Shown: positions 1 to 64,000 of the stretch, in pieces
Layout: every line of letters begins with the position of its first letter
Numbering within the stretch: the stretch's first letter is position 1
Source: an uncultured Bacteriovoracaceae bacterium
GTDB lineage: Bacteria > Bdellovibrionota > Bacteriovoracia > Bacteriovoracales > Bacteriovoracaceae
NCBI GenBank assembly: GCA_937931205.1
Contig: CALHBF010000018.1
Location: forward strand, 124,001-188,000
Direction: 5' to 3'
Length of the DNA: 64,000 nt
Translations under genes and position numbers: made by a program
The notes under the pieces: generated by a model
Told to the model about the DNA's origin: nothing
Databases searched by the model: none
The model's input: only the letters and a program-made list of their open reading frames with translations

Positions 1-452
1 GTCATCCACTGGCACTGAATGTCCTTCCCTGGATCGATGTGGAACTGCCAAGTGGACAGTCCAAAGAAGAATGGAAAGCACAGGTTGAGGCCAATAAAAT
101 TCTAGGTAATGCCAGTGAGGATATTAAAATCGACGGAACGTGTGTGCGCGTGGGAGCGCTCAGAAGTCACTCTCAAGGGCTGACGATCAAATTGAAAAAA
201 TCAGCTGATATTAAAACTGTTGAAGAACTGATTCAAGGTGCGAATCCTTGGGTGAAGTTTGTTGCTAATAATAAGGCAGAATCCCTCAAGAGTCTTACGC
301 CTGCTGCAGTCTCAGGAACAATGAATGTGGCCATCGGTCGTGTTCGTAAGATGAGTATGGGCGAAGATTTCATCAATGCTTTCACTGTTGGTGATCAACT
401 CCTATGGGGAGCTGCCGAACCTCTCCGCTGTGTTCTTAAAATGCTTATCTAG
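1..452 (+). CDS. asd: Aspartate-semialdehyde dehydrogenase, C-terminal part (5' end outside window)
   Basis: The frame is open from base 3 through the window edge, so this is the 3' part of a longer gene; the GTG at 39 is internal. The family reduces L-aspartyl-4-phosphate to the semialdehyde with NADPH in lysine, methionine, threonine and diaminopimelate synthesis in the cytoplasm. The fragment aligns by eye with the last third of the long (E. coli-type) Asd. It shows the PWID segment, the NKIL segment, and a [12 protein letters not shown] stretch that carries the substrate-binding Arg and the acid/base His of the family. It ends with the [16 protein letters not shown] motif. The nucleophile Cys lies upstream, outside the window. 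A strong hairpin terminator follows directly. Confidence 0.95.
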
Positions 453-483
453 AAAATAGGGGAGCGAGCTCCCCTATTTTTTT
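453..483. terminator. Bidirectional hairpin terminator between asd and the HiPIP gene
   Basis: A perfect 12-bp inverted repeat with a CGAG loop starts one base after the asd stop and is followed by a run of seven T. The mirror strand also gives an A/T-flanked hairpin, so it can serve both convergent genes. Its right arm runs into the stop codon and last lysine codons of the minus-strand gene. Confidence 0.9.
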
Positions 484-779
484 ATAGCCGCCCACATTGA
501 ACAGTAGGCTTCCTTATCAACTAAAACGACATCGGCCTTCATCTGCTTTTTCATAAGAGGGAGATTACATTCTCCTAAATCTTTTCCTGCACGTTCTTTA
601 TAGTGAGCACAATTCAAACAATTCTTGTTAGGGAAACTACTTTTTTCTTTGTACTTTAATTTCCCAACTTCAGCATTAAGTACAACAGCCGCAAAACTGT
701 TCGCCACTTGAGCAACATTGGCCATCATCAGCGCCGCTAATCCGAAAAGACCCTTTTTGAGAAAACGTCTGCGCTCCAT
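474..779 (-). CDS. High-potential iron-sulfur protein (HiPIP) with Tat-type signal
   Basis: Small exported electron-transfer protein of 101 residues. Residues 3-9 are RRRFLKK followed by a hydrophobic stretch to about residue 31, which fits a twin-arginine signal; HiPIPs are exported folded with their cluster. The four cluster ligands are visible as Cys54, Cys57, Cys71 and Cys93, in the CxxC...C...C order of the HiPIP family with YCSMW near the C-terminus. HiPIPs hold one 4Fe-4S cluster cycling between 3+ and 2+ and donate electrons to oxidases or reaction centres in the periplasm. The start has a strong ribosome site (AAGGAGG) just upstream. The partner oxidase is not in the window. Confidence 0.93.
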   Translation of the reverse strand: MERRRFLKKGLFGLAALMMANVAQVANSFAAVVLNAEVGKLKYKEKSSFPNKNCLNCAHYKERAGKDLGECNLPLMKKQMKADVVLVDKEAYCSMWAAIKK

Positions 780-848
780 AAGGCCTCCTTATTTGGTTGT
801 GCCTTGAAAATATTTTAATCAACTATTTGCTCCAACTCCAATCACTTG

Positions 849-868
849 TCTCGATAGAGGGATCGAGA
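849..868. promoter_or_regulatory. Small perfect dyad in the divergent HiPIP/BspA intergenic region
   Basis: A 7-bp perfect inverted repeat (TCTCGAT, 6-base spacer, ATCGAGA) sits in the 223-base region between two divergent genes. It could be an operator or a leader hairpin. The rest of the gap is AT-rich, with a short AAGAC/GTCTT hairpin plus T-run at about 969-988 just before the surface-protein gene. No regulator can be named. Confidence 0.3.
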
Positions 869-1002
869 ATACCTATTAAGATAAATTAACCTTTATTTTT
901 GCCAAGTTTGATTCGGTAAGTATCCTAAATTTAATAGATCCACCCTTCATATCCATTTCCACTCCGTTAAGACGAACGAGTCTTTTTTCCGAAATACTCC
1001 AT

Positions 1003-3150
1003 ATGAAAATACTCATTTTGCTGCTTTTGATTTACTCTTGTTCAAACGATAAACAAAAGTTTCATTTCAATCAAATAACCTCTACACCCGCAACAGATAA
1101 CTCAACCCCAAATCTACCCACGACTAATCCTTTTATTATGAGCTGGGAAATCCCTCTTGGTAATTTAACTCTGACTCTTCCTGTTCATGGGCTATACACC
1201 TATGACTTCACCGTTGACTGGGGCGATGGTACGCCAGCTGAAACCTTTACCAATACTGATTTAAATATCACTCACATTTACACAACTGCTGGCCGCTACG
1301 ATGTCAGTATAAGTGGAGACTTTCCTTATATGGGTGGCTGGAATAGCTGTGCGGGAGATAACAGACTAGTGGATGTCAAACAATGGGGAAGCATTCAGTG
1401 GCTTAACATGAGAAGAATGTTTTGTGAGGCTGGGAGAGTTAACTTTTCAGCAACCGATGCTCCCGATCTTTCACAAGTCGATGACATGCATGAGTTTCTT
1501 AAAGGTGCTCTTCTCTTTAATTCCAGTATTAATCACTGGAATGTCTCCAATGTACAAGACTTCTCCGGTTTTTTTCATGAAGCAACAATCTTTAATCAAC
1601 CTCTAAACAACTGGAATATGAGTAACGCCCGTTACCTTGATCGTATGTTTCGTACTGCTGAGATGTTTAATCAAAATATCAATAACTGGAACATCCCACA
1701 GGCGACCTCCATGAATGAAATGTTTCGTTCAGCCTTCAGTTTCGATCAACCAATAGGGAACTGGAATGTTTCTCAAGTCACATCGATGAGTGGTACTTTT
1801 TATAGTGCCTACAAATTTAAGCAAGATATCAGCAGCTGGAATGTCGGCAATGTCGTGAGTATGTTTCAGATGTTTAAAAATGCCTACCGTTTCAATTCAC
1901 CCTTGAACAACTGGGATGTCTCTTCTGTCCAAGACTTTAGCGAAATGTTCTCTCGAGCGATCTCTTTTGATCGCCCCTTAAATAACTGGGTTTTGTCTTC
2001 CGCAAATAATTTAACTTTGATGTTTGAAAAAGCGTGGAGCATGACCCAAGATCTTAGTTGCTGGAATCTTCCTCTTCCTTACACTTATTCAAACTTTGCA
2101 GATGATAAAAATCCTGCTTTTACGCTTCCTAATTTTGGAGGAGTAGCGAGTGGAAGTTGTGTGGTTCTAGGAGTTGTTCCCGCTCCCGTTATCACTGACC
2201 CCAATGCTTTTGTGAGTACCTGGAAAACCACAGGATCAAATCAGACAATCGATATCCCTCTTTCTTCCTGGTATGACGATTATCAATTTGAAATTGACTG
2301 GGGAGACGGAATAAGTGAGAGCATCAATATCTCAACTCATGCTCCTTTGACTCACACGTATACGAACCCTGGTTATTATCATGTTACTATTTCCAACATT
2401 GTGGATTTTCCTGGCCTTTCTTACTCTAGCTGTAGCAGAAACAATTTCCCTGAAAATGATTCTCGAGCACAATTGGTTGCTTTAAATCAATGGGGAAGTA
2501 ATCAATGGCAAATCCTTGATCGCGCCTTTTGTGGTGCAAGCAACTTAGAAACCATGCCAACTATTGCTCCTAATCTGTCTTCTGTAACAAGTCTCGACTG
2601 GCTCTTTGAAGCAGCAATTAAAATGAATGGAAATTTCAATAACTGGGACGTAAGTAATATCTATTCAATGGCAGGGACATTTTCTTATACCCATAGCTTT
2701 AATAGTCCTTTGAATAATTGGAACACTTCAAATGTTTATTCTATGTCTAGCATCTTTCAGCATGCTCATGTATTCAATCAAGACCTCAGCTCATGGGATA
2801 CCTCTAATGTTCAAAGTATGGATTATAGTTTCTACTACTCGATCGACTTTAACCAATCGCTAAACAACTGGGATACCTCAAGCCTTAATAATGCTGAGTC
2901 AATGTTTTATCATGCCATTACTTTTAATCAACCTCTAAGCAACTGGGTCACTACTTCCATGAGCAATATCACCGCCATGTTTTATAATGCTCACAATTTT
3001 AACCAGAATCTGTCGTGTTGGAATGTGCTTCAATTTGCTACAGAACCTTATGATAGTTTTTATGACGAATATACCTTCGGAAATAATAGACCTGAATTGG
3101 TGAAACCAATCTGGGGTACTGATGGATCAGGTGGAACTTGTAGTATTTAA
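1003..3150 (+). CDS. BspA-family surface lipoprotein with two PKD-like and DUF285 repeat blocks
   Basis: A 715-residue exported protein. A short hydrophobic leader ends in a lipobox with Cys13, so it is probably a lipoprotein. It is built as a tandem duplication. Each half starts with a PKD-like beta-sandwich (about 45-105 and 405-470, with VDWGDGTP and IDWGDG motifs and a THxYT segment), followed by 25-residue DUF285/BspA repeats of the form FNxPLNNWxxSxVxxMxxMF (about 130-365 and 490-700). Each half closes with LSCWN. Such repeats form leucine-rich-type solenoids in surface adhesins of Bacteroidetes, Mycoplasma and others. A role in attachment is inference. I see no clear ribosome site before the ATG, so the exact start is less certain. 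It is monocistronic, with only 3 bases to the convergent gene. Confidence 0.85.
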   Translation: MKILILLLLIYSCSNDKQKFHFNQITSTPATDNSTPNLPTTNPFIMSWEIPLGNLTLTLPVHGLYTYDFTVDWGDGTPAETFTNTDLNITHIYTTAGRYDVSISGDFPYMGGWNSCAGDNRLVDVKQWGSIQWLNMRRMFCEAGRVNFSATDAPDLSQVDDMHEFLKGALLFNSSINHWNVSNVQDFSGFFHEATIFNQPLNNWNMSNARYLDRMFRTAEMFNQNINNWNIPQATSMNEMFRSAFSFDQPIGNWNVSQVTSMSGTFYSAYKFKQDISSWNVGNVVSMFQMFKNAYRFNSPLNNWDVSSVQDFSEMFSRAISFDRPLNNWVLSSANNLTLMFEKAWSMTQDLSCWNLPLPYTYSNFADDKNPAFTLPNFGGVASGSCVVLGVVPAPVITDPNAFVSTWKTTGSNQTIDIPLSSWYDDYQFEIDWGDGISESINISTHAPLTHTYTNPGYYHVTISNIVDFPGLSYSSCSRNNFPENDSRAQLVALNQWGSNQWQILDRAFCGASNLETMPTIAPNLSSVTSLDWLFEAAIKMNGNFNNWDVSNIYSMAGTFSYTHSFNSPLNNWNTSNVYSMSSIFQHAHVFNQDLSSWDTSNVQSMDYSFYYSIDFNQSLNNWDTSSLNNAESMFYHAITFNQPLSNWVTTSMSNITAMFYNAHNFNQNLSCWNVLQFATEPYDSFYDEYTFGNNRPELVKPIWGTDGSGGTCSI
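1500..3010 (+). repeat. In-frame DUF285 repeat tracts within the surface lipoprotein gene
   Basis: Two blocks (about 1500-2070 and 2610-3010) of diverged repeats of about 75 bases encode the NNWxxS unit. They are protein-coding repeats, not CRISPR: there are no conserved direct repeats with unique spacers, and the frame is open throughout. Such tracts can change copy number by recombination. Confidence 0.75.
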
Positions 3151-3153
3151 GAA

Positions 3154-4026
3154 CTAAAAGGGGAGAGTAAACGAAAGGGGGCTTAAGTATAATTGCCCCA
3201 TTTTATCTCCTTTCACGTAACGAGAGACGAGCATCACAGAAGGTGTCCAATACTCAAAAATTCTTAGACCAGCAATAAACTGATGTCGATTATCACGAAG
3301 ATCCCACCACATACTGCGTTTTTGATCAATGAATTGGTACTTGGCCGAAAAGGCAAAGGATTTGTTCGCACTAAAAATGAGTCCTGCCTCATAAGCATAT
3401 TCATAAAAGGCCTGTGAGTTATAGCTGGAAATTCCTGTTTGGAAATTTAAAAAGGTGGCCAAGGGTAAGATGAAATGAATTCCGGAAGAAAAGTAACGAA
3501 AATTTCCATGAATTTTTGGCCCAAATTTATCATCTTGAATAGGTGAACCAACAGCATTGTGAATTTGTCGGTATAAGTTAACAATTCCGTGATTTCCTAA
3601 ATCCACATATCCGCCACCGATCGTAAATTTAATGGCAGGAGAGTTGCTACGCAGATTTTTATAGTGGGTATAAGAAAGAAATAATGAGGTATTTAATTCT
3701 TCACCGTGAATACCAAGTATATTGTCTAAAGGAAGTTGGTCATTTCGTGTCTTCAGTATGGGCTGAATATAGGCGCCCTTAAAGCTAAGCTTGGCACTGA
3801 AATGTCTCGTGACCCAAAGAAGATTGGCCTTAGCACCACCTGTGATCAACTTGTCTGTTTTGCCAAAATAATCATTAAACTCATGAAATTGAAGTCCAGG
3901 CAGGGCCAGTGATGTGGCATCAGAATCACCAGGAAGTGCATGCGGAGTAACAGCAATGCTTTCACCCAGAATACGGGCGTAAAGATCAGGAGAAAATGTT
4001 AACAAAAACCAAAATATTAAGCTCAC
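3154..4026 (-). CDS. Putative outer-membrane beta-barrel protein, unknown function
   Basis: A 290-residue protein that begins with a hydrophobic leader (about residues 2-17). It continues as alternating hydrophobic and aromatic strands with many Tyr, Phe, Gly and Asn, and ends in Leu-Pro-Phe; a terminal Phe is the usual C-terminal signal of barrel proteins for BAM insertion. This points to an outer-membrane barrel of roughly 10-12 strands, but I do not recognise the family. The frame starts with GTG at 4026; an out-of-frame ATG lies 4 bases upstream. It is convergent with the surface lipoprotein gene, with a 3-base gap. Function unknown. Confidence 0.65.
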   Translation of the reverse strand: MSLIFWFLLTFSPDLYARILGESIAVTPHALPGDSDATSLALPGLQFHEFNDYFGKTDKLITGGAKANLLWVTRHFSAKLSFKGAYIQPILKTRNDQLPLDNILGIHGEELNTSLFLSYTHYKNLRSNSPAIKFTIGGGYVDLGNHGIVNLYRQIHNAVGSPIQDDKFGPKIHGNFRYFSSGIHFILPLATFLNFQTGISSYNSQAFYEYAYEAGLIFSANKSFAFSAKYQFIDQKRSMWWDLRDNRHQFIAGLRIFEYWTPSVMLVSRYVKGDKMGQLYLSPLSFTLPF

Positions 4027-4120
4027 TCATTAACAAGCTATCAGATTTAAGTCATTTCTCTAATAAGGGAAAATAAGTCACAATTAAGAGGGGAAATATC
4101 CATTAAAACCTGAGGTATTT

Positions 4121-4687
4121 ATGAGGTTATTTGTTGCTATTGGTGCTCAAAACTTGAATTTTTCACCGGCAGATCAATTAAAAAAGCTCAAAATCAATCT
4201 TGCTAAAAAAGAACTCGATTTTAAGTTTGTTCCCGAGACAAATCTCCATATAACTCTGAACTTTTTGGGTGAAATCATACCAGAGAAAATGCCACTCATT
4301 ATCAGTGAGCTTGAAGACTTGGTTCATCATCATGAACCGTTTGAATTGAAACTTTCTGAGCTTTCAGCATTTCCTGAAAAGCATCATGGCCGGGTTATGT
4401 GGATTGGTGTGCAGAATTCCATAAAACTCAGGGGTCTTCAGGCCGAATGCGAAGAAAAGTTAAGAGGTCTGGGTTTGGAGATCGAGGCCCGAGATTTTAG
4501 ACCTCATCTGACGGTGGCACGGATTAGAAGCCCCAGAAACCTGAGCGATGCTTTATCCCCATATCAGGGCCACAAATTTGGGGTTTTAAAGGTCGGAAGT
4601 GTGGAAGTCTATGAAAGTGTCTTAGGTGGGGCTTTTCCAGTGTATAAGAAGCTTTGGACTGGCGCCTTGAGTCATATTGCACGATAA
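4121..4687 (+). CDS. thpR: RNA 2',3'-cyclic phosphodiesterase (LigT/ThpR, 2H family)
   Basis: A 188-residue cytoplasmic enzyme, the usual length for ThpR. The two catalytic HxTx motifs of the 2H phosphoesterase fold are present as HITL (43-46) and HLTV (129-132). The start MRLFVAIG and the NFLGE segment after the first motif are typical of the family. The reaction is hydrolysis of RNA 2',3'-cyclic phosphate ends to 2'-phosphate; the family was first described as a tRNA 2'-5' ligase. A TGAGG ribosome site precedes the ATG. The gene appears monocistronic. A perfect 9-bp hairpin overlaps its stop codon. Confidence 0.92.
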   Translation: MRLFVAIGAQNLNFSPADQLKKLKINLAKKELDFKFVPETNLHITLNFLGEIIPEKMPLIISELEDLVHHHEPFELKLSELSAFPEKHHGRVMWIGVQNSIKLRGLQAECEEKLRGLGLEIEARDFRPHLTVARIRSPRNLSDALSPYQGHKFGVLKVGSVEVYESVLGGAFPVYKKLWTGALSHIAR

Positions 4688-4702
4688 TCTTTCTTATCGT
4701 GC
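4679..4702 (+). other. Perfect hairpin overlapping the thpR stop codon
   Basis: GCACGATAA, a 6-base loop and TTATCGTGC form a perfect 9-bp stem that contains the TAA stop of thpR. No U-run follows, so it is not a classical terminator. It may protect the 3' end of the mRNA or work as a weak terminator. Confidence 0.45.
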
Positions 4703-4839
4703 ACCGCATTACGACAACATCTAACGTTTCCACCAGTTAGAACAAGTCCCCTTAATAGGCAAATAAATGACCTGTACTGGGTACTGGAGTTAATTATTGA
4801 TGAATTTGATGGATGTGGAAATATGCGGAGAAAAAGAAT

Positions 4840-4871
4840 AATTTGTACGCCCTCGTCTAGGCGTACAAATT
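4840..4871 (-). terminator. Terminator of the small minus-strand gene at 4.9-5.2 kb
   Basis: A perfect 12-bp inverted repeat (AATTTGTACGCC / GGCGTACAAATT) with an 8-base loop. Read on the minus strand it is followed by TATTCTTTTT, a good U-rich tail. It lies 13 bases after the stop of the minus-strand gene. The rest of the 196-base gap to thpR shows nothing I can name. Confidence 0.75.
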
Positions 4872-4883
4872 AAAAGATAAAAA

Positions 4884-5228
4884 TTAAGCGGCTTCTGAGA
4901 TTTGAGGCGGCAATACTTCATTGATAAGCTGGTCAATAACAGCTTCATCAAGGCCATCATACTTGGCTGAACTATAGATCATCCTAAGCTTTGAATTCAA
5001 AGTCCCTAGGTTAACCGTAGTCTTGTGATTTTCCTCTGACTCTAGCAAAGCTTCGTGAATAAGATCACGGTACTGAGCTACAAGTGAATCATGAAATTTC
5101 TCTAGATTTTTAGCATTCAAGTGGGCCTCCCTTATACGTGCTACGTGAATTGCGTGCCTATCCTGAAAATACTTGTCGGAAGCAGTCTGGTAATTCTTTA
5201 GAAAAAACAGAATTATTCTCAAGATCAA
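4884..5228 (-). CDS. Hypothetical protein, helical, start uncertain
   Basis: An open frame of up to 114 residues, rich in charged helices (many Glu, Lys, His, Asn), ending in Ser-Glu-Ala-Ala. I do not recognise a family. The longest form starts with TTG and gives a hydrophobic N-terminus (ILRIILFFL), but no clear ribosome site precedes it, so the true start may be internal. Its dedicated terminator at 4840-4871 and its position divergent from moxR support a real gene. No membrane segment is seen beyond the doubtful N-terminus. Function unknown. Confidence 0.5.
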   Translation of the reverse strand: MILRIILFFLKNYQTASDKYFQDRHAIHVARIREAHLNAKNLEKFHDSLVAQYRDLIHEALLESEENHKTTVNLGTLNSKLRMIYSSAKYDGLDEAVIDQLINEVLPPQISEAA

Positions 5229-5277
5229 TAAATAATACTTAGTAGGAGGGTACCTAAGTTCATGTTAACATTTAGGA

Positions 5278-6195
5278 ATGATTAAAATAAATGACTTCAT
5301 AAAAACGGCCAATGATTTCCTTCCTGCTAATGAGTCTAACTTTAAGTTAGGCCTTATATCTATCCTTCTTAATCGAAGTCTTTTGATTGAAGATGTCCCT
5401 GGTATGGGGAAAACCACTTTTGTGAAATTCTTTGCCAAGACTTGTGGGTTAAGCTTTCAGCGTGTGCAGTTCACCAGCGATTTACTGCCGTCTGATATTT
5501 TGGGAGTCAGTATCTTTCAAAAAGAAAGCTCCGAATTTATCTTTAAAAAAGGACCGATATTTTCAGAGCTTATTTTGGCGGATGAACTTAATAGGGGGAC
5601 TCCTAAAGTGCAAAGTGCCTTGCTTGAAGCTCTTGAGGAGAAACAGGTGAGTATTGATGGAAAGTCCTATCCCCTACCTGAAAGATTTTGTCTGATGGCC
5701 ACTCAGAACCCAAGAGGGCAGTTCGGTACCTATCCCCTGCCAGAATCTCAGCTTGATCGTTTTCTTTTTAAAATTTCGATGGGAAAACTCACTCGTGAAA
5801 ATGAGATGCAGATGCTGCTTGAAGAAGGCCGCAGTGAAAAGCTGCTTGCGCTAGAAAAGCTGGTCACTCATGAGCATTTAAATGAGTGGTCCCAAGGAAT
5901 AAAAAAGATTCAAACTTCTCAGAATATTCTGGAATATATTTTGGATTTAGTTGAAAAAACGAGAAGCACTTCTGACGTTAGTGCTTTAAGTCCCAGAGCA
6001 ACCAGAGATCTTTTAGACGCCTCTCGTGCGCACGCTTTTATCGTCGGCCGAACATTCCTTATTCCTGATGATGTTCAGTTTGTTTTTCCATACCTGGCAG
6101 GTCACCGACTTTTTAATACTCAGTCTTATGCTCAGGCCTTTGAATTCGCTCGTGCTCGTGAGATTTTACAAGAAGTGCCTGTGAGACCCAAATAA
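5278..6195 (+). CDS. MoxR-family AAA+ ATPase
   Basis: A 305-residue AAA+ ATPase of the MoxR class, full length. Walker A is EDVPGMGKTT (38-47) and Walker B is LILADE (98-103), followed by LNRGTPKVQSALLEALEE, the MoxR signature. The sensor segment is MATQNP (140-145). MoxR proteins act as chaperones or remodellers, normally beside DUF58, von Willebrand A and transglutaminase proteins. Here it is the first gene of a compact operon with DUF58 (2-base gap) and a transglutaminase (6-base overlap). No vWA gene follows, so this is the short MoxR-DUF58-TgpA arrangement. The AGGA before the ATG is unusually close, so initiation may be weak or leaderless. Confidence 0.93.
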   Translation: MIKINDFIKTANDFLPANESNFKLGLISILLNRSLLIEDVPGMGKTTFVKFFAKTCGLSFQRVQFTSDLLPSDILGVSIFQKESSEFIFKKGPIFSELILADELNRGTPKVQSALLEALEEKQVSIDGKSYPLPERFCLMATQNPRGQFGTYPLPESQLDRFLFKISMGKLTRENEMQMLLEEGRSEKLLALEKLVTHEHLNEWSQGIKKIQTSQNILEYILDLVEKTRSTSDVSALSPRATRDLLDASRAHAFIVGRTFLIPDDVQFVFPYLAGHRLFNTQSYAQAFEFARAREILQEVPVRPK

Positions 6196-6197
6196 TC

Positions 6198-7040
6198 ATG
6201 AGAAAACTGTTCTTAAGTCCCACCAGACTTGGCCGGTACTTGTTAGGATTAAACTTTCTTATTTTTATTTTGGCGATCAGCTATTCCAATAATCTACTGC
6301 TGCTTTTCTCGCTTTTTCTCATAGGGCAGACGATCTACTGGTATATTGAGACAGTTCGTTTTCATCATCAGTCTCTAGGACGACTGGAAATTCCTCCTGT
6401 CTATTCTGGAGAAACAACTTATCTCAAACTCCAAACGGGGCAGAAAAAAATTGAATCCATCAGAGTCATCATTGATAATAAAAAATACTCTTTGCAAATA
6501 AACTCGGCCCTGGAAAATGAAGGGCTGTTTCCTGTAGTGCTCAAACAAAGAGGCAAGCATCTTTTACAAAGAATCTCCTTCTATGATTCGGCCCCCTTTG
6601 GACTTTTTGCTAAAAAACAAAATCAGGAATATCAGCAATCCTTTTTTATCTACCCTCGAATTTGGCCAGGACAATCACTCATTGGCCCTTATCAGAAAGA
6701 ACATCAGACTGGGGCGATAGAGGCCCAAACAATAGGAAATGAGGATTTCTATTCGCTGGATAAGTATCAATCTGAGGACTTCAAAAAAATTAGCTGGAAA
6801 CATTTCGCCCGCATGGAAGAGTTGTATGTCAAAAAAGGAAGTTCACAGGAATCACGCTATCTCGATTTATTTCTCAAAGAAAATATGAGTGAAGACGATA
6901 TCTCCCTGGTAGCAACTCAAGTGTATCTGGCCCATAAGTACCAAATTCTCACAAGCCTTAAAGCACCCGAGGAGTTCATTTCATACGGTCAAGGAGATGC
7001 ACATTTTAGAATATTGATGGAGAAGGTGGCCCAGTGGTAA
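6198..7040 (+). CDS. DUF58 membrane protein of the MoxR operon
   Basis: A 280-residue protein with two N-terminal membrane segments (about 14-30 and 32-50) and then a cytoplasmic part. The DUF58 core is seen at 181-210 as NEDFYSLDKYQSEDFKKISW and the following FARMEELYVK; it corresponds to the family motif in which Tyr, Asp, Ile-x-Trp and Ala-Arg are conserved. DUF58 proteins are linked with MoxR ATPases, probably as substrate or adaptor. The gene starts 2 bases after moxR and its end overlaps the next start by 6 bases, which indicates translational coupling. Specific function unknown. Confidence 0.88.
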   Translation: MRKLFLSPTRLGRYLLGLNFLIFILAISYSNNLLLLFSLFLIGQTIYWYIETVRFHHQSLGRLEIPPVYSGETTYLKLQTGQKKIESIRVIIDNKKYSLQINSALENEGLFPVVLKQRGKHLLQRISFYDSAPFGLFAKKQNQEYQQSFFIYPRIWPGQSLIGPYQKEHQTGAIEAQTIGNEDFYSLDKYQSEDFKKISWKHFARMEELYVKKGSSQESRYLDLFLKENMSEDDISLVATQVYLAHKYQILTSLKAPEEFISYGQGDAHFRILMEKVAQW

Positions 7041-8845
7041 GACTTCCCTATTATCTCATCATCATTGTTTTCACCATGCTTTTGCGGGAATTTATGAGTT
7101 CTGCCAGTGTTGTGCTGGTAGTGCTTGCAGCGGTGACGCTTTTTTATCGAGAGCCTCTGCAAAAGTGGATCATCAATACTCTTTGTCTTCTCATTTTTGC
7201 TTTTTATTTTATTTCCTATGGAAAAATCATTACTCCTGAAATAGGAATTAACTTCTTACTCAATGTTGTCATTCTCAAAGCTTTGGAAATTAGAAAATAT
7301 CGAGATGAAGTGATGCTCATCTTCGGGCTTATTCTTCTCACGGCCGCAGGAGCACTTTTTGATAAAACCTTAATCTATCTTTTATTCTTTATTGCGAGCT
7401 TCATAACCCTTATTCATTATGTATTTAAATTAAATGACAGGCCCTTATTTAAAAAGCAGAACATCGGAACTTATCTATCCATCAGTATTTTTATGGGGAC
7501 TTTGTTCTTCATTCTGCCGCGAGTACAAAACCCCATCCCCTTCTCACTTTCAGGGGCCAATGAGGGAGAGATCGGCTATCGTCCGGATGCTGATATTTCA
7601 CAAATTGAGAAATTAAGTGAAAATGATGCCAAAGTTTTTTGGGTTAAAATCAATCAGGTTCTTCCTAGAGAAGAGCTGTACTGGCGAGGCAATGTCATTT
7701 CATCGACCGACGGCTGGAACTGGAAGCAGGGAAACACTGATCAAGGTCTGATTCGTATTGAAAATATCGTTCTACCTCAAAAAGATGAATACCGACTTTT
7801 CATCAAATCTCCTTATCTTTTTTATCTCGATAGCCCATCCCTGCTGGAAGTGAATAAAATTACTTATTCATCAGATGACTCCTATAGTTTTCCCTCTCAT
7901 TTTGTCCGCAGTGCCAATCGATACTTCATCCAGAAAGTTTCAAACGAAATGAAGGCAGAAGGCCTGCAAGAACTGGAAACTAATCTTCCTCCTGCAACTA
8001 TTGCTTTTATCAAACAAACTTTTCAAAACAATAGTCCCCAAGCAGTTATTCGAGACTATGAATTATTCGTTAAGAATGAAAAATTTAGTTATTCATGGAA
8101 TCCAGGAAAGGTCAGAAACTTAGAAGAATTCTTTGAAAAGAAGCGAGGGTTTTGCACTCACTATGCTTCAAGTCTTGCTCTTATTTTAAGAGTTAAGGGC
8201 ATCCCTGCACGGCTTATTTCAGGCTTTCAAGGGGGGCGTTTTAATTCCTACGGAGAGTTTTATGAAATCTCTCAAAACGATGCCCATGCATGGGTCGAAT
8301 ATTTTGAAGATGGTTTATGGAAACGAGTAGATCCGACTTCCTTCATTGCACCCGAGCGTATTCAATTAGACTATCAGGAAGTGGCCAAAAATAATTTTGT
8401 GATTCCCACATTAGCGGCCCAAACAGGAAGTGGCTTTTTGAGCAACTTCAAAATGTTTTTAGGTCAGTGGGATTTTGAGTTTTATCAATTTATGGATCAG
8501 TGGGATGCCACTGAACAAAATGGCCTTCTCTCACTCCTTAAAATTAAAAAAATCTACCTTTATCTTTTTAGCTTTCTTAGTTTGATCACTTTTACCGCCT
8601 TATTGTTCTTAAGAACAACATCCAATCGGCGCCAGCTTCTGTGGGAATCATACTTAAAGTTTTTACAAAAACAGGGAATTCAATATCAGGGAAACTTTAC
8701 TGAATTAGAAAAACAAATTTTTAGGAGTACGTGGGAGCGAAAAGAAGAAGCAAAAAAGATCGCTGATCATTTTCAAGAGCTATTTTATGGCAATCAAAAT
8801 AAAGAAAAAGAGATCCGACAGCTACTTAAGAAGATTAATCGATAA
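7034..8845 (+). CDS. TgpA-like membrane transglutaminase/protease
   Basis: A 603-residue membrane protein. The first 170 residues hold about five membrane segments (DUF3488/TgpA-type), then an extracytoplasmic transglutaminase-like domain with the catalytic triad Cys374 (RGFCTHYASS), His418 (DAHAWVEY) and Asp433 (RVDPTS), then another membrane segment near 505-525 and a charged cytoplasmic tail of about 75 residues. TgpA-type proteins pair with MoxR and DUF58; the P. aeruginosa member is essential and periplasm-facing. The GTG start overlaps the DUF58 stop, with GAGAAGG upstream. The 3' end overlaps the convergent small gene by 11 bases. Substrate unknown. Confidence 0.9.
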   Translation: MVRLPYYLIIIVFTMLLREFMSSASVVLVVLAAVTLFYREPLQKWIINTLCLLIFAFYFISYGKIITPEIGINFLLNVVILKALEIRKYRDEVMLIFGLILLTAAGALFDKTLIYLLFFIASFITLIHYVFKLNDRPLFKKQNIGTYLSISIFMGTLFFILPRVQNPIPFSLSGANEGEIGYRPDADISQIEKLSENDAKVFWVKINQVLPREELYWRGNVISSTDGWNWKQGNTDQGLIRIENIVLPQKDEYRLFIKSPYLFYLDSPSLLEVNKITYSSDDSYSFPSHFVRSANRYFIQKVSNEMKAEGLQELETNLPPATIAFIKQTFQNNSPQAVIRDYELFVKNEKFSYSWNPGKVRNLEEFFEKKRGFCTHYASSLALILRVKGIPARLISGFQGGRFNSYGEFYEISQNDAHAWVEYFEDGLWKRVDPTSFIAPERIQLDYQEVAKNNFVIPTLAAQTGSGFLSNFKMFLGQWDFEFYQFMDQWDATEQNGLLSLLKIKKIYLYLFSFLSLITFTALLFLRTTSNRRQLLWESYLKFLQKQGIQYQGNFTELEKQIFRSTWERKEEAKKIADHFQELFYGNQNKEKEIRQLLKKINR

Positions 8846-9023
8846 CCTTATATTCGGCATTAATTGATTGCTCATTCTGGGCATTGCTATTTGCCTGTTT
8901 GTTGAACTGTTCTTTTAAATTTTGAATTTCCTGATTTTGAACTTTCACGAATTTATAAAGCTGAAACATACGACGAATAAAATAAATAGCAAAAGCAATC
9001 AGAATAATTTTAAGTAAATTCAT
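8835..9023 (-). CDS. Small single-pass membrane protein with coiled-coil tail
   Basis: A 62-residue protein. An N-terminal membrane segment (about 3-16) is followed by basic residues and then a Gln/Asn/Glu-rich helix likely to be coiled coil (about 26-50). No family is recognised. Its last 11 bases overlap the end of the convergent transglutaminase gene. The ATG lacks a good ribosome site. The shape resembles small accessory membrane proteins, but function is unknown and coding status is only moderately sure. Confidence 0.5.
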   Translation of the reverse strand: MNLLKIILIAFAIYFIRRMFQLYKFVKVQNQEIQNLKEQFNKQANSNAQNEQSINAEYKVID

Positions 9024-9059
9024 AGGGAGAATTTAACTTAAATAAAAATGAATTGGCAA

Positions 9060-10622
9060 TTAGTCCTCTGTTTTAAGCTTGGAATTCTTGAGAATATTCA
9101 TAAGTCTTGAATTCTCTTCAACTATTTCTTTTTTATCAACAACCTTAACTTCAGACTCTTGGAACAGCGAAGAATTAATATAGCGACGGATAGAGTTCTT
9201 TTCTAACTCATTATGACTATGCAGTATTCCTTGATAACTAAAAATACCATTCTGCTCTTTCACCGCCACCAGATAAACCAGTGTCTGGATAGGGTTTCTG
9301 ATAACTAGATTGGTATGTAATGGTAGTTCGCGAGAAGAACTAAACTGAAGGTCAGACTCCGTTAAATAATGAACTTCGATACTGACTTCAACTTCACAGT
9401 TAGACTCTTCTTTCACTTTGGAGATATAGAGTTTTTTTGTTTTATCATCATCATCAGTGATCTGAACTTTCGATTCAAAAATCTTGGCCATTTTAATGAG
9501 AACATCAGTACTCATTTCCCCAGAAGAAGAAAGAATATTTTCATAATCAAGAAGCGATTGCCAGTCTTGAGTCGATGTTGATGAATTAAAAATAATCAGA
9601 TAAGGGCGATCTCCATTGGGGTTTTGTTTCAACCAGTTCTTAACAAGAGTCACCGTTTTATCATTGATATTATCATCCAAAGAGAAAACGATAATATGGG
9701 GTTTAAGTCGAGCGATCTCTTTGATAACGTTCTTCTCATTACCGACACATCTCAAAATGTACGGGAAGCGATCACTTCTTTTTTGGGACTGATAAAGAAT
9801 GTATTGAGAATCTACAATTAAAACTTTTGCTATTTTCTGTGTTGAGCTACCAAGATTTTTGAAGAAAAATTTTGAATAACGATATTTCACGTCTTCAATT
9901 TGTGAAATTCTTTTCACTTCATCTTCAGGGGTTTTATCCCCGATAATAGGATCAATAAATTCAAACTCTGTATTAATGGCATGATCAAAATGATAAATCA
10001 GGTTATCGTTTTGAATGTTTTTCACTGTCATGCACTTACTTGGAACAAGATATTTATTCTGCCAGAAGTGCCTCACTCGAATTAATTCACCGAGGCTTAA
10101 TGAAAGGTTCGTCTCAAAATGAAGTCCTTTCTCAGTGATATATCCAATTTTTGAAAGAACCCCTACGATCCATTCTTCTTTGAGTTTTGCTTTGGCAAAG
10201 TTGTTGGCAGTGAAGTTTTTTGGATAAGTAATTCGAAAAATATTTTGAACGGTATCATTGATATCATCGGACTTAATGAAGCTTAAAGAAACACCGGTCG
10301 TCTGTACTTCCACCAGCATTTCCTGCGGACTCTGATGGTCGAGGATTCCAATAACCTTCACTTCTTTTTCAAAAGAAGCGCGGCTAAGAATTCGGGCCAA
10401 ATGAATGTAGTCTTGAAAATGTAATGAGAAGTCGATGACGACCACATCAGGTTGCATTCTTGAAACTTCCAGAAAGAGCGATTGAATTGTCCCTTCTTGA
10501 GTAGCAAAAAACTTCATCACCTCAATATCGAGGTGTCTAGATGCATAGGCTTCAATCGTCGTCTTTAAGTTGTTAAAGAAGACCTTATCGTCACCAAAGT
10601 AGTAGAGTAAACCATCACTCAT
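9060..10622 (-). CDS. Double receiver / PilZ-like regulatory protein
   Basis: A 520-residue soluble protein with an apparent duplicated layout: receiver-like 1-125, PilZ-like 130-230, receiver-like 265-385, PilZ-like 395-490. The first receiver keeps an acidic pair (Asp11-Asp12), a candidate phospho-Asp64 (VVVIDFSL) and Lys117, so it may be phosphorylated. The second has FSLDD at the same strand end, lacks the acceptor Asp and looks degenerate. The PilZ-like parts have the LSKIGYITEKGLHF-type strand pattern but not the RxxxR motif that binds cyclic di-GMP, so binding is doubtful. It lies 40 bases downstream of trmK on the same strand. A role in intracellular signalling is inference; domain limits come from pattern only. 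Confidence 0.6.
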   Translation of the reverse strand: MSDGLLYYFGDDKVFFNNLKTTIEAYASRHLDIEVMKFFATQEGTIQSLFLEVSRMQPDVVVIDFSLHFQDYIHLARILSRASFEKEVKVIGILDHQSPQEMLVEVQTTGVSLSFIKSDDINDTVQNIFRITYPKNFTANNFAKAKLKEEWIVGVLSKIGYITEKGLHFETNLSLSLGELIRVRHFWQNKYLVPSKCMTVKNIQNDNLIYHFDHAINTEFEFIDPIIGDKTPEDEVKRISQIEDVKYRYSKFFFKNLGSSTQKIAKVLIVDSQYILYQSQKRSDRFPYILRCVGNEKNVIKEIARLKPHIIVFSLDDNINDKTVTLVKNWLKQNPNGDRPYLIIFNSSTSTQDWQSLLDYENILSSSGEMSTDVLIKMAKIFESKVQITDDDDKTKKLYISKVKEESNCEVEVSIEVHYLTESDLQFSSSRELPLHTNLVIRNPIQTLVYLVAVKEQNGIFSYQGILHSHNELEKNSIRRYINSSLFQESEVKVVDKKEIVEENSRLMNILKNSKLKTED

Positions 10623-10662
10623 ACTTCAATTATAACATAGATCTGGAGCCGATAAATGAAAT

Positions 10663-11307
10663 CTATCTGGCCTTTAAAAAATTAAGGTAACGTAATGATT
10701 CTTCATCACGATGACGGGAAAGCTTTTCCAGCAAGTGCTCTCTGTAGCCTCTCCCACTTTCCCCCTCAAAAATCTGATCACCATACTGGGAAATAACTCT
10801 CCCACCATGACCTAAATGAAAATAAGGGTACCAAATTCCACCCTCGCTCAGCACACCCTCATTTAATAACAACGGGGCCAACTCTCCCAGATAACTTCTA
10901 ACATCAAGTACTTTATTGTGAGGAGAGATTAGCAGCTCATCACCTAAGCGAAGTTGTGGAAGAACACGACGAAGAATATCAATAATCTCAAGCCCCCCCA
11001 TACCAGCAATAAAGATGAAGTGTGATGACTCAGGATTGAGTTTTATTTCCTGCCCTTCTTGATGAAAAATTTGGATCATTGGAATATACGAATGATTAAT
11101 CTTCTCTTTTAGTTTTTTGATCACAGGAGCTGCCGGATCTACCAGATGAATCTCAGGCGAAGACTCTCCTTTAAAAAAAGAAAGGCCCAAATGACCGTGG
11201 TCACAGCCAATATCCCAAATAATATCCTGATTACGATAAAAAGAAGCAAAGGTTGCAAGGCGCTCGGAGAGTTTAACTTTAAAAGAATTCATCATAGGAC
11301 TGACCAT
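10663..11307 (-). CDS. trmK: tRNA (adenine-N1)-methyltransferase, TrmK family
   Basis: A 214-residue SAM-dependent methyltransferase of the TrmK/DUF633 family, which makes m1A22 in tRNA of many bacteria. The SAM-binding motif I is WDIGCDHGHLG (31-41), the acidic end of strand 2 is HLVDP (54-58), and the family signature IAGMGG (100-105) is followed by LISPHNK (127-132). The length is close to the family norm. The start overlaps the preceding winged-helix gene by 14 to 29 bases, depending on which ATG is used (11307, 11295 or 11292), so the two are probably co-transcribed and coupled. Confidence 0.85.
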   Translation of the reverse strand: MVSPMMNSFKVKLSERLATFASFYRNQDIIWDIGCDHGHLGLSFFKGESSPEIHLVDPAAPVIKKLKEKINHSYIPMIQIFHQEGQEIKLNPESSHFIFIAGMGGLEIIDILRRVLPQLRLGDELLISPHNKVLDVRSYLGELAPLLLNEGVLSEGGIWYPYFHLGHGGRVISQYGDQIFEGESGRGYREHLLEKLSRHRDEESLRYLNFLKAR

Positions 11308-11692
11308 ACTTCAAATCAAAGTCCTCAGTGAAGAATTTTCTGACAAAGTACTGCCCCACTCGCACTGTTTGGATCAACCCATGCTTCTCAAGGGAGTGAA
11401 TCGAGTCAATAACGTCTCTCTGATCTAACAGAAGATACTGAGACATTTCCTTAAAAGAATTGATTGGGCCGATACCAAACTTTTTATTCAGATTGGTCTT
11501 AGTCCAAATCTGGCGATACAGGTACATCAGCACCAAAATCTCAATACGAGAAAGTTTGAACTTCAGGAGAATTTCATCAAAGAAAAGATCAGGGATAGAA
11601 CTGAGAGTTGGTGGCCTGCCACCTGAATTCTGGGCCCCATCCTTCGTAAATTTCCCTTTGAACTGGGAGAGAACTGAGCGAACGTCTTCCAT
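11279..11692 (-). CDS. Putative winged-helix DNA-binding protein
   Basis: A 137-residue protein. An unstructured basic N-terminus (about 1-30) precedes a helical segment (40-63) and a typical winged-helix pattern (about 75-125): a helix with FKEMSQYLLL, then VIDSIHSLEKHGLI as recognition helix, and a short beta wing. This resembles MarR/DnaD-like or replication-initiator folds, but no family can be named. A good ribosome site (GAGGTG) precedes the ATG. It is the first gene of a unit with trmK and the receiver/PilZ-like protein, which may suggest regulation of that unit. Confidence 0.6.
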   Translation of the reverse strand: MEDVRSVLSQFKGKFTKDGAQNSGGRPPTLSSIPDLFFDEILLKFKLSRIEILVLMYLYRQIWTKTNLNKKFGIGPINSFKEMSQYLLLDQRDVIDSIHSLEKHGLIQTVRVGQYFVRKFFTEDFDLKYGQSYDEFF

Positions 11693-11845
11693 AACACACC
11701 TCTATCAAATGATTTTACTTTAAATCTAGGTCATTTCAATATAAATAATTGAGTTCCTTAGTTGAACATATATCTCAAGTATTTTAACTTATCTTCCGAT
11801 AGAGAGCTGGAATCAGGTTCTCTTAAATGTAAAAAGGATCCCCAT

Positions 11846-13114
11846 ATGAAAAAAGCTATCCTACTCCTTTCAGGAACAGTCCTCCTTTCATGTTCATCAG
11901 TTACTGAACATCACCATAGATCAATTGCCTCTATCTCTACCCAGCAATTGATGATGGAATCTCCTGAAAACCTATCTAACCTTGTTGATGAAAAGCTTGG
12001 GGCCCTTCATATCTACTACACCATCGGGCAAAAACACCTTCAGGCCTTTGATCGCGCCCTAGTAGACCTATCTACTGAAGAAGCTTACCAGACTAATGAA
12101 TATGCCCTACTGATGGCCGTACGAATTGAAGCGGAAAAGATTGAGCATGAGCTAACTGATATCAATGATGATCTCAAAGCGAGAAAATCAACTGCTTTTA
12201 GTAAAATCCTACAAGAAAAGGTTGCTCAATTTGCTGCTAAATCAGTGATGAGCTCCCTATCAATGGAAAATATTTCATTCCAGTTGGGAATGAAGTTAAA
12301 GCAAAACAAAAGTTTTTATAAACTAAGCGAAGAGCTTTCAAAAGAAATGGCAATTCTTGAACCACAAAAAGAATTCCTTATTTATGAAAAGAATCTTGAG
12401 CATATCGCTCACTCACTTACAGTAAAAAATCAAAGCGCTAAACGCTTTGCTCCGAGCACTACAAAATCAGGAAATATCACTGGCCTTGAGTTCCCAGAAA
12501 AAGTCTGGTCTCTCACTTTTGATGATGGCCCGGGAGTTAAAACAACCAGACAAATTTTAGCGAACCTTCAAAAAAGAAAGATGAAGGCCAGCTTCTTCCA
12601 ACTTACTTCAAAGGCCCGTGAAAATAAAACAGTGGCCAAAGAACTACGTGATGCTGGAATGGAAATCGCTTCCCACTCATATACACACAAGCAATTAACT
12701 AAGGTAAGTGCAGCGGAACTGGAAAGAGAGATCACTACTGCTGTTAAAGACCTGCAGGCCGTTCACGAAGGAGCTAAAATTCGTTTCTTCAGACTTCCTT
12801 ATGGAGCGGGTGTTGGAACAACAAGTGTTAGACAAAAAATTGCCGATAATAATTTAATTCACGTTTTCTGGAGTATTGATACACTTGACTGGATGGCACA
12901 ACCAGCGAGTGATGTGGTGAAAAGAACTCTGGAAATGATGAAGAAGTCAAAATCAGATGCAGGTGTTATTCTTTTCCATGACATTCACCAAAGAACTGCC
13001 GATGCTACTCCTCAAGTGATGGATTACCTTCAAAAGGATGGCAGACGTACATGCACACTAGCAAAAATTGTGGATGATATGAATAATAACCCAGAGAAAG
13101 TATGTTCAAACTAA
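11846..13114 (+). CDS. NodB-type polysaccharide deacetylase lipoprotein
   Basis: The chosen ATG at 11846 has AAGGAT just upstream and gives a lipoprotein signal ending in LLSC. The frame stays open 28 codons further upstream, but that segment looks like leader. An all-helical domain of about 190 residues comes first. A complete NodB deacetylase domain follows, with TFDDGPG (Asp dyad), SHSYTH (metal His pair), RLPYG, DTLDW and LFHD motifs all intact. The family removes acetyl groups from N-acetylglucosamine in peptidoglycan, chitin or other glycans, with a metal ion. Anchoring in the envelope suggests action on cell-wall peptidoglycan; predatory relatives deacetylate prey or own walls, but that link is inference. 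The 3' end overlaps the next gene by 13 bases. Confidence 0.9.
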   Translation: MKKAILLLSGTVLLSCSSVTEHHHRSIASISTQQLMMESPENLSNLVDEKLGALHIYYTIGQKHLQAFDRALVDLSTEEAYQTNEYALLMAVRIEAEKIEHELTDINDDLKARKSTAFSKILQEKVAQFAAKSVMSSLSMENISFQLGMKLKQNKSFYKLSEELSKEMAILEPQKEFLIYEKNLEHIAHSLTVKNQSAKRFAPSTTKSGNITGLEFPEKVWSLTFDDGPGVKTTRQILANLQKRKMKASFFQLTSKARENKTVAKELRDAGMEIASHSYTHKQLTKVSAAELEREITTAVKDLQAVHEGAKIRFFRLPYGAGVGTTSVRQKIADNNLIHVFWSIDTLDWMAQPASDVVKRTLEMMKKSKSDAGVILFHDIHQRTADATPQVMDYLQKDGRRTCTLAKIVDDMNNNPEKVCSN

Positions 13115-13605
13115 TTTCCCTACTCGTACTCATGGCCTGCTCAACAGGCCAGAACTTAAATCAGTCCAAGAGTGTCGTCGATCGAGAGGCACTCAAAGAC
13201 TTCTCCCCTCGTGAACTTATCACGACCACCCAAATGCTGACAAAAATCTATGATGGCGACATGAAACACCTTTCATGTGTGCCTGATCAGCCCGAAGCCG
13301 AGCTTCTTTTAAGAACTCTGCGTCCTCGTATGGAAGTGGTTATTGATGATATTGAAGCTCTCTTTGATCAAGATCAAGAGATCAATTCACTAGTAAATAA
13401 CTGTAAAACAGACTGCACTTGTGAATTTATTGATGAGCTATTTCGCGAACATCAAATTGCTCTCACTAAAGCTCAGTCGAAAAGTATCACTCAAGGGATA
13501 GCTGAAAACAAGAAAAGCTGTCTGTCTCAAAGAGCAAAGACATTTTGTTCAAGCACATTAAAAAAAGAATTAGATAAAGAGAAGAGTGACTTTAGCTTTG
13601 AATAA
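13102..13605 (+). CDS. Small cysteine-containing lipoprotein, unknown function
   Basis: A 167-residue protein with a short signal ending in LMAC (Cys12), a likely lipoprotein. The mature part is helical and acidic with about seven Cys, including CKTDCTC (about 110-116) and CSS, which suggests disulfides. No family is recognised. It overlaps the NodB deacetylase gene by 13 bases and is surely co-expressed with it, so it may act with the deacetylase at the envelope. Its stop lies in the loop of the following hairpin. Confidence 0.7.
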   Translation: MFKLISLLVLMACSTGQNLNQSKSVVDREALKDFSPRELITTTQMLTKIYDGDMKHLSCVPDQPEAELLLRTLRPRMEVVIDDIEALFDQDQEINSLVNNCKTDCTCEFIDELFREHQIALTKAQSKSITQGIAENKKSCLSQRAKTFCSSTLKKELDKEKSDFSFE

Positions 13606-13620
13606 GCTTTAGTCACTCTT
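13582..13620. terminator. Shared hairpin between convergent lipoprotein gene and putA
   Basis: Ten-bp perfect arms (AAGAGTGACT / AGTCACTCTT) with an inner 5-bp stem. It surrounds the stop codon of the plus-strand gene and ends 9 bases before the putA stop. A T-rich stretch follows on the plus strand (GATTTTTAG). A bidirectional terminator is likely. Confidence 0.65.
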
Positions 13621-13628
13621 CGTGATTT

Positions 13629-16600
13629 TTAGTTAAGTTCTAACGGGGCACCATGTCTCATGGTGTTTACCGCAATACTTCTCGTCCAGACAAACTGATC
13701 AAGAACCGAACTCGGGTAAGCAAGGTCAATGCCGTCGACTTCTGAAAGAAGTGTTCTCATGTACTCATTTAAAGCATTACCTTCTAGTACTTTGCTATAA
13801 ACTTCTGCGCTAAGCTGCTGCAGACCTCCGGCATAGAGATATGAGAATTCTTTGTGATTAAACATTTTCTCTAAAGACTCACGGCCCATCAGAGAAATAT
13901 CTAAGTTATTCTTCGAGAAACCTGCTTTCCAAGCAAGGTCTACGATCTTCACCCAAACTCCATAACTTTCTTCTGTAATGCTTGCCACACTTACGCCACT
14001 TCCAAGTGCAAGAGCACTAAGCATATAACAAACTCCTTTAAGAGTCGGACGTCCAGAAACAGTGACAAATAGACCTGATTCACGGATAAGAGAAAGATCG
14101 TTGTAAGAGAGCTGTCCAGGGATGACATGGTTTAAATGACGGCCCTGAAGATAGTCTTCCAAGTTCTCATTAATCCAGCTCACAAATTCTTCCAGACTTG
14201 CTTTTTCTTTCTCGTTCACTGAGCCCATGAGGTGCTCATACTGATTAATCACCTGAGCTGAGAAAGCATTAAATCTCTTCAGACGGCCTGATACAGAAAT
14301 AAGTGAAGGACGAGATACATGCAGTTCATAGCCTGAATCTTTGCCCCAATTAAAGTTCATCTCACTAGCTTGATCAGCATCACGAAGGAAGTGAAACTCT
14401 CCTACATAACTTGTTCCGCCTGCTTTAGGGCCTGTTCCAGAGAGTTTAAATCCTCCGAATGGCTCAATAGCAACACGTGCACCAGTATTTGGTCTATTCA
14501 CATAAAGGTTACCAGCTCTCACAAATTTCATGAGGAAATCAATATCATCCTGAGACTGTGAGTAGATACCACCAGTAAGGGCATATTCAGTTGAATTGAA
14601 AAGCTCTACCGCTTCAATGAGTGAGTGATAAGTCACAAGGTGAATAACTGGACCGAAAACTTCTTTCTGTGCCCAAGAATCAACTTTTTTGGCCTGATGG
14701 AATGGAAGTTCAATCAGCACTGGCCCTACACAGTAACCTGCATTCTTTTCAAACGAGCGATCAATGTGAATTTTACCTTTCACTCGAATCGCCTCATCTT
14801 TAGCAGCTTCTACTGCACTTCTGACACGAGACTGATCAAACTCTGAAATAAGCGGGTTGATATAAGTTGATGGGTCCATGGCCTCACCAACCTTAATATC
14901 TCTCATAGCTCCTACTAGACGTGCTACCAGAGCATCTTTAACTTCATGGTGAACGATCACTCGGCTAGCAGCAGAACATTTCTGTCCAGCATGAGCGAAA
15001 GACGCATAAAGAATACCTGAAACGGTTTCATCTAATTCGCAGTTGTTTGTTACGATGATGGCATTTTTACCACCCATCTCCGTAATCACTTTTTTCTGCA
15101 TCACGAGATCATGCTTAGGGTGCTTCACTAGTTTTGAAGCGTTCGCACGATAGAGTAACTGGCCTACGGCCTTTGAACCCGTGAAGACAATTCCTGCCAC
15201 CTCAGGGTGATTAACCACACCTGATGCCATCTTTGCTCCATCTCCTTGAATGAGATAAAGGACTTCACTTGGAACACCAGCTTCAATCAATAATTCATAA
15301 AGCTTTTGTCCGATAAGCGGAGTCTGTTCAGCTGGCTTTAAGATCACAGCATTCCCGGCCACAAGTGGGGCCACGGTCATTCCACAAGGGATGGCCAGCG
15401 GGAAGTTCCATGGAGCAATCACTGAGATTACCCCTCTATTTGTTACTTTCGTATTTTTTAACTGGATTCCAATTTCTTGGCGACAATAGAAATTGATAAA
15501 ATCAATGGCCTCATCCACATCGGCCAGAGCTTCTGTGCGAGTTTTCCCAGCTTCAAAGATCATCAGACTTGATAGCTCATTACGACGAAGAAGCATGAGG
15601 TCGGCAGCTTTTAGCAGCACGGCCACACGGCGAAGAGCACCTAGATCACTGCACCACCAAGAAGAAAGACCAGCGCGGGCGGCCTCCACCACTTTGAGTG
15701 CACCTTCAGGAGTTGTTTCTTCATAAGTACCAACCACCAGTTCAGGTCGAGAACTTGAATGAACTTTTGTGGCGCTTGAGTTTTTCCAATCATCTTGTGA
15801 GAAAAGAATGGTCGACTCATCTTGAGCAATCGCTTTCTCAAGCTTCTCTCTTTCATCATCTAAGTGAAGACGCAGAGGTCTTACAGGGGCAAAGTGAGAA
15901 TTGGTCTGCGTAATATACGAATCAAAAACGAGAGCATTGTTTTTCTTCTTCTGCTCTAAAAGATCAATGGCGCCTTTAAGAGTCGACTTCTTGTGAGAAC
16001 GCATGATGGAAAGAACTCCCACCTGACTTGAATTCTCCATAATACGACGAACAAGATAGGCCATTCCTACAAGCAGGTTCCCAATAGGGATATAGTTTCT
16101 TGTTGGCCAGTTCATCTTCGCTAGACCATGAGAGAGGGCCTCATAAGTCATGTGAAGACACTGGTGCTCAATCACTGGAGCTTGTGGGAAGCGAAGCTCA
16201 CGAACCGCCTCTACAAATGAGTGGTCAGCAAGGTTATGAGAACCAATAGCAAGGTGAATATGTTCATGGTTCTGTAGGGCCTTATAGGCCAGCTGTCTGA
16301 AATGAATATCACTCTCTTCTTTGTTTAAGAATTGAGGAGGTGTGAACTGGTGAGCTTCCCCTTCGATAGTCTCAGCATCCCAATAGGCCCCTTTCACAAG
16401 ACGAATTGGCATACGAAGCTTTCTCTTACGGGCAACAGCGATCACATCTTCTAAGTGTTCTGCTCCATCACGAAGATAGGCCTGAACAACGATACCAGTC
16501 TGGTCGTAATCAGCAAGTTCAGGAGTTTCAACTAGAACTTTCTCATAAATGCGTAGAACGATATTTCTGTAGTGATAGTGTTCTGCATCGATGTTGATGA

Positions 16601-17780
16601 AAACCTGTTCACGTTTTGCTTCAAGAAGAATTCTCTTTAAACGAGGAGAAACTTTTTCATAAGTAGCATCAAAGGCCTGAGGTCTAAAATCCTCACAAAG
16701 AGCAGATACTTTAATCGAGACGTGGGCACAAAGAATCCCCGCCTTATTTTTCTCCCCTCTTTGAATATGCTCTTTTAGACCGTTAATGAGCTGAAGAACT
16801 TTTTCAAAGTACTCATCGGCTTCACGATTAGAAACAACTAGCTCTCCTAGCTGATCCAGTGTTGCTTCACGGCCTGAGAACTTCAACTCACGAAGAGTTC
16901 TATGAGAAGTATTGATCGACTCTCCGGCAATAAAACGTTTTGCCATTTTTTTCACAGCAAACCGCACACAGGCAGCAAGAATTCCCGCCGGCATGAATGA
17001 AGCAATCGAGTTAGTCGCTTTAAAAACGTAGTTAAGATAAAGCGGTAACGGACGAGCTGTTGCTTTTGTTAGATTATTTTTTAGAGCTTCTGAATCCTCA
17101 AGTAGACGACGAAGCGATTCAAGAAGGTTTCTTTTTACTTCTTTCCCTGAACGGTCATGATCAAGTGAAGGAAGAAGGGCCAAGAATTTAAGAAGGTGAA
17201 CACGAATAAGGTCAAACTGAGCAGTAAGATTGAGGCCGTAGTCAGATACCTTTTCAAAAAGTGTTGAGCGATAAGCTGAAACATTTTTAACTAGATCGCC
17301 ATAGATTTCTTTTGATCTATCTTCAACATCATCCCAGCTTTTTTTGTTCCAGAATTCAGGAAGATTATTTTGGTAAGCCGTCCATTCAATCTCTGAAGGA
17401 AAGTCTGAAACACTTACTGATGACATTTTCTCTACGTGAGTTTTAAGCTTAAGCAGCTCACCTTTGATTTCTTCAGTGGCAAACTCAGCATCATGTTCAA
17501 AAAGCTTAAGAATAGCGAGTTCACGGCCTAATCTTCTTGTTCCGATGTAAACAGTTCTTTCATGGGGAAAGAACGTACAAAGAAGCGGAAAAGCATTAAG
17601 GACAACTTCTCTACGAAAGCCATTTTTATTTTCAAAGCTGCTTGCAAAAGAAAAGGCACTTTGAATTTCCTGGCAAATTGAATCTTGTTTGAAAATCAAT
17701 GATTCAAACTCCTGGTAGTAGTAAACCTTCCAAGAATTTTGAACGCTTTTATTTAATATAACAGGTATACCCGTAGTCAC
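13629..17780 (-). CDS. putA: Bifunctional proline dehydrogenase / P5C dehydrogenase, PutA-type, extended
   Basis: A very large enzyme, about 1383 residues. I chose the GTG at 17780 because GGAGG lies 5 bases before it; the frame is open to a GTG at 17816. The N-terminal 300 residues are helical and lack the ribbon-helix-helix repressor domain of E. coli PutA. The flavin proline dehydrogenase barrel follows (about 330-610), with RLVKGAYWD (460-468) and RNYIPIGNLL...YLVRRIMEN. The aldehyde dehydrogenase half (about 680-1170) has APWNFP, GSKAVG, catalytic Glu in ITEMGGKN (about 901) and catalytic Cys in GQKCSAAS (about 935). A C-terminal domain of about 200 residues follows. It converts proline to glutamate with electrons to quinone and NAD, fitting amino acid catabolism. 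It stands alone. Confidence 0.93.
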   Translation of the reverse strand: MTTGIPVILNKSVQNSWKVYYYQEFESLIFKQDSICQEIQSAFSFASSFENKNGFRREVVLNAFPLLCTFFPHERTVYIGTRRLGRELAILKLFEHDAEFATEEIKGELLKLKTHVEKMSSVSVSDFPSEIEWTAYQNNLPEFWNKKSWDDVEDRSKEIYGDLVKNVSAYRSTLFEKVSDYGLNLTAQFDLIRVHLLKFLALLPSLDHDRSGKEVKRNLLESLRRLLEDSEALKNNLTKATARPLPLYLNYVFKATNSIASFMPAGILAACVRFAVKKMAKRFIAGESINTSHRTLRELKFSGREATLDQLGELVVSNREADEYFEKVLQLINGLKEHIQRGEKNKAGILCAHVSIKVSALCEDFRPQAFDATYEKVSPRLKRILLEAKREQVFINIDAEHYHYRNIVLRIYEKVLVETPELADYDQTGIVVQAYLRDGAEHLEDVIAVARKRKLRMPIRLVKGAYWDAETIEGEAHQFTPPQFLNKEESDIHFRQLAYKALQNHEHIHLAIGSHNLADHSFVEAVRELRFPQAPVIEHQCLHMTYEALSHGLAKMNWPTRNYIPIGNLLVGMAYLVRRIMENSSQVGVLSIMRSHKKSTLKGAIDLLEQKKKNNALVFDSYITQTNSHFAPVRPLRLHLDDEREKLEKAIAQDESTILFSQDDWKNSSATKVHSSSRPELVVGTYEETTPEGALKVVEAARAGLSSWWCSDLGALRRVAVLLKAADLMLLRRNELSSLMIFEAGKTRTEALADVDEAIDFINFYCRQEIGIQLKNTKVTNRGVISVIAPWNFPLAIPCGMTVAPLVAGNAVILKPAEQTPLIGQKLYELLIEAGVPSEVLYLIQGDGAKMASGVVNHPEVAGIVFTGSKAVGQLLYRANASKLVKHPKHDLVMQKKVITEMGGKNAIIVTNNCELDETVSGILYASFAHAGQKCSAASRVIVHHEVKDALVARLVGAMRDIKVGEAMDPSTYINPLISEFDQSRVRSAVEAAKDEAIRVKGKIHIDRSFEKNAGYCVGPVLIELPFHQAKKVDSWAQKEVFGPVIHLVTYHSLIEAVELFNSTEYALTGGIYSQSQDDIDFLMKFVRAGNLYVNRPNTGARVAIEPFGGFKLSGTGPKAGGTSYVGEFHFLRDADQASEMNFNWGKDSGYELHVSRPSLISVSGRLKRFNAFSAQVINQYEHLMGSVNEKEKASLEEFVSWINENLEDYLQGRHLNHVIPGQLSYNDLSLIRESGLFVTVSGRPTLKGVCYMLSALALGSGVSVASITEESYGVWVKIVDLAWKAGFSKNNLDISLMGRESLEKMFNHKEFSYLYAGGLQQLSAEVYSKVLEGNALNEYMRTLLSEVDGIDLAYPSSVLDQFVWTRSIAVNTMRHGAPLELN

Positions 17781-17882
17781 TTGATCCTCCATCATTTTAT
17801 GGCCCAACTTTATCACCGCTCCAGTGACCCTAGCAACGAGTTATTTGACGCCTTCTGCATAGCCTCCTAAAATAATCCGTAT

Positions 17883-19022
17883 ATGTTGAGATCTCTACTT
17901 TCCATTCTCCTTCTCGGTACTTGCTCTCAGAGCATCGCTGCAGCTTATAACCTTGAAGATCTCAAGGCCCTGGCCCGTGATGGTGCTTATACCGAATTTC
18001 TGGCCCATGCTATGGATGTGCGCCCGTCCTTGCGCCTTGAAGAGTGGAAGAAAATGGTGATTGAAATGGGTGGCCTTTATACCAATCATCTCACCAAACA
18101 AAAGAATCTGGATCAGCAGGATTTTCAAAAAATAGAAACTATTTATGCCTGGCCCGTTTTAAGGCAAGACGACGTGTTTCGGGCCAGAAGGCATGAACTA
18201 GGTGTCAAATACCTCACTACCTGCTTGGATGAAAATCCACCATGCTGGGAAACATTCCGCACTTTCTGGGAAGCAGATAAAACCAATCCGGAGACGGCCT
18301 ATAAATTGGCCGAACTCATTGATAAAAATAAAAAAGCACCATTCTCTAAATGGGAGTTTCTCACCTATGCAGTAAAGAGCAATCTAAGTGAGTTCTACTG
18401 CAAGAAGCCCTTTGTTCAAAAAGAGATCTGGGAAGAGATTGAGAAGATTTATATCAATTTAGATCGCAGATCAGATTTCTTGAAAAAAATTGATGAACTT
18501 CTTCACCCTGACTGCTTACCCTCGCTCAACGAGCTGGCCCGCGGTAAGATGCTTTCACCTGATAAGACCAATGATAGAGAACTTGCTTTTCAAGTTTTGA
18601 AGGCCCAGTTTAAGGCAACAACCGCTGTGGAAGACCTCTTCTATACCATCTACCTCTTAGAGAAACCTTCTCAGGGAGAGCTGTTTAACTATTCATGGAA
18701 TCGAGTTAAGCTTCTGCGAAGTCTGCCTCAAAGAAGAGACGCTGTGATCGAAGCCTTTAAAAAGCTGGATCCTCTTCCTGATGAAATTCTGGGTTCCTTG
18801 GATGAGACCAAAGTGCGGGCCATTTTTAATCTCTTCAAAGAAAATTTTCCTGAATTAATTGATTACTACTTTAATCAATGTAAGGCCTACTATTCTGGGA
18901 AAACCACTTTTACCAATGGAAACCCTACTCTTCAATGCAAGAAGTTTGTAGAATCCCCTCGTGGTGAAACTCTATTAGACGATAGTACGCTTCGCGAATT
19001 TAAGGCCATTTTTAAATTCTAA
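17883..19022 (+). CDS. Exported helical protein, unknown function
   Basis: A 379-residue protein with a signal peptide (hydrophobic 2-14, cleavage likely near residue 20 after SIAAA). The rest is predicted to be mostly helical, with repeating LxxLxx and aromatic patterns that could form a TPR-like or other alpha-solenoid; this is only an impression. Four scattered Cys pairs may form disulfides in the periplasm. No family is recognised. It is divergent from putA with 102 bases between and has no strong ribosome site. A shared hairpin follows. Confidence 0.65.
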   Translation: MLRSLLSILLLGTCSQSIAAAYNLEDLKALARDGAYTEFLAHAMDVRPSLRLEEWKKMVIEMGGLYTNHLTKQKNLDQQDFQKIETIYAWPVLRQDDVFRARRHELGVKYLTTCLDENPPCWETFRTFWEADKTNPETAYKLAELIDKNKKAPFSKWEFLTYAVKSNLSEFYCKKPFVQKEIWEEIEKIYINLDRRSDFLKKIDELLHPDCLPSLNELARGKMLSPDKTNDRELAFQVLKAQFKATTAVEDLFYTIYLLEKPSQGELFNYSWNRVKLLRSLPQRRDAVIEAFKKLDPLPDEILGSLDETKVRAIFNLFKENFPELIDYYFNQCKAYYSGKTTFTNGNPTLQCKKFVESPRGETLLDDSTLREFKAIFKF

Positions 19023-19058
19023 AACCCTACTGGAGTGAGGTTAAGAAAAGTCACAAAA

Positions 19059-19092
19059 AAAGGCAGCAAGATGATTAGTCTTTGCTGCCTTT
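19059..19092. terminator. Terminator between convergent exported-protein genes
   Basis: An 11-bp perfect stem (AAAGGCAGCAA / TTGCTGCCTTT) with a 12-base loop. On the minus strand it is followed by a run of seven T, so it best serves the minus-strand gene at 19.1-19.5 kb; the plus-strand tail is weaker. Confidence 0.8.
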
Positions 19093-19128
19093 CTGATGTT
19101 TTATAAAAATCTAGGTCAAATCGTCACT

Positions 19129-19485
19129 TTACCAAAGACGTGTAAAATCGGAGTTTAGAATTTTAGAACATTTTTTTACATCGTTTTCTAATGTTAAAGA
19201 GACCACCACATCACCATCAACTTCGGCACCCCCAAGGCATCGATAAGTTGCACAGTAAGCTCTTTCATCATCACCAACATCACGACAAAAACTTGTTTTA
19301 TAAAAGACACTGAATGCGTATTTATTACCAATCATTCCATTGAACTTTAGGGCCTCAAGCTCTTCGATCTGGTAATAATTTGCATACTGCTCAATCTCTG
19401 TACGCACCAGCCTTTCAGCAAATTTGCTATTAGCAGAAGCCTGAACACTAAAAACAAGTGCAATGGTAAAAATCAATGATTTCAT
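19129..19485 (-). CDS. Small secreted cysteine-containing protein
   Basis: A 118-residue protein with a clear signal peptide (MKSLIFTIALVFSVQASA). The mature part is about 100 residues with four Cys (in SFCRDV, AYCATYRCLGG and KKCSK), which suggests two disulfides. No family is recognised; the fold may be a small alpha/beta domain. GGGGGA precedes the ATG as a ribosome site. It is followed by a strong terminator, and the 157-base gap upstream shows nothing further. Confidence 0.6.
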   Translation of the reverse strand: MKSLIFTIALVFSVQASANSKFAERLVRTEIEQYANYYQIEELEALKFNGMIGNKYAFSVFYKTSFCRDVGDDERAYCATYRCLGGAEVDGDVVVSLTLENDVKKCSKILNSDFTRLW

Positions 19486-19642
19486 CTTTCCCCCGATTTG
19501 ATGATTGTGCCTGCCTTACGGTGACACTGTTCTTTTGACAGGAGCGAAGATATCGTAAACAAAAAGTAAAGCGCAAGAAGCCCTATAAAGATGTAATGCA
19601 TCTAAAAAAGTCCTTCTGACGCTTATCAATAAAACAAAACTA

Positions 19643-21541
19643 TCAGAACAAGGGATCCTGATTAAGTGACTCCGCTTCTAGCAAAATGTCATAAGTCTCA
19701 TTATCAAGAGAAGACTTTATTGATAGGAGCTTCTTGTAAAGATAAGAGGCTTCACTATCTCCATGCAGAACGACTAACTCCCGATGATTCGTTGATAGAT
19801 AAAGATCCACATGAAAGTGATTCTCTACATTCTCTCCTAAAAGATCACTGAGGAAAGCAAGTCCTGAGTCCCTGAAAAGATGGTTCTTGCGCAGAAAAGT
19901 TAAAGACTCAAAACGCTCGCTCATGGAAAGCTTTGGATTGAGAACCTTGGCCACTTCCAAGGAAAATTTGTGAATGGCCCCTGTAAGAATCTCTTCTGCA
20001 CTTGGAGCTCCTGTCGGATCATCAATAAAGTAATCACGGGCCACCAAATTCTTTCTGCTCATAAATTCTCTGAATGCAGTTTTAATCTGCCCCACAGATA
20101 ATTCTGGAAGATAGTCAAAAATGGCAGGAGAAAGAACAATCTGTAACTTCATCCCAAAGTTCTTATGTTTTTCTTCTCTCCAAGGACTTAAATCCATTTT
20201 TTCCCAGGCCCCGGTTGGAAGCATTTTTAAAAGTCTTCGCTCAAGGAGCCTAAACTCATTTACAGAAAGTGAATTATCCTTTTGCTGGATATTTCTCACA
20301 ATATTTACTGGTAAAAGATTTTTAAAATTTTTATCTGTACTAAAAAGTGCTTGAGTGCGATTAACATTGCGACTCTGCCAAGTATAGAAGAGGTTCAATT
20401 TCGACTCCTCCCCCCATGACCTGAAGATGTAATATTCCCACTCATTACCTGCTTGCTGTAACTGCATAAAGGCCGTGGAAATGTCTTTTTGCGAGCTGTA
20501 TTTAAAGAACAGGTTCTCAATACGTGCCCTAATAGTCTGAGTTTCCTGTCGTGAATGAGTTCTTAGATTTCTTTTAATACGAGAAAGCTGACCACCTGCC
20601 AGATCCCTCTGATAAAGCTCTTCTAAGCGAGTAAGATCGAGCACAATATTTGAGTCGATATCAAGCCCACGATTCCTGAATACTTGACTCAGCCCTCTTA
20701 CGCTCTTCGCTTCGATAAACATGGTATCAAAAACCTGGGCCACTTCTTCATCACTAAGGTCTAAAATATAATCAGAGAGAATAATTTGCGAGTAACTCTT
20801 AGATAAATCAAACTTGAGAGGAGTTTTGATAAGGTATTTTTCTAAAGCTTCATTGAGCTTATCAATACTAAAGATATTGAGAATACCTGTGTAACCAATA
20901 TCCAGAGTCGCTCCATGCCCCCTACCTAAACGGGTGGTGACTTTAAGTCGAACTCTCCTGTTATCCAGCTTAATAATCTGGGTCTGAAAACCTGCTTCAG
21001 CAAAGAAATTAGCACCGATGGTCGCACCAAAATTGGGATTTAAAACTTTTAGCATTTCAAGGGATACGATCGTACCGAAAGTTGATTTGAGCTGAAAATA
21101 TTCACCCACTTCAAAACGATTACTCAGGGTATTTTTGGCCGTCAGTGGCAGATTTCTGAACGTATAAGGCAGGGTTAGATAAGCATCCTTATACTTATTA
21201 AAAAAACGATAAAAAGTGAGCTCCGTCTGATTATAAACTCCCCCACTTAATTTATAGTCAATACCCTCAGTAATATCATTCAAGGTACTCGCACCAGCTT
21301 TTAAACTTACCTGCCAAGTATCTCGTCTGCTATAAAGCCCTTTGGTAAAAGCGGGCTCAACTTCAAACTCATAACCAGCAGCAAAACTGCCACCCGGAAA
21401 TATTTCAAAATCCACTAAATCAAGTTCAGCTTTCGTCGAAAGTTCAAGGAGTCTTTCGGGGAGTGATAAATGCTCTTGGGTGTCTCGTGCGTAGAGAGAT
21501 AGAGAAATGAAAAAGGCCAGAAAGAGAAAATATTTTTTCAT
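19643..21541 (-). CDS. Large exported protein, unknown family
   Basis: A 632-residue protein with a signal peptide (hydrophobic 4-17, cleavage after YARD region). Residues about 40-210 have alternating beta patterns (GGSFAAGYEFEVEPAF, then several Tyr/Phe-rich strands) that look like part of a barrel or a beta sandwich. From about 230 to the end it is helical and charged. I do not recognise the family. AAGG directly precedes the ATG. It stands alone on the minus strand, with the OppA-like gene upstream and a hairpin between them. An outer-membrane or periplasmic location is inference. Confidence 0.65.
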   Translation of the reverse strand: MKKYFLFLAFFISLSLYARDTQEHLSLPERLLELSTKAELDLVDFEIFPGGSFAAGYEFEVEPAFTKGLYSRRDTWQVSLKAGASTLNDITEGIDYKLSGGVYNQTELTFYRFFNKYKDAYLTLPYTFRNLPLTAKNTLSNRFEVGEYFQLKSTFGTIVSLEMLKVLNPNFGATIGANFFAEAGFQTQIIKLDNRRVRLKVTTRLGRGHGATLDIGYTGILNIFSIDKLNEALEKYLIKTPLKFDLSKSYSQIILSDYILDLSDEEVAQVFDTMFIEAKSVRGLSQVFRNRGLDIDSNIVLDLTRLEELYQRDLAGGQLSRIKRNLRTHSRQETQTIRARIENLFFKYSSQKDISTAFMQLQQAGNEWEYYIFRSWGEESKLNLFYTWQSRNVNRTQALFSTDKNFKNLLPVNIVRNIQQKDNSLSVNEFRLLERRLLKMLPTGAWEKMDLSPWREEKHKNFGMKLQIVLSPAIFDYLPELSVGQIKTAFREFMSRKNLVARDYFIDDPTGAPSAEEILTGAIHKFSLEVAKVLNPKLSMSERFESLTFLRKNHLFRDSGLAFLSDLLGENVENHFHVDLYLSTNHRELVVLHGDSEASYLYKKLLSIKSSLDNETYDILLEAESLNQDPLF

Positions 21542-21583
21542 CCTTCTAGCCTAATAAAATAAAACACTTAAAGCAAATTGATA

Positions 21584-21612
21584 GTTCAGCTCTAAAATTT
21601 TTAGAGCTGAAC
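21584..21612 (-). terminator. Hairpin after the oppA-like gene
   Basis: A perfect 13-bp inverted repeat (GTTCAGCTCTAAA / TTTAGAGCTGAAC) with a 3-base loop, 8 bases after the stop at 21620. The minus-strand tail has ATTT but no long U-run, so it may be a terminator or a 3'-end stabiliser. Confidence 0.6.
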
Positions 21613-21619
21613 AAACAGA

Positions 21620-23350
21620 TTAAAACTTATTCGCGAATTCTTTTTTCTTCTCAAGATTCACACCCAGATACTGGAATTGAGAGTGAGTGAATTCCATGTA
21701 TGAGAAGTTCTCAAGCCAAGCGTGTGTTAAGAAGAAACGAGTACGATGGAAACCAAACATCCATGGAGACTCTTCAGCAACAAATGCGTTCATTTCAGCA
21801 TAAAGTTTGCTTCTCTCAGGGCCATCTTGCATGATCGTTGCTTTTTCAAACATCTTATCGAACTTAGGATTACAGTAGTTCGATCCATTTGAACCTGGAG
21901 CAGCGTTTGGACAGTAAAGAAGTGCTAGGAAGTTCTCAGCATCTGTATAGTCCGCACCCCATGCCATTGTGTACATTTGGTGTTGTTTCTTAGTTACTTT
22001 GTTAACAAGCTCAGGCCATGAGTTTGTACCAACTTTAATTTTGATACCGATATCACTCATACACTTTGCGAAAAACTCAAGCATCTGACGAGAAATTGTC
22101 TCAGCAGTTGTTTGAACAGTAATTTCCGGAAGACCTTTACCTTCAGGGTAACCAGCTTCAGCAAGAAGCTTCTTTGCCTTCTCTACATCATATTGAACAT
22201 ATGGGTTTTTGAAATCAGGGTCATAACCGCCAAGACCTGGTGGGATTACACCTTGGGCAACACGAGACATACCGTTATAGAAAAGTTTATTTGATTCTTC
22301 ACGGTTGTAAGCAAGTGACATGGCCTGACGAAGTTTCTTGTTATTTTTGAAAAGAGGATCTTCGTTGTTGAAAGCATAGAAAGTCACATCAAGCATCGTA
22401 GCAGATACAAGATCAATTCCTTTCTCTTTTAGTTCTGGAGCAAGACCTCCAGAAACAACGGCCTGATCAAAGTTATCCTTTGGAATCTCAAGCATATCAA
22501 CGCGAGCTTTCTGGAAAGATAACCACTTCGGCTGAGACTCAGGGATAATTTCTACGTAGATTTTATCAACAAGAGGTACGCGAAGGTCTTTCTTAGCAGG
22601 ATCGTCTGACGGGAAAGGCTTTACACGGAAAGTTGGGTTTTTTGTATAAACAATTGTATTCGTCTGCTCAAAGCGTGGAAGAATGAAAGGTCCTGTTCCT
22701 ACTGGGTGGTTCAAGAACTCTTTTCCAAAGTGCTCTACCACTTCTTTAGCAACAACAAATGTATATGGCATAGCTGTGGCATAAAGGAATTGAGGGTAAG
22801 GCTTAACAAGAGTTACTTGTAGTGTGAAGTCATCAACAGCTTTAACACCTGCTACTTCATCACTGTAGTTAACAGTTTCTGCACTTGCATACTTTTCACG
22901 CCATTCATTGAGGCCTTTGATTTTTCCATCAAATACCCACCAACCCTTGGCCATATGCTTTGGATCTGCCAGACGCTTCCAAGAGTATACAAAGTCATGG
23001 GCCGTCATCTGACGTCCTTTACCTTCTGGGAAAGCAGGAGAATCTTGGAACATTACACCTGGTTTAATTTTGATTGTATAAGTAAGGCCATCCTTACTAA
23101 CTGAAGGCATGGCCTCAGCAAGGTTAGGCATTAGCTCATACGGACGTTTAAACGGATGGAACTCATAGAGCCCTTCGTAAACTTTACCAATCTCATTGTT
23201 TGAATACATGTCAGAAGCTTGAATAGGATCAAAGCCTGCAACTTTTTGTGGAGAAATAAGACGAAGTGCTAATTCATCCATATCTCTTTTCTTTGTACAG
23301 CCAACAAGGCCAAGCGCCAATACGGCCAACGTGAACAATAGTTTCTTCAT
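21620..23350 (-). CDS. Oligopeptide ABC transporter substrate-binding lipoprotein (OppA/SBP_bac_5)
   Basis: A 576-residue periplasmic binding protein with a lipoprotein signal ending in LVGC (Cys18). Family features are an early GLYEFHP segment, the NLAE segment, KIKPGVMFQDS, the YSWKRLADP stretch and the PVGTGPF motif typical of family 5 binding proteins for peptides. It captures peptides for an ABC permease, but no permease or ATPase genes are adjacent, so it works with components elsewhere. GGAG lies before the ATG. Peptide uptake would fit a life on proteins degraded by the exported proteases, which is inference. Confidence 0.93.
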   Translation of the reverse strand: MKKLLFTLAVLALGLVGCTKKRDMDELALRLISPQKVAGFDPIQASDMYSNNEIGKVYEGLYEFHPFKRPYELMPNLAEAMPSVSKDGLTYTIKIKPGVMFQDSPAFPEGKGRQMTAHDFVYSWKRLADPKHMAKGWWVFDGKIKGLNEWREKYASAETVNYSDEVAGVKAVDDFTLQVTLVKPYPQFLYATAMPYTFVVAKEVVEHFGKEFLNHPVGTGPFILPRFEQTNTIVYTKNPTFRVKPFPSDDPAKKDLRVPLVDKIYVEIIPESQPKWLSFQKARVDMLEIPKDNFDQAVVSGGLAPELKEKGIDLVSATMLDVTFYAFNNEDPLFKNNKKLRQAMSLAYNREESNKLFYNGMSRVAQGVIPPGLGGYDPDFKNPYVQYDVEKAKKLLAEAGYPEGKGLPEITVQTTAETISRQMLEFFAKCMSDIGIKIKVGTNSWPELVNKVTKKQHQMYTMAWGADYTDAENFLALLYCPNAAPGSNGSNYCNPKFDKMFEKATIMQDGPERSKLYAEMNAFVAEESPWMFGFHRTRFFLTHAWLENFSYMEFTHSQFQYLGVNLEKKKEFANKF

Positions 23351-23437
23351 TAATACTCCCTTGAATTACAAGATGAGCTATCATCGCTAATTTGTAGGGA
23401 AAACTCAAGGAAAGGAGTCAAAAAAGAGAAATAAAAA

Positions 23438-23458
23438 AGGGCCACTAAAAGTGGCCCT
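23438..23458 (-). terminator. Terminator of the histone-like/SWIB gene
   Basis: An 8-bp GC-rich stem (AGGGCCAC / GTGGCCCT) with a 5-base loop, followed on the minus strand by TTTTTTATTT. A classical intrinsic terminator, 27 bases after the stop codon of the histone-like gene. Confidence 0.9.
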
Positions 23459-23485
23459 CTTCGTCAGAAATAATCTGATTAAAGA

Positions 23486-24025
23486 TTACTTAAGGTGGTT
23501 AGAAACAAGTTTTGTTAGTTCAAACATAGTAACTTGTTTTTTTCCGCCGAATACAGCTTTAAGCTTCTCGTCAGCATTGATTGCACGACGGTTTTTAGCA
23601 TCTTGAAGGTCGTGCTTCTTGATGTATGCCCATACTTTCTTCATAACTTCTGTACGAGGAATCGCGCTTGATCCAACGATTTCAGAAAGCTCTTTAGAAG
23701 GGTTAAGCGGCTTCATGAAAGCAGCATTTGGCTTACGAGCTGTTTTTGCTTTTTTAGGAGCAGCAGCTTTCTTAGCAGTTGCTTTTGGAGCAGCAGCTTT
23801 TTTAGCTGTAGCTTTTGGAGCAGCAACTTTCTTAGCTGTAGCTTTTGGAGCAGCAGCTTTTTTAGCTGTAGCTTTCTTAGCTGTAGCTTTTGGAGCAGCA
23901 GCTTTCTTAGCTGTAGCTTTCTTAGGAGCAGCAGCTTTCTTAGCTGTAGCTTTCTTAGGAGCAGCAGCTTTCTTAGCTGTAGCTTTCTTAGGAGCAGCAG
24001 CTTTCTTTGTTGTTTTCTTTGCCAT
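23486..24025 (-). CDS. Histone H1-like protein with C-terminal SWIB domain
   Basis: A 179-residue very basic protein. Residues 2-100 are tandem units of about 8-10 residues of the type ATAKKAAAPK, as in histone H1 tails and chlamydial Hc2. Residues about 104-179 form a SWIB/MDM2-type domain (KPLNPSKELSEIVGSS, then EVMKKVWAYIKKHDLQD, INADEKL, and a FELTKLVSNHL end). The combination suggests a nucleoid protein that binds DNA through the Lys/Ala tail; SWIB-histone fusions are known in Chlamydiae and some other bacteria. A strong site (GGAGGAAG) and its own terminator suggest good expression. A role in nucleoid condensation is inference. Repeat number may vary. Confidence 0.92.
   Translation of the reverse strand: MAKKTTKKAAAPKKATAKKAAAPKKATAKKAAAPKKATAKKAAAPKATAKKATAKKAAAPKATAKKVAAPKATAKKAAAPKATAKKAAAPKKAKTARKPNAAFMKPLNPSKELSEIVGSSAIPRTEVMKKVWAYIKKHDLQDAKNRRAINADEKLKAVFGGKKQVTMFELTKLVSNHLK
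23721..24012 (-). repeat. Tandem coding repeats of the Lys/Ala tail
   Basis: About ten imperfect repeats of 24-30 bases coding the ATAKKAAAPK-type units. High identity between units makes slippage or recombination likely, so length polymorphism between strains is expected. The opposite strand carries a long hydrophobic-looking frame which is only a by-product. Confidence 0.85.
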
Positions 24026-24045
24026 AATTTCTTCCTCCGTCTAAT

Positions 24046-24065
24046 TAGGAACCTTTTGGTTCCTA
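24046..24065 (-). other. 5' leader hairpin of the histone-like gene
   Basis: TAGGAACC / GGTTCCTA, a perfect 8-bp stem with a 4-base loop, lies about 9 bases upstream of the ribosome site of the histone-like gene on the minus strand. No U-run follows, so it is more likely a leader hairpin, or a weak terminator for the GNAT gene upstream. Confidence 0.4.
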
Positions 24066-24082
24066 TGGTTTATATTGGCATT

Positions 24083-24520
24083 TTATAATGTTTTTTCCCA
24101 TTCAATAATATTACTACTAACTCCAAACGCTTTGCCAGTCTTATGGTAGCCATGACTTTCATTAAGACCGATCATACGAAAATTATCATTCGGACAATAA
24201 TTGATAACTTTCTTTATATTAAGCCTTTTCGCTTCTTCTTCGTAAAACTGTTTAATTAGATGAGAGAATCCATTCCCTTGAAATGCCAATTTGATCGGAG
24301 TGTTTTTTGTAAGAAGTGTAGGTCCATCCTGCTTTACCAGAACGGCAGCTACGATCTCTGCTTCTGCCATAACTGAATATAGCTTCCAACCCGTCTGAAC
24401 TTCCTTTTTCATATTTTCAAGACCCCAAGAAAAGTCTTGAGTATCAGTGAAGGCCTGCATGTTAAAATTTGAGAGATTAACAACATCTTCTTCTTTCTTA
24501 ATTTCTTTAAATTCTAGCAC
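24083..24520 (-). CDS. GNAT-like acetyltransferase
   Basis: The start is taken as the GTG at 24520, with GAAGGA 9 bases upstream; the frame is open to a GTG at 24562. The product is about 145 residues with the GNAT layout: a beta-strand with VAAVLVKQDG in the middle, then the acyl-CoA pyrophosphate-binding turn FQGNGFSHLIKQFYEEEAKR, then INYCPNDNFRMIGLNESHGYHKTG at the end. GNAT enzymes transfer acetyl from acetyl-CoA to amines; the substrate cannot be told. It lies upstream of the histone-like gene on the same strand, so acetylation of its lysine-rich tail is possible, but that is speculation. Confidence 0.6.
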   Translation of the reverse strand: MLEFKEIKKEEDVVNLSNFNMQAFTDTQDFSWGLENMKKEVQTGWKLYSVMAEAEIVAAVLVKQDGPTLLTKNTPIKLAFQGNGFSHLIKQFYEEEAKRLNIKKVINYCPNDNFRMIGLNESHGYHKTGKAFGVSSNIIEWEKTL

Positions 24521-24623
24521 CGGCTTTGTTCCTTCAAATTTTCGTAAATGTCCTATCAACACTATTGTAGTAGGAAAAATTTCATTAAATCAAACACATT
24601 TTTTCATATACCTCTCTAGAATT

Positions 24624-25274
24624 TTAACCTTCGGGGATAAAATTGAGCTCTTCTTCTCTAAAAATCTTCGCTCCCAGCATGTGTAGCTTCTCGAAAATGC
24701 TCCTTTCCTCCTCTGAAGAATAGGGACAATCGATATAAATGGTGAGTTCCTCCACGTCAACTAATTCAGGTAACTTTAGGCCTCGGTAGAGCTCAATCAC
24801 TTCTGCAGATGATAAGAATTTCTTCAATTCATTTACTTTTTCTGCCAACTTTAGGTTGCGGAAAGGTCCATGTGTGGGCAAAAAAGTATAAGAAGCTGTT
24901 CCGAACTGAGGATTATAGTTCTTCGCCCAACCGATAATTGAGCCAAAAAGAATCTCTTCATCACGGCCCAAACCTTCAATAGCGTATTCTGAATTTCGAT
25001 CACGAAGATAAGCTTCAGTCTCTTTTAAGGTGATCTGATCTACTTTAGCGAGGGGTCGATTGAGAATGATCTCCCCCCAACCTTCAAGACAGGCAAGAAG
25101 CCATGGTTCTAGACTTCCTTGAATTGACAAATTTTTGACAATACCGTTTTCAACTACTAATCCCAGATGAAGATCAAGAGGGCCATTAAAAGTTCTCATG
25201 TTGTCATTATGCGTTCCAAAAAAAGCAGGTTCGGCCTGTTTCTTCTGTGCCCTAGTAGACTTAATTGTTATCAT
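24624..25274 (-). CDS. SufE/NifU-fold-like protein, degenerate
   Basis: A 216-residue soluble protein. The middle (about 30-110) has the pattern of SufE/NifU-superfamily proteins, including the lipoate ligase C-terminal domain: strands with FNGPLDLHLGLVVENGIVKN, a LSIQGS turn and then LLACLEGWGEI. Of the scaffold cysteines only one lies in this region, so cluster scaffolding is doubtful. The rest has no recognised domain. It sits 61 bases upstream of the GNAT gene on the same strand. Treat the family as a hypothesis; function unknown. Confidence 0.45.
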   Translation of the reverse strand: MITIKSTRAQKKQAEPAFFGTHNDNMRTFNGPLDLHLGLVVENGIVKNLSIQGSLEPWLLACLEGWGEIILNRPLAKVDQITLKETEAYLRDRNSEYAIEGLGRDEEILFGSIIGWAKNYNPQFGTASYTFLPTHGPFRNLKLAEKVNELKKFLSSAEVIELYRGLKLPELVDVEELTIYIDCPYSSEEERSIFEKLHMLGAKIFREEELNFIPEG

Positions 25275-25336
25275 GGCCCAACTCCCTATACCAATTTGGA
25301 CTTTATAGTTACACTTATAAGAAAAGATAAAAGAAT

Positions 25337-25948
25337 ATGAAACTTCCTACTTCTCTTCAAGATAAACCTCAGTGGAACATCATCGGACCTGTTTCCCCTG
25401 AACTTCCCTCCATCAGTCGTCCAACTCTCGCTGTCGATGGTGGGGCAAGCTTTGTGCCAAACTTTGATGTGTGGATCGGAGATAATGATTCATATCTTGA
25501 GAAGATAGATTCAAAGAACGCGTTTTTTTTCCCTACTGATAAGAGTGTATCTGATCTGGCCCTTGGTCTTTCACTCTTTGAAACTACTCAGAACTACACG
25601 CTTCACCTCTATGGATTCCTCGGAGAACGCCGTGATCATGAGCTTTTTAACATTGGAGAAATCTCACTTCATTTGAAAAGAAAGAAAGAAAATAAGGTCA
25701 TTCTCTACCGAGGTCAGACACCTCTTTTTATCTTTTTCGGAGCTGGAACTCATCAATTAACAAATGCAGGAACAGTTTCTATTGGGACATTATACCCCCA
25801 AAATATCACCTTATCTGGCAAATTGGACTATACAGGAACCTTCTCTTACGCGCCTCTTTCAAGCTTAGGACTCTCCAATATTGCTTCTGGGCCTTATCAA
25901 ATACAAGCAGAAGCCCCCTTCTTTATCTATGGTGAGGACATCGGATGA
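25337..25948 (+). CDS. Thiamine pyrophosphokinase-like protein
   Basis: A 203-residue protein that follows the thiamine pyrophosphokinase layout: AVDGGASF early, the WIGDNDS segment (GDxDS motif), DKSVSDLALGL (the D-x-T-D-like motif with Ser for Thr), GFLGERRDHELFNIGE (the G-x-RxDH motif), then a beta-rich C-terminal part. Canonical members transfer pyrophosphate from ATP to thiamine to make ThDP. Several positions differ, so the substrate may have changed. No clear ribosome site is seen. The last 4 bases overlap the next gene, indicating coupling. Confidence 0.6.
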   Translation: MKLPTSLQDKPQWNIIGPVSPELPSISRPTLAVDGGASFVPNFDVWIGDNDSYLEKIDSKNAFFFPTDKSVSDLALGLSLFETTQNYTLHLYGFLGERRDHELFNIGEISLHLKRKKENKVILYRGQTPLFIFFGAGTHQLTNAGTVSIGTLYPQNITLSGKLDYTGTFSYAPLSSLGLSNIASGPYQIQAEAPFFIYGEDIG

Positions 25949-26613
25949 AACGCTTTCCTTTTCTAGATCAATTAAGAGGTCTGGCCGTTGTTTGGATGGT
26001 TATTTTTCACTTTACCTACGATTTAAAAACTCTGGGATTTATCAAATTAGATATGTCTCATGGCTTCTGGTATGCCTTTCCACGAGTTATTGCCTTTACT
26101 TTCCTCTTCTGTGTAGGAGTTTCCAGCTACTTTATTCATAAAGAAAAGGTCAGATGGGATTTTGTGAAGAAGCGCTCACTCATTTTAGGGGGTGCTGCAC
26201 TAACGATCTCGCTTATCACCTATATCATCTTCCCTAGTCAGTGGATCTTTCTAGGAACTCTCCATTGCATTTTCTTGGGCTCAATTTTGGTGGCCCCGCT
26301 AGTAAGATTCCCCAAGATCTCTTGGAGTCTCATGATTCTGATCATGATTGCTCAATATGCGCTAGAATTTGATATTAAGTGGGTCTCATCTTTCTTTAAC
26401 CGACCTAGTATGGATTTTATCCCGATATATCCTTGGTTCTGGGCCATTCTATTGGGACTGAATTTAGCACCATACTTGGTAAGAATAGAGATGCTTAACC
26501 ATTTTCAGCTACCCGGTCTTAAACTTTTAGGGACTCATTCCCTCAAAATCTATTTACTCCATCAGCCCTTAATTTTTGGGGTGTTAACCCTCATTAAAAC
26601 AGTCGTAAACTAA
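25945..26613 (+). CDS. DUF1624 membrane protein (heparan acetyltransferase-like)
   Basis: A 222-residue protein with about six membrane segments. It starts with DQLRGLAVVWMVIFHFTYDL, the signature of DUF1624, distantly related to the heparan-alpha-glucosaminide N-acetyltransferase catalytic domain and acyltransferase 3 type proteins. These proteins are thought to transfer acetyl groups across the inner membrane onto glycans; the His after the Arg-Gly motif is candidate catalytic. It overlaps the upstream gene by 4 bases and lies 37 bases before resB. The substrate is unknown; envelope glycan modification is inference. Confidence 0.75.
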   Translation: MKRFPFLDQLRGLAVVWMVIFHFTYDLKTLGFIKLDMSHGFWYAFPRVIAFTFLFCVGVSSYFIHKEKVRWDFVKKRSLILGGAALTISLITYIIFPSQWIFLGTLHCIFLGSILVAPLVRFPKISWSLMILIMIAQYALEFDIKWVSSFFNRPSMDFIPIYPWFWAILLGLNLAPYLVRIEMLNHFQLPGLKLLGTHSLKIYLLHQPLIFGVLTLIKTVVN

Positions 26614-26650
26614 TGACTTTTGCTGGCGCGTATGAGAAATTAGCGCCACT

Positions 26651-28258
26651 ATGAATACACTTATGCACTACTACCGAAAAGTAGAACTCTTTTTCGGTAA
26701 TATGAAGTTCGCCGTTGTTATTATTACTCTTTTTGCGATCTATCTTGGGTACGGGACGTTTATGGAATCCTACCATGGAACAGAGTACGCCAACCGTCTG
26801 GTTTATAAGTCGCTTCCGTTCATGTTAGTCCAATTTGGAATGTTTCTCTCGATTCTTTTTGCCACACTCATCCGTCTCCCTCCAAAAAAACATCTTTATG
26901 GTTTCTATGTCATCCACGCCGGCCTGATTATTTTATTTCTGGGCTCATGGATCACATACCAGTCAGGAGTGGATGGGAACATTACTCTGGCCCCAAATCT
27001 TGCGACCCGTGACATTATGATCAACCAAGATGAGCTGAGCATCCAATTCCCTTCATTGGGCAAGGAAGTAACTGTTGATCTGCCTTATGTCGCCAAACCT
27101 AAAAATATGGATCTTGAATATGAAGGAATTAAATTAAAAACATTCCTTCCTTTTGCTGAGGATAAGCTTACTTGGATTCCAAGTACTGAGAGCGATGAAT
27201 ATCAGAGTTCATCTCAATATAATCTCTATACTCCCAATTTTGGTGAGATCATCAATCTGACACTTCACCCACTATCTGATTTTAATAATACCCTTACTCT
27301 CGGTCCATTGAGTGTGCACTATATGCCACTAAGCCTTGCTCCTTGTTTTACTGAGAATACGAAGGAAGGACTGATTGTTTGGAATGCTGAAATACAAAAG
27401 TGCATTGCTCCGACGACGGTCAAAAAAGTAAAAGGTGCTGGTGGAGAGAAGGTTCAAATTGATTTTGACGGAAGAATTCTGTCTTTTGTTCCTGGCATGA
27501 GCCCACTTCCACTTGATGAGAAGATGGATCTTGATGAGAAATCTCCTTATCGCATTTTTAGCAAAAAGCTCTTTGAAAATAAGCCTCATCTCTTCCTTTT
27601 CGGCACATACCTGGCCTTCTTCGATCGCGACAAGAATGCTTGGCAGGGAAGCCCAATTGCTCTTAAAGAAGATGTTGATCTTCCTTGGATGGGTTTCAAA
27701 ATCAGACTACTTGAGCACCGAATTGATGCTTACCCGTCACAGACACCTCATTACCTCACACCTGTTCAAGAAAATAGCCAGGTCGTTCGGGGAGACATGA
27801 AGGCCCTGGAAGTAACCATTGATGATCAAACATTTTGGGTGAAATCAAATGACCCCGTTGCCTTCAATAAAAATGGAGACAAAATCGTTTTCCGCTTAGG
27901 CAGAAAATCAGTAAAACTTCCTTATGAACTTATTTTAGATGAGTTCAAAATGGATACCGATCCCGGGACGAATAACCCTGCCAGTTATGAAAGTTATGTG
28001 AGTGTTTTCCATGGTAACCAGGGACAAAGCAAACACCACATTTATATGAATAATCCATTAAAGATGGATAACTTCACTTTCTATCAGGCCTCATATTTTC
28101 AAACTCAGGCAGGACCTTTCGGCTCAGTTCTGAGTGTGAACTTTGATCCAGGCCGAGCTTGGAAATATTTAGGTTCGCTACTTCTCGTTTTAGGCTCTAT
28201 TTGGCATTATTTTTTACGCCGTAAACATATTAAAAAACCGGGAGACGCCCGTGCATAA
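26651..28258 (+). CDS. resB: Cytochrome c biogenesis protein ResB (System II)
   Basis: A 535-residue membrane protein. N-terminal membrane segments (about 18-35, 53-70 and 85-105), a large extracytoplasmic domain (about 110-505) and a last C-terminal membrane segment (about 508-525) match ResB/Ccs1. The features MKFAVVIITLFAIYLGYGTFMES and FYVIHAGLIILFLGSW are typical. ResB and CcsA form the System II complex that exports heme and attaches it to apocytochrome c CxxCH motifs. The gene overlaps ccsA by 8 bases, so they are co-translated. No ribosome site is obvious; a TGGCGC/GCGCCA dyad lies just before the start. The thioredoxin ResA and CcdA are not in the window. Confidence 0.92.
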   Translation: MNTLMHYYRKVELFFGNMKFAVVIITLFAIYLGYGTFMESYHGTEYANRLVYKSLPFMLVQFGMFLSILFATLIRLPPKKHLYGFYVIHAGLIILFLGSWITYQSGVDGNITLAPNLATRDIMINQDELSIQFPSLGKEVTVDLPYVAKPKNMDLEYEGIKLKTFLPFAEDKLTWIPSTESDEYQSSSQYNLYTPNFGEIINLTLHPLSDFNNTLTLGPLSVHYMPLSLAPCFTENTKEGLIVWNAEIQKCIAPTTVKKVKGAGGEKVQIDFDGRILSFVPGMSPLPLDEKMDLDEKSPYRIFSKKLFENKPHLFLFGTYLAFFDRDKNAWQGSPIALKEDVDLPWMGFKIRLLEHRIDAYPSQTPHYLTPVQENSQVVRGDMKALEVTIDDQTFWVKSNDPVAFNKNGDKIVFRLGRKSVKLPYELILDEFKMDTDPGTNNPASYESYVSVFHGNQGQSKHHIYMNNPLKMDNFTFYQASYFQTQAGPFGSVLSVNFDPGRAWKYLGSLLLVLGSIWHYFLRRKHIKKPGDARA

Positions 28259-29771
28259 ACTTCTCTTATTATTTGTTCTTCTTTTTAATTCAGTTGCCTT
28301 CGCGCAAGTCAACTTCTGTACCGATGAACTTAATTCGGTGCCTGTACAGGCCGGAGGCCGCGAAAAGCCTCTTTATGTACTGGCCCATGAAACAATTAAG
28401 TTTATGACTGGGAAAGACAAGCTTGAAGGTATGAGTTCAACAGTTGCTTTCTGTAAACTCACACTATCGGCATTCGGAATGCCTCTTTCTTTTGAAGTTC
28501 CTATTAAAGTAGAGCACATTGATGCTAAAAAGCTTCTGGGTCTTAATGAGAATGACGATCATATCGGGGTAAACACCCTCAATAGCAAGATCAATGATCT
28601 GGAAAGTGAACTCTCAACTCTTAAAGAAAATAACTCTTACAAAAAAGAGCTGACAAAAATTCGCTCACGTCTCATGACTTACCGAGCGATCGTAGAAGCT
28701 CGTGCTTGGAGTGTGCCAGTAGAAAAAGATGGGAAAATCGACTTCGTTGATCTTGCCCAATACCTGACAGAAACTCGAGTAAAAGAAGCCTCAGAGAAAA
28801 CCGACACACCAGTAAATTACCTCATCCACCAAGCTCAACAAAAATACCAAGAGCTAAAAGGTACGGCATACCTTTTGGAACTTAAGTACTATAAGTGGAA
28901 TCTTTTTACTTGGGCGATGATCATTTCTATTCTGGCGATGGGACTGCTAATTGGTCTCAAAAATAAGATCCCAGGCCTTGTTCTCACCATCATTTCCATT
29001 GCAATGCAAATCACTTCTATGGCCATGAGAGTAATGATTTCTGGCCGAGCTCCAGTAACAAATATGTATGAGACGGTTATGTTCTCAGGTCTTGGTGCCT
29101 TAGTACTCGCTCTCATCATTACGACCTACCGTAAGGAATTTGCTTTTGTTATTGCTGGTCTTGCTTACAACGTTTTATCTCTTATGATGATGCGTTTTGC
29201 AGAAGGGATGCTTGATGAAGGTATCTCGCCTCTAGTACCAGTGCTTCGTGATAACTTCTGGCTATCAACTCACGTAACGACCATTATCCTCTCTTACGCG
29301 GCCCTTGCCCTTTCATGGATATTGGCCAATGCCATTCTTATTCGTTCTTCCTTTTTTAATGTTTCAAAAGAAGAATACCGCTATCAGGTTGACCTGATTT
29401 ATTCGGCCATTAAGTATGGGATCATCCTTCTTGCTGCCGGAATTATTCTTGGTGGTGTTTGGGCCGATTACTCTTGGGGACGCTTCTGGGGATGGGATCC
29501 AAAAGAGACATGGTCACTCATTGTTCTTCTCGTTTATATGGCCATCCTTCACGGGAAATATACTAATTGGGTTTCACCCAAAATTTTCGTTCTTACCACT
29601 GCCGGAGCATTTATGAGTGTGATGATGGCATGGTTTGGAGTGAACTATATTCTCGCTTCAGGCCTTCACTCTTATGGTTTCTCCGAAGGTGGGGCGATCT
29701 TCTTAGGAACGTTCTTCCTGATTCAGACAGTGCTTCTCATCATCTGTGGAATCAAAAAACAAAAAGCTTAA
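28251..29771 (+). CDS. ccsA: Cytochrome c biogenesis protein CcsA/ResC with N-terminal periplasmic domain
   Basis: A 506-residue protein. It begins with a signal-like segment (LLLLFVLLFNSVAFA) and about 190 extracytoplasmic residues. From about 215 there are eight or so membrane segments. The heme-handling WWD domain is seen as WGRFWGWDPKETWS in the C-terminal third, and conserved His residues flank it. The canonical CcsA is 300-400 residues, so the N-terminal domain is an extension, similar to the fused forms seen in some proteobacteria. It is translated with resB (8-base overlap), and a strong terminator follows. It exports heme and ligates it to cytochrome c. Confidence 0.93.
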   Translation: MHKLLLLFVLLFNSVAFAQVNFCTDELNSVPVQAGGREKPLYVLAHETIKFMTGKDKLEGMSSTVAFCKLTLSAFGMPLSFEVPIKVEHIDAKKLLGLNENDDHIGVNTLNSKINDLESELSTLKENNSYKKELTKIRSRLMTYRAIVEARAWSVPVEKDGKIDFVDLAQYLTETRVKEASEKTDTPVNYLIHQAQQKYQELKGTAYLLELKYYKWNLFTWAMIISILAMGLLIGLKNKIPGLVLTIISIAMQITSMAMRVMISGRAPVTNMYETVMFSGLGALVLALIITTYRKEFAFVIAGLAYNVLSLMMMRFAEGMLDEGISPLVPVLRDNFWLSTHVTTIILSYAALALSWILANAILIRSSFFNVSKEEYRYQVDLIYSAIKYGIILLAAGIILGGVWADYSWGRFWGWDPKETWSLIVLLVYMAILHGKYTNWVSPKIFVLTTAGAFMSVMMAWFGVNYILASGLHSYGFSEGGAIFLGTFFLIQTVLLIICGIKKQKA

Positions 29772-29777
29772 CAACAG

Positions 29778-29802
29778 GGGCCCTTTAAAGGGCCCTTTTT
29801 TT
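29778..29802 (+). terminator. Terminator of the resB-ccsA operon
   Basis: A palindrome GGGCCCTTT / AAAGGGCCC followed by seven T. It lies 6 bases after the ccsA stop and touches the stop of the convergent copper-storage gene. Strong on the plus strand. Confidence 0.9.
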
Positions 29803-30166
29803 AATGACTCATACTGCGACAGCTTTGGGCACATCTGGCACAAGCATCTGCACATCTCTCCATCATTCGATCTGTATCATCAATTGAGCGGCAAGATTCT
29901 TCACAAACATCACAAACCTTGGCACACATCTGACAAAGCTCATTTGCGAAAGCACTATTCATTCGCATCATAGTGGCACTGGTATTACAAATAAGTGAGC
30001 ACTCCATCATTGCTTGAATATGTTCGACAGATGCATGTTTTCCACCCAAAGCAAGACAATGAGAAATGCAGCTCAGACAGGTCTCATAACAACTCAAACA
30101 ATCTTTAATACATTGATCAATGAGTCCTGTTGTTTGAAGACCACTTCCTTCAACTGTTGTTTCCAT
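29801..30166 (-). CDS. Copper-storage (Csp-type) four-helix-bundle protein
   Basis: A 121-residue protein with 17 Cys arranged in CxxxC and CxxC patterns along predicted helices (Cys19, 23, 26, 30, 33, 37, 56, 60, 78, 81, 85, 88, 92, 105, 109, 112, 116). This matches the Csp/DUF326 family, whose four-helix bundle holds many Cu(I) ions. No signal peptide is present, so it is cytosolic like Csp3. It protects against copper toxicity or stores copper, for example for oxidases. GGAGG precedes the ATG. Its start overlaps the DUF488 gene end by 17 bases on the same strand, so they form an operon. Confidence 0.92.
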   Translation of the reverse strand: METTVEGSGLQTTGLIDQCIKDCLSCYETCLSCISHCLALGGKHASVEHIQAMMECSLICNTSATMMRMNSAFANELCQMCAKVCDVCEESCRSIDDTDRMMERCADACARCAQSCRSMSH

Positions 30167-30704
30167 TATTAACCTCCATGATTTTAGGATATGTAATTCT
30201 CTTGCCCTCTACTTTGGCAAAAGAAGTCAGAAAATGAGGAGTCACTGTCACCAAGTTAAAAATATCAAAGACATCAATTCCTCGAACTAACAGAGCATCG
30301 CTTACTAAACTGCGATGACACCTCCAAGGAAGAACTTCGGCACACATAATGACGGTGACTTTTTCATGGGCCAAGGCCATTAATTCTTTGATGCCTTTTT
30401 TAAATTCTTGGGTCTGCATATAGTCTGCATAGTTTCGAAAAGAAGGACTATGCCAGGCCAGATTGACTGAATTTTTTTTGTCCCCTTTTTTTCTGCCACC
30501 TAATTCTGGAAGATGGATATATTCAATCCCATTCTGAGGTAGATACTCTTCCATTTCTTCCTGATTAAACTGTGGGCAGTATTTGGAGCCGGGTAAACTT
30601 CTGATATCCACCAGTCTTTCCACATCAAAGGCCTGAAGGATCTCAATGAAGTCCTCTTGGGAGTGAGTTGAATGACCGATGGTAAAGATAAACTTCTCTT
30701 TCAT
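30150..30704 (-). CDS. DUF488 domain protein
   Basis: A 184-residue cytoplasmic protein of the DUF488 family. It starts with FTIGHST (residues 7-13), the family hallmark, and continues with LVDIRSLPGSKYCPQFN and a conserved CAEVLPWRCHRSLV stretch near the C-terminus. Function in the family is not settled. Because it is upstream of the Csp gene and overlaps it, a link to metal or thiol stress is possible but is inference. No clear ribosome site. It is divergent from the UDG gene, with 79 bases between. Confidence 0.9.
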   Translation of the reverse strand: MKEKFIFTIGHSTHSQEDFIEILQAFDVERLVDIRSLPGSKYCPQFNQEEMEEYLPQNGIEYIHLPELGGRKKGDKKNSVNLAWHSPSFRNYADYMQTQEFKKGIKELMALAHEKVTVIMCAEVLPWRCHRSLVSDALLVRGIDVFDIFNLVTVTPHFLTSFAKVEGKRITYPKIMEVNNGNNS

Positions 30705-30783
30705 AAGAGAATTGTATTGTTCATCTTTTAAACAAGCACTGCCCTCTTAGCTAATACAGCTTTGCAGTGGTATCATGTGAAGA

Positions 30784-31338
30784 ATGGAACTCATTGAAGA
30801 AATTAAATCGTGTAAATTGTGCGAAGACGTACTTCCCAAAACTCCGCATCCTGTCTTTATCCTCAATCCCCAATCTCCTTGTCTTATTGTGGGACAGGCA
30901 CCGGGACTGAAAGTTCATGAATCAGGCATTCCTTGGAATGACGCCAGCGGTGAAAGACTACGTCACTGGCTGGGAATCCCAGCACCTTCATTCTATAACT
31001 CAAGCTTGTTCTCTATAGTCCCAATCGGACTTTGTTATCCGGGTAGAGGCAAATCAGGGGATCTTCCTCCCCGCAAAGAGTGCGCAGCTCGATGGATGGA
31101 TACCATTCTGTGTGAGTTTGAAAATCTCAAAAGAGTGATTCTTGTTGGTAGTTATGCAAGTCAGTACTTTTTAGGAGCGGGAGAAATTACTGATAAAATT
31201 CGAGAACACGCTGTAAGTGACTCTCCCTTTGTTGTTCTTCCTCATCCTTCCCCCAGAAATAATATCTGGCTCAAAAGAAATGAGTGGTTTGAGAATGAAA
31301 GTATTCCTTTGATTCGCCAGAAACTCTCACGACCTTGA
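30784..31338 (+). CDS. Uracil-DNA glycosylase superfamily protein with Fe-S cluster ligands
   Basis: A 184-residue protein. Motif A is GQAPG (37-41) with downstream HESGIPWNDASGERLRHWLG. The C-terminal motif is HPSPRN (154-159). Cys10, Cys13, Cys84 and Cys100 match the 4Fe-4S ligands of family 4/5 enzymes, including the 16-residue spacing between the last two. It probably excises uracil or a related base from DNA in base excision repair, but the active-site motif differs from the canonical Gly-Glu-Gly form, so the lesion specificity is open. Its 3' end overlaps the convergent lipoprotein gene by 12 bases. Confidence 0.82.
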   Translation: MELIEEIKSCKLCEDVLPKTPHPVFILNPQSPCLIVGQAPGLKVHESGIPWNDASGERLRHWLGIPAPSFYNSSLFSIVPIGLCYPGRGKSGDLPPRKECAARWMDTILCEFENLKRVILVGSYASQYFLGAGEITDKIREHAVSDSPFVVLPHPSPRNNIWLKRNEWFENESIPLIRQKLSRP

Positions 31339-31611
31339 ACACTTAAGAAGACTTCCTAACACTTTCTTTTTAGTTCCATTAACAATCAACTCATCAATGA
31401 CGTAAGCATTGCTTCCTTGTGCGGCCGCAAACATCCTGATTTCTTCATGAAACTTTATTTCTGAAAGATTATCTTTTTCAAATTTTAAATCATCCACGAA
31501 GAGACAGAGATGCATATCCTCTTTAGCAATTTGGCGGACTTTATTGGGATTCAATGTTTTTTTATGAGAACAAGAGAGCGAAAAGAGCAGAACGATAAAG
31601 ATCCATTTCAT
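31327..31611 (-). CDS. Small lipoprotein, unknown function
   Basis: A protein of about 94 residues. The ATG at 31611 has GGAG 5 bases upstream; a GTG two codons earlier is also in frame. The signal ends in LFSLSC, a lipobox with Cys at about position 14. The mature part has two further Cys and a KMxLCLFVDD-like strand; no family is recognised. It is convergent with and overlaps the UDG gene by 12 bases. The upstream gene on the same strand is separated by a strong terminator, so this has its own promoter. Confidence 0.6.
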   Translation of the reverse strand: MKWIFIVLLFSLSCSHKKTLNPNKVRQIAKEDMHLCLFVDDLKFEKDNLSEIKFHEEIRMFAAAQGSNAYVIDELIVNGTKKKVLGSLLKCSRS

Positions 31612-31640
31612 AGTCACTCCAAGGTTAGAATGTCTAAAAA

Positions 31641-31667
31641 AAGAGGCCAGGAATAACCTGGCCTCTT
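31641..31667 (-). terminator. Terminator of the exported-protein gene at 31.7-32.9 kb
   Basis: An 11-bp stem (AAGAGGCCAGG / CCTGGCCTCTT) with a 5-base loop, followed on the minus strand by a run of seven T. It lies 10 bases after the stop at 31677. Strong. Confidence 0.92.
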
Positions 31668-31676
31668 ACATATCAC

Positions 31677-32900
31677 TTATCGAGAGATGTAGAAATTGGC
31701 ACGCTGATCATAAATCTGATCAATCATTGCTTGGTTATTTTGAGATTCAAAGAAACCAACAAGAGCACCTTCAGTTCTTACTTGTTCAACATAGAAAGAG
31801 TTAATAAATCCTTCTACGTTTCCTTTCAACCAACCAGGCATTGGAACAAATCCAAGAGCAAGGCTTCCAAGAGTCATAAGAGCTCTTTGGTTTTTAATTT
31901 TCTTCGGACTTGTATAATCAAAAGCTAATGCCGGCTTAGCACTGAACTGGTGAACGTTATTGTGTAGGTGATAAATTTTATCCCCTGCATTGTCACGGAT
32001 ATGAGCAAAAGCAAAGTTTAGTCTCTTTGCTGTATTCTTCTCCCATGTCCCCATGCGAACCATTCCTGCGCGAACTTGAGCGTAGAAATTATTGATTCCA
32101 AATTTCGTCCAATTTTGAGCAGCACGGTTTGATTCAAAAATATTTGTTAGGCCAATGCGGTACTCATAGATTGAAGAGATAGCAAGATCAACTTCACCTT
32201 TAGTCATTCCAAGTTCTGCTTCATTAATTGTTTCAAAGTAATGAAGAAGCATGTTGTGGTGGAATGCACGCTGCTCTTGCATCATTTCGTGAACTTTATA
32301 GATCACAAATGTGGCGATATTAAGGGCAGGAACAGTTGAGAACCTTTTCTTAGCTTGCTCTAGGGCCCAGTTAACAACAGCGTAAGTGGCCTGGCGCTTA
32401 TAGAAGAAGCGAGCATCGTTTAGATGACACATAACTGCTGGATCAGCAAAGTTCCAAGCATCATGCATTTTTTTCTCAAACTCTTCCCAGAAAGATTTGT
32501 TCTTAGACTGAACTTCAGCGAATGTCGTATTGATATCAGCTGCACCAATAGAAAGAAGTGCGTCTCTCAATGCTCCTGCTTCCTGAGCACCTTGACCAGA
32601 CTTTGTGTATGGATCAAGACCTAGCTCATAAAGAAAATCATTGATCTGCTCTTCCTTCTCATAGTTTGAGAAAGAGTGAAAGCTTGCTTGCTCGCGAAGA
32701 AGATCAGCTTTAACTTGAGCAATAAGGGGGGCAACAGAGAACTTTGGGGTAATCGTTTTAAGTTTGATTGTCTCAAGCTTACCTTGACCGTCACGAACCA
32801 GCTTAAAGCGAGCATTAAAGCCCTTAAGATCTAGGTTCTGGGCAAAGGCATGAGAACTTAAAAGAATGGCCATAACAAGACCAAGCTTCAATCCAGACAT
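31677..32900 (-). CDS. Exported protein, unknown function
   Basis: A 407-residue protein with a signal peptide (hydrophobic about 5-17, cleavage after SHAFA near residue 20). The rest is mostly helical, with two amphipathic segments and a short hydrophobic stretch near 345-360 (LMTLGSLALGFVPMPG) that may be an internal membrane or core helix. No family is recognised. Cys is nearly absent. AGGAGG lies 4 bases before the ATG, so expression is probably good, and a strong terminator follows. Gene order does not inform on function. Confidence 0.65.
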   Translation of the reverse strand: MSGLKLGLVMAILLSSHAFAQNLDLKGFNARFKLVRDGQGKLETIKLKTITPKFSVAPLIAQVKADLLREQASFHSFSNYEKEEQINDFLYELGLDPYTKSGQGAQEAGALRDALLSIGAADINTTFAEVQSKNKSFWEEFEKKMHDAWNFADPAVMCHLNDARFFYKRQATYAVVNWALEQAKKRFSTVPALNIATFVIYKVHEMMQEQRAFHHNMLLHYFETINEAELGMTKGEVDLAISSIYEYRIGLTNIFESNRAAQNWTKFGINNFYAQVRAGMVRMGTWEKNTAKRLNFAFAHIRDNAGDKIYHLHNNVHQFSAKPALAFDYTSPKKIKNQRALMTLGSLALGFVPMPGWLKGNVEGFINSFYVEQVRTEGALVGFFESQNNQAMIDQIYDQRANFYISR

Positions 32901-33021
32901 ATATCCTCCTAGTGATATAAAAACCTTCCAATTTGGTTAACTAATAATCTAGGAATAATGCTAGCGAAATTTGTAAGCTATCGACAATGCATGAAGGGCC
33001 ATTTTATCTAAATGAATTCTG

Positions 33022-33753
33022 TTATTTTCTTACAAGTTCTTGGGCCAAGAGCGAGACTAAAACCTTGTCCCAAAGTTTTTTTCGCAGCTCCAACGATTCA
33101 ATGGCACGCAGATTGGCCTCTACTTTCTGCTCAGGAGTCGTTGTTAAAAATTGCAGACAATGATTGGCCTTAGGCCCGTGATCTCCGCCATCCACTTCGA
33201 TGTGGCGCTTTAGATAATAGATAAAGGTAGGTGCATCAATAGCTTCTTTCTCAAGAACATCCACCATGGTGATAAACATTTCTGGAACTAGTTTTTCACG
33301 GCCATGGAAAAAGCTGGCCGCCACTTCATGAACTTTACCATTCATGGCCAGATCAATATTTTTTTCTACAAATTCTCGACACTCAAGAGGAATGAATTCA
33401 GGATTCAGAGTTTGAATATAATCAGTAATTCTGGCAGTATTGGCCCCCACCTCATTCATAGCTCGCAGATACAATTCAAAGTGTGAGCAAGGAACTCCAT
33501 TTTGATCGACGTCGCTTTCTTCCCCCACCACAATCTCATTAATCAGACGGACGATCTCAGAAGGATACCCGGAAGGTCGCCAAGGAAGAGTTGTACAGGT
33601 GAGTTTAATCTGCAATGATTTGAGAAGGCTCATAAAATCCCAAACAGCAAACACATGGTTTTCCATAAAGAAACGGATATTTTCGATGTTCGTTAACTTT
33701 GAATAAAGCGGGTGATATGAGAGTTCGTTTGAGAGTTTTTTTATCTGTTCCAT
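33022..33753 (-). CDS. DUF3050 heme-oxygenase-like protein
   Basis: A 243-residue protein of the DUF3050 family. It begins with the helix FMENHVFAVWDFMSLLKSLQ (about 28-48) typical of the family, and later has SFFHGREKLVPEMF and YLKRHIEVDGGDHGPKA with His and Glu residues in the positions expected of the heme-oxygenase-like diiron fold. Members probably act as diiron oxygenases, but no reaction can be assigned. It lies 16 bases downstream of the coiled-coil exported protein gene in the same direction, so they may form an operon. It has no signal peptide. Confidence 0.85.
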   Translation of the reverse strand: MEQIKKLSNELSYHPLYSKLTNIENIRFFMENHVFAVWDFMSLLKSLQIKLTCTTLPWRPSGYPSEIVRLINEIVVGEESDVDQNGVPCSHFELYLRAMNEVGANTARITDYIQTLNPEFIPLECREFVEKNIDLAMNGKVHEVAASFFHGREKLVPEMFITMVDVLEKEAIDAPTFIYYLKRHIEVDGGDHGPKANHCLQFLTTTPEQKVEANLRAIESLELRKKLWDKVLVSLLAQELVRK

Positions 33754-33769
33754 AGGCCACTAAAATAGC

Positions 33770-34567
33770 CTAATTTGTGCCATCGGGCCACTTTTCTTGC
33801 TGGGGACGCTGATCAAAAGGTAGACCTGTATCATGGTCCATATTCCAGCGATCACTCATCAACTCCTGACGTTCAACTCGGTAAAAACGCAAGGATTCAT
33901 CCAGTTCCGTAAGCTTTTTCATCAGCTCATTCTGCAGGACCAGTCTTTCTTGCTTAAGAGTAATCATATCATCCAGGGCCTTTCTTTTTTCCCTTTGCAG
34001 ACGATTAATCTCTTCATCATATTTGGCGGCCGTTTTTACTTTTTGTTGATCAAAGGTCCATAAAAAATGATTAATATCATTTAACTGGCCCAGAAAATCT
34101 TCTTTTCTCACAGTTAACTGGTTTCGGTACTGAGAGGCCTCAAAAACCCGTTGAGCAAGAACGGGGGAATAGAAGTTAAGAACTGTCCCTCTTCTGAAAT
34201 ATTCCTCGGTAGAATAACAAGGACCCAACGACTCCACGTAAATAGAAAAGTAGAAGTTTTCGACTGTTCTCACAAATCCAGTGCAGTAATCCTTGCGATC
34301 CTTCAGATTCACCTTGAATTGAACCTTATCTCCAGCACGGAAAAACTTGGCATTATTATTTTCGACCTGAACTTTAAAAATACGGGAACTATCATCCTTA
34401 TCAGTCACTCTGCCACTAAAGCGCTCATAATCAATCTCTGGATCAATTTGGTTATTGATATCACGGCTAAGCACTCCTTTATCAGGAAGTGGATCTGAGA
34501 TCACCACGCCGAAAGCGGCGAAGGATGTAAAAAAAATGAGAGACCAGAGATGGCCAAATGTCTTCAT
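33770..34567 (-). CDS. Exported protein with coiled-coil domain
   Basis: The start is taken at the ATG at 34567 (MKTFGHLWSL); a TTG start five codons upstream is also open. A hydrophobic signal covers about residues 5-20. The N-terminal half after the signal (about 40-130) is beta-rich and may be an SH3/OB-like domain, with a GDKVQFKVNLKDRKDYC segment. Residues about 175-235 form a charged coiled coil, followed by a Pro/Asp-rich tail. I do not recognise a family. It could be a periplasmic scaffold. It is immediately upstream of the DUF3050 gene. Confidence 0.6.
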   Translation of the reverse strand: MKTFGHLWSLIFFTSFAAFGVVISDPLPDKGVLSRDINNQIDPEIDYERFSGRVTDKDDSSRIFKVQVENNNAKFFRAGDKVQFKVNLKDRKDYCTGFVRTVENFYFSIYVESLGPCYSTEEYFRRGTVLNFYSPVLAQRVFEASQYRNQLTVRKEDFLGQLNDINHFLWTFDQQKVKTAAKYDEEINRLQREKRKALDDMITLKQERLVLQNELMKKLTELDESLRFYRVERQELMSDRWNMDHDTGLPFDQRPQQEKWPDGTN

Positions 34568-34635
34568 GCTTTCTATTATCAATCAGGTTCAATTTTAGAC
34601 AAAGATTTTTATATCTGACTATTTAAGGAGAATAT

Positions 34636-35280
34636 ATGGAATTTTTCATCGACACTGGTGATCTTAACGAAATCAAAACTGCATACTCTTGGGGTTTTGT
34701 TGATGGTGTAACAACTAACCCAAGCCTTGTTGCTAAAACAGGCAAAAATCAAAAAGAACTGATTAAAGAAATTTCTCAGATCGTTGATGGCCCTATTTCT
34801 GCTGAAGTGATTGCTCTTGATGCTAAAGGGATGATTGCAGAAGGTGAAGACCTAGCAACAATTCACAAGAACGTAGTGATCAAACTTCCTATGACCAAAG
34901 ATGGAATGATCGCTTGTAAGCACTTTTCTGGAAAGGGAATTAAAACAAACGTAACTCTTGTTTTCTCTGCTAACCAGGCCCTTCTTGCTGCTAAAAATGG
35001 TGCTACATACGTTTCTCCATTCGTTGGCCGTCTTGATGATGTTGGACAAACTGGTATGGACTTAATTGGTGAGATTCGTCAGATTTTTAACAACTACGGA
35101 TTTGAAACAAAAATTCTTGCGGCTTCTCTACGTCATTCTCAACACATAAAAGAATGTGCCATGGTAGGTGCAGATACAGCAACGATTCCCTTCAAAGTGA
35201 TTGAAGGTCTGTTTAATCACCCACTTACGAAGTCTGGCCTTGATCAATTCATGGCAGATCACGCAAAATCTCAAAAATAA
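34636..35280 (+). CDS. fsa: Fructose-6-phosphate aldolase / transaldolase, TalC-FSA type
   Basis: A 214-residue class I aldolase, the size of FSA/TalC. It begins [14 protein letters not shown] with the family DT and TNPS (27-30) motifs. The Schiff-base Lys is in VVIKLPMT (Lys83). KTNVTLVFS and the SPFVGRLDD segment are also conserved. It catalyses reversible aldol cleavage or transfer in sugar-phosphate metabolism: either transaldolase in the pentose phosphate pathway or FSA-type cleavage of fructose-6-phosphate. The two cannot be separated from the sequence alone. AAGGAG precedes the ATG. A hairpin lies between it and the next gene. Confidence 0.93.
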
Positions 35281-35295
35281 GTAAAAAGAGATAAA

Positions 35296-35337
35296 AACCC
35301 TTCCTCATTGAGCCGATAGGTCCAATAAGGAAGGGTT
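35296..35337 (+). promoter_or_regulatory. Hairpin with the ribosome site of the next gene in its 3' arm
   Basis: Arms of 15 bases (35296-35310 and 35323-35337) pair with one mismatch around a 12-base loop. The right arm contains AGGAAGGG, the ribosome-binding site, 5 bases before the ATG at 35341. No U-run follows on the plus strand. If folded it would hide the start of the metalloprotease gene, so it may be a translation switch. It may also end the fsa transcript. Confidence 0.5.
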
Positions 35338-35340
35338 CTC

Positions 35341-36171
35341 ATGAAGTCCATTTTCACCTGTTGTCTTTTGTTGTTTGTTACCGCTTGTTTTAAAGTGGAC
35401 GAAAAAATTTCTGATTCTCATATTTCAGCTCCAACATCCTATCTCTGGAAGGCCAATTTCCCACAAGTAATGTACCTGGCCGATGGATATGATGACCCTG
35501 TATGTGGTACGACCAGATACCATTACGATTTCTGTGAAGAGGCCGATCCTCAATCCTTAGTAACGTCCACCATGGCCTCTAAATGGAATGAAGTTTTTCC
35601 CCAGACCAGCTTTCTGGCCATAAGAGATACTTCGCTGCCATCAGGCTTTAAAAGAACTTACAGCTCTATTAAAGAGATCAATAATGATGGATATAACGGT
35701 CTCTACACGCTAGACCAAGACCAATGGAAAAAATCAAACCTTGGGGATAGTATTTTAGGAGCGGCCATTCTTTTAGGAAGAACTAATGAATTTGGCCAGT
35801 ACATCATTCATGAAGGCGACATCCTTATCAATGATGCTCAGGCCATCAGATTCAACCTAGGAACAATTCTCTTACACGAACTTGGTCACTTTATTGGCCT
35901 TCAACATATGGTGACTGATGATAAATTAGATACAGTCATGTACCCAAGCATCGGTACTCTTGATATCAAACAAAAACCTACAGATATTGATAAACGAACT
36001 CTTGCAAAACTTTATCAGTTGAGTGGATCAACCTCTCAAAATTCTCGTCGCAGAGAAGTTGCAGATGGCCGTGGAAGTGAAATTAGAATTATTTTTGAAT
36101 TAGGTGCCGACAAAACCTGCCGACACCTGATTGACGGGGAACTTGTTCATTCCCACACGATAGATTTATAA
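35341..36171 (+). CDS. Matrixin-like zinc metalloprotease lipoprotein
   Basis: A 276-residue lipoprotein; the signal ends in VTAC (Cys16). The metzincin signature HELGHFIGLQH (179-189) gives the three zinc His and the catalytic Glu, and a Met-turn lies at VMYPS (Met200), as in M10/M57-type matrixins. The propeptide/catalytic core is shorter than in mammalian forms. It probably cleaves proteins outside the inner membrane. Translation could be controlled by the upstream hairpin. The 3' end overlaps the convergent M1-like protease gene by 6 bases. A degradative role in predation or nutrient release is inference. Confidence 0.88.
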   Translation: MKSIFTCCLLLFVTACFKVDEKISDSHISAPTSYLWKANFPQVMYLADGYDDPVCGTTRYHYDFCEEADPQSLVTSTMASKWNEVFPQTSFLAIRDTSLPSGFKRTYSSIKEINNDGYNGLYTLDQDQWKKSNLGDSILGAAILLGRTNEFGQYIIHEGDILINDAQAIRFNLGTILLHELGHFIGLQHMVTDDKLDTVMYPSIGTLDIKQKPTDIDKRTLAKLYQLSGSTSQNSRRREVADGRGSEIRIIFELGADKTCRHLIDGELVHSHTIDL

Positions 36172-37566
36172 CATTTCAATTAAACGTTTTTCAGAGATCG
36201 GAGCGTGAATAGGGTTTACGCTCTCCCCTTCTTTGAAGCGGCCACGACGCTGATTAGGAATCACATCGTGAGTGTGCATGATGTACTGTTTGAATTCACC
36301 AGAGAATGATTTCCCATAAAAAGCTTCCATCTTCGCCATGAACTCTTCTGTGAAAAGAGGTTTGAACTTATCATTGGCAAGAAGATCAGCAAGGAATGGC
36401 TTAATATCACCTAGTTTATAATTCATATGCCCGATAAAGCGGCTACCGTAATCGTAAGCATTCACGTTGGTCCAACGAGTGTAATAAGACTGGTTCCCCA
36501 TTCTTGTCTGGAAATCCAGAACAGGGAAGTTCGGGTAACCTCTATCACGCCAAGTTGCAATGGCCTCATCAATCCAACCAGCATTACCATTGGCAGGCAT
36601 TACCCCACGGCCAAAGAATGAGTGAATAAGCTCATGTCCTAGAGCACCAATGCTCGTTACTGCAGCACCAGCATACTCCATTCCACCGCCACCATTCGGG
36701 CTTTGAGCATAGATCACAAGATTAGGATGAGGGTATTTACCATAATCATTTTCAAGCTCGTTAATGATACGTGTTGTAGCAGTTTTAAACTGGGCCAGCT
36801 CTGCATCAGCGTTGGCAGAATTAAGAGTGTAAACAGTTGTAGGGATTTTGTTACCAAACTTAGAGTTGATATCAAAATTAAGAGTCTTCACACCAGCTGT
36901 CGGAGTGATGTGGAAATAAATAGAAGATGAAGTAAAGTAGTTCGGGAACTCGATCTCATAAACATTGGGAGAGATTTCTTTTTGAGTTCCGTTAGTGAAA
37001 ATTGAATGAGGAACTTTTGCTCCCACCAGATTCACAATAAACTTCATCTTGATTCTATCAAACTCAAAGTTTGTTGGCAGGTATCTTTCAAGAAGACCAC
37101 GGTTATCAATATCAGAATTCCAGAAAGCAGAACGAACTCCGCCGCCGCCGAACTGAGCAGGCACACCGCCACCGCCATAGTTCTTAGATCCAAGTGGAAC
37201 TTCAACAGTTAGCTTATGATCTCCAACTGCCACTTGCTCACTTGGAATTCTCATTTGAGTTTCGCCCTGAGGAGCTTTTACTTCCATTTCACGAACTGCT
37301 TTTCCGTTAAGAGCAATGCTTGTTGGACGTACCATCGAATCAAAAACTGGGTATCCAGCTTCTGTAGCAGTAAAATTCATATCGGCCAGAGCATGAGCTC
37401 GACCACGATTAATGTCGTAAGTGATTTGATAGGTAACTTCTTTGTAATTTACAAAGACAATCTTTTTACCAGAAGCCGTGAATGACTTCGGCTTATGGGC
37501 CTCATCATGAGAATTTGCCATAGCTAGACCTGAAGCAAGTAGCATACAACCTAGTAGTATTTTCAT
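36166..37566 (-). CDS. Exported M1-like (gluzincin) metallopeptidase
   Basis: A 466-residue protein with a signal peptide (cleavage near AMANS, residue about 18). Residues about 30-240 are beta-rich, like the N-terminal domain of M1 aminopeptidases. A GGMEYAG loop (294-300) corresponds to the M1 exopeptidase GxMEN motif, here with Tyr for Asn. Zinc ligands are HELIH (311-315) and a downstream Glu in WIDEA (Glu334). A Gly-rich loop (about 131-143) is unusual. Likely an extracytoplasmic aminopeptidase-like enzyme, but the changed exopeptidase loop makes substrate choice uncertain. GGAGGTC precedes the ATG. Confidence 0.85.
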   Translation of the reverse strand: MKILLGCMLLASGLAMANSHDEAHKPKSFTASGKKIVFVNYKEVTYQITYDINRGRAHALADMNFTATEAGYPVFDSMVRPTSIALNGKAVREMEVKAPQGETQMRIPSEQVAVGDHKLTVEVPLGSKNYGGGGVPAQFGGGGVRSAFWNSDIDNRGLLERYLPTNFEFDRIKMKFIVNLVGAKVPHSIFTNGTQKEISPNVYEIEFPNYFTSSSIYFHITPTAGVKTLNFDINSKFGNKIPTTVYTLNSANADAELAQFKTATTRIINELENDYGKYPHPNLVIYAQSPNGGGGMEYAGAAVTSIGALGHELIHSFFGRGVMPANGNAGWIDEAIATWRDRGYPNFPVLDFQTRMGNQSYYTRWTNVNAYDYGSRFIGHMNYKLGDIKPFLADLLANDKFKPLFTEEFMAKMEAFYGKSFSGEFKQYIMHTHDVIPNQRRGRFKEGESVNPIHAPISEKRLIEML

Positions 37567-37659
37567 AGTAGACCTCCAAAAATTCGGGCCATCTAAACAT
37601 GAATCCGGGTCAAATGCTACTTGTGTGATCCTAAAGAAAGGGGAAATTGTAAAAAAGAA

Positions 37660-37679
37660 AGGGCCCCGATAGGGGCCCT
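37660..37679 (-). terminator. Terminator of the topoisomerase operon
   Basis: An 8-bp GC-rich stem (AGGGCCCC / GGGGCCCT) with a 4-base loop, followed on the minus strand by TTTCTTTTTT, 7 bases after the stop at 37686. Strong intrinsic terminator. Confidence 0.92.
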
Positions 37680-37685
37680 GTGTAA

Positions 37686-39116
37686 TTATTGCCTTGTGCG
37701 AGAAGGGGCCTTTGTTTGTTTTGTTTGGGCCTTCTTCTTATCTTTTTCCTTATCATCCATAATGGCGGCCAGTTTTTTACTGACTTCAGTAAGCTCTTCA
37801 ACCAGCTTGTCTTTAATAAGCTGAGGAGATTTAAGGATCTTTTTAAACTCGTTTAATGATTTAGTATCTTCTTTAATTAACAGAAGACGCTTCTCTACTT
37901 CTTCCTTCGTCATGCGATAGATCGCCATGTCAGCAAGGTATTCAGCATAGATAAACTTCTGCTTAACAAGGTAATCAACATAATCTTTACGGTTCGCTTT
38001 CTTTTCAGCAATGGCGTAATGCTTCTCTTTAATGAAGCGAATAATCTCGTTATTCTTATCCAGACGCTCTTGGTATTCCTGAATTAATAATTCATAGCGA
38101 CGCTTTGTTACAGCAATTCGCTGAGTCGTGAAGACTTCAAGAATTTCCTCGGCCGTATGGAAAACTTTTACACCTTTCTCAGTGATAAGTGTGTAGTTTG
38201 GAACAATAGAAGAACTTACTCCCATTGTTTGCACAACTTCTTTGAGAGTCGGGTTTTGCCCTCTTTTGAAGATAAGCTCAATATTGATAGTGTTATCAAC
38301 AGATGAGTCGATATAGTCCTTAATAAAGTCATTATCCATGAACTTATTTAAGTGACGATAGATCTTAGAAGAGTCATACCCTTTCGGCACTTCAGTAATA
38401 AAGATTTTATCACCGACTTGCTTGAACTCCATACGAGTAATGATTCTTCCTTTCTCATCAACCTCAACTTCACCTGAGTAATATCTGAAATAAGGCTTAA
38501 TCTTTTTGATCTTACCAGTCTCAACAAACGAGATCATCGACTTAGCAATATCTGCATGATTAAAACTTGGAATCACAGATGAGAAACCTGTTCCAATTCC
38601 TTCTGCCCCGTTAAGAAGCATGATCGGAAGTTTTGGAAGAAGACCTACTGGCTCCATTACTTTTTCATCATAGTTAGGAACCATCTGCACTTGGTTCATA
38701 TCATCAAAGAGAAGAAGTTCTGCAACTTTACCAAGTTTAGCTTCGATGTAACGGGCAGCAGCTGCCTGAGTTTCCATTCTCTCTCCAAAATACCCTTTCT
38801 TATCAATAAGTGGATAGTTATTAGAGAAAGCATAGTCCTGAGCAAGGTTAACAATGGACTGCTCAACTGAAGCAGGGCCATGAGGGTGAAGTGTTAAAAC
38901 AAGTCCTGTAAGAGAACTCACTTTTACTAACCCTTTATTTGAATTCTTCCAAAGAGTGAAAAGAATACGGCGCTGAGAAGGCTTAAGGCCATCTTGCAGA
39001 TAAGGAATCGCTCGATCCATCAGAGTATAAATCTGATATGTTCTATATTCCTCTTTCACTAAATCGTGTAGAGGAATGGCCGCCATCGAGTGGAGTGATT
39101 GATTTTCTTTAGTCAT
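37686..39116 (-). CDS. Type IIA topoisomerase A subunit, short form without C-terminal domain
   Basis: A 476-residue breakage-reunion subunit. The catalytic pair is Arg122-Tyr123 (AARYIEAKL); Tyr forms the DNA link. The surrounding motifs are notable: SIVNLAQDYAFSNN (87-100) and LLNGAEGIGTGFSS (167-180) resemble eukaryotic and T4-type topoisomerase II (which has INGAEGIGTGWS), not the NGSSGIAVGM of GyrA/ParC. The beta-pinwheel C-terminal domain of GyrA/ParC is missing; the protein ends in a helical, Lys-rich tail, with a length like T4 gp52 (about 440). It pairs with the upstream B gene (1-base overlap, TAATG) to form the active A2B2 enzyme. It may be an extra decatenase beside gyrase. Whether standard parC exists elsewhere is unknown. 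Confidence 0.85.
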   Translation of the reverse strand: MTKENQSLHSMAAIPLHDLVKEEYRTYQIYTLMDRAIPYLQDGLKPSQRRILFTLWKNSNKGLVKVSSLTGLVLTLHPHGPASVEQSIVNLAQDYAFSNNYPLIDKKGYFGERMETQAAAARYIEAKLGKVAELLLFDDMNQVQMVPNYDEKVMEPVGLLPKLPIMLLNGAEGIGTGFSSVIPSFNHADIAKSMISFVETGKIKKIKPYFRYYSGEVEVDEKGRIITRMEFKQVGDKIFITEVPKGYDSSKIYRHLNKFMDNDFIKDYIDSSVDNTINIELIFKRGQNPTLKEVVQTMGVSSSIVPNYTLITEKGVKVFHTAEEILEVFTTQRIAVTKRRYELLIQEYQERLDKNNEIIRFIKEKHYAIAEKKANRKDYVDYLVKQKFIYAEYLADMAIYRMTKEEVEKRLLLIKEDTKSLNEFKKILKSPQLIKDKLVEELTEVSKKLAAIMDDKEKDKKKAQTKQTKAPSRTRQ

Positions 39117-41137
39117 TACGCCCTTGCCTCTTTTGCTTTATTCTTCTTATTTCCAGCAATGATGTTGTCCAGATCAACTTCCACATCCTCTGAATCAATC
39201 AGAAGATCTTTACGAAGTTGAGACTCTTTACCAAAACAAGTTTCAAGCATTGCTTTTGAAGCTTTAAGATCCTTCACCGAAATTTTAGTAAAATCACGAC
39301 GAGAAAGAACATGTTTAAAGGCTTCCTGGCTCATCTCACCAAGTCCCTTGTTTCTCATAATCTCGCGAATCTTAACATCTTTTCTGTTCTTTAATTTTTC
39401 AAGCTCATCATTTGATTCACAATAAACAGTTCCTTTATCTGTGATCACCTCAAAGAGAGGAGCTTTAGCAATCTGGATCATGCCCATATCAAACATTTCA
39501 GGCCAGAAAGTGAAGAAGAAGTTTGTTAATAGTGTGTTGATGTGACCACCGTCCACATCGGAATCCGCTAAGAATACAATCTTAGAAAATCTCAATTCTT
39601 TTGGATCAGCTTTTTGACCGATAGCAAGTCCTACTGAACTCATGATGTCAGCAAACTCTTGGTTCTCGATCACTTCTTTAATAGAGGCCTGACTTACGTT
39701 CATTGGTTTACCCTTAAGAGCAATACCACCCTGATACAATTTATCGCGGGCCGAACGAAGACCACCGATCGCTGAATCTCCCTCACAAATGAAGAGCATA
39801 CATTTTGAACGGTCACGGCGCTCGTTAGCATCAAGAAGCTTCTCAATGCGAACTTTTTTAGATTTTTTTGCGAGCTTTGAAGCATCTTTAAGATCACTGG
39901 CGCGTTGACGAGACTTCGCTCTCTCCATGATCAAATCAAGAAGCTCTTTATTCTTTCTCATGAATTTTTCAACACCATCATTCATGAAGCCTTCAATGGC
40001 CTTCTCTAAATGAGTGTCACGTACAAGCTTTCTCTTCGTCTGAGATTCAAAACGCGGATTAGGCATAACAACGCCGATAATCATCGTCATCCCTGCAAGA
40101 ATATCGTTATCAACAAGTGTTAACTTATCCTTTTTAGCAGTTCTCTCAAGTTTCTCTTTAATCGCATTGATATAAAGACGCTTAATACGGTCATGGTGGA
40201 ATCCACCATCGTATGTCGGAGTTGAGTTTACGAAAGAAATAATTCTTTCTTTCTCATCTGAGTTTTTATCAAATGTCATAGAAACGTGAAGATCAATTTT
40301 ACCTTTCACTTTCTTATTCTTAACGTTCATCGCCTCAAAAATATACTCGCTCTCTCCAAGTAATTGAGCTGATTGAGCATCAATTCTTTGTGCGAGTTCA
40401 AAGAGACCTTTCTTATAGAGATACTTCTCATCATTAAAATAAAAAGTTAGCCCTGGATTGTTATAAGCAAGATCGATGATACGCTTTCTTAAAAGCTCGC
40501 GATCAACGACTTGTGACTTATAAACTTCCTTGGCCAGAGTTAGTTCAATTTTAACTCCAGAAGGACCTTTGAACGGCTTCTCTTTACCTTTTTTAATCTG
40601 AAGAGCACCATCGATGAACTCATAAGTCTGCTCTTTCTTCGAGTTGTAATGGCGAACAGTAGCGCGATAAAGATCACTTGTTAAACAAGTGGCACTCGCC
40701 CCTAGTCCATTCTGACCAAGAGTACGGTACAAGAAGCCTTTTTCATCAACTTCTTCATCTTTAAACTTTGAACCTGTTCTAAACTCTGTATAGACGTCTT
40801 TGATTTTATTTAATGGAAAACCAATTCCGTTATCAGTAACAGTAACCAGTTTATCATCATCAGATAACGTCACACGAATTTCAGTAACGTGTCCGCGATA
40901 GAATTCATCAATACTGTTATCGAGAATCTCTTCAATGGCCTTAGATTTCGCCTGATGAAAATTAACTTTTTTAAAATCAATAGTGTCCCCAGTATAGAGG
41001 TAAGTATCGAGCTCCTCGATATCATTACTTCCGAAAACCAGTGTCACACGGTTTCGACAATGCCAGCGCTGGTCTTTGCTCTCAATAAGAGCTTCCTTGA
41101 CCTTTGCGCCACGGCGCTTCACTTCTTCAATGGCCAT
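39116..41137 (-). CDS. Type IIA topoisomerase B subunit (ATPase/TOPRIM)
   Basis: A 673-residue ATPase subunit. The GHKL ATP site shows EILDNSIDEF (Asn74), DNGIG (102-106) and GQNGLG (141-146). The transducer covers about 220-390. The TOPRIM motifs are CEGDSA (451-456, catalytic Glu452) and DSDVDGGHI (525-533). The toprim signature AGKPMN-like LKGKPMNVSQ differs from the LRGKxLNV of ParE/GyrB and resembles phage and eukaryotic enzymes. It closes the ATP-driven gate of a topoisomerase that passes one duplex through another. It overlaps the A subunit by 1 base, with translational coupling. The upstream 78 bases to the divergent START-like gene hold the promoter; no specific site is seen. Confidence 0.88.
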   Translation of the reverse strand: MAIEEVKRRGAKVKEALIESKDQRWHCRNRVTLVFGSNDIEELDTYLYTGDTIDFKKVNFHQAKSKAIEEILDNSIDEFYRGHVTEIRVTLSDDDKLVTVTDNGIGFPLNKIKDVYTEFRTGSKFKDEEVDEKGFLYRTLGQNGLGASATCLTSDLYRATVRHYNSKKEQTYEFIDGALQIKKGKEKPFKGPSGVKIELTLAKEVYKSQVVDRELLRKRIIDLAYNNPGLTFYFNDEKYLYKKGLFELAQRIDAQSAQLLGESEYIFEAMNVKNKKVKGKIDLHVSMTFDKNSDEKERIISFVNSTPTYDGGFHHDRIKRLYINAIKEKLERTAKKDKLTLVDNDILAGMTMIIGVVMPNPRFESQTKRKLVRDTHLEKAIEGFMNDGVEKFMRKNKELLDLIMERAKSRQRASDLKDASKLAKKSKKVRIEKLLDANERRDRSKCMLFICEGDSAIGGLRSARDKLYQGGIALKGKPMNVSQASIKEVIENQEFADIMSSVGLAIGQKADPKELRFSKIVFLADSDVDGGHINTLLTNFFFTFWPEMFDMGMIQIAKAPLFEVITDKGTVYCESNDELEKLKNRKDVKIREIMRNKGLGEMSQEAFKHVLSRRDFTKISVKDLKASKAMLETCFGKESQLRKDLLIDSEDVEVDLDNIIAGNKKNKAKEARA

Positions 41138-41215
41138 GGTCGTCGCTCCTTTAATGTTGCTTGCAAGAAAATCAATAGGATAAGATTAAGATTATCTAGA
41201 ACACTAGGTCAATAA

Positions 41216-41845
41216 ATGAGATCATACTTTTTTTATCTTATCTGCATCTTTTCCCTTACTTCATCTGCAAATTCATGGAGTTCCCCTCCTTTTGCCCCTC
41301 TCACCGAAGGCAACAAACAAAAAATATCCAGTGACAGAAAACTGACAGATGGCCAAATCAAGGACCTTTGGGAAGGTGATGTGCTCTCTCAAGTAAGCGT
41401 GAAAACCGAAAAAGAAACTCAAAAACTGGATCTCTGGGTCTCAGGTCTGCATCCGCAAAACTGCAAAAAGGCTTTGAGAAAAATTTCTCACTACGAGGGT
41501 TACCCTGAATTCCTAACCTTCATCAAAAAATCAGAATATGAGGAAGCCACTAAGCGCTGGCGCTTAAAACTCGATCACGCCCTGATGCCATTTCCGATGT
41601 ATCTGGACTTCAAAATGGAGCGCGTGACAAAGGAAGGAAGTTTTCCTTTTACCTTTGAGAAAGGATTCCTTTCAGGATTAGTAGGACAAGTGAAAACGCA
41701 AGAGATAGAGAAAAGATGTCAACTCACCCTTACCTCGCAATGGCAGGGTGTTAAAACAAAAATTCCTGATATTGTCTTCTCAACCTTTGTGCAGACACTC
41801 TCGGAAATGGGCCTGAAACACCTAATACGCTCAAGTATGCTTTAA
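41216..41845 (+). CDS. Exported START/SRPBCC-like protein
   Basis: A 209-residue protein with a signal peptide (hydrophobic about 4-16, cleavage near ANSW). The C-terminal 140 residues have the look of a helix-grip (SRPBCC/START) domain: strands with YEEATKRWRLKLDHALMPFPM, FSLGLVGQVK-type turns, and a long C-terminal helix (VFSTFVQTLSEMGLKHL). Exported members of this superfamily bind hydrophobic ligands. The match is by shape, not by a signature, so function is only suggested. It is divergent from the topoisomerase operon. Confidence 0.5.
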   Translation: MRSYFFYLICIFSLTSSANSWSSPPFAPLTEGNKQKISSDRKLTDGQIKDLWEGDVLSQVSVKTEKETQKLDLWVSGLHPQNCKKALRKISHYEGYPEFLTFIKKSEYEEATKRWRLKLDHALMPFPMYLDFKMERVTKEGSFPFTFEKGFLSGLVGQVKTQEIEKRCQLTLTSQWQGVKTKIPDIVFSTFVQTLSEMGLKHLIRSSML

Positions 41846-41850
41846 TTTCT

Positions 41851-41878
41851 TTGCAATTCCTTAAGATTTCTCTATTAT
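41851..41878 (+). promoter_or_regulatory. Sigma-70-like promoter for the GNAT gene, leaderless start
   Basis: TTGCAA (41851-41856) and TATTAT (41873-41878) with a 16-base spacer match the -35 and -10 elements (4/6 and 5/6). A start site about 7 bases after the -10 falls on or next to the GTG at 41886, and no ribosome site precedes the GTG. A leaderless transcript is likely. Confidence 0.5.
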
Positions 41879-41885
41879 CGCCAAC

Positions 41886-42326
41886 GTGCAAGTATTAAGA
41901 ATTAAAGCTATCGATACACATCCGATCCGTCACAAGATCCTTAGACCTCATGGAACCATTGAGGATTGTCGCTTTCGCGGTGATGACGATGAGCTGACAT
42001 TTCATTTAGGTGCCTTCGTCGACAATAAGCTCGTGAGTGTCGCCTCGTTCTATTTCGAAAGAAATGAAATCTTCACTGAACACCCTTACCAATTCAAATT
42101 AAGAGGCATGGCAACTCTACCGGAGTACCAGCGCCTGGGATTGAGCCAGGCACTTCTACGGACGGCATTCCCCGTCATTAAACAAAATCAATGTACTCTT
42201 CTGTGGTGTAATGCCAGAGTCTCAGCAATGGGATTTTATACAAAAGTTGGTTTCAAACCAACGGGTGAACCTTTCGATGTTCCTCAGATCGGAAAACATA
42301 TCTTGATGTCTATAACAATTGATTAG
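41886..42326 (+). CDS. GNAT-family acetyltransferase
   Basis: A 146-residue N-acetyltransferase. The acetyl-CoA binding stretch is FKLRGMATLPEYQRLGLSQALL (about 74-95), with R/Q-x-x-G-x-G/A-type turn RLGLSQ, and the C-terminal NARVSAMGFYTKVGF motif (about 114-129) is typical. Substrate unknown. The GTG start appears leaderless behind a good promoter. It lies 37 bases before argS, but argS has its own ribosome site, so co-transcription is possible. Confidence 0.82.
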   Translation: MQVLRIKAIDTHPIRHKILRPHGTIEDCRFRGDDDELTFHLGAFVDNKLVSVASFYFERNEIFTEHPYQFKLRGMATLPEYQRLGLSQALLRTAFPVIKQNQCTLLWCNARVSAMGFYTKVGFKPTGEPFDVPQIGKHILMSITID

Positions 42327-42362
42327 ATAATTTTTGTATTTGGATTCAACAAGGAAATATTT

Positions 42363-44108
42363 GTGTTCTTAAACCATGATCAATTTCGCAAAGAATTGGC
42401 GCTAGCAATTTCAGAAACTATTCAAAAAGCTTTCTCGCTCTCTTTTGCTAGTGAAAAAATATATTCCCTCTTTGGGCCAACTCCCTCAAAAGAAGCTGGG
42501 GATCTTTCCTTCCCGCTTTTCATTCTTGCTAAAGAGGCAAAACTCAATCCGGCCGCTGCCGCTAAAACTCTTGCAGAAACTCAAACCTCTTGGCCTGCCT
42601 TTGTTGCAAGAGTTCAGGCCCAAGGTCCTTATTTAAACTTCTTCTTAGATTTTAATACTATTGCTTCTACTCTCCTGCCGCAAATTAACTCAGGCGAATT
42701 TTTTAAAAAGCAGCTGACTCAAAATACTCCGAAAACGATGATCGAGTTCAGCCAGCCTAATACGCATAAAGAACTGCACGTAGGACATATGAGAAACCTT
42801 TGTTTAGGTGACTCACTTATCCGTCTTCACCGCTATGCTGGTTTTGATATCGTTTCGACCACTTTCCCAGGGGATGTGGGTACTCATGTGGCCAAATGCC
42901 TGTGGTTTTTAAAATACCACTACAAAGGTGAAATCCCTCAAACTCGTAAAGGGGCGTGGCTTGGAACTCTCTATACTGCCGGTAACAATCTTTTAGAAGA
43001 GCAGCGTGGAACTCCTCAGGAAGAAAAAAACCGTGAGCAGCTAACCCTCATTCTAAAGCAGCTTGAGCAAAAATCAGGCGAATACTATGACCTATGGAAA
43101 ACAACTCGTGAGTGGTCAATTGAACTCATGAACGAAGTGTACAAATGGGCCAATGTAAAATTTGATGTCTGGTACTGGGAATCTGAAGTGGACTCTGCTT
43201 CAGTAAAGCTTGCTCGTGAGTATTTTGCCAAAGGTCTTTTCATTGAAGATCAAGGCTGTGTGGGAATTGATTTATCCGAGTACAAATTAGGTTTTTGTAT
43301 GCTTCTAAAGACTGATGGTAATGGTCTTTATGCAACTAAAGATATCGAACTAGCTCGAAGAAAATTTCAAGATTTTAAAATTGAGAAGAACATCTACATC
43401 GTCGATAAGAGACAGGAACATCACTTCAAGCAAGTTTTTAAGACTCTTGAACTGATGGGCTTTGAGCAAGCGAAGGATTGCTATCATCTTCAATATGACT
43501 TCGTAGAACTTCCAGATGGGGCGATGAGCTCTCGTAAAGGAAACATCGTTCCTCTTCAGGCGCTGATTGATAACATGGTTGCCATGATTAAAGAGCAGTA
43601 TCTGTCTCGCTATACTAATGAATGGTCTAGTGAAGAAATCGAAGCCACTGCTCAAATAGTTGCCAAAGGTGCCATTAAATACGGAATGACTCGTATTGAT
43701 CCATCTAAGAAAATCGTTTTTGATATGCAGGAATGGTTAAAACTTGATGGGGAATCTGGACCATATGCTCAGTATGTTTGTGCCCGCATTAATTCTATGT
43801 TGAATAAACTGGGTACTCCGCAGAGCAGTCAAATCATCATCGAAGCCCCTCAGGAAAAAGAAATCGTGGGCCTACTGATGAACTTTAATCAGGTAGTGGA
43901 GCAGTCAACAACTCAGTATAAGCCTTCAATCCTGACTGCCTATATTTTTGAGCTAGCTCGTGCCTTCAACAGCTTCTATGCCGAGTGTCCGGTGGGACCT
44001 TCAGCTGAACCGGTGAAATCAAGCCGTATGATTCTTTCAAATGCCGTCTTGAAAACTCTCAAAACGGGATTAGAATTATTAGGAATACAGGCACCGGAGA
44101 AAATGTAG
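42363..44108 (+). CDS. argS: Arginyl-tRNA synthetase
   Basis: A 581-residue class I aminoacyl-tRNA synthetase. The HIGH motif is HVGH in KELHVGHMRN, following SQPNTHK. The KMSKS-like motif is MSSRKGN in the middle. The DALR anticodon-binding domain is at the C-terminus with AYIFELARAFNSFY and the PVGPSAE segment. The N-terminal Arg-tRNA synthetase N domain is present. It charges tRNA-Arg with arginine in the cytoplasm. The start is GTG with AAGGAAA upstream. It is followed after 1 base by an FHA gene, in the same transcription unit. Confidence 0.97.
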   Translation: MFLNHDQFRKELALAISETIQKAFSLSFASEKIYSLFGPTPSKEAGDLSFPLFILAKEAKLNPAAAAKTLAETQTSWPAFVARVQAQGPYLNFFLDFNTIASTLLPQINSGEFFKKQLTQNTPKTMIEFSQPNTHKELHVGHMRNLCLGDSLIRLHRYAGFDIVSTTFPGDVGTHVAKCLWFLKYHYKGEIPQTRKGAWLGTLYTAGNNLLEEQRGTPQEEKNREQLTLILKQLEQKSGEYYDLWKTTREWSIELMNEVYKWANVKFDVWYWESEVDSASVKLAREYFAKGLFIEDQGCVGIDLSEYKLGFCMLLKTDGNGLYATKDIELARRKFQDFKIEKNIYIVDKRQEHHFKQVFKTLELMGFEQAKDCYHLQYDFVELPDGAMSSRKGNIVPLQALIDNMVAMIKEQYLSRYTNEWSSEEIEATAQIVAKGAIKYGMTRIDPSKKIVFDMQEWLKLDGESGPYAQYVCARINSMLNKLGTPQSSQIIIEAPQEKEIVGLLMNFNQVVEQSTTQYKPSILTAYIFELARAFNSFYAECPVGPSAEPVKSSRMILSNAVLKTLKTGLELLGIQAPEKM

Positions 44109-44109
44109 G

Positions 44110-44673
44110 ATGCGCTTATCCGTTCAAATTGAATTTGATAAAATTTTGGATCTCAGTACGGCCAAAACCTCGGTCATAGTCGGACGCGCAAGTGATGTGG
44201 CGGATCTGGTGATTAATCACCCTTCCATTTCTCGACGCCACTGCAAGATTGAATTTATCGACAAAGAATTTCACGTCACGGATCTTAAAAGCTCCAATGG
44301 GGTTTATATTAATGGGGTTAAAATCCCGCCAATGGTAAAAACAAAAATCGCTGCAAAATCTACTCTGAAAATTGCCAAACTCGAATGTGAAATCAGTGAA
44401 AAAATAACTGAAACTGTTGCTCAAAAAATTGAATCTCAGCAAAGTAGCGGAGACTTCACTTCAACGATTCGCCTAGCACGCATCGACGTTGAAAAAAATA
44501 TTCTTGAAACTCGTGAAGTGACCAAATCTCCCCCTAAGGTGAAAGGGCCAAGAAATCCAATCACTCATATGGAGCCTATTGAGAAGAAGAATCCCAAATC
44601 ACGCTCTTTCTTCAGAAAGCTGGTGTTTATGGCACTTATTGGTCTGGGATATTATCTTTATTCAAAGATGTGA
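44110..44673 (+). CDS. FHA domain protein with C-terminal membrane anchor
   Basis: A 187-residue protein. An FHA domain (about 18-90) has the phosphothreonine-binding motifs GRASD, HPSISRRHCKIEF and LKSSNGVYING, all intact. A Lys/Pro/Thr-rich linker (about 100-165) follows, then a C-terminal membrane segment (about 168-184), so the FHA domain faces the cytoplasm. It recognises phosphothreonine on partner proteins. It starts one base after the argS stop, and its end overlaps the convergent gene by 16 bases. A kinase partner is not seen in the window. Confidence 0.88.
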   Translation: MRLSVQIEFDKILDLSTAKTSVIVGRASDVADLVINHPSISRRHCKIEFIDKEFHVTDLKSSNGVYINGVKIPPMVKTKIAAKSTLKIAKLECEISEKITETVAQKIESQQSSGDFTSTIRLARIDVEKNILETREVTKSPPKVKGPRNPITHMEPIEKKNPKSRSFFRKLVFMALIGLGYYLYSKM

Positions 44674-45095
44674 TGATCTTCTGAAGTTCGTTTAAGACGA
44701 TCTCGTGAGCTTCTTCTTAAATTAATCTCATGCTGTTTCCATGAATCGAGAACACAAAGTTTTTCGCTATCAACATTGGTGAGCAGTCTTAGTTGTTCCT
44801 GAAAACACGCAAACTTCACAGCATGCTCACTAATAGGAGCACAACGAGCATAAGTTTTCTGATTATTCTCGTCTTCTTCCCGTTTTTTCCCACACTCAGT
44901 GAAATGCTCTTTTAAGACACAGATCCAACTTTTTTTAGTGCAGTCATAGATCAAATAACGGCCGGCCTGCAGATCATCACTGATAATATCAGTTCTAGGG
45001 TCAAATCCCTTCACTACTTTTGTGCGCGGTAGCTGGTCCGAAGCCCAAAGCGAACTGCTTAGTAAAAAAATGCTGCAAAACACCAATGCTTTCAT
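44658..45095 (-). CDS. Small secreted Cys-rich protein
   Basis: The ATG at 45095 is chosen because GAGGA lies just before it; a longer frame begins at 45113. The product is about 145 residues with a signal peptide (MKALVFCSIFLLSSSLWA). The mature part has about eight Cys in pairs (IYDCTKKSWICVL, FTECGKK, ARCAPI, FACFQ, LCVLD), consistent with disulfides. It has some resemblance in style to the Cys-rich proteins at 51 kb and 63 kb but no clear alignment. Function unknown. It overlaps the FHA gene by 16 bases. Confidence 0.6.
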   Translation of the reverse strand: MKALVFCSIFLLSSSLWASDQLPRTKVVKGFDPRTDIISDDLQAGRYLIYDCTKKSWICVLKEHFTECGKKREEDENNQKTYARCAPISEHAVKFACFQEQLRLLTNVDSEKLCVLDSWKQHEINLRRSSRDRLKRTSEDHHIFE

Positions 45096-45154
45096 AAATT
45101 CCTCATCGACCAAATGAGTTAAAAGCCTGAAATTTTTATTAATGAAGGGGCAAA

Positions 45155-45178
45155 AATAGGTGCTTTTTCACCTTATTT
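45155..45178. promoter_or_regulatory. Dyad in the suf upstream region
   Basis: AGGTG / CACCT with flanking AAA / TTT pairs around a T-rich centre lies about 50 bases upstream of the rrf2 start. It could be an operator of the Rrf2 regulator, a common autoregulation site, but the motif does not match a known IscR or SufR site closely. Confidence 0.3.
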
Positions 45179-45226
45179 ACGATAGGATCCCCAAAAAAGC
45201 TAAATAAGTTAAAACTTGGCGTATTT

Positions 45227-45700
45227 ATGATCAAAATATCACGAAAAGTTGAGTATGCCTTAATGGTATTAAATCTCATGAAGGACAAAAAACCGGGGGA
45301 ACTCACCACGGCCCGCGAAGTGTGTGACAGCTTCAACACTCCTTTTGATACCACCGCTAAGGTTATGCAGCAGATGAACAACCAAGGAATGCTCAGATCC
45401 ATCAAAGGGGTTAAGGGCGGCTATGTTCTTGATTGTGATCTGTCGCAGATTAGTTATTTTGAACTCTCAGAGCTGATTGAAGGCAAGAGCTTCATCATGG
45501 ACTGCCATGAGGGCCCATGTGATCTTTTCCATAAATGTAATATTGGTCAGCCTATTAGACGATTGAACGATTATCTGATCACCATTTTTAGTGCGCTCTC
45601 ATTAAGTGAGCTGCTTGCCACAGATAATCTTCTTGCCCTTAAAAGAACACCAGAAAAAAAAGTAGAGCATTGCCCGCTCGTAGATCAAGGTAAAATATGA
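45227..45700 (+). CDS. Rrf2-family Fe-S transcription regulator of the suf operon
   Basis: A 157-residue regulator. The N-terminal helix [18 protein letters not shown] is the Rrf2/IscR start, with an HTH next (about 25-60) and the wing [11 protein letters not shown]. Three Cys (Cys93, Cys98, Cys104) lie exactly where IscR has Cys92/98/104, which bind a 2Fe-2S cluster. It probably senses Fe-S status and represses or activates the operon. Its end overlaps sufB by 4 bases (ATGA), so it is coupled. The divergent gene upstream is 132 bases away. Confidence 0.92.
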
Positions 45701-47130
45701 AGATTGAAGACAAATTAAAGAATGACTACAAGTACGGATTTGTCACCGATATTGAGGTGGAGGAATTCCCCAAGGGTCTTAATGAAGACATCGTTCGTCT
45801 CTTATCTGCTAAGAAGAAAGAGCCGGAGTGGCTTCTTGAATATCGCCTTAAAGCTTTTCGTCATTGGCTGACACTCTCTCACCCTAATTGGCAATATTCT
45901 AAAATTCCTGAAATTGATTTTCAGGATCTTTACTATTACGCCAAACCTAAAACAGCGAAAGAAACATACGCTTCATTAGATGAAGTTGATCCTGAACTTC
46001 TTGAGACATTTGAGAAACTAGGGATTCCGCTTATTGAGCAAAAGCGTCTCACCGGTGTGGCCGTTGATGCTGTGTTTGATTCAATTTCAGTGGGAACAAC
46101 TCACCAGGAAGATCTGGAAAAAGTAGGGGTTATTTTCTGCTCCATCTCTGAAGCAGTTGAAAAACATCCTGAGCTGGTTAAGAAATATCTCGGAACTGTT
46201 GTTCCTTACACGGATAACTTCTATGCAGCTTTAAACTCGGCTGTTTTTTCTGATGGCTCATTTGTCTACATCCCTAAGGGTGTGACTTGTCCATTGGATC
46301 TATCTACTTACTTTAGAATCAACGCCAAAGAGACCGGACAGTTTGAGCGAACACTTATCGTTGCTGATGAAGGCTCATTCGTAAACTATCTGGAAGGCTG
46401 TACAGCTCCTCAGCGCGATGAGAATCAGCTTCATGCCGCTATTGTTGAACTTGTCACTTTAGATGATGCTGAAATTAAGTATTCAACAGTTCAGAACTGG
46501 TATGCGGGAGATAAAGAAGGTAAAGGCGGGATTTACAATTTTGTAACGAAGCGCGGACTTTGTAAGGGTAAAAACTCAAAAATCTCTTGGACACAAGTAG
46601 AAGCTGGATCAGCAATTACTTGGAAATACCCTTCTTGTATTCTTCTGGGAGATAACTCTCAAGGCTCATTCTATTCAGTGGCCCTGACTAATAACTATAT
46701 GCAGGCCGATACTGGAACAAAAATGATCCATATTGGTAAGAACACCAAATCAACAATTGTCTCGAAAGGTATTTCTGCTGATAAATCGGAAAACGTTTAT
46801 CGAGGTCTTGTGAAAATCATGCCAAGTGCTACCAATGCTCGAAACTACTCACAGTGTGATTCGATGCTTATTGGAGATCAGTGTGGGGCCAACACTTTCC
46901 CATACATTGATGTGAAAAATAATACGGCCATGGTTGAGCATGAAGCAACGACTTCAAAAATCAGTGCTGATCAAATCTTCTATCTTCAGTCTCGCGGCTT
47001 TAGCGCGGAGAAAGCAGTTTCACTTATCGTGAACGGTTTCTGTAAGGATGTTTTCAAAACCCTTCCGCTTGAGTTCTCAGTAGAAGCAGTAAAGTTAATC
47101 GAAATGAAATTAGAAAACAGCGTAGGATAA
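45697..47130 (+). CDS. sufB: Fe-S assembly scaffold SufB
   Basis: A 477-residue scaffold subunit of the SufBCD complex, standard length. It has the family features: [15 protein letters not shown] N-terminus, the long [22 protein letters not shown] core, the [19 protein letters not shown] segment, [17 protein letters not shown] and a C-terminal [16 protein letters not shown] helix. The conserved Cys (for example in QCDSML) takes part in cluster handling. It assembles 4Fe-4S clusters using sulfur delivered by SufS and energy from SufC. It overlaps rrf2 by 4 bases and sits 4 bases from sufC. Confidence 0.97.
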
Positions 47131-47134
47131 CAAC

Positions 47135-47896
47135 ATGATTGAAATTAAAAATTTAACAGCAGAAGTTGACGGTAAACCAATCCTTAAAGGAATTAACCTT
47201 ACGATTAAAAAAGGTGAAATTCACGCCATCATGGGGCCAAACGGTTCTGGTAAATCAACTCTATCAAAAGTCATCGCAGGTCACCCAAGTTATGAAGTAA
47301 CAGGTGGGGAAATTAACTATGAAATCAACGGCAAGATGAAAAATCTTTTTGATCTTGAGCCTGATGAGAGAAGCAAGGAAGGAATTTTCCTGGGCTTCCA
47401 ATACCCTATTGAAGTTCCAGGTGTTTCAAACTTTACATTCTTAAAAGAGTCATTCAACGAAATCTGTTCTCACCAAGGACTTGATAAAATGAATGATGAA
47501 GAATTCATGAAATTCTTAAAACCTAAACTTGATATCCTTGAAATGAACCCGTCGTTCTTAGAGCGTTCAGTGAATGAAGGATTCTCAGGTGGAGAAAAGA
47601 AGAAGAACGAAATTCTTCAAATGCATGTGCTTAATCCTCGCCTCTCACTTTTAGATGAGACAGATTCAGGACTTGATATTGATGCTCTTAAAATTGTGGC
47701 CAAAGGTGTGAACTCTCTGAAGTCTCGCTTTAATGCGACAGTTCTAGTTACTCACTATCAGCGCCTTCTGGATTATATCGTTCCTGATTATGTTCACGTT
47801 CTTTATAAAGGTAAAATTATTAAATCAGGTGATAAGTCACTCGCTCTTGAACTTGAAGAGAAAGGATATGACTGGCTTATTGCTGGAGTAGAATAA
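47135..47896 (+). CDS. sufC: Suf ATPase SufC
   Basis: A 253-residue ABC-type ATPase, cytoplasmic. Walker A is GPNGSGKST (about 34-42), the ABC signature FSGGEKKKNEI (about 150-160) and the Walker B SLLDETDSGLD (about 170-180) are complete. SufC is a dimeric ATPase that changes the SufBD conformation to open the scaffold. The order sufB-sufC-sufD and the 4- and 1-base gaps match other bacteria. It is not a transporter despite its ABC features. Confidence 0.97.
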   Translation: MIEIKNLTAEVDGKPILKGINLTIKKGEIHAIMGPNGSGKSTLSKVIAGHPSYEVTGGEINYEINGKMKNLFDLEPDERSKEGIFLGFQYPIEVPGVSNFTFLKESFNEICSHQGLDKMNDEEFMKFLKPKLDILEMNPSFLERSVNEGFSGGEKKKNEILQMHVLNPRLSLLDETDSGLDIDALKIVAKGVNSLKSRFNATVLVTHYQRLLDYIVPDYVHVLYKGKIIKSGDKSLALELEEKGYDWLIAGVE

Positions 47897-47897
47897 A

Positions 47898-49040
47898 ATG
47901 GAAGCCTCAGTAATTTTAAACAAAACGCTTGAGAATTTAAAACTTGATCCAGAATATTATCTGTACACCAAGTTTGATAAATCACTCAAGAGTCTAAGCT
48001 TTGAAGCGAGTCCTCGTGAGGTTAAACTCATGGACGCTCAAATCACCATCGAAAATGGCATGGTTAAATCACTGCCAGTCATTGATGGTGTCAAAATTGT
48101 GAAGTTCACTTCTCAGGAATTAAAAGAGATTTCGCTTAAAACTGATTCGGGGATGAACTCACTTCATCATACATTTGCTCGTGAAGCGGTACTTATTGAA
48201 GTGGCCAAGAATACGGAGATCGACTCTCCCCTCATTATCAATCACGTTGCAACCAGTGCTGGAGTTAGTGCTCCGCTTGTTTTCATCAAACTACACCCTT
48301 TTGCAAAAATATCGGTGACTGAAAACTACACTGGAAAAATCAGCGAGTATGCCTCTATCGCTGAGACTTATGTCTCAGTTCTTTCAGGGGCAAAACTTGA
48401 GCATATTCAAACTGACATCGCTCAAGATCATGCTCTTCATCATGGAAGTGTTTATGCTGACGTCTCTCGCGATGCCACTTATTCACACCTGGCCTTCCAC
48501 TTAGAAGGTAAGGTGATTCGCAAAAATACAACGACAAACCTTCTGGAAGCTGGTTCACACACAGATAGCTATTCACTCTTCTTAACTGATAAAGAAGAGC
48601 ATTCAGATATCTCAACTGTGATCCACCATTTAAGTGCAGATACGACTTCTGACCAAATCTCAAAGGGGATCTTGAGCGGAAACAGCAAAGGTGTTTTCAC
48701 CGGAAAGATTCATATTCATCCACAGGCACAGCGAGTGAACTCAGGCCAAATCAACAGAAACCTTCTGTTGAGCCCTAAGGCACAAATCCACTCACAGCCG
48801 CAGCTTGAGATTTTTGCCGATGATGTGAAGTGCTCACACGGCTCAACCACAGGTCAGATGTCAGATGAAGAACTTTTCTACTTCGAGGCACGTGGTATTC
48901 GCCCTGAAAAGGCCCGTACACTTCTTGCTCACGGATTTGCCTTAGAAGTTGTTAATAAAATTAAAAACAAAGAACTTAAAAATAAGATCTCTGAACTAGT
49001 TCTCAAGGAACTTACTCTTAAGTTTAATATCGGTGGTTAA
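47898..49040 (+). CDS. sufD: Fe-S assembly protein SufD
   Basis: A 380-residue SufD. The right-handed beta-helix core is seen in the repeating strands, and the family end GQMSDEELFYFEARGIRPEKARTLLAHGFA matches. It forms the SufBC2D complex and helps to acquire iron. The conserved His in the IHPQAQRVNSGQ stretch is typical. The start ATG follows sufC with a 1-base gap; the end lies 1 base before the chosen sufS ATG. Confidence 0.95.
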   Translation: MEASVILNKTLENLKLDPEYYLYTKFDKSLKSLSFEASPREVKLMDAQITIENGMVKSLPVIDGVKIVKFTSQELKEISLKTDSGMNSLHHTFAREAVLIEVAKNTEIDSPLIINHVATSAGVSAPLVFIKLHPFAKISVTENYTGKISEYASIAETYVSVLSGAKLEHIQTDIAQDHALHHGSVYADVSRDATYSHLAFHLEGKVIRKNTTTNLLEAGSHTDSYSLFLTDKEEHSDISTVIHHLSADTTSDQISKGILSGNSKGVFTGKIHIHPQAQRVNSGQINRNLLLSPKAQIHSQPQLEIFADDVKCSHGSTTGQMSDEELFYFEARGIRPEKARTLLAHGFALEVVNKIKNKELKNKISELVLKELTLKFNIGG

Positions 49041-49041
49041 T

Positions 49042-50268
49042 ATGAGTCTGATTGAAAACAATCCTTATCGTCATGAATTTCCTGTTTTAGGACAACTCAT
49101 TAACGGAAAAAAGGTTGTTTACCTCGACAGTGGTGCAACAACTCTAAAGCCTCAAGAAGTTATTAACGAGATTACTCGTTATTATCAGCTAGAGACAAGT
49201 AACGTGCATAGAGGTCTCTACTGGCTATCTGAGAACGCTACCACAAAATTTGAGAAGACTCGCGATAAGGTAGCAGCTCTGATTAATGCCAGTGATAGAA
49301 AAGAAATTATCTTCACTAAGGGAACAACTGACGCCGTAAACCTAGTAGCACAAAGCTACGTCCGCTCATTCTTAAAGAAGGGCGACGTTATTCTTTTAAG
49401 CCAATTAGAGCATCACTCGAATATTGTTCCTTGGCAGCTTGCAGCTGAACAAATCGGTGCGACGATCAAAGTTATTCCTATTAACGAGGCAGGAGAAATT
49501 CTCCTTACAGAATATAAGAATCTTCTTGCTCTGGGGGATGTGAAGTTCGTTAGTGTTAACCACATTTCAAATGCTCTCGGGACAATTAACCCTATTCGTG
49601 AGATGGCCCAACTTGCTCACGCCCACGGCGCTCTTATTTTCGTCGATGGGGCCCAAGGGATTGCTCATGAAAAAGTGAACGTTCAGAACTTAGATTGTGA
49701 CTTCTATGCTTTCTCAGGCCACAAGATGTTTGGCCCTACAGGAGTAGGAGTTCTTTACGGGAAGATGGATTTGTTAAATAAGATGCCTCCTTATCAGGGT
49801 GGCGGGGATATGATTGATGTGGTGACTTTTGAGAAGACCACCTATAACGATCTTCCTCATAAGTTTGAAGCAGGTACTCCGGCCATTGCTGAAGTGATTG
49901 CTCTGGGCAGTGCCGTTGACTTCATTAACCGCATTGGTTTTGAGAATATCCATAAGATCGAAACTGAACTTCTTGAGTATGCGACCAACAAACTCTTAAG
50001 CATTCCAGGCCTTCGTATTTATGGAACGGCCAAAAATAAAACGAGTGTTATCTCGTTTGGTTTTGATGGCATTCACCCCCATGACATTGCTACCCTTATT
50101 GATAAAGAAGGAATTTCCATCAGGACTGGACACCACTGTGCTCAGCCTTTAATGAAGTTCTTGAATGTCCCGGCAACTTGTCGTGCTTCACTTTCTATTT
50201 ATAACAACAAAGAAGATATTGATCTTCTTTATAAAGCTCTGATAAAAGTTAAATCATTTTTTGAGTGA
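49042..50268 (+). CDS. sufS: Cysteine desulfurase SufS
   Basis: A group II cysteine desulfurase, 408 residues. The PLP Lys is in SGHKMFGPTG, and the catalytic Cys is in TGHHCAQPLM. The His before the PLP site (in LEHHSN) is conserved. It takes sulfur from cysteine to give alanine and an enzyme persulfide, which passes sulfur to SufB, usually through SufE or SufU; neither gene is in this operon. The start is the ATG at 49042, just after the sufD stop, with GGTGG upstream; an in-frame GTG lies three codons earlier. Confidence 0.97.
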   Translation: MSLIENNPYRHEFPVLGQLINGKKVVYLDSGATTLKPQEVINEITRYYQLETSNVHRGLYWLSENATTKFEKTRDKVAALINASDRKEIIFTKGTTDAVNLVAQSYVRSFLKKGDVILLSQLEHHSNIVPWQLAAEQIGATIKVIPINEAGEILLTEYKNLLALGDVKFVSVNHISNALGTINPIREMAQLAHAHGALIFVDGAQGIAHEKVNVQNLDCDFYAFSGHKMFGPTGVGVLYGKMDLLNKMPPYQGGGDMIDVVTFEKTTYNDLPHKFEAGTPAIAEVIALGSAVDFINRIGFENIHKIETELLEYATNKLLSIPGLRIYGTAKNKTSVISFGFDGIHPHDIATLIDKEGISIRTGHHCAQPLMKFLNVPATCRASLSIYNNKEDIDLLYKALIKVKSFFE

Positions 50269-50278
50269 GAACACATAT

Positions 50279-50842
50279 ATGTCTAATTTAGATATTACAA
50301 TTCAACCGACCCCAAACCCTAATGCTCTTAAATTCATTCTTGACCGCGATGTTAAGACTGATGGAAAAGCATCATTTAAAACTCCTCTTGATTGTCGAGA
50401 TATTCCGCTTGCGGCAGCTCTCTTTGATCTTCGTGGTGTGGATCAAATTCACTTTTTCCAAAACGTAGTGACTATTTCAAAGTTTAGTTTTGAAGATTGG
50501 GAAAATCTTGAACCAGCTGTTCAGACGTGTCTAGAAAACTTTATTGATGACCATGATCCGGCCTTTAAAGTGTTTGACCCTGAAACTGAAAGAAGGGCCC
50601 ACCTTTCTCCGGAACTGCAAAAGATTGAATCAATCCTAGACCAAAAAATCCGTCCAGGCCTTCAAGGTGATGGTGGAGATATGAGTGTTGTTGATTTTAA
50701 AGATAACGTTCTTATCGTTAAGTACCAAGGTGCTTGTGGAACTTGCCCTAGTTCAACCAGTGGTACTCTAGAGGCCATTCGTTCAATTCTTCGTGATGAA
50801 TTTCACCAAGATGTTGAAGTTTACCTCGCTCCAGAAGTTTAA
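50279..50842 (+). CDS. Nfu-type Fe-S carrier with N-terminal Nfu_N domain
   Basis: The likely start is the ATG at 50279; an in-frame TTG lies six codons upstream, inside the sufS stop region. The product is 187 residues. The N-terminal Nfu domain (about 2-85) starts with TIQPTPNPNALKF, its hallmark. The C-terminal NifU-like domain (about 112-187) has LQGDGGDM and the CGTC motif (Cys-x-x-Cys) that holds a bridging 4Fe-4S cluster. Nfu proteins carry clusters from the scaffold to target proteins. As last gene of the operon it completes the Suf pathway. A terminator follows. Confidence 0.93.
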   Translation: MSNLDITIQPTPNPNALKFILDRDVKTDGKASFKTPLDCRDIPLAAALFDLRGVDQIHFFQNVVTISKFSFEDWENLEPAVQTCLENFIDDHDPAFKVFDPETERRAHLSPELQKIESILDQKIRPGLQGDGGDMSVVDFKDNVLIVKYQGACGTCPSSTSGTLEAIRSILRDEFHQDVEVYLAPEV

Positions 50843-50853
50843 ATCATTATACC

Positions 50854-50881
50854 AGGCCATCTCTTTAGAGGTGGCCTTTTT
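50854..50881 (+). terminator. Terminator of the suf operon
   Basis: A stem of about 11 pairs with one G-U (AGGCCATCTCT / AGAGGTGGCCT) and a short TT loop, followed by TTTTT. It lies 11 bases after the nfu stop, and its T-tail reaches the end of the convergent gene. The suf operon therefore seems to end here. Confidence 0.88.
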
Positions 50882-50883
50882 CA

Positions 50884-51876
50884 TTATTGTCTTTTTGCAC
50901 CCGTACCCGATGATTTCTGAGAACCACCTTTCTGCTGAACATCTTTCCCGCTGCTACGATCACCATCTTTTACATTTTTATCGTCACAATTGTGATCCAT
51001 AACCTCACGCTTAAGATACCCGCCATAAGAGAGATCATCCATTTCTATACACTTTGGTTCCTCACCCCAGAAGAGTGTCTTCACAGTGTATGAACTTCCA
51101 CGCTTAAAGATTGTCCCGTAAACTTTATTGGCCTTCTTACAAAGCTCCATCGGAACTTTCCAGGCCTTTCCATATTCACCATCAATCACTTCAAAACAAG
51201 TGTTAAAGCCATCAATGAGATAAAACTTAGCGGCCACAGGTTTTCCACCTGACTTCTGGGGACTGCTACTTCCTGCACAATCTAGACACTCTTGAGAGTA
51301 AATAGGCATATCATTTTCACGGCCCACAGGCTTACATTTATAATAGCACTGCTGTCCCTTATAGAGAGTAATCCCCTTACCTAGAAGCTCATATTTATCA
51401 CTGTCCCGTGGCTGTTTAATCAGACATTCCAAGCAGGCCGGACTTTCAATTGCGGACACAGTCTTATGAGAGAAAAGTACTTTCTGCTGCTGGGGTTTAC
51501 AACTCTCAAAGCAAGCATCGGGTTTAAAAAGTTCTACTGTACCTAAGAGTGTCCCTCGAGACCCGGAAGCTCCCGGTTTAGAATAATGATCTTGTTGAGT
51601 AAGAGTAAATTTATAGGGATTAAGCTCTTCATCTTTAGCAGTGGGTTGCGAAACACAAACCTCACGATCCACCTGCTCTTTAGCACTATTACAAACAACC
51701 TGCATACACCACTTAGTCTTGCCTACTTTCTCCAAGGGCTTAGCAATCCTGTTCCCCTCCATCTTATCTTTACAGACGTCATCAAGTGCCAACCCTGAAG
51801 CTTGGACATTCAACGCGAAGAGAGAAGCAATAATCATCAAAACCATTTTCCGTATCCCTGATTTAAATGGGGTCAT
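50884..51876 (-). CDS. Exported Cys-rich protein, paralogue of the 63-kb gene
   Basis: A protein of about 330 residues. I take the ATG at 51876, with a signal of the form KSGIRKMVLMIIASLFALNVQA; a longer frame starts at 51912. The mature part has about 18 Cys in CxxC, CxxxC and similar pairs (KWCMQVVC, DACFESCKP, PACLECL, QQCYYKCKP, QECLDC), which suggests many disulfides or metal sites. It ends with a Lys/Ser/Gly-rich tail. Its Cys pattern and several segments match the partial protein at 63140-64000, so a family exists in this genome, but no known domain is seen. Function unknown. Confidence 0.7.
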   Translation of the reverse strand: MTPFKSGIRKMVLMIIASLFALNVQASGLALDDVCKDKMEGNRIAKPLEKVGKTKWCMQVVCNSAKEQVDREVCVSQPTAKDEELNPYKFTLTQQDHYSKPGASGSRGTLLGTVELFKPDACFESCKPQQQKVLFSHKTVSAIESPACLECLIKQPRDSDKYELLGKGITLYKGQQCYYKCKPVGRENDMPIYSQECLDCAGSSSPQKSGGKPVAAKFYLIDGFNTCFEVIDGEYGKAWKVPMELCKKANKVYGTIFKRGSSYTVKTLFWGEEPKCIEMDDLSYGGYLKREVMDHNCDDKNVKDGDRSSGKDVQQKGGSQKSSGTGAKRQ

Positions 51877-51990
51877 TATGCCAAATGGCTTATCGGAAAC
51901 AAACCTAGACACTTTAGCTCAAGATAGACTGAAATTTTTCCTAACTGACTCAAACTAAAGTCCTGACTAAAATGTTCCGATAAATAAGCT

Positions 51991-52380
51991 ATGAGAATTA
52001 AAGTTTTATCTGATCTAGAAACCTATGTTTTTGAAGCTCTCCAATCCCCTTTTATTATCGGGAGATCGTCTGAGGCCGACTTTACTATTGATAATGCCGA
52101 ACTCTCTCGCAAACACTGCAAAATTTATGTTCATCAGCACCGAGTTTTCATTGAAGATCTTGGCAGCAAGAATGGAATTAGCGTTGATGGTAAAAAGATC
52201 AAAGCGAATGAAAGAGTTGAAGTTTTCCCTGAAGACTCCATCATGCTTACTAAAGATCTGGAACTCAGTCTTTTTGGTGGAGAAACTCGAACAGGGTTGA
52301 AGCTTGAAGCTTTTATTGCGCCTAAACCTCTAGTGAAATATAAAAAAGCGCGTCCTGAAGACCCTAATAAAAAATCTTAA
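51991..52380 (+). CDS. FHA domain protein
   Basis: A 129-residue protein that is almost all FHA domain. Motifs GRSSEAD (about 23-29), LSRKHCKIYV (about 37-46) and LGSKNGISVDG (about 57-67) bind phosphothreonine; Arg and Ser of the pThr site are kept. A short basic C-terminus follows. It resembles the FHA domain at 44.1 kb, but lacks a membrane anchor, so it is cytoplasmic. Its stop overlaps the convergent HxlR gene stop by 4 bases. No ribosome site is clear, so a leaderless start is possible. Confidence 0.88.
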   Translation: MRIKVLSDLETYVFEALQSPFIIGRSSEADFTIDNAELSRKHCKIYVHQHRVFIEDLGSKNGISVDGKKIKANERVEVFPEDSIMLTKDLELSLFGGETRTGLKLEAFIAPKPLVKYKKARPEDPNKKS

Positions 52381-52739
52381 GTGAGCTTGGCGTAATTGTC
52401 TTCCAGCCATTCTGCAAGACCAATCACACGCCTGGCCACTTCCATACCTTGTTTAGTCAACTGATACTCAACCACTGGCGGCACTACCGGATAAGAATGA
52501 CGATTTAGGAAACCATCCAACTCAAGAGTCTTTAAAGTCTGACCGAGCATTTTCTCACTGATTCCATGTATCTTTCTTCTCAGATCACTAAATCTTAAAA
52601 TTTCGCCGTCACTTAAAGCGAGAAAAATGAGCACACCCCATTTGCTAGTGACATGATTCAACAGTTCACGAGATGGGCATCTGTCTGAAAAGACATTACC
52701 TTTTTCAAATTGCTGTTTGCTTCTGCTTTTTTTATTCAT
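52377..52739 (-). CDS. HxlR-family redox/quinone-responsive regulator
   Basis: I chose the ATG at 52739 because the upstream palindrome at 52761-52785 overlaps the 5' end of the longer frame (start 52787). The product is about 120 residues with a winged-helix HxlR domain: SDRCPSRELLNHVTSKWGVLIFLAL, RFSDLRRKIHGISEKMLGQTLKTLE and PVVEYQLTKQG. The Cys near position 21 (SDRCPS) corresponds to the redox-sensing Cys of YodB/QorR-type regulators. It lies divergent from the quinone oxidoreductase gene, like ytfH-ytfG in E. coli. It probably represses both genes and is released by quinones or electrophiles. Confidence 0.9.
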   Translation of the reverse strand: MNKKSRSKQQFEKGNVFSDRCPSRELLNHVTSKWGVLIFLALSDGEILRFSDLRRKIHGISEKMLGQTLKTLELDGFLNRHSYPVVPPVVEYQLTKQGMEVARRVIGLAEWLEDNYAKLT

Positions 52740-52760
52740 TTTTCTCACACTTACTTTTTT

Positions 52761-52785
52761 GTACGTACTTACTTTTAGTTCGTAC
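52761..52785. promoter_or_regulatory. Palindromic operator between the HxlR gene and qorB
   Basis: GTACGTACT, 7 bases, AGTTCGTAC: 9-bp arms with one mismatch and a central spacer, in the 89-base divergent region. The size and symmetry fit a dimeric winged-helix repressor. It lies 44 bases upstream of the qorB start and 22 bases upstream of the HxlR start, so bound protein would cover both promoters. Confidence 0.6.
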
Positions 52786-52828
52786 ATGCACTATCTTAAC
52801 ATAAAACCACTTCCTAAAGGAGGAAAAA

Positions 52829-53680
52829 ATGATTGCAGTAACAGGTGCATCAGGACATTTTGGAAAACTCGCTATTCAAGAACTTTTGAAAGAAGGTGTT
52901 AAACCTCAGGATATTGTGGCCTTCATCAGAGATACTAAAAAAGGCGAAGAATTTGCCAAAGAAGGGATTCAATTGAGAATGGCAGACTATAATAATCCTG
53001 CAACATTAGAGACAGCACTAAAGGGAATAGATAAACTTCTTTTTATCTCAGGCAGTGAAGTTGGACAAAGATATCGTCAACATAAAGCGGTCATTGAAGC
53101 TGCTAAAAAAAATCATGTGAAATTTATTGCTTATACCAGCATTCTCACTGCGGATCGCTCACCTCTCTCTCTAGCAGAAGAGCATTCAAAAACGGAAGAA
53201 GAGTTAAAGAATTCTGGAATCGACTATGCCATTTTAAGAAATGGTTGGTATACGGAGAATTACCTGATGGGAATTTCCCATGCCCTTGAGAGCGGAAAAA
53301 TCTATGGATGTGCAGGAGAGGCCCGAATTTCAGCAGCAACAAGAGCAGACTATGCACAAGCAGCGGTGAAAATCTTGCTAACCAAAGCAAGCGGTAAAAA
53401 TATTTATGAACTCGCAGGAGATAAATCTTTCACTCTTACTGAATTTGCTCAGACTCTTACTCGCCTCTCTGGAAAACCTGTCAATTATGTCAATCTCAAG
53501 GAGGAAGAGTATGCTCACCTTCTTAATCAGGCAGGACTTCCGGTGGGATTTGCCAACATGTTAGCAGAAACGGAATCTAAGGCGCAGAAAGGCTGGCTTG
53601 AATTTAAAGAGCCTACTATCTCAAAAATCATTGGCCATCAAACGACACCGCTCGATGAGGCCATCAGATCATCTCTTTAA
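52829..53680 (+). CDS. qorB: NmrA-like NAD(P)H:quinone oxidoreductase (QorB/YtfG type)
   Basis: A 283-residue protein of the atypical short-chain dehydrogenase NmrA class. The Rossmann motif is TGASGHFGKLA (4-14), and the remainder has KLLFISGSEVGQRYRQHK and LRNGWYTENYL like E. coli QorB. It reduces quinones with NADPH, avoiding semiquinones. AGGAGG lies before the ATG at ideal distance. The divergent HxlR regulator and a palindrome in between match the ytfG/ytfH pair. A terminator follows. Confidence 0.9.
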   Translation: MIAVTGASGHFGKLAIQELLKEGVKPQDIVAFIRDTKKGEEFAKEGIQLRMADYNNPATLETALKGIDKLLFISGSEVGQRYRQHKAVIEAAKKNHVKFIAYTSILTADRSPLSLAEEHSKTEEELKNSGIDYAILRNGWYTENYLMGISHALESGKIYGCAGEARISAATRADYAQAAVKILLTKASGKNIYELAGDKSFTLTEFAQTLTRLSGKPVNYVNLKEEEYAHLLNQAGLPVGFANMLAETESKAQKGWLEFKEPTISKIIGHQTTPLDEAIRSSL

Positions 53681-53684
53681 AAAT

Positions 53685-53712
53685 AAAAAACCTCACGAAA
53701 GTGAGGTTTTTT
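53685..53712. terminator. Bidirectional terminator between qorB and hemF
   Basis: A perfect 12-bp stem (AAAAAACCTCAC / GTGAGGTTTTTT) with a GAAA tetraloop and a T-run on both strands. Serves qorB on the plus strand and hemF on the minus strand. Confidence 0.95.
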
Positions 53713-53715
53713 TTA

Positions 53716-54609
53716 TTACCAAGCTTTGGGGAAATAATAGCTCATCATTTTTTCATGCACACTTCCAATGGGTGGGGCGTACTTATAGGTGAACTTCGTT
53801 CTCTTTGGCAGAGAAATAAGAATTGAATCAGTTCTTCCATTGGTCTTTAAACCAAAGTGAGTACCACGATCGTGAAGAAGGTTAAACTCAACATAGCGGC
53901 CATGACGATGGAGCATAAAGTCCTCATCTTCCGGAGTCCAAGCTTCTTTCAAGCGCTTCTCTACAATAGGGAAATAGCATTCAATAAAATGATTCGAGAG
54001 ATGCTTTACCATTTCAAAATCACTAGGAGTATCCCCTGTATTGAAATGATCAAAAAAGATACCGCCAATTCCTCTCATTTCACCCGCGCGGTGGAAGTTT
54101 ACAAAGTATTCGTCACATTGCTTCTTCATATCATCGTAGCAGCTGAAAGGAGCACAGGCCTTTTTCCAGACATTATGAAAATATTGAAAATCTTCTTCAT
54201 GAGGGTAATACGGAGTCAGATCTGCTCCACCACCAAACCAAAATTTATCACCCTGCTGAATCATGCGAAAATTGGCATGAACAGTAGGAACGCGAGGATT
54301 AATAGGATGAATAATGAGTGAAATGCCAGCGGCCCACATCTCATCACCTGAGCCTTTGAGAACTTTCGCAAATTGCGGATCAATCTTTCCAAATACACAG
54401 CTAGTATTTACCCCTGCGTTTTCAAAAACACTTCCTTCAAATGCTCGAGTAATCCCGCCGCCCCCTGGATTTCCGAGATGATCATTTCTCACCCACTGAT
54501 CTTCAATGAGTTTTAAATCTTTATCTAAAGTCTGCATACGATGAGTGATCTGATTTTGCAGATCTTTCACATGCTCATGAAATTGTTGTTTTAAATCTTC
54601 TAAATTCAT
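53716..54609 (-). CDS. hemF: Oxygen-dependent coproporphyrinogen III oxidase
   Basis: A 297-residue cytoplasmic enzyme, the usual length. Signatures: WFGGGADLTPYYPHEEDFQY, a segment FHRAGEMRGIGGIFFDHF, and RHGRYVEFNLLHDRGTHFGL. Conserved Asp/His/Glu residues for substrate binding are present. It converts coproporphyrinogen III to protoporphyrinogen IX with O2 in heme synthesis, so the organism uses the aerobic route. It is translated downstream of the HTTM gene (8-base gap) on the same strand. Heme need is consistent with ResB/CcsA in the window. Confidence 0.97.
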   Translation of the reverse strand: MNLEDLKQQFHEHVKDLQNQITHRMQTLDKDLKLIEDQWVRNDHLGNPGGGGITRAFEGSVFENAGVNTSCVFGKIDPQFAKVLKGSGDEMWAAGISLIIHPINPRVPTVHANFRMIQQGDKFWFGGGADLTPYYPHEEDFQYFHNVWKKACAPFSCYDDMKKQCDEYFVNFHRAGEMRGIGGIFFDHFNTGDTPSDFEMVKHLSNHFIECYFPIVEKRLKEAWTPEDEDFMLHRHGRYVEFNLLHDRGTHFGLKTNGRTDSILISLPKRTKFTYKYAPPIGSVHEKMMSYYFPKAW

Positions 54610-54617
54610 ATCATCCT

Positions 54618-56426
54618 CTACTTCTTATCGCTCTTCTCATCCTTACCATAACACCAATGAGTCCAGGTTCCTTTTTTTACAATGCCACCACGCTCATTAT
54701 TAGGAAGATTCAGCTGGCTAAAAACATTGATTTCCATCTTCTTTAATTTTTTATTCGGCACAAATCCTTGATGAAGATTGTTCCACTTACGACAAAGATA
54801 GCTGGCGTAATAGCGGCCATAGTCAAGTCGATCCGTGATATTGAGATAAAACTTTCTCCAGTGCTCAGATGGGATACTTTTCACAAAATCCATATTTTTG
54901 ATGGAGTAAATATCCTGACTTTGCGTCAAAAGCTCCCACTCAGAACCATCCTCAAGTTCAATCGGAATTTCCAGCCATACCGTATCAGTTTTTGGATGAG
55001 GAGAAAACATATTCCACTCTTGATAAAGATGTAGCCAGCGTGTGACATGAGAAAAGAAAGGGGATTTAACATGAAATTTTTTGATAGTTGTTAAATTCCA
55101 CATCACTAAAGTGACACAAATAAAAGTTCCAAGGGTAAAGCTTGCGACTTTAAATGTCATAACAGGTTTTTTGCTAGGAAGAAGAATGAGAAATTGACTC
55201 ATTTTCCCCATCAAGCTGCGGTGATGACTAACCCAGATATAAAGGCGAGTTCCCAAATATTGAATCGGAGCGCAGGCAAAAAATCTATAAGACAATGAGA
55301 ACAAAGGGGAGTTTTTGATTACTTCCAAAATGGCCTGGTAGCGAGTGAAACGCTCCCCTTCTTCATTAATCACAACCCAGCTATTCTCTTTCTTCATCAG
55401 CTCTAAAACTGACGAGTCAGATTGAGTCGTTCTAATTTCCGTCGACTCCGGCAACATGAATGTGCGCATAAGTCGAACCATCTTAAAACAAAAAGTACAG
55501 CTCTCATCATAAAAGAGAGTCACTTTCTTTTTTTGTAGTTTGGCCTCCAGAAAATCCCAAAACTGGCCTGGAAGGAAAAGACACCACATCACCAGACAAG
55601 TGTATGGGAACACTCCAATAAACATGGTTGAGATAATTCCCATGTGAAGTCCCCAAAAAAGGACCACTATCATAAGACGTGCTACCCACCAGTATTTTAA
55701 AAAGATGAAGCTGAAAATAAGAATAATTGGCCCTAACCACTCTAGAAAAATCGTAAAGATCGTAGTCCCTTTCAGGAACCAATTCCAATCACGAACCATA
55801 AATCCGATAGGATTAACCAATGGGTCAACTCGAAGGGCATAATAAACAGCATCGTACTGTCCCCTCCAAATCGGATGATCTTTTAAGATATAGCTCACAA
55901 AATAAATGGCAAAAACTTGAACGAAGAAGGCCATCGTCCAAGGGGAGATGTAGGATTTTGAAGTAAGGGATTCATCAGGAGAGCGGGCCTTATCCACACT
56001 GAAATATTTATCCAACGGCAAAAAAATCGAAAGAAATAAAATCACTCGAAGAACATCGTCACCGCCATTATTAATAAGCCAATTTCGATTATGAACGGAA
56101 ACATTTAGGATGTAAGAAAACAAAAGGGCCCAACGAGTATGAAACCCCAGCATCACACATAGACCTAAAAGAATCTGAATGACAAAAAAACCAAACATCA
56201 CAGCATAAGAGCCGTTAGCAATATGAAGGGTGAAAGACCAAGGAAGTGCTAATTCACTGATAAAAATGGATCTGGGAATAACTCCCACATCAGTATAAAA
56301 GGCCTGAAGATCCGGCATTCGATAGAGCGTCCCAATCATAATAATCAGACCGATCAAGACTCGATACAGGGACATTGAACGATAATCTAGGCTAAAACTT
56401 TTCTTAACAGTCGAAAAAAACATCAT
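54618..56426 (-). CDS. HTTM membrane protein fused to a DCC thiol-disulfide domain
   Basis: A 602-residue membrane protein. The N-terminal HTTM region (about 1-290) has several membrane segments with ASLYRVLIGLIIMI-like start, NRNWLINNGGDDVLRVILF and a GAR. HTTM proteins are related to vitamin K-dependent gamma-carboxylase. After a hydrophilic linker a DCC/DUF393 domain follows (about 300-420) with the FYDESCTFCFKM motif (CxxC). Further membrane segments (about 430-445) and an extracytoplasmic WLEIPIELEDGSEWELL domain close the protein. Other bacteria carry separate HTTM and DCC proteins. AAGGAAGGGA precedes the ATG. Substrate unknown. Confidence 0.82.
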   Translation of the reverse strand: MMFFSTVKKSFSLDYRSMSLYRVLIGLIIMIGTLYRMPDLQAFYTDVGVIPRSIFISELALPWSFTLHIANGSYAVMFGFFVIQILLGLCVMLGFHTRWALLFSYILNVSVHNRNWLINNGGDDVLRVILFLSIFLPLDKYFSVDKARSPDESLTSKSYISPWTMAFFVQVFAIYFVSYILKDHPIWRGQYDAVYYALRVDPLVNPIGFMVRDWNWFLKGTTIFTIFLEWLGPIILIFSFIFLKYWWVARLMIVVLFWGLHMGIISTMFIGVFPYTCLVMWCLFLPGQFWDFLEAKLQKKKVTLFYDESCTFCFKMVRLMRTFMLPESTEIRTTQSDSSVLELMKKENSWVVINEEGERFTRYQAILEVIKNSPLFSLSYRFFACAPIQYLGTRLYIWVSHHRSLMGKMSQFLILLPSKKPVMTFKVASFTLGTFICVTLVMWNLTTIKKFHVKSPFFSHVTRWLHLYQEWNMFSPHPKTDTVWLEIPIELEDGSEWELLTQSQDIYSIKNMDFVKSIPSEHWRKFYLNITDRLDYGRYYASYLCRKWNNLHQGFVPNKKLKKMEINVFSQLNLPNNERGGIVKKGTWTHWCYGKDEKSDKK

Positions 56427-56542
56427 TCCCTTCCTTTGGATGAATGATTAAATTGTAACTGATTCCATGACTTTTTCATCATATTCGTCTAATCTTTCCC
56501 CAAGTTTATGACATTTTATTTTCTGCACTGCGAGAACAGTTT

Positions 56543-57976
56543 ATGCTTCTAAAAATGAGAGATGAGATCTCCAAAGATTATGACATTGTTGTCATTGGCT
56601 CAGGATTGGCCGGAATGACTGCCGCCAATATCCTTGGACGTAACGGGCATCAGGTTCTGCTTCTTGAATCTCACAATAAATTAGGTGGTTTTGCCACATG
56701 GTTTTTTCGTGATAATCGTCAGCATATTTTTGACGTATCCCTTCACGGATTTCCAGTCGGAATGATCAAAACTTGCAAAAAGTACTGGAGTAAGGAAATT
56801 GCTGACTCTATTGTTCAACTCAAGGACGTGCGTTTTGTAAATCCACAATTCAATATCCAGACTGACTTCACTAAAGAAGACTACTCCCGCATTCTTGTTG
56901 AAAAATTCGGCGTTCCAACTGAAACAGTCGAAAACTTCTTCACTTATCTGCGTGAAATGAATTTTTTTGATAATGCCGGAATGACCAATGGAGAGCTTTT
57001 TGCGAAGTTTTTCCCAGGCCGCAATGACATTACCAGATTCCTGATGGAGGCCATTACCTACGCTAACGGCTCGACATTAGAGGATCCTGCGATTACTTAC
57101 GGTATTGTTTTCTCAAATTTCATGAGTAAGGGCGTTTATACTTTCAAAGGTGGAACAGACCTGCTAATTTCAAAAATGAAGGATGAGCTCCTAAAAAACA
57201 ACGTGGACATCAAACTTCAAACCAAAGTAGACAAAATTCAAATTGAGGACGGCAAAGTTTGTGGCGTTGTCGTTAATGGAAAAACCGTTAAGGCGCGCGC
57301 CGTCCTCTCTAATTCTAATATCAAATCGACAATTCTTAACATGGCCGGAGAGGAACACTTCTCTCCTGACTTCGTGAAGAAGGCCCAAGAGATCAGACTT
57401 AACTCTTCAAGCTGTCAGGTTTATATGGGACTAAAAGAAGGAATCAGCATTCCTCATATCGGTGACCTTATCTTCACATCCACTCACCCAGTCTATGACC
57501 CAAGTAAACTTTTAGATATCAAAGTTTCTTCACGCACTTTTTCTATCTACTATCCGAAAGACTCACGCCCGCAAGAAGAGAACGCTCGTGTGGCCATTGT
57601 TTCAAGCACCAATTGTCATTACGATGACTGGAAGAAATTGAGTCCGGAAGAATATGAGCAAGAAAAAAAATTCATGATTGAGGAAACAATCAAAGGTCTA
57701 GAAGCTTTTCTTCCAGATATCCGCGATAAACTGGAGATCATTGAAGCGGCAACGCCTCTCACAGTAGAGCGCTACACTCAACATCCTAAAGGTGCTTCAT
57801 TTGGAACCAAGTTTGAGGGATTGGATATCTCTATGAACCTTCACAAAGAACTTCCAGGCCTCTTCCATGCCGGTTCTGTTGGAATTATTATGTCAGGCTG
57901 GCTTGGAGCCGCCAATTACGGCGCCATCCAAAGTAACGCTGTAGAAAGCTATCTCAACACTTTTGAGGGAAATTAA
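56543..57976 (+). CDS. FAD/NAD(P)-dependent CrtI-like desaturase/reductase
   Basis: A 477-residue flavoprotein. The Rossmann motif GSGLAGMTAAN (19-29) and Glu42 bind FAD; LGGFATWF follows. The C-terminal PGLFHAGSVGIIMSGWLGAANYGAIQS segment is the CrtI/retinol-saturase-type FAD end. Closest relatives in style are phytoene desaturases and all-trans-retinol 13,14-reductases. The substrate is not known; no carotenoid genes are nearby. It starts an operon with FabG, FabZ and FabI homologues (3-base gap to fabG), so a long-chain lipid or polyene substrate is possible. Promoter region 56427-56542 lies between it and the HTTM gene. Confidence 0.82.
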   Translation: MLLKMRDEISKDYDIVVIGSGLAGMTAANILGRNGHQVLLLESHNKLGGFATWFFRDNRQHIFDVSLHGFPVGMIKTCKKYWSKEIADSIVQLKDVRFVNPQFNIQTDFTKEDYSRILVEKFGVPTETVENFFTYLREMNFFDNAGMTNGELFAKFFPGRNDITRFLMEAITYANGSTLEDPAITYGIVFSNFMSKGVYTFKGGTDLLISKMKDELLKNNVDIKLQTKVDKIQIEDGKVCGVVVNGKTVKARAVLSNSNIKSTILNMAGEEHFSPDFVKKAQEIRLNSSSCQVYMGLKEGISIPHIGDLIFTSTHPVYDPSKLLDIKVSSRTFSIYYPKDSRPQEENARVAIVSSTNCHYDDWKKLSPEEYEQEKKFMIEETIKGLEAFLPDIRDKLEIIEAATPLTVERYTQHPKGASFGTKFEGLDISMNLHKELPGLFHAGSVGIIMSGWLGAANYGAIQSNAVESYLNTFEGN

Positions 57977-57979
57977 CTC

Positions 57980-58726
57980 ATGTACAATTTTAAAGATCAG
58001 AAAGTTATTATCACTGGCGGAACAAGAGGTATCGGAGCATCTATTGCCCGTGCTTTCATTGATGCTGGTGCAACTGTAATCGCTACTTATTCGGGAAATG
58101 ATGAAGCAGCAAGTTCATTCAAAGCTTCACTCAATGAGCACGCTAACCGTCTTCATCTTCGCAAATTCAATGTTGCTAAATTTGATGATGTTGAGCGCTT
58201 CTTTGAAACCTATGAAAAAGAATTTGGTGAAGTCCAAATTCTCATCAATAATGCCGGTATCCGCCGCGATCAGATTATTGCTGCGATGGAAGAGCTTGAA
58301 TGGGATCAGGTACTTGATACCAACCTGAAAGGAACATTCAACATGACTCACTTTGCAGTAAAGCTTATGGCGCAAAAACGCTATGGCCGTATTGTAAACA
58401 TGAGTAGCGTCGGTGGAAAACTTGGACTCTCGGGCCAGGCCAATTATGCAGCTTCAAAAGCAGGCCAAATTGCCATGTCACTCTCTGTTGCCAAAGAAGT
58501 AGCGAAGAGAAACATTACGATCAATAACGTCTGCCCAGGCTTTATTGAAACTGATCTTATTAGTGATCTTCCTGAAGATCAGGTTAAAGAATATAAGTCA
58601 CAAGTTCCGATGAAGAGATTTGGAAAACCTGAAGAAGTAGCTCATGCTGTAATGTTCTTCGCAACTCGTGAATCAAGCTATATCACAGGAGCAACTCTGG
58701 ATATTGCTGGAGGACTCAATGGTTAA
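57980..58726 (+). CDS. fabG: 3-oxoacyl-ACP reductase (FabG-type SDR)
   Basis: A 248-residue short-chain dehydrogenase. The NADPH motif TGGTRGIGAS (12-21), NNAG (90-93) and the catalytic Ser143, Tyr156 and Lys160 (SSVGG...YAASK) are complete. The C-terminal SYITGATLDIAGGLNG is typical of FabG. It reduces beta-keto to beta-hydroxy acyl-ACP with NADPH. It is the second gene of a contiguous set and overlaps the next start by 8 bases. Alternative substrates are possible for any SDR. Confidence 0.9.
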   Translation: MYNFKDQKVIITGGTRGIGASIARAFIDAGATVIATYSGNDEAASSFKASLNEHANRLHLRKFNVAKFDDVERFFETYEKEFGEVQILINNAGIRRDQIIAAMEELEWDQVLDTNLKGTFNMTHFAVKLMAQKRYGRIVNMSSVGGKLGLSGQANYAASKAGQIAMSLSVAKEVAKRNITINNVCPGFIETDLISDLPEDQVKEYKSQVPMKRFGKPEEVAHAVMFFATRESSYITGATLDIAGGLNG

Positions 58727-59150
58727 TATCAAGGATTTCATCCCTCAGCGTGAACCATTTCTTTTTGTTGATGAAGTCATTGATCGCACGGAAGGCTCCA
58801 TCACCACAAAACATACTTTGAAAGGTGATGAAGATTTTTTTCGTGGTCACTTTCCAGGTCGTCCTCTTTTTCCTGGAGTTCTGATGTGTGAAGCGGTTTT
58901 TCAAACCGGCGCACTTTATATGTCGATGAATGGCACAGAAATAAATCAAGATAAGACTGCAGTGGTAACACGAATTCAGAATGCTAAATTTAAAAACATG
59001 GCGCGCCCGAGTGATGAACTTTTCATCACAGTTGAATTCGTAGAAACTCTGGCCAATGCCTCATTTATGAAAGGCAAAATCAAAGTTAATAATAAAGTTA
59101 TCATGAGCATCGAATTTGCCGTCGCACTGGTTGATTCGTCAGAGGTTTAA
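58719..59150 (+). CDS. fabZ: 3-hydroxyacyl-ACP dehydratase (FabZ-like hotdog)
   Basis: The ATG at 58719 overlaps the fabG stop by 8 bases and has GGAGGA 5 bases before it; a longer frame from 58668 lies within fabG and is rejected. The 143-residue product has the hotdog motif GHFPGRPLFPGVLMCEA with the catalytic His and, further on, Glu in MCEAVFQTGA. It matches FabZ. It dehydrates beta-hydroxyacyl-ACP to trans-2-enoyl-ACP. It is part of the operon between fabG and fabI. Confidence 0.9.
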   Translation: MVNIKDFIPQREPFLFVDEVIDRTEGSITTKHTLKGDEDFFRGHFPGRPLFPGVLMCEAVFQTGALYMSMNGTEINQDKTAVVTRIQNAKFKNMARPSDELFITVEFVETLANASFMKGKIKVNNKVIMSIEFAVALVDSSEV

Positions 59151-59155
59151 ATCAA

Positions 59156-59950
59156 ATGGATTTTCTAGGGATTAAGGATAAGTGGTTTTTTATTGCAGGT
59201 GTGGCCAACAAAAAAAGCGTGGCCTTCTTTTCTGCTAAAACTCTGATGGAAGCAGGTGCCAACTGTATTTTCTCTGTTCAAAAACTTGAGCAAGCAGATG
59301 CCGTTAAAAAGCTTTTCCCTAATTCTCCAGTAATCGTTTGCGATGTCGAAAAGAAAGAGGACATCAGTAATCTTTCACAACTCATTACTCCTTATACTCA
59401 AAGTCTTGATGGCTTCCTTCATTCACTCGCCTTTGCTAATTTCTCAGAAGGACTTGTCCCTTTCCATCAAACAAAACGAGAGGACTACCTTCAGGCCGCT
59501 CAGATTTCTTGTTTTTCATTTGTTGAGATGACTCGCTCTCTCAAAGCCCTATTTACGTCAAATGCCAGTGTCGTGACGATTTCGATCTCAAACACAAGGG
59601 CAACTAGCTATGGATATCTTGGCCCTATTAAGGCCATGCTAGACGGCACAGTTCCATATCTGGCAAAAAGCTTATCACTTGATTCCAATATTCGTGTGAA
59701 TGCTGTGGGAGCAGGGCCTCTGAAGACTTCTGCCTCTGCTGGAATTCCAGACTACATCAATAATTATCTTTTTGCTGAAGCACTGACTTTAAGAAAAGAA
59801 GCTCTGCAAACTCAAGAAGTGGCCAATACGGTTGCCTTTCTCTTGAGTCCGAGAAGTTCAGGAGTCAACGCCAGCACCCTTTTAGTGGATGCTGGTATGA
59901 GCTGTAATTATTTTGATCAGGAAGTTGTAAAAAGATTTAACCGAGACTAA
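59156..59950 (+). CDS. fabI: Enoyl-ACP reductase (FabI-type SDR)
   Basis: A 264-residue SDR of the FabI subfamily: an early FIAGVANKKSVAF (NAD-binding, in place of the classical glycine motif), FLHSLAFA (87-94; FabI has HSIAF), and catalytic Tyr152-x6-Lys159 (YGYLGPIK). The sequence is divergent from E. coli FabI. It reduces trans-2-enoyl-ACP to acyl-ACP. It starts 5 bases after fabZ, and its end overlaps the convergent secreted gene by 4 bases. No beta-ketoacyl synthase or ACP gene is in the operon. Confidence 0.82.
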   Translation: MDFLGIKDKWFFIAGVANKKSVAFFSAKTLMEAGANCIFSVQKLEQADAVKKLFPNSPVIVCDVEKKEDISNLSQLITPYTQSLDGFLHSLAFANFSEGLVPFHQTKREDYLQAAQISCFSFVEMTRSLKALFTSNASVVTISISNTRATSYGYLGPIKAMLDGTVPYLAKSLSLDSNIRVNAVGAGPLKTSASAGIPDYINNYLFAEALTLRKEALQTQEVANTVAFLLSPRSSGVNASTLLVDAGMSCNYFDQEVVKRFNRD

Positions 59951-60342
59951 TCGACAGTACACTCAACATTGTAATCGTAAGACTCACCTGGTGAGTATTT
60001 GCTAGTTCCGATAAGAACAGATCTTTTGCCATTTACATATGAGAAGAAAAAGTAGCGTCCATTGCGAACGGTTCCACTTCTTTGAATGTCACGAAGAACA
60101 AGGTGCTTGCCTGGCAGATAGTTATAATAATCATAACGGCCAATCACATAACTTTGACGTTGAACAAGATTAGCAACAGTGACTTTCAGATTTCCTCTCA
60201 AAGTGTAACTCATGCTCACACGACAATCATCACCATCATGCTTTCCAAAAGGAAGAAGATTAGTGAAGGCATCAATCGCACTTGGGGCAGCAAAGCTTGC
60301 CTGAGAAAGAATAAGTCCTAGAACAATAAGTAGCTTTTTCAT
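59947..60342 (-). CDS. Small secreted beta-rich protein A (tandem paralogue)
   Basis: A 131-residue protein with a signal peptide (MKKLLIVLGLILSQASFA). The mature part has short strands rich in Tyr, Arg and Val, and two Cys (DDCRVSM near residue 40, NVECTVD at the end), probably one disulfide. The layout, the ordering of the Cys and segments such as GDDCRV and VECTVD match the upstream gene, so these are tandem paralogues. They overlap by 4 bases. No family is recognised; binding or inhibitor-like functions are possible. Confidence 0.65.
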   Translation of the reverse strand: MKKLLIVLGLILSQASFAAPSAIDAFTNLLPFGKHDGDDCRVSMSYTLRGNLKVTVANLVQRQSYVIGRYDYYNYLPGKHLVLRDIQRSGTVRNGRYFFFSYVNGKRSVLIGTSKYSPGESYDYNVECTVD

Positions 60343-60755
60343 TTATTTCCTTTCAAGGCTTCATCAATAATTTCACATTCAATTTGTTGTGTTTTAGTTG
60401 TTCTATTGCGAACGATGCTTGTCGCAACAGTCACATACTGGCCATTATTCGTTGGAGTTGTCATGAACGTGTACTCGTTATAGTCCACGCTTCCTTTATC
60501 GATGCGGTAACTAGAAACAAAACGTCCATAAGGTCGGTATTGAAAACCAGAGCCTTCATGAACAAAGTACTCCATATATTCGCCATTTTTTTCAATCTCT
60601 ACACTTACACCTTTATGAGTAGGAAGAACCTTCACTTCACAATCATGCCCATAGTACCTACCATTGAGAATAGATAAGAGAGCTGAAGTTGCTTCACTGT
60701 GAGCAAAAGAATAAGTCACCACCACTAGACCTAGCAGCGCGGGCCAGCTTTTCAT
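60339..60755 (-). CDS. Small secreted beta-rich protein B (tandem paralogue)
   Basis: A 138-residue protein with a signal peptide (hydrophobic 6-19). The core aligns by eye with the downstream gene: a helix with SALLSILNGRYYG, HDCEVKV strand, Gly/Tyr-rich strands and a terminal IECEIID. Two Cys are conserved between the two. It overlaps the downstream gene by 4 bases, and the pair is likely one transcript. Function unknown. The ATG has GGAGAC upstream as weak ribosome site. Confidence 0.65.
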   Translation of the reverse strand: MKSWPALLGLVVVTYSFAHSEATSALLSILNGRYYGHDCEVKVLPTHKGVSVEIEKNGEYMEYFVHEGSGFQYRPYGRFVSSYRIDKGSVDYNEYTFMTTPTNNGQYVTVATSIVRNRTTKTQQIECEIIDEALKGNK

Positions 60756-60839
60756 GAGAGTCTCCTTAGAATAAATAGCGCGCGACTACTCTCATAGTTT
60801 GGAAAATTGGTAAAGGGGCAGTGAAAAAAAGAATGAGTT

Positions 60840-61844
60840 TTAAGCCTTTTCTTGAATCTTTCGATTTAAGAAGGTTCGCTTAATTCCTTCCTCAATTGAT
60901 ACTCGCGGAACATATCCAAAATCTTTTTTCGCTTTCTCATGGGAGAAATAATGAGATTTCGATAAGTTAAGCGCGACAAAGCGAGTCATAGGAGGTTCGG
61001 GCTTCTTAATGCCCAAAAACTTAAAGATAAATTCAAAAATGGAGCCTAAATAGAAGGCCAATTTGGCGTCGATTTGGCGATTAATCAGTGGAATATCAAG
61101 AACACCAAGTACCTCATTAATAAACTGCCACAGGTTCACAGGGCGCTCTTGGCCAATGAAATAGGCCTGACCATTAACACGAGTGCTACTCAAATGTTGG
61201 AAGGCCTGAACATGGGCCATGGCCGCATTCTCCACGTACACAATATCCACCATGTTATCGCCTGAGCCAACAACACGAAGTTTCCCTTCGCGAGCACGGG
61301 CAATGACTCGCGGGAAAAGATGAGGATCTTCCGGTCCCCAAATAAGATGAGGACGAATAGCACAAGTCAAAAATGATTCAGAGGCCGAGCTTAATACTAA
61401 CTTCTCTGCCATCGTTTTCGTTTCGGCGTAGCTCGTAAAATGAGTCTCGGCATAAGGAGTGGATTCATCCGCTCCCATCAGATCTCCCTCACCAAAAACA
61501 ACAGAAGGAGTTGAAGTGTAGATAAATTTCTTCACTCCATACTCTTGAGCGGCAGTGATTAGATTTTTTGTGCCTTCGAAGTTAATCGAATAGTAGTCTT
61601 CATATTTTCCCCACACACCGGCCAGTGCCGCCACATGGAAAATAGCATCAAAACCAAATTCTAGAGCGCGCTTAACATCTTCTACTTTTCGCAGATCACC
61701 CTTAATAGTAGGAACACCTAATTCTTCCAAGTGCACATAAGAGTGACGCGAAAAATTAGTGACCATATAACTTGGATTCTTTAAGAGTTCTTTGATGATG
61801 TAGGTTCCTAAGAACCCGCCGCCGCCTGTTACGAGAATTTTCAT
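60840..61844 (-). CDS. NAD-dependent epimerase/dehydratase, OleD-like (3-beta-HSD family)
   Basis: About 334 residues; the ATG at 61844 (MKILVTGGGG) is chosen, and an ATG three codons earlier is in frame. The Rossmann motif is TGGGGFLG, and the catalytic Tyr-x-x-x-Lys is in SYAETK. Segments typical of OleD (2-alkyl-3-oxoalkanoate reductase of long-chain olefin synthesis) are NFxGTKNLI, YTSTPSVVFGEG, IRPHLIWGPEDPHLFPR, NMVDIVYVENAAMAHV and the FGYVPRVSIEEGIKRTF end. OleD reduces the beta-ketoacid of OleA to a beta-hydroxyacid. oleA, oleB and oleC are not in the window, so the pathway is only suggested. Its terminator region includes a repeated palindrome downstream of the next gene. Confidence 0.7.
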   Translation of the reverse strand: MKILVTGGGGFLGTYIIKELLKNPSYMVTNFSRHSYVHLEELGVPTIKGDLRKVEDVKRALEFGFDAIFHVAALAGVWGKYEDYYSINFEGTKNLITAAQEYGVKKFIYTSTPSVVFGEGDLMGADESTPYAETHFTSYAETKTMAEKLVLSSASESFLTCAIRPHLIWGPEDPHLFPRVIARAREGKLRVVGSGDNMVDIVYVENAAMAHVQAFQHLSSTRVNGQAYFIGQERPVNLWQFINEVLGVLDIPLINRQIDAKLAFYLGSIFEFIFKFLGIKKPEPPMTRFVALNLSKSHYFSHEKAKKDFGYVPRVSIEEGIKRTFLNRKIQEKA

Positions 61845-61865
61845 AAGTTCCATTCTAGTAAAGAA

Positions 61866-61890
61866 CCAAAAGGTATGCCATACCTTTTGG
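61866..61890. repeat. Palindrome copy 1, after the serine hydrolase gene
   Basis: A perfect 25-base palindrome (12-bp arms CCAAAAGGTATG / CATACCTTTTGG, 1-base centre) lies 4 bases from the serine hydrolase stop and 22 bases from the OleD-like gene start. A near-identical palindrome lies at 63001-63031. It could serve as a terminator for the serine hydrolase gene on the minus strand. Confidence 0.7.
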
Positions 61891-61893
61891 CAT

Positions 61894-62958
61894 TTACTTG
61901 AGAATAAGTTTTGCGATTTGGGTGCTTAAATTATAGCGAAAATTGGTAAAAGGCTTACCTGTTTTATCTTCTCCTAAATAGACCCTATTCGATAAAAAGA
62001 CATAGAAAGAATTGCTTTTAGGATCAATCCAAAGAGTCGTCCCTGTAAAACCGGTGTGACCGTAAGAGATACCTTTCGGGAATTTCTCTCCACGAGGAGC
62101 TCGGGCATAGGGACTTAAAAGATCCACACCCAGACCTCTCATCTCCCCTTTGGGAAGCGAAATCATTTCTTTGACAGACTCTTTTGAAAGGATGCGAGTG
62201 CCATTGTACTCACCTTCACCCATAAGCATTAATGAGAGATGTTTCATATCCTCTAATGTTGAAAAAACTCCAGCGTGTCCTAATTGTTTCGGATACTGGT
62301 TTTCAGCTTTAGGATCATGAGGCAGACAAGGCTCTTTTGTAGGATGAGTAGGAGCGCAAAACTTTTTAAGTTCTGAACTCACTTGATAACTGGTTTTCTT
62401 CATCCGCAGAGGAAAGAACATCCGAACTTTAGTAAACTTACCTAAGTTCACATGAGATATCTTTTCAACGAGATTACCGAGAATAATAAATCCGACATCG
62501 GAGTAAACCGTTTTGGACTTTGGTTTATAGGCAAGTGGCAGGGAAAGAGTTCTCTTGATGAAGGCATCATAAGATTCCCCACTCTTGACCTCAATAGAAG
62601 CGGCAAGACCCCCTTGATGACGAAGAACCTCTTCAATGGTGATATTTTCTTTATCAGTAGTTTTAAATTCAGGATAAAACTTTGAGAACTTATCACTTAG
62701 CCTGAGTTTTCCATCTTCTTTCAACTTCATAATAGCAATGGCCGTCGAGAGCTTAGTGAGCGAGGCCACATCATAGAGGGTATCAAAGCTTGATTGATAG
62801 GCCTTCTCATAAAGAACCTTATCACCTTGGCCAATGAGGAGCACGCCCCCAGGAAGAGTCTTCTCCTTAATCGCGCCATTAACGATCTTATCGACAGGTG
62901 AAAAATCACGCGCAAATAAAGGAGTTGCCAGAATTAAAAATAAAAGGAAGTGAATCAT
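61894..62958 (-). CDS. Exported serine hydrolase, class C beta-lactamase-like
   Basis: A 354-residue protein with a signal peptide (MIHFLLFLILATPLFA). The SxxK motif is SLTK (Ser66-Lys69); a YSD triad (YSDVG) and GHTGFTGT correspond to the second and third motifs of the class C/esterase family. It probably acts as a peptidase or esterase on peptidoglycan peptides or related substrates, rather than as an antibiotic resistance enzyme. The gene is bracketed by two copies of a palindrome. Confidence 0.88.
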   Translation of the reverse strand: MIHFLLFLILATPLFARDFSPVDKIVNGAIKEKTLPGGVLLIGQGDKVLYEKAYQSSFDTLYDVASLTKLSTAIAIMKLKEDGKLRLSDKFSKFYPEFKTTDKENITIEEVLRHQGGLAASIEVKSGESYDAFIKRTLSLPLAYKPKSKTVYSDVGFIILGNLVEKISHVNLGKFTKVRMFFPLRMKKTSYQVSSELKKFCAPTHPTKEPCLPHDPKAENQYPKQLGHAGVFSTLEDMKHLSLMLMGEGEYNGTRILSKESVKEMISLPKGEMRGLGVDLLSPYARAPRGEKFPKGISYGHTGFTGTTLWIDPKSNSFYVFLSNRVYLGEDKTGKPFTNFRYNLSTQIAKLILK

Positions 62959-63000
62959 AGTTCAGTATTATAAAAACAAAGACCAATCATTTACAAGAGA

Positions 63001-63031
63001 ATGCCAAAAGGTATGCCGTACCTTTTGGCAT
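63001..63031. repeat. Palindrome copy 2, upstream of the serine hydrolase gene
   Basis: A 13-bp stem (ATGCCAAAAGGTA / TACCTTTTGGCAT) with a 5-base loop. About 28 of 32 bases match the copy at 61866-61897. It lies in the divergent region between the serine hydrolase start and the Cys-rich gene. The other 150 bases of this gap are AT-rich and show no clear promoter. Confidence 0.7.
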
Positions 63032-63139
63032 TTAGATACTGATAATGTTACAATGTCTGATCAAATCACTTTGTCGGCCATTGTTAAAGCTTTTGATTAT
63101 CTAACCGATGATGAATAGAGATCTTTTGAAAAGGTTTTT

Positions 63140-64000
63140 ATGATTAAGTACTTGAATTTCTTTTTTATTCTATTCTTACCCTTGCTCGGCCATGCTTCAA
63201 GCAATATTTGTGAGCACAAGGATTCAAGGAATTCCATATTGTCCCCTCTTGCAGAAGAGAGTTTAGGTAAATGGTGTGCAACCAGCATTTGCTATAAAAA
63301 CAATGAAAAAATCAATCGTAAAAAATGTATCAATCAAAGTGTAAACTATCTTGAGGATAGGCCAAAAATATCACCTGAGGGTACAGAGTATTACGAGTTC
63401 AGAAAAAATCCCATCTTCGTAGAAAATAATTTTCGTATTTCCATTGAGGAAACCCTTTCAACTTCTCCTGAAACTTTTCAGTGGCTTAATAATGCATTCA
63501 TTCTTAAAACAGGAGATCAGTGTTATAACGAATGTCGACCGGAGAATGCAAGAAAGCTACTATCAAAAAAAACGACCGATGGCATTTATCAAGAAGATTG
63601 CCGTCAATGCCTATTAAAATTAGATTCTCATAATAAAAGCTTTAGCAAACTTGTGAAAGGACAGAAATGTTATCCTGACTGCAAAAGAGATAGTTTTAGT
63701 TCGCAATGTCAACAATGTATGAAGAACCAAGTTAATGCTATACACATCCTGACTGCAGACAATAAGTGCTATGAAGCGTTTGATTCTGAATGGAAGCGGG
63801 CCTATGAGACTTCAATGTCTTCATGTGATAGTGCTAAGAAACTTTATACAACGAGATATTTTAAGCAAAGTAAGTTCAGTGTAGATGTATTTCTTAAAGG
63901 AAACGAGCCTGAGTGTATCGAGATAGATAACTATAAGGCCCAACATTTTAAACGTAGTGTTCCTATGTCTTATTGTGAACAGGCGGATTCTGTAAATAAT
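63140..64000 (+). CDS. Exported Cys-rich protein, partial at window end, paralogue of the 51-kb gene
   Basis: The frame opens with the ATG at 63140 and runs to the window edge without a stop, so it is incomplete at its 3' end. AAGG precedes the ATG. Signal peptide: MIKYLNFFFILFLPLLGHAS. The mature part has about 20 Cys in the same order as the gene at 50884-51876: GKWCATSIC, DQCYNECRP, EDCRQCLLK, QKCYPDCKR, SQCQQCMKN, NKCYEAFDSEW and PECIEIDNY. The match covers almost the whole visible length. Disulfide-rich or metal-binding exported proteins are suggested. No known family. Confidence 0.85.
   Translation, partial: MIKYLNFFFILFLPLLGHASSNICEHKDSRNSILSPLAEESLGKWCATSICYKNNEKINRKKCINQSVNYLEDRPKISPEGTEYYEFRKNPIFVENNFRISIEETLSTSPETFQWLNNAFILKTGDQCYNECRPENARKLLSKKTTDGIYQEDCRQCLLKLDSHNKSFSKLVKGQKCYPDCKRDSFSSQCQQCMKNQVNAIHILTADNKCYEAFDSEWKRAYETSMSSCDSAKKLYTTRYFKQSKFSVDVFLKGNEPECIEIDNYKAQHFKRSVPMSYCEQADSVNN

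Follow-up and report, generated by a model that had tools for sequence, protein, structure and literature searches.

What kind of topoisomerase is encoded on the minus strand at 37686–41137 of the window (the whole 64,000-nucleotide stretch of Bacteriovoracaceae DNA analysed here), and what might it do for the cell? A preliminary description of this DNA saw T4- and eukaryote-like motifs in a two-gene type IIA enzyme, and suggested that it may be an ancient or phage-derived decatenase kept next to normal gyrase, or the only topoisomerase IV. The locus holds a complete two-subunit type IIA topoisomerase, with gene order B then A and intact catalytic residues (Table 1). The two ORFs overlap by one base exactly as described, sharing position 39116 in the sequence TAATG.

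Table 1. Features of the topoisomerase locus and its neighbourhood (positions in the window).
Feature	Positions	Strand	Basis or remark
B subunit, 673 aa	39116..41137	-	ORF, Pfam and phrog_543 match, catalytic residues
A subunit, 476 aa	37686..39116	-	ORF, Pfam and phrog_551 match, catalytic residues
TAATG, B stop and A start overlapping by one base (39116)	39114..39118	-	Sequence
Shine-Dalgarno-like AAAGGAG, 8 bases 5' of the B ATG	41146..41152	-	Putative, by reading of the sequence
Intrinsic-terminator-like hairpin and T-run, directly 3' of A	37660..37679	-	8 pairs, 7 of them GC
Divergent neighbour without Pfam family	41216..41845	+	Homologue close to the pair in 74/80 related loci
GNAT acetyltransferase	41886..42326	+	Homologue close to the pair in 60/80 loci (many contigs end early)
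argS, arginyl-tRNA synthetase	42363..44108	+	Homologue close to the pair in 44/80 loci; housekeeping context

The hairpin scan found three terminator-like sites where 2.7 were expected, so the match 3' of A is weak by itself; its placement behind the A stop codon strengthens the assignment. A promoter scan of 37500–41300 gave no minus-strand site upstream of B (5 sites found versus 8.3 expected), and neither Rfam (gathering threshold) nor tRNA scans of the whole window gave a match.

The A subunit had been described as 476 residues without a C-terminal pinwheel, and Pfam confirms this: PF00521, spanning residues 35–442, is the sole family matched, the protein ends after this core, and there is no GyrA box. 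The cleavage core carries the catalytic Tyr123 and is followed by a short Lys-rich tail. Residues R122, Y123 and I174 are invariant in 16/16 Bacteriovoracaceae members compared. Both motifs on which the eukaryote/T4 likeness had been based, NGAEGIGTG and IVNLAQDYAFSNN, are present. In our alignment, NGAEGIGTG matches yeast and human topo II letter for letter, but T4 gp52 reads NGVSGIATG; hence this motif is eukaryote-like rather than T4-like, and only that half of the original attribution stands. The contrast drawn with GyrA holds, as every GyrA row of the alignment has NGxxGIAVGM.

The B subunit contains a GHKL ATPase domain (PF02518), a transducer domain (PF00204) and a TOPRIM domain (PF01751), with a sub-threshold match to DNA_gyraseB_C and a charged tail. 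In the Pfam search, B matched PF00204 instead of the topo VI-B transducer domain PF09239. Residues E70, N74, K368, E452, D525, D527 and D529 are invariant in 16/16 members compared, and all equivalents of GyrB E424/D498/D500/D502 are retained. The idea of an altered TOPRIM neighbourhood (LKGKPMNV) has to be dropped: the string LKGK is shared by E. coli GyrB and ParE, and the acidic residues are all intact.

For both subunits, phage topo II profiles outscore the best NCBIfam gyrase/topo IV model by 1.4–2 times (phrog_551, 387 versus 193 bits for A; phrog_543, 458 versus 317 bits for B). The NCBIfam scores, 193 of 654 bits and 317 of 740 bits, respectively, fall far under every cut-off listed. 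Domain content places the pair in the type IIA superfamily (GHKL, transducer and TOPRIM in B, a Tyr cleavage domain in A, and the acidic triad), and for both subunits the gp52/gp39 profiles rank above the cellular ones. The missing pinwheel and GyrA box speak against gyrase, tree placement and curated family scores against ParC/ParE, and the two ORFs and a rejected eukaryote grouping against eukaryotic topo II. AlphaFold models of A and B suggest folds resembling type IIA enzymes, with middling quality (pLDDT 66 and 70; residues 34–128 of A, including the catalytic Tyr, below 50).

A group comprising the Bacteriovoracaceae, jumbo-phage, T4-like, giant-virus-like and eukaryotic enzymes is split from gyrase, topo IV and the Firmicute-phage type in trees of A, B and concatenated A+B, and again when the slower half of the columns is used, with support of 100/99 to 100/100. 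The Bacteriovoracaceae enzyme is a deep lineage outside all phage and eukaryotic clades sampled. Concatenation gave this outside position a support of 100/98 to 100/99, and restriction to the slower columns preserved it; it was weaker in the B tree alone (92/78). The nearest branches are jumbo phages (Sinorhizobium Phosso, Agrobacterium Atu_ph04 and Erwinia Hallingskeid). AU tests, with groups defined after the first A tree had been inspected, rejected grouping of the Bacteriovoracaceae with GyrA/ParC (P = 1e-7), the Firmicute-phage type (P = 9e-66), eukaryotes (P = 3.5e-6) and seven T4-like phage rows (P = 5e-99). Thus the kinship proposed earlier is borne out insofar as both subunit trees place the pair beside T4/eukaryote-type enzymes, but membership of either group is rejected, and naming T4 drew the circle of relatives too tightly. 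One caveat here is that the stem branch is long (1.06–1.26 changes per column), and hence the exact depth of the lineage could be skewed by long-branch effects.

These groups are defined by the rows sampled. The ‘T4-like’ rows of the AU test are phi5, Matisse and five from IMG/VR; T4 itself is in the A tree alone, the B and concatenated trees being without it. Rows L181 and L222–L224 are called ‘giant-virus-like’ purely by resemblance to eukaryotic topo II. In the concatenated trees, the human row joins A from TOP2B to B from TOP2A; rows without B were excluded, as were RHEph12, CampyF368, LPST94, L222, L196 and L197 (long or partial), and the larger concatenated tree additionally leaves out four near-copies from Bacteriovoracaceae. 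IMG/VR rows were reduced to 13 of 80; for jumbo phages, 50 of 80 loci had both genes, and 12 of these were used. Phage matches were the best 50 of 2165 records for A and the best 25 of 2158 for B; protein-database matches were the best 120 of 2252 and the best 120 of 2376. Phages S-CBWM1 and RHEph12 lie outside the T4/eukaryote side in the A tree.

We then considered which other topoisomerases accompany the pair. In its own genome, the type IIA A subunits are gyrA and window A, and the B subunits gyrB and window B; the gyrase carries the GyrA box QKRGGKG. Neither topo IV nor topo VI-B (PF09239, the subunit used in all topo VI searches) was found in this assembly, which is 86% complete. A standard gyrase alongside, as the preliminary description supposed, is present, and the pair is the sole further type IIA enzyme found in the genome. 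Topo VI-B is present in 96/102 genomes of other Bdellovibrionota families, compared to 0/42 Bacteriovoracaceae genomes and 0/13 further ones; the family and phylum names of the genome sets compared were inferred by way of relatives that bear names. A single A subunit was found in 99/102 genomes of the other families. Among 88 genomes typed for B, all 50 from other families have one type, and Bacteriovoracaceae have two (36/38) or three (2/38), the third B being found in genomes G183 and G205. Genome G017 (5% contamination) gave three PF00521 matches; two of these frames (826 and 946 aa) are 37–39% identical to window A over the first 200 residues, and one may be a ParC. Both topo VI-B and the Bacteriovoracaceae-type enzyme were missing from six of the other-family genomes. 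It follows that gyrase alone can suffice in Bdellovibrionota, and a decatenase role for the pair is not forced. Moreover, the swap between topo VI and the T4/eukaryote-type enzyme was probably a single evolutionary event, so the 0/42 versus 96/102 contrast does not represent many independent tests.

Within the Bdellovibrionota genomes searched, A was found in 102/115 Bacteriovoracaceae genomes (68/71 good ones), and A or B in 108/115 (70/71 good ones). No A of this type was seen in any of the 102 genomes of other families. A distances correlate with GyrA distances (Mantel r = 0.85, with 0/9999 permutations as high), and A changes at ∼1.35 times the rate of GyrA. The neighbouring genes are conserved as well (Table 1), in a contig scan that covered 80 of 107 relatives. 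By these comparisons, the pair is a set of core chromosomal genes of the Bacteriovoracaceae, syntenic and vertically inherited. Recent phage or prophage cargo would be suggested by the B-A pairs, adjacent or ∼1 kb apart, of T4-like and jumbo phages. However, the near-universal presence in the family, the conserved gene neighbourhood (74, 60 and 44 of 80 loci for the three genes of Table 1) and the distances that track GyrA argue against it. IMG/VR likewise yielded no close viral relative in three pattern scans (window protein, family A profile and family B profile), which were seeded by few short exact patterns and are of limited reach. Synteny and distribution rule cargo out, and we give it next to no weight.

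Could the pair instead be an ordinary Bdellovibrionota ParC/ParE whose motifs have drifted and whose C-terminal domain has been lost? B keeps the GyrB/ParE motif KGLGEM in our alignment, and its pairwise PDB score is highest for E. coli GyrB (182 bits, ahead of phage T6 at 141 and human topo II at 131). Some public records among the matches listed label A ‘DNA gyrase subunit A’, and its BLAST identity to GyrA of its own genome (28%) is as high as that to T4 gp52 (26%). Against these points, both subunits lie on the T4/eukaryote side with support of at least 100/99, and GyrA/ParC grouping is rejected. With 99/102 other-family genomes having a single A subunit, there is hardly any ParC in the phylum to drift from. 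A placement within normal ParC/ParE, which the preliminary description had set against its own proposal, did not occur. The trees and AU test rule such drift out, and we hold it to be very improbable. Origin from a jumbo-phage lineage related to Phosso, Atu_ph04 and Hallingskeid, with function unchanged, is a more serious alternative. Those phages branch adjacent, the grouping costs just 12.8 log-likelihood units with 4 jumbo rows and 19.4 with 16, and the long stem may draw the Bacteriovoracaceae towards the base. On the other hand, the AU test gives P = 0.016 (4 rows) and 0.0037 (16 rows), and the outside position is backed by the concatenated trees and slow columns, less so by the B tree. 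We therefore regard jumbo-phage descent as disfavoured and unlikely, though worth keeping in view. A further reading, more speculative still and rather doubtful, is that Bacteriovoracaceae retain a relict, the stem lineage of the entire T4-phage/giant-virus/eukaryote topo II family. This would be a cellular two-gene enzyme that diverged earlier than any viral or eukaryotic member sampled, and the line to eukaryotic topo II would be bacterial in origin and have passed through viruses.

We favour, at a probability of roughly 80%, a T4/eukaryote-type type IIA topoisomerase that belongs to the core of the Bacteriovoracaceae. It would likely be an ATP-driven A2B2 strand-passing enzyme that decatenates sister chromosomes and relaxes DNA without adding negative supercoils. 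ATP binding would make B dimerise, A would use its Tyr123 together with the metals of the B TOPRIM domain to cut the gate DNA, and another duplex would be passed through the cut gate; the lysine-rich tails may help to hold DNA. The topo II enzymes of T4 and of eukaryotes relax and decatenate, and the lack of a wrapping pinwheel would favour the same activities here. Gene repertoire makes chromosome decatenation by the pair likely in the cell. It likewise points to a likely ancient replacement, in which this enzyme would have taken over the decatenase role once the family's ancestor lost, or never possessed, topo VI. Alternatively, gyrase could be the general decatenase and the pair a special-purpose enzyme, serving, for example, the multi-chromosome filament in prey or prey DNA handling. 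Bacteriovoracaceae are known for predation, and gyrase alone seems enough in the six genomes noted above. However, the enzyme was unseen in other families of the phylum, including that of Bdellovibrio, also a predator, and both its exclusion with topo VI and its rate of change fit housekeeping. We consider a special-purpose role improbable.

If the favoured reading is correct, a whole bacterial family runs its chromosomes on a eukaryote/T4-type topo II, rather than on topo IV or topo VI. The phylum would offer a natural case of decatenase replacement, with a single gyrase nearly throughout, topo VI in most other families and the T4/eukaryote type in one. The debate over where eukaryotic topo II came from would gain a deep cellular branch. 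We also predict that the decatenase of Bacteriovoracaceae may resist quinolones such as ciprofloxacin yet respond to eukaryotic topo II poisons, possibly m-AMSA or etoposide. At the sites equivalent to S83 and D87, the two residues that anchor quinolones in GyrA, window A differs. Among the papers listed in our search of an open-licence library, none described the enzyme or the biochemistry of any member, although this does not prove absence.

Among known systems, the T4-type phage enzymes (gp39/gp60 plus gp52; PHROG 543 and 551) are most like the pair in profile match, and share its two-subunit type IIA form and an A subunit without pinwheel. Phages X1, phi5, Matisse and LPST94 also share its B-A gene order. 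The pair differs from them in being chromosomal core genes, in its rejected T4-like grouping and 26% identity to gp52, and in having NGAEGIGTG and SNN motifs in A that T4 lacks and KGLGEM in B. Unlike eukaryotic topo II (yeast Top2, human TOP2A/B), it consists of two genes rather than one chain and has no GGKDAA-type insert. Topo IV shares the type IIA class and likely the same cellular job; however, the Bacteriovoracaceae A has no C-terminal domain, and the pair sits on another tree branch and far under ParC/ParE cut-offs. DNA gyrase shares the class and the catalytic residues, but the pair has neither its wrapping domain nor its GyrA box. Topo VI of Bdellovibrio and its kin has type IIB architecture, in contrast to the type IIA pair. 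A passage of PMC11302465 proposes topo VI as the decatenase in bacteria without topo IV, the same role that we propose for the Bacteriovoracaceae pair.

The ATPase/TOPRIM subunit gene (B) precedes that of the cleavage subunit (A), and the B stop and A start share one base within the sequence TAATG. AAAGGAG forms a ribosome-binding-like site for B, and a GC-rich hairpin with a T-run lies 3' of A, a match that is weak alone given the 3 such sites versus 2.7 expected in the terminator scan. Across the whole window (1–64000), no tRNA gene was found in the tRNA scan and no Rfam match reached the gathering threshold.

Coordinates of the topoisomerase genes and the divergent neighbour in the window
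Feature	Position	Strand	Remarks
B subunit	39116–41137	minus	673 aa; first of the pair
A subunit	37686–39116	minus	476 aa; after B
Gene without a Pfam family	41216–41845		divergent from the pair; homologue near the pair in 74/80 loci

Pfam assigned residues 35–442 of A to DNA_topoisoIV and identified HATPase_c, DNA_gyraseB and Toprim in B, plus DNA_gyraseB_C below threshold. In 16/16 members of the Bacteriovoracaceae compared, Arg122, Tyr123 and Ile174 of A and Glu70, Asn74, Lys368, Glu452, Asp525, Asp527 and Asp529 of B are invariant, and these are the residues that define type IIA chemistry. The altered TOPRIM neighbourhood claimed in the preliminary description was not upheld. A complete B ORF lies ahead of A on the same strand in 75 of 80 Bacteriovoracaceae loci, and the gap is ≤79 bases, overlaps counted in, for 73 of these 75. 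The C-terminus of A is basic (mean of 41% K+R over the last 30 residues), and B carries a tail of 3–132 residues with a mean of 26% K+R (n = 68 proteins). Public records of A are titled 'DNA gyrase subunit A' in several cases and 'hypothetical protein' in others. Two assemblies contain stop codons in the A gene (one TAG and one TAA in G163, one TAG in G151), reflecting decay or sequencing error.

The best NCBIfam gyrase/topo IV models gave 193 bits for A and 317 bits for B, far under the cut-offs, and the PHROG phage topo II families gave 387 and 458 bits, respectively. Pairwise scores against solved structures are mixed: yeast Top2 ranked first for A (147 bits), followed by bacterial ParC (123) and phage gp52 (116), and E. 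coli GyrB ranked first for B (182 bits), with human topo II (131) and phage T6 (141) scoring lower. Structure models of both subunits support the type IIA fold, not the subfamily. Because the identity of A and B to all of these falls in the twilight zone, class was decided by trees.

We built trees of A (68 rows, 431 columns), of B (49 rows, 615 columns) and of concatenated A+B (43 rows, and 51 rows including 16 jumbo-phage rows). In all four, a long branch (0.72–1.04 changes per column, support 100/99 to 100/100) separates gyrase, topo IV and the Firmicute phage/plasmid type from a T4/eukaryote side, which holds the Bacteriovoracaceae pair, eukaryotes, giant-virus-like contigs and both T4-like and jumbo phages. 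Presuming a root on the gyrase side, the Bacteriovoracaceae are the first branch within the T4/eukaryote side (support 100/96 for A, 92/78 for B, and 100/98 and 100/99 for the two concatenated trees), and they are so again in the slow half of the columns (100/98). Their long stem branch is a recognised hazard for such placement. In the concatenated trees, the huge phages L115 and L220 (LR745206, LR756504; ∼635 kb) and Xanthomonas phage X1 adjoin the eukaryote/giant-virus-like clade (100/99).

Alternative groupings were compared by AU tests, with groups chosen after the first tree was known. Grouping of the pair with GyrA/ParC was rejected (P = 1e-7), as was grouping with the Firmicute phage/plasmid type (P = 9e-66). 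Besides the pair, the window's genome (86% complete) encodes a single GyrA, which carries a GyrA box, a single GyrB and one type IA enzyme. The proposal of a T4/eukaryote-type enzyme beside a normal gyrase holds. Its finer placement does not, as grouping with T4-like phages (P = 5e-99; seven T4-like rows) and with eukaryotes (P = 3.5e-6) was rejected. Origin of the pair from jumbo phages, which share its side of the long branch, is disfavoured but may hold, since grouping the Bacteriovoracaceae with them gave P values of 0.016 (4 jumbo rows) and 0.0037 (16 jumbo rows). IMG/VR pattern scans with the window protein and family profiles returned no close viral relative. Phage matches covering most of A show about 25–31% identity (among 50 of 2165 records listed), and IMG/VR loci reach up to 33% identity to A (best 80 of 417).

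When genome contigs were scanned with A as the query, 80 of 107 relatives were retained, at 63–90% identity; titles of the relatives name Bacteriovoracaceae, Bacteriovorax, Halobacteriovorax and other Bdellovibrionota/Oligoflexia, with a few unspecific MAG names. A is present in 102/115 genomes of the window's family (f1, taken to be the Bacteriovoracaceae) and in 68/71 good ones (completeness of at least 90%, contamination ≤5%). The 13 genomes without A comprise five with no match at all and eight with a GyrA match only; six of the 13 have B, and A or B is found in 108/115 genomes (70/71 good ones). Around the 80 loci, where many contigs end early, the function-unassigned divergent gene is the most frequent neighbour, followed by GNAT (60) and argS (44); homologues of other-flank genes occur near the pair in 12–19 loci. 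The divergent gene may be a functional partner of the pair or share its promoter region. Distances among A proteins parallel those of GyrA (Mantel r = 0.85 for 20 genomes, 0.78 without near relatives), with 0/9999 permutations reaching the observed r in either run. The pair is a new, cellular, deep variant of T4/eukaryote-type topo II.

The general type IIA scheme comprises an ATP-closed B dimer, Tyr/TOPRIM cleavage and duplex passage. In the pair, ATP binding would close the B dimer, Tyr123 of A and the TOPRIM metals of B would cut one duplex, and a second duplex would pass through the cut before release. Judging from its sequence, which has no wrapping domain, the pair should relax and decatenate DNA, not supercoil it; supercoiling in this genome is left to gyrase, which is present. 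GyrA residues Ser83 and Asp87, which hold quinolones, correspond to Ala82 and Gln86 in A (A/P/Q and Q/A/S/T across the Bacteriovoracaceae), alterations that predict quinolone insensitivity of the pair. GyrA of the same genome keeps Ser83 and has Gly in place of Asp87. T4 topo II is sensitive to m-AMSA. One report describes B. stolpii as ciprofloxacin-sensitive and a related isolate as having reduced susceptibility, attributed to gyrA (PMC12642874). These data agree with gyrase as the drug target.

We counted A subunits in 144 genomes of the phylum. The 42 from Bacteriovoracaceae have two in 40 cases, three in one (probably a gyrA in pieces) and one in one, and all 42 have the T4/eukaryote type. 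In other families, 99/102 genomes have a single A subunit, and G001, G017 and G038 have two or three. For 11 other-family genomes (these three, two with weak matches and six more), a search with the window's A gave only matches of 29–39% identity or none. The extra A-type subunit of G017 (contig C83; 946-residue frame; 5% contamination) may be ParC, a second GyrA or a contaminant. Across 88 genomes, B subunits number one in 50/50 of other families, and two in 36/38 and three in 2/38 of Bacteriovoracaceae. A third B-type subunit in one Bacteriovoracaceae genome (G205:C26:23062-23544; 100.6 bits) could be phage-derived or come from contamination (4% in this genome).

Topo VI-B (PF09239) is present in 96/102 other-family genomes and in 0/42 Bacteriovoracaceae genomes, and it was found in none of 13 further Bacteriovoracaceae genomes searched. 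Six other-family genomes, namely all three of family f3 and the single f10 genome (1.7–2.0 Mb), one of f2 and one of f6, have neither topo VI-B nor any type IIA enzyme besides gyrase, on which alone they seem to rely. The swap between topo VI and the T4/eukaryote-type enzyme is likely one replacement event, and so the contrast is strong, yet not many-fold independent. For Bdellovibrio bacteriovorus, the presence of topo VI and absence of topo IV are already published, with topo VI proposed to take on decatenation in bacteria that lack topo IV (PMC11302465). Topo IV is thus mostly missing from the phylum; topo VI occurs in most of the other families, and in its place the Bacteriovoracaceae have the T4/eukaryote-type enzyme.
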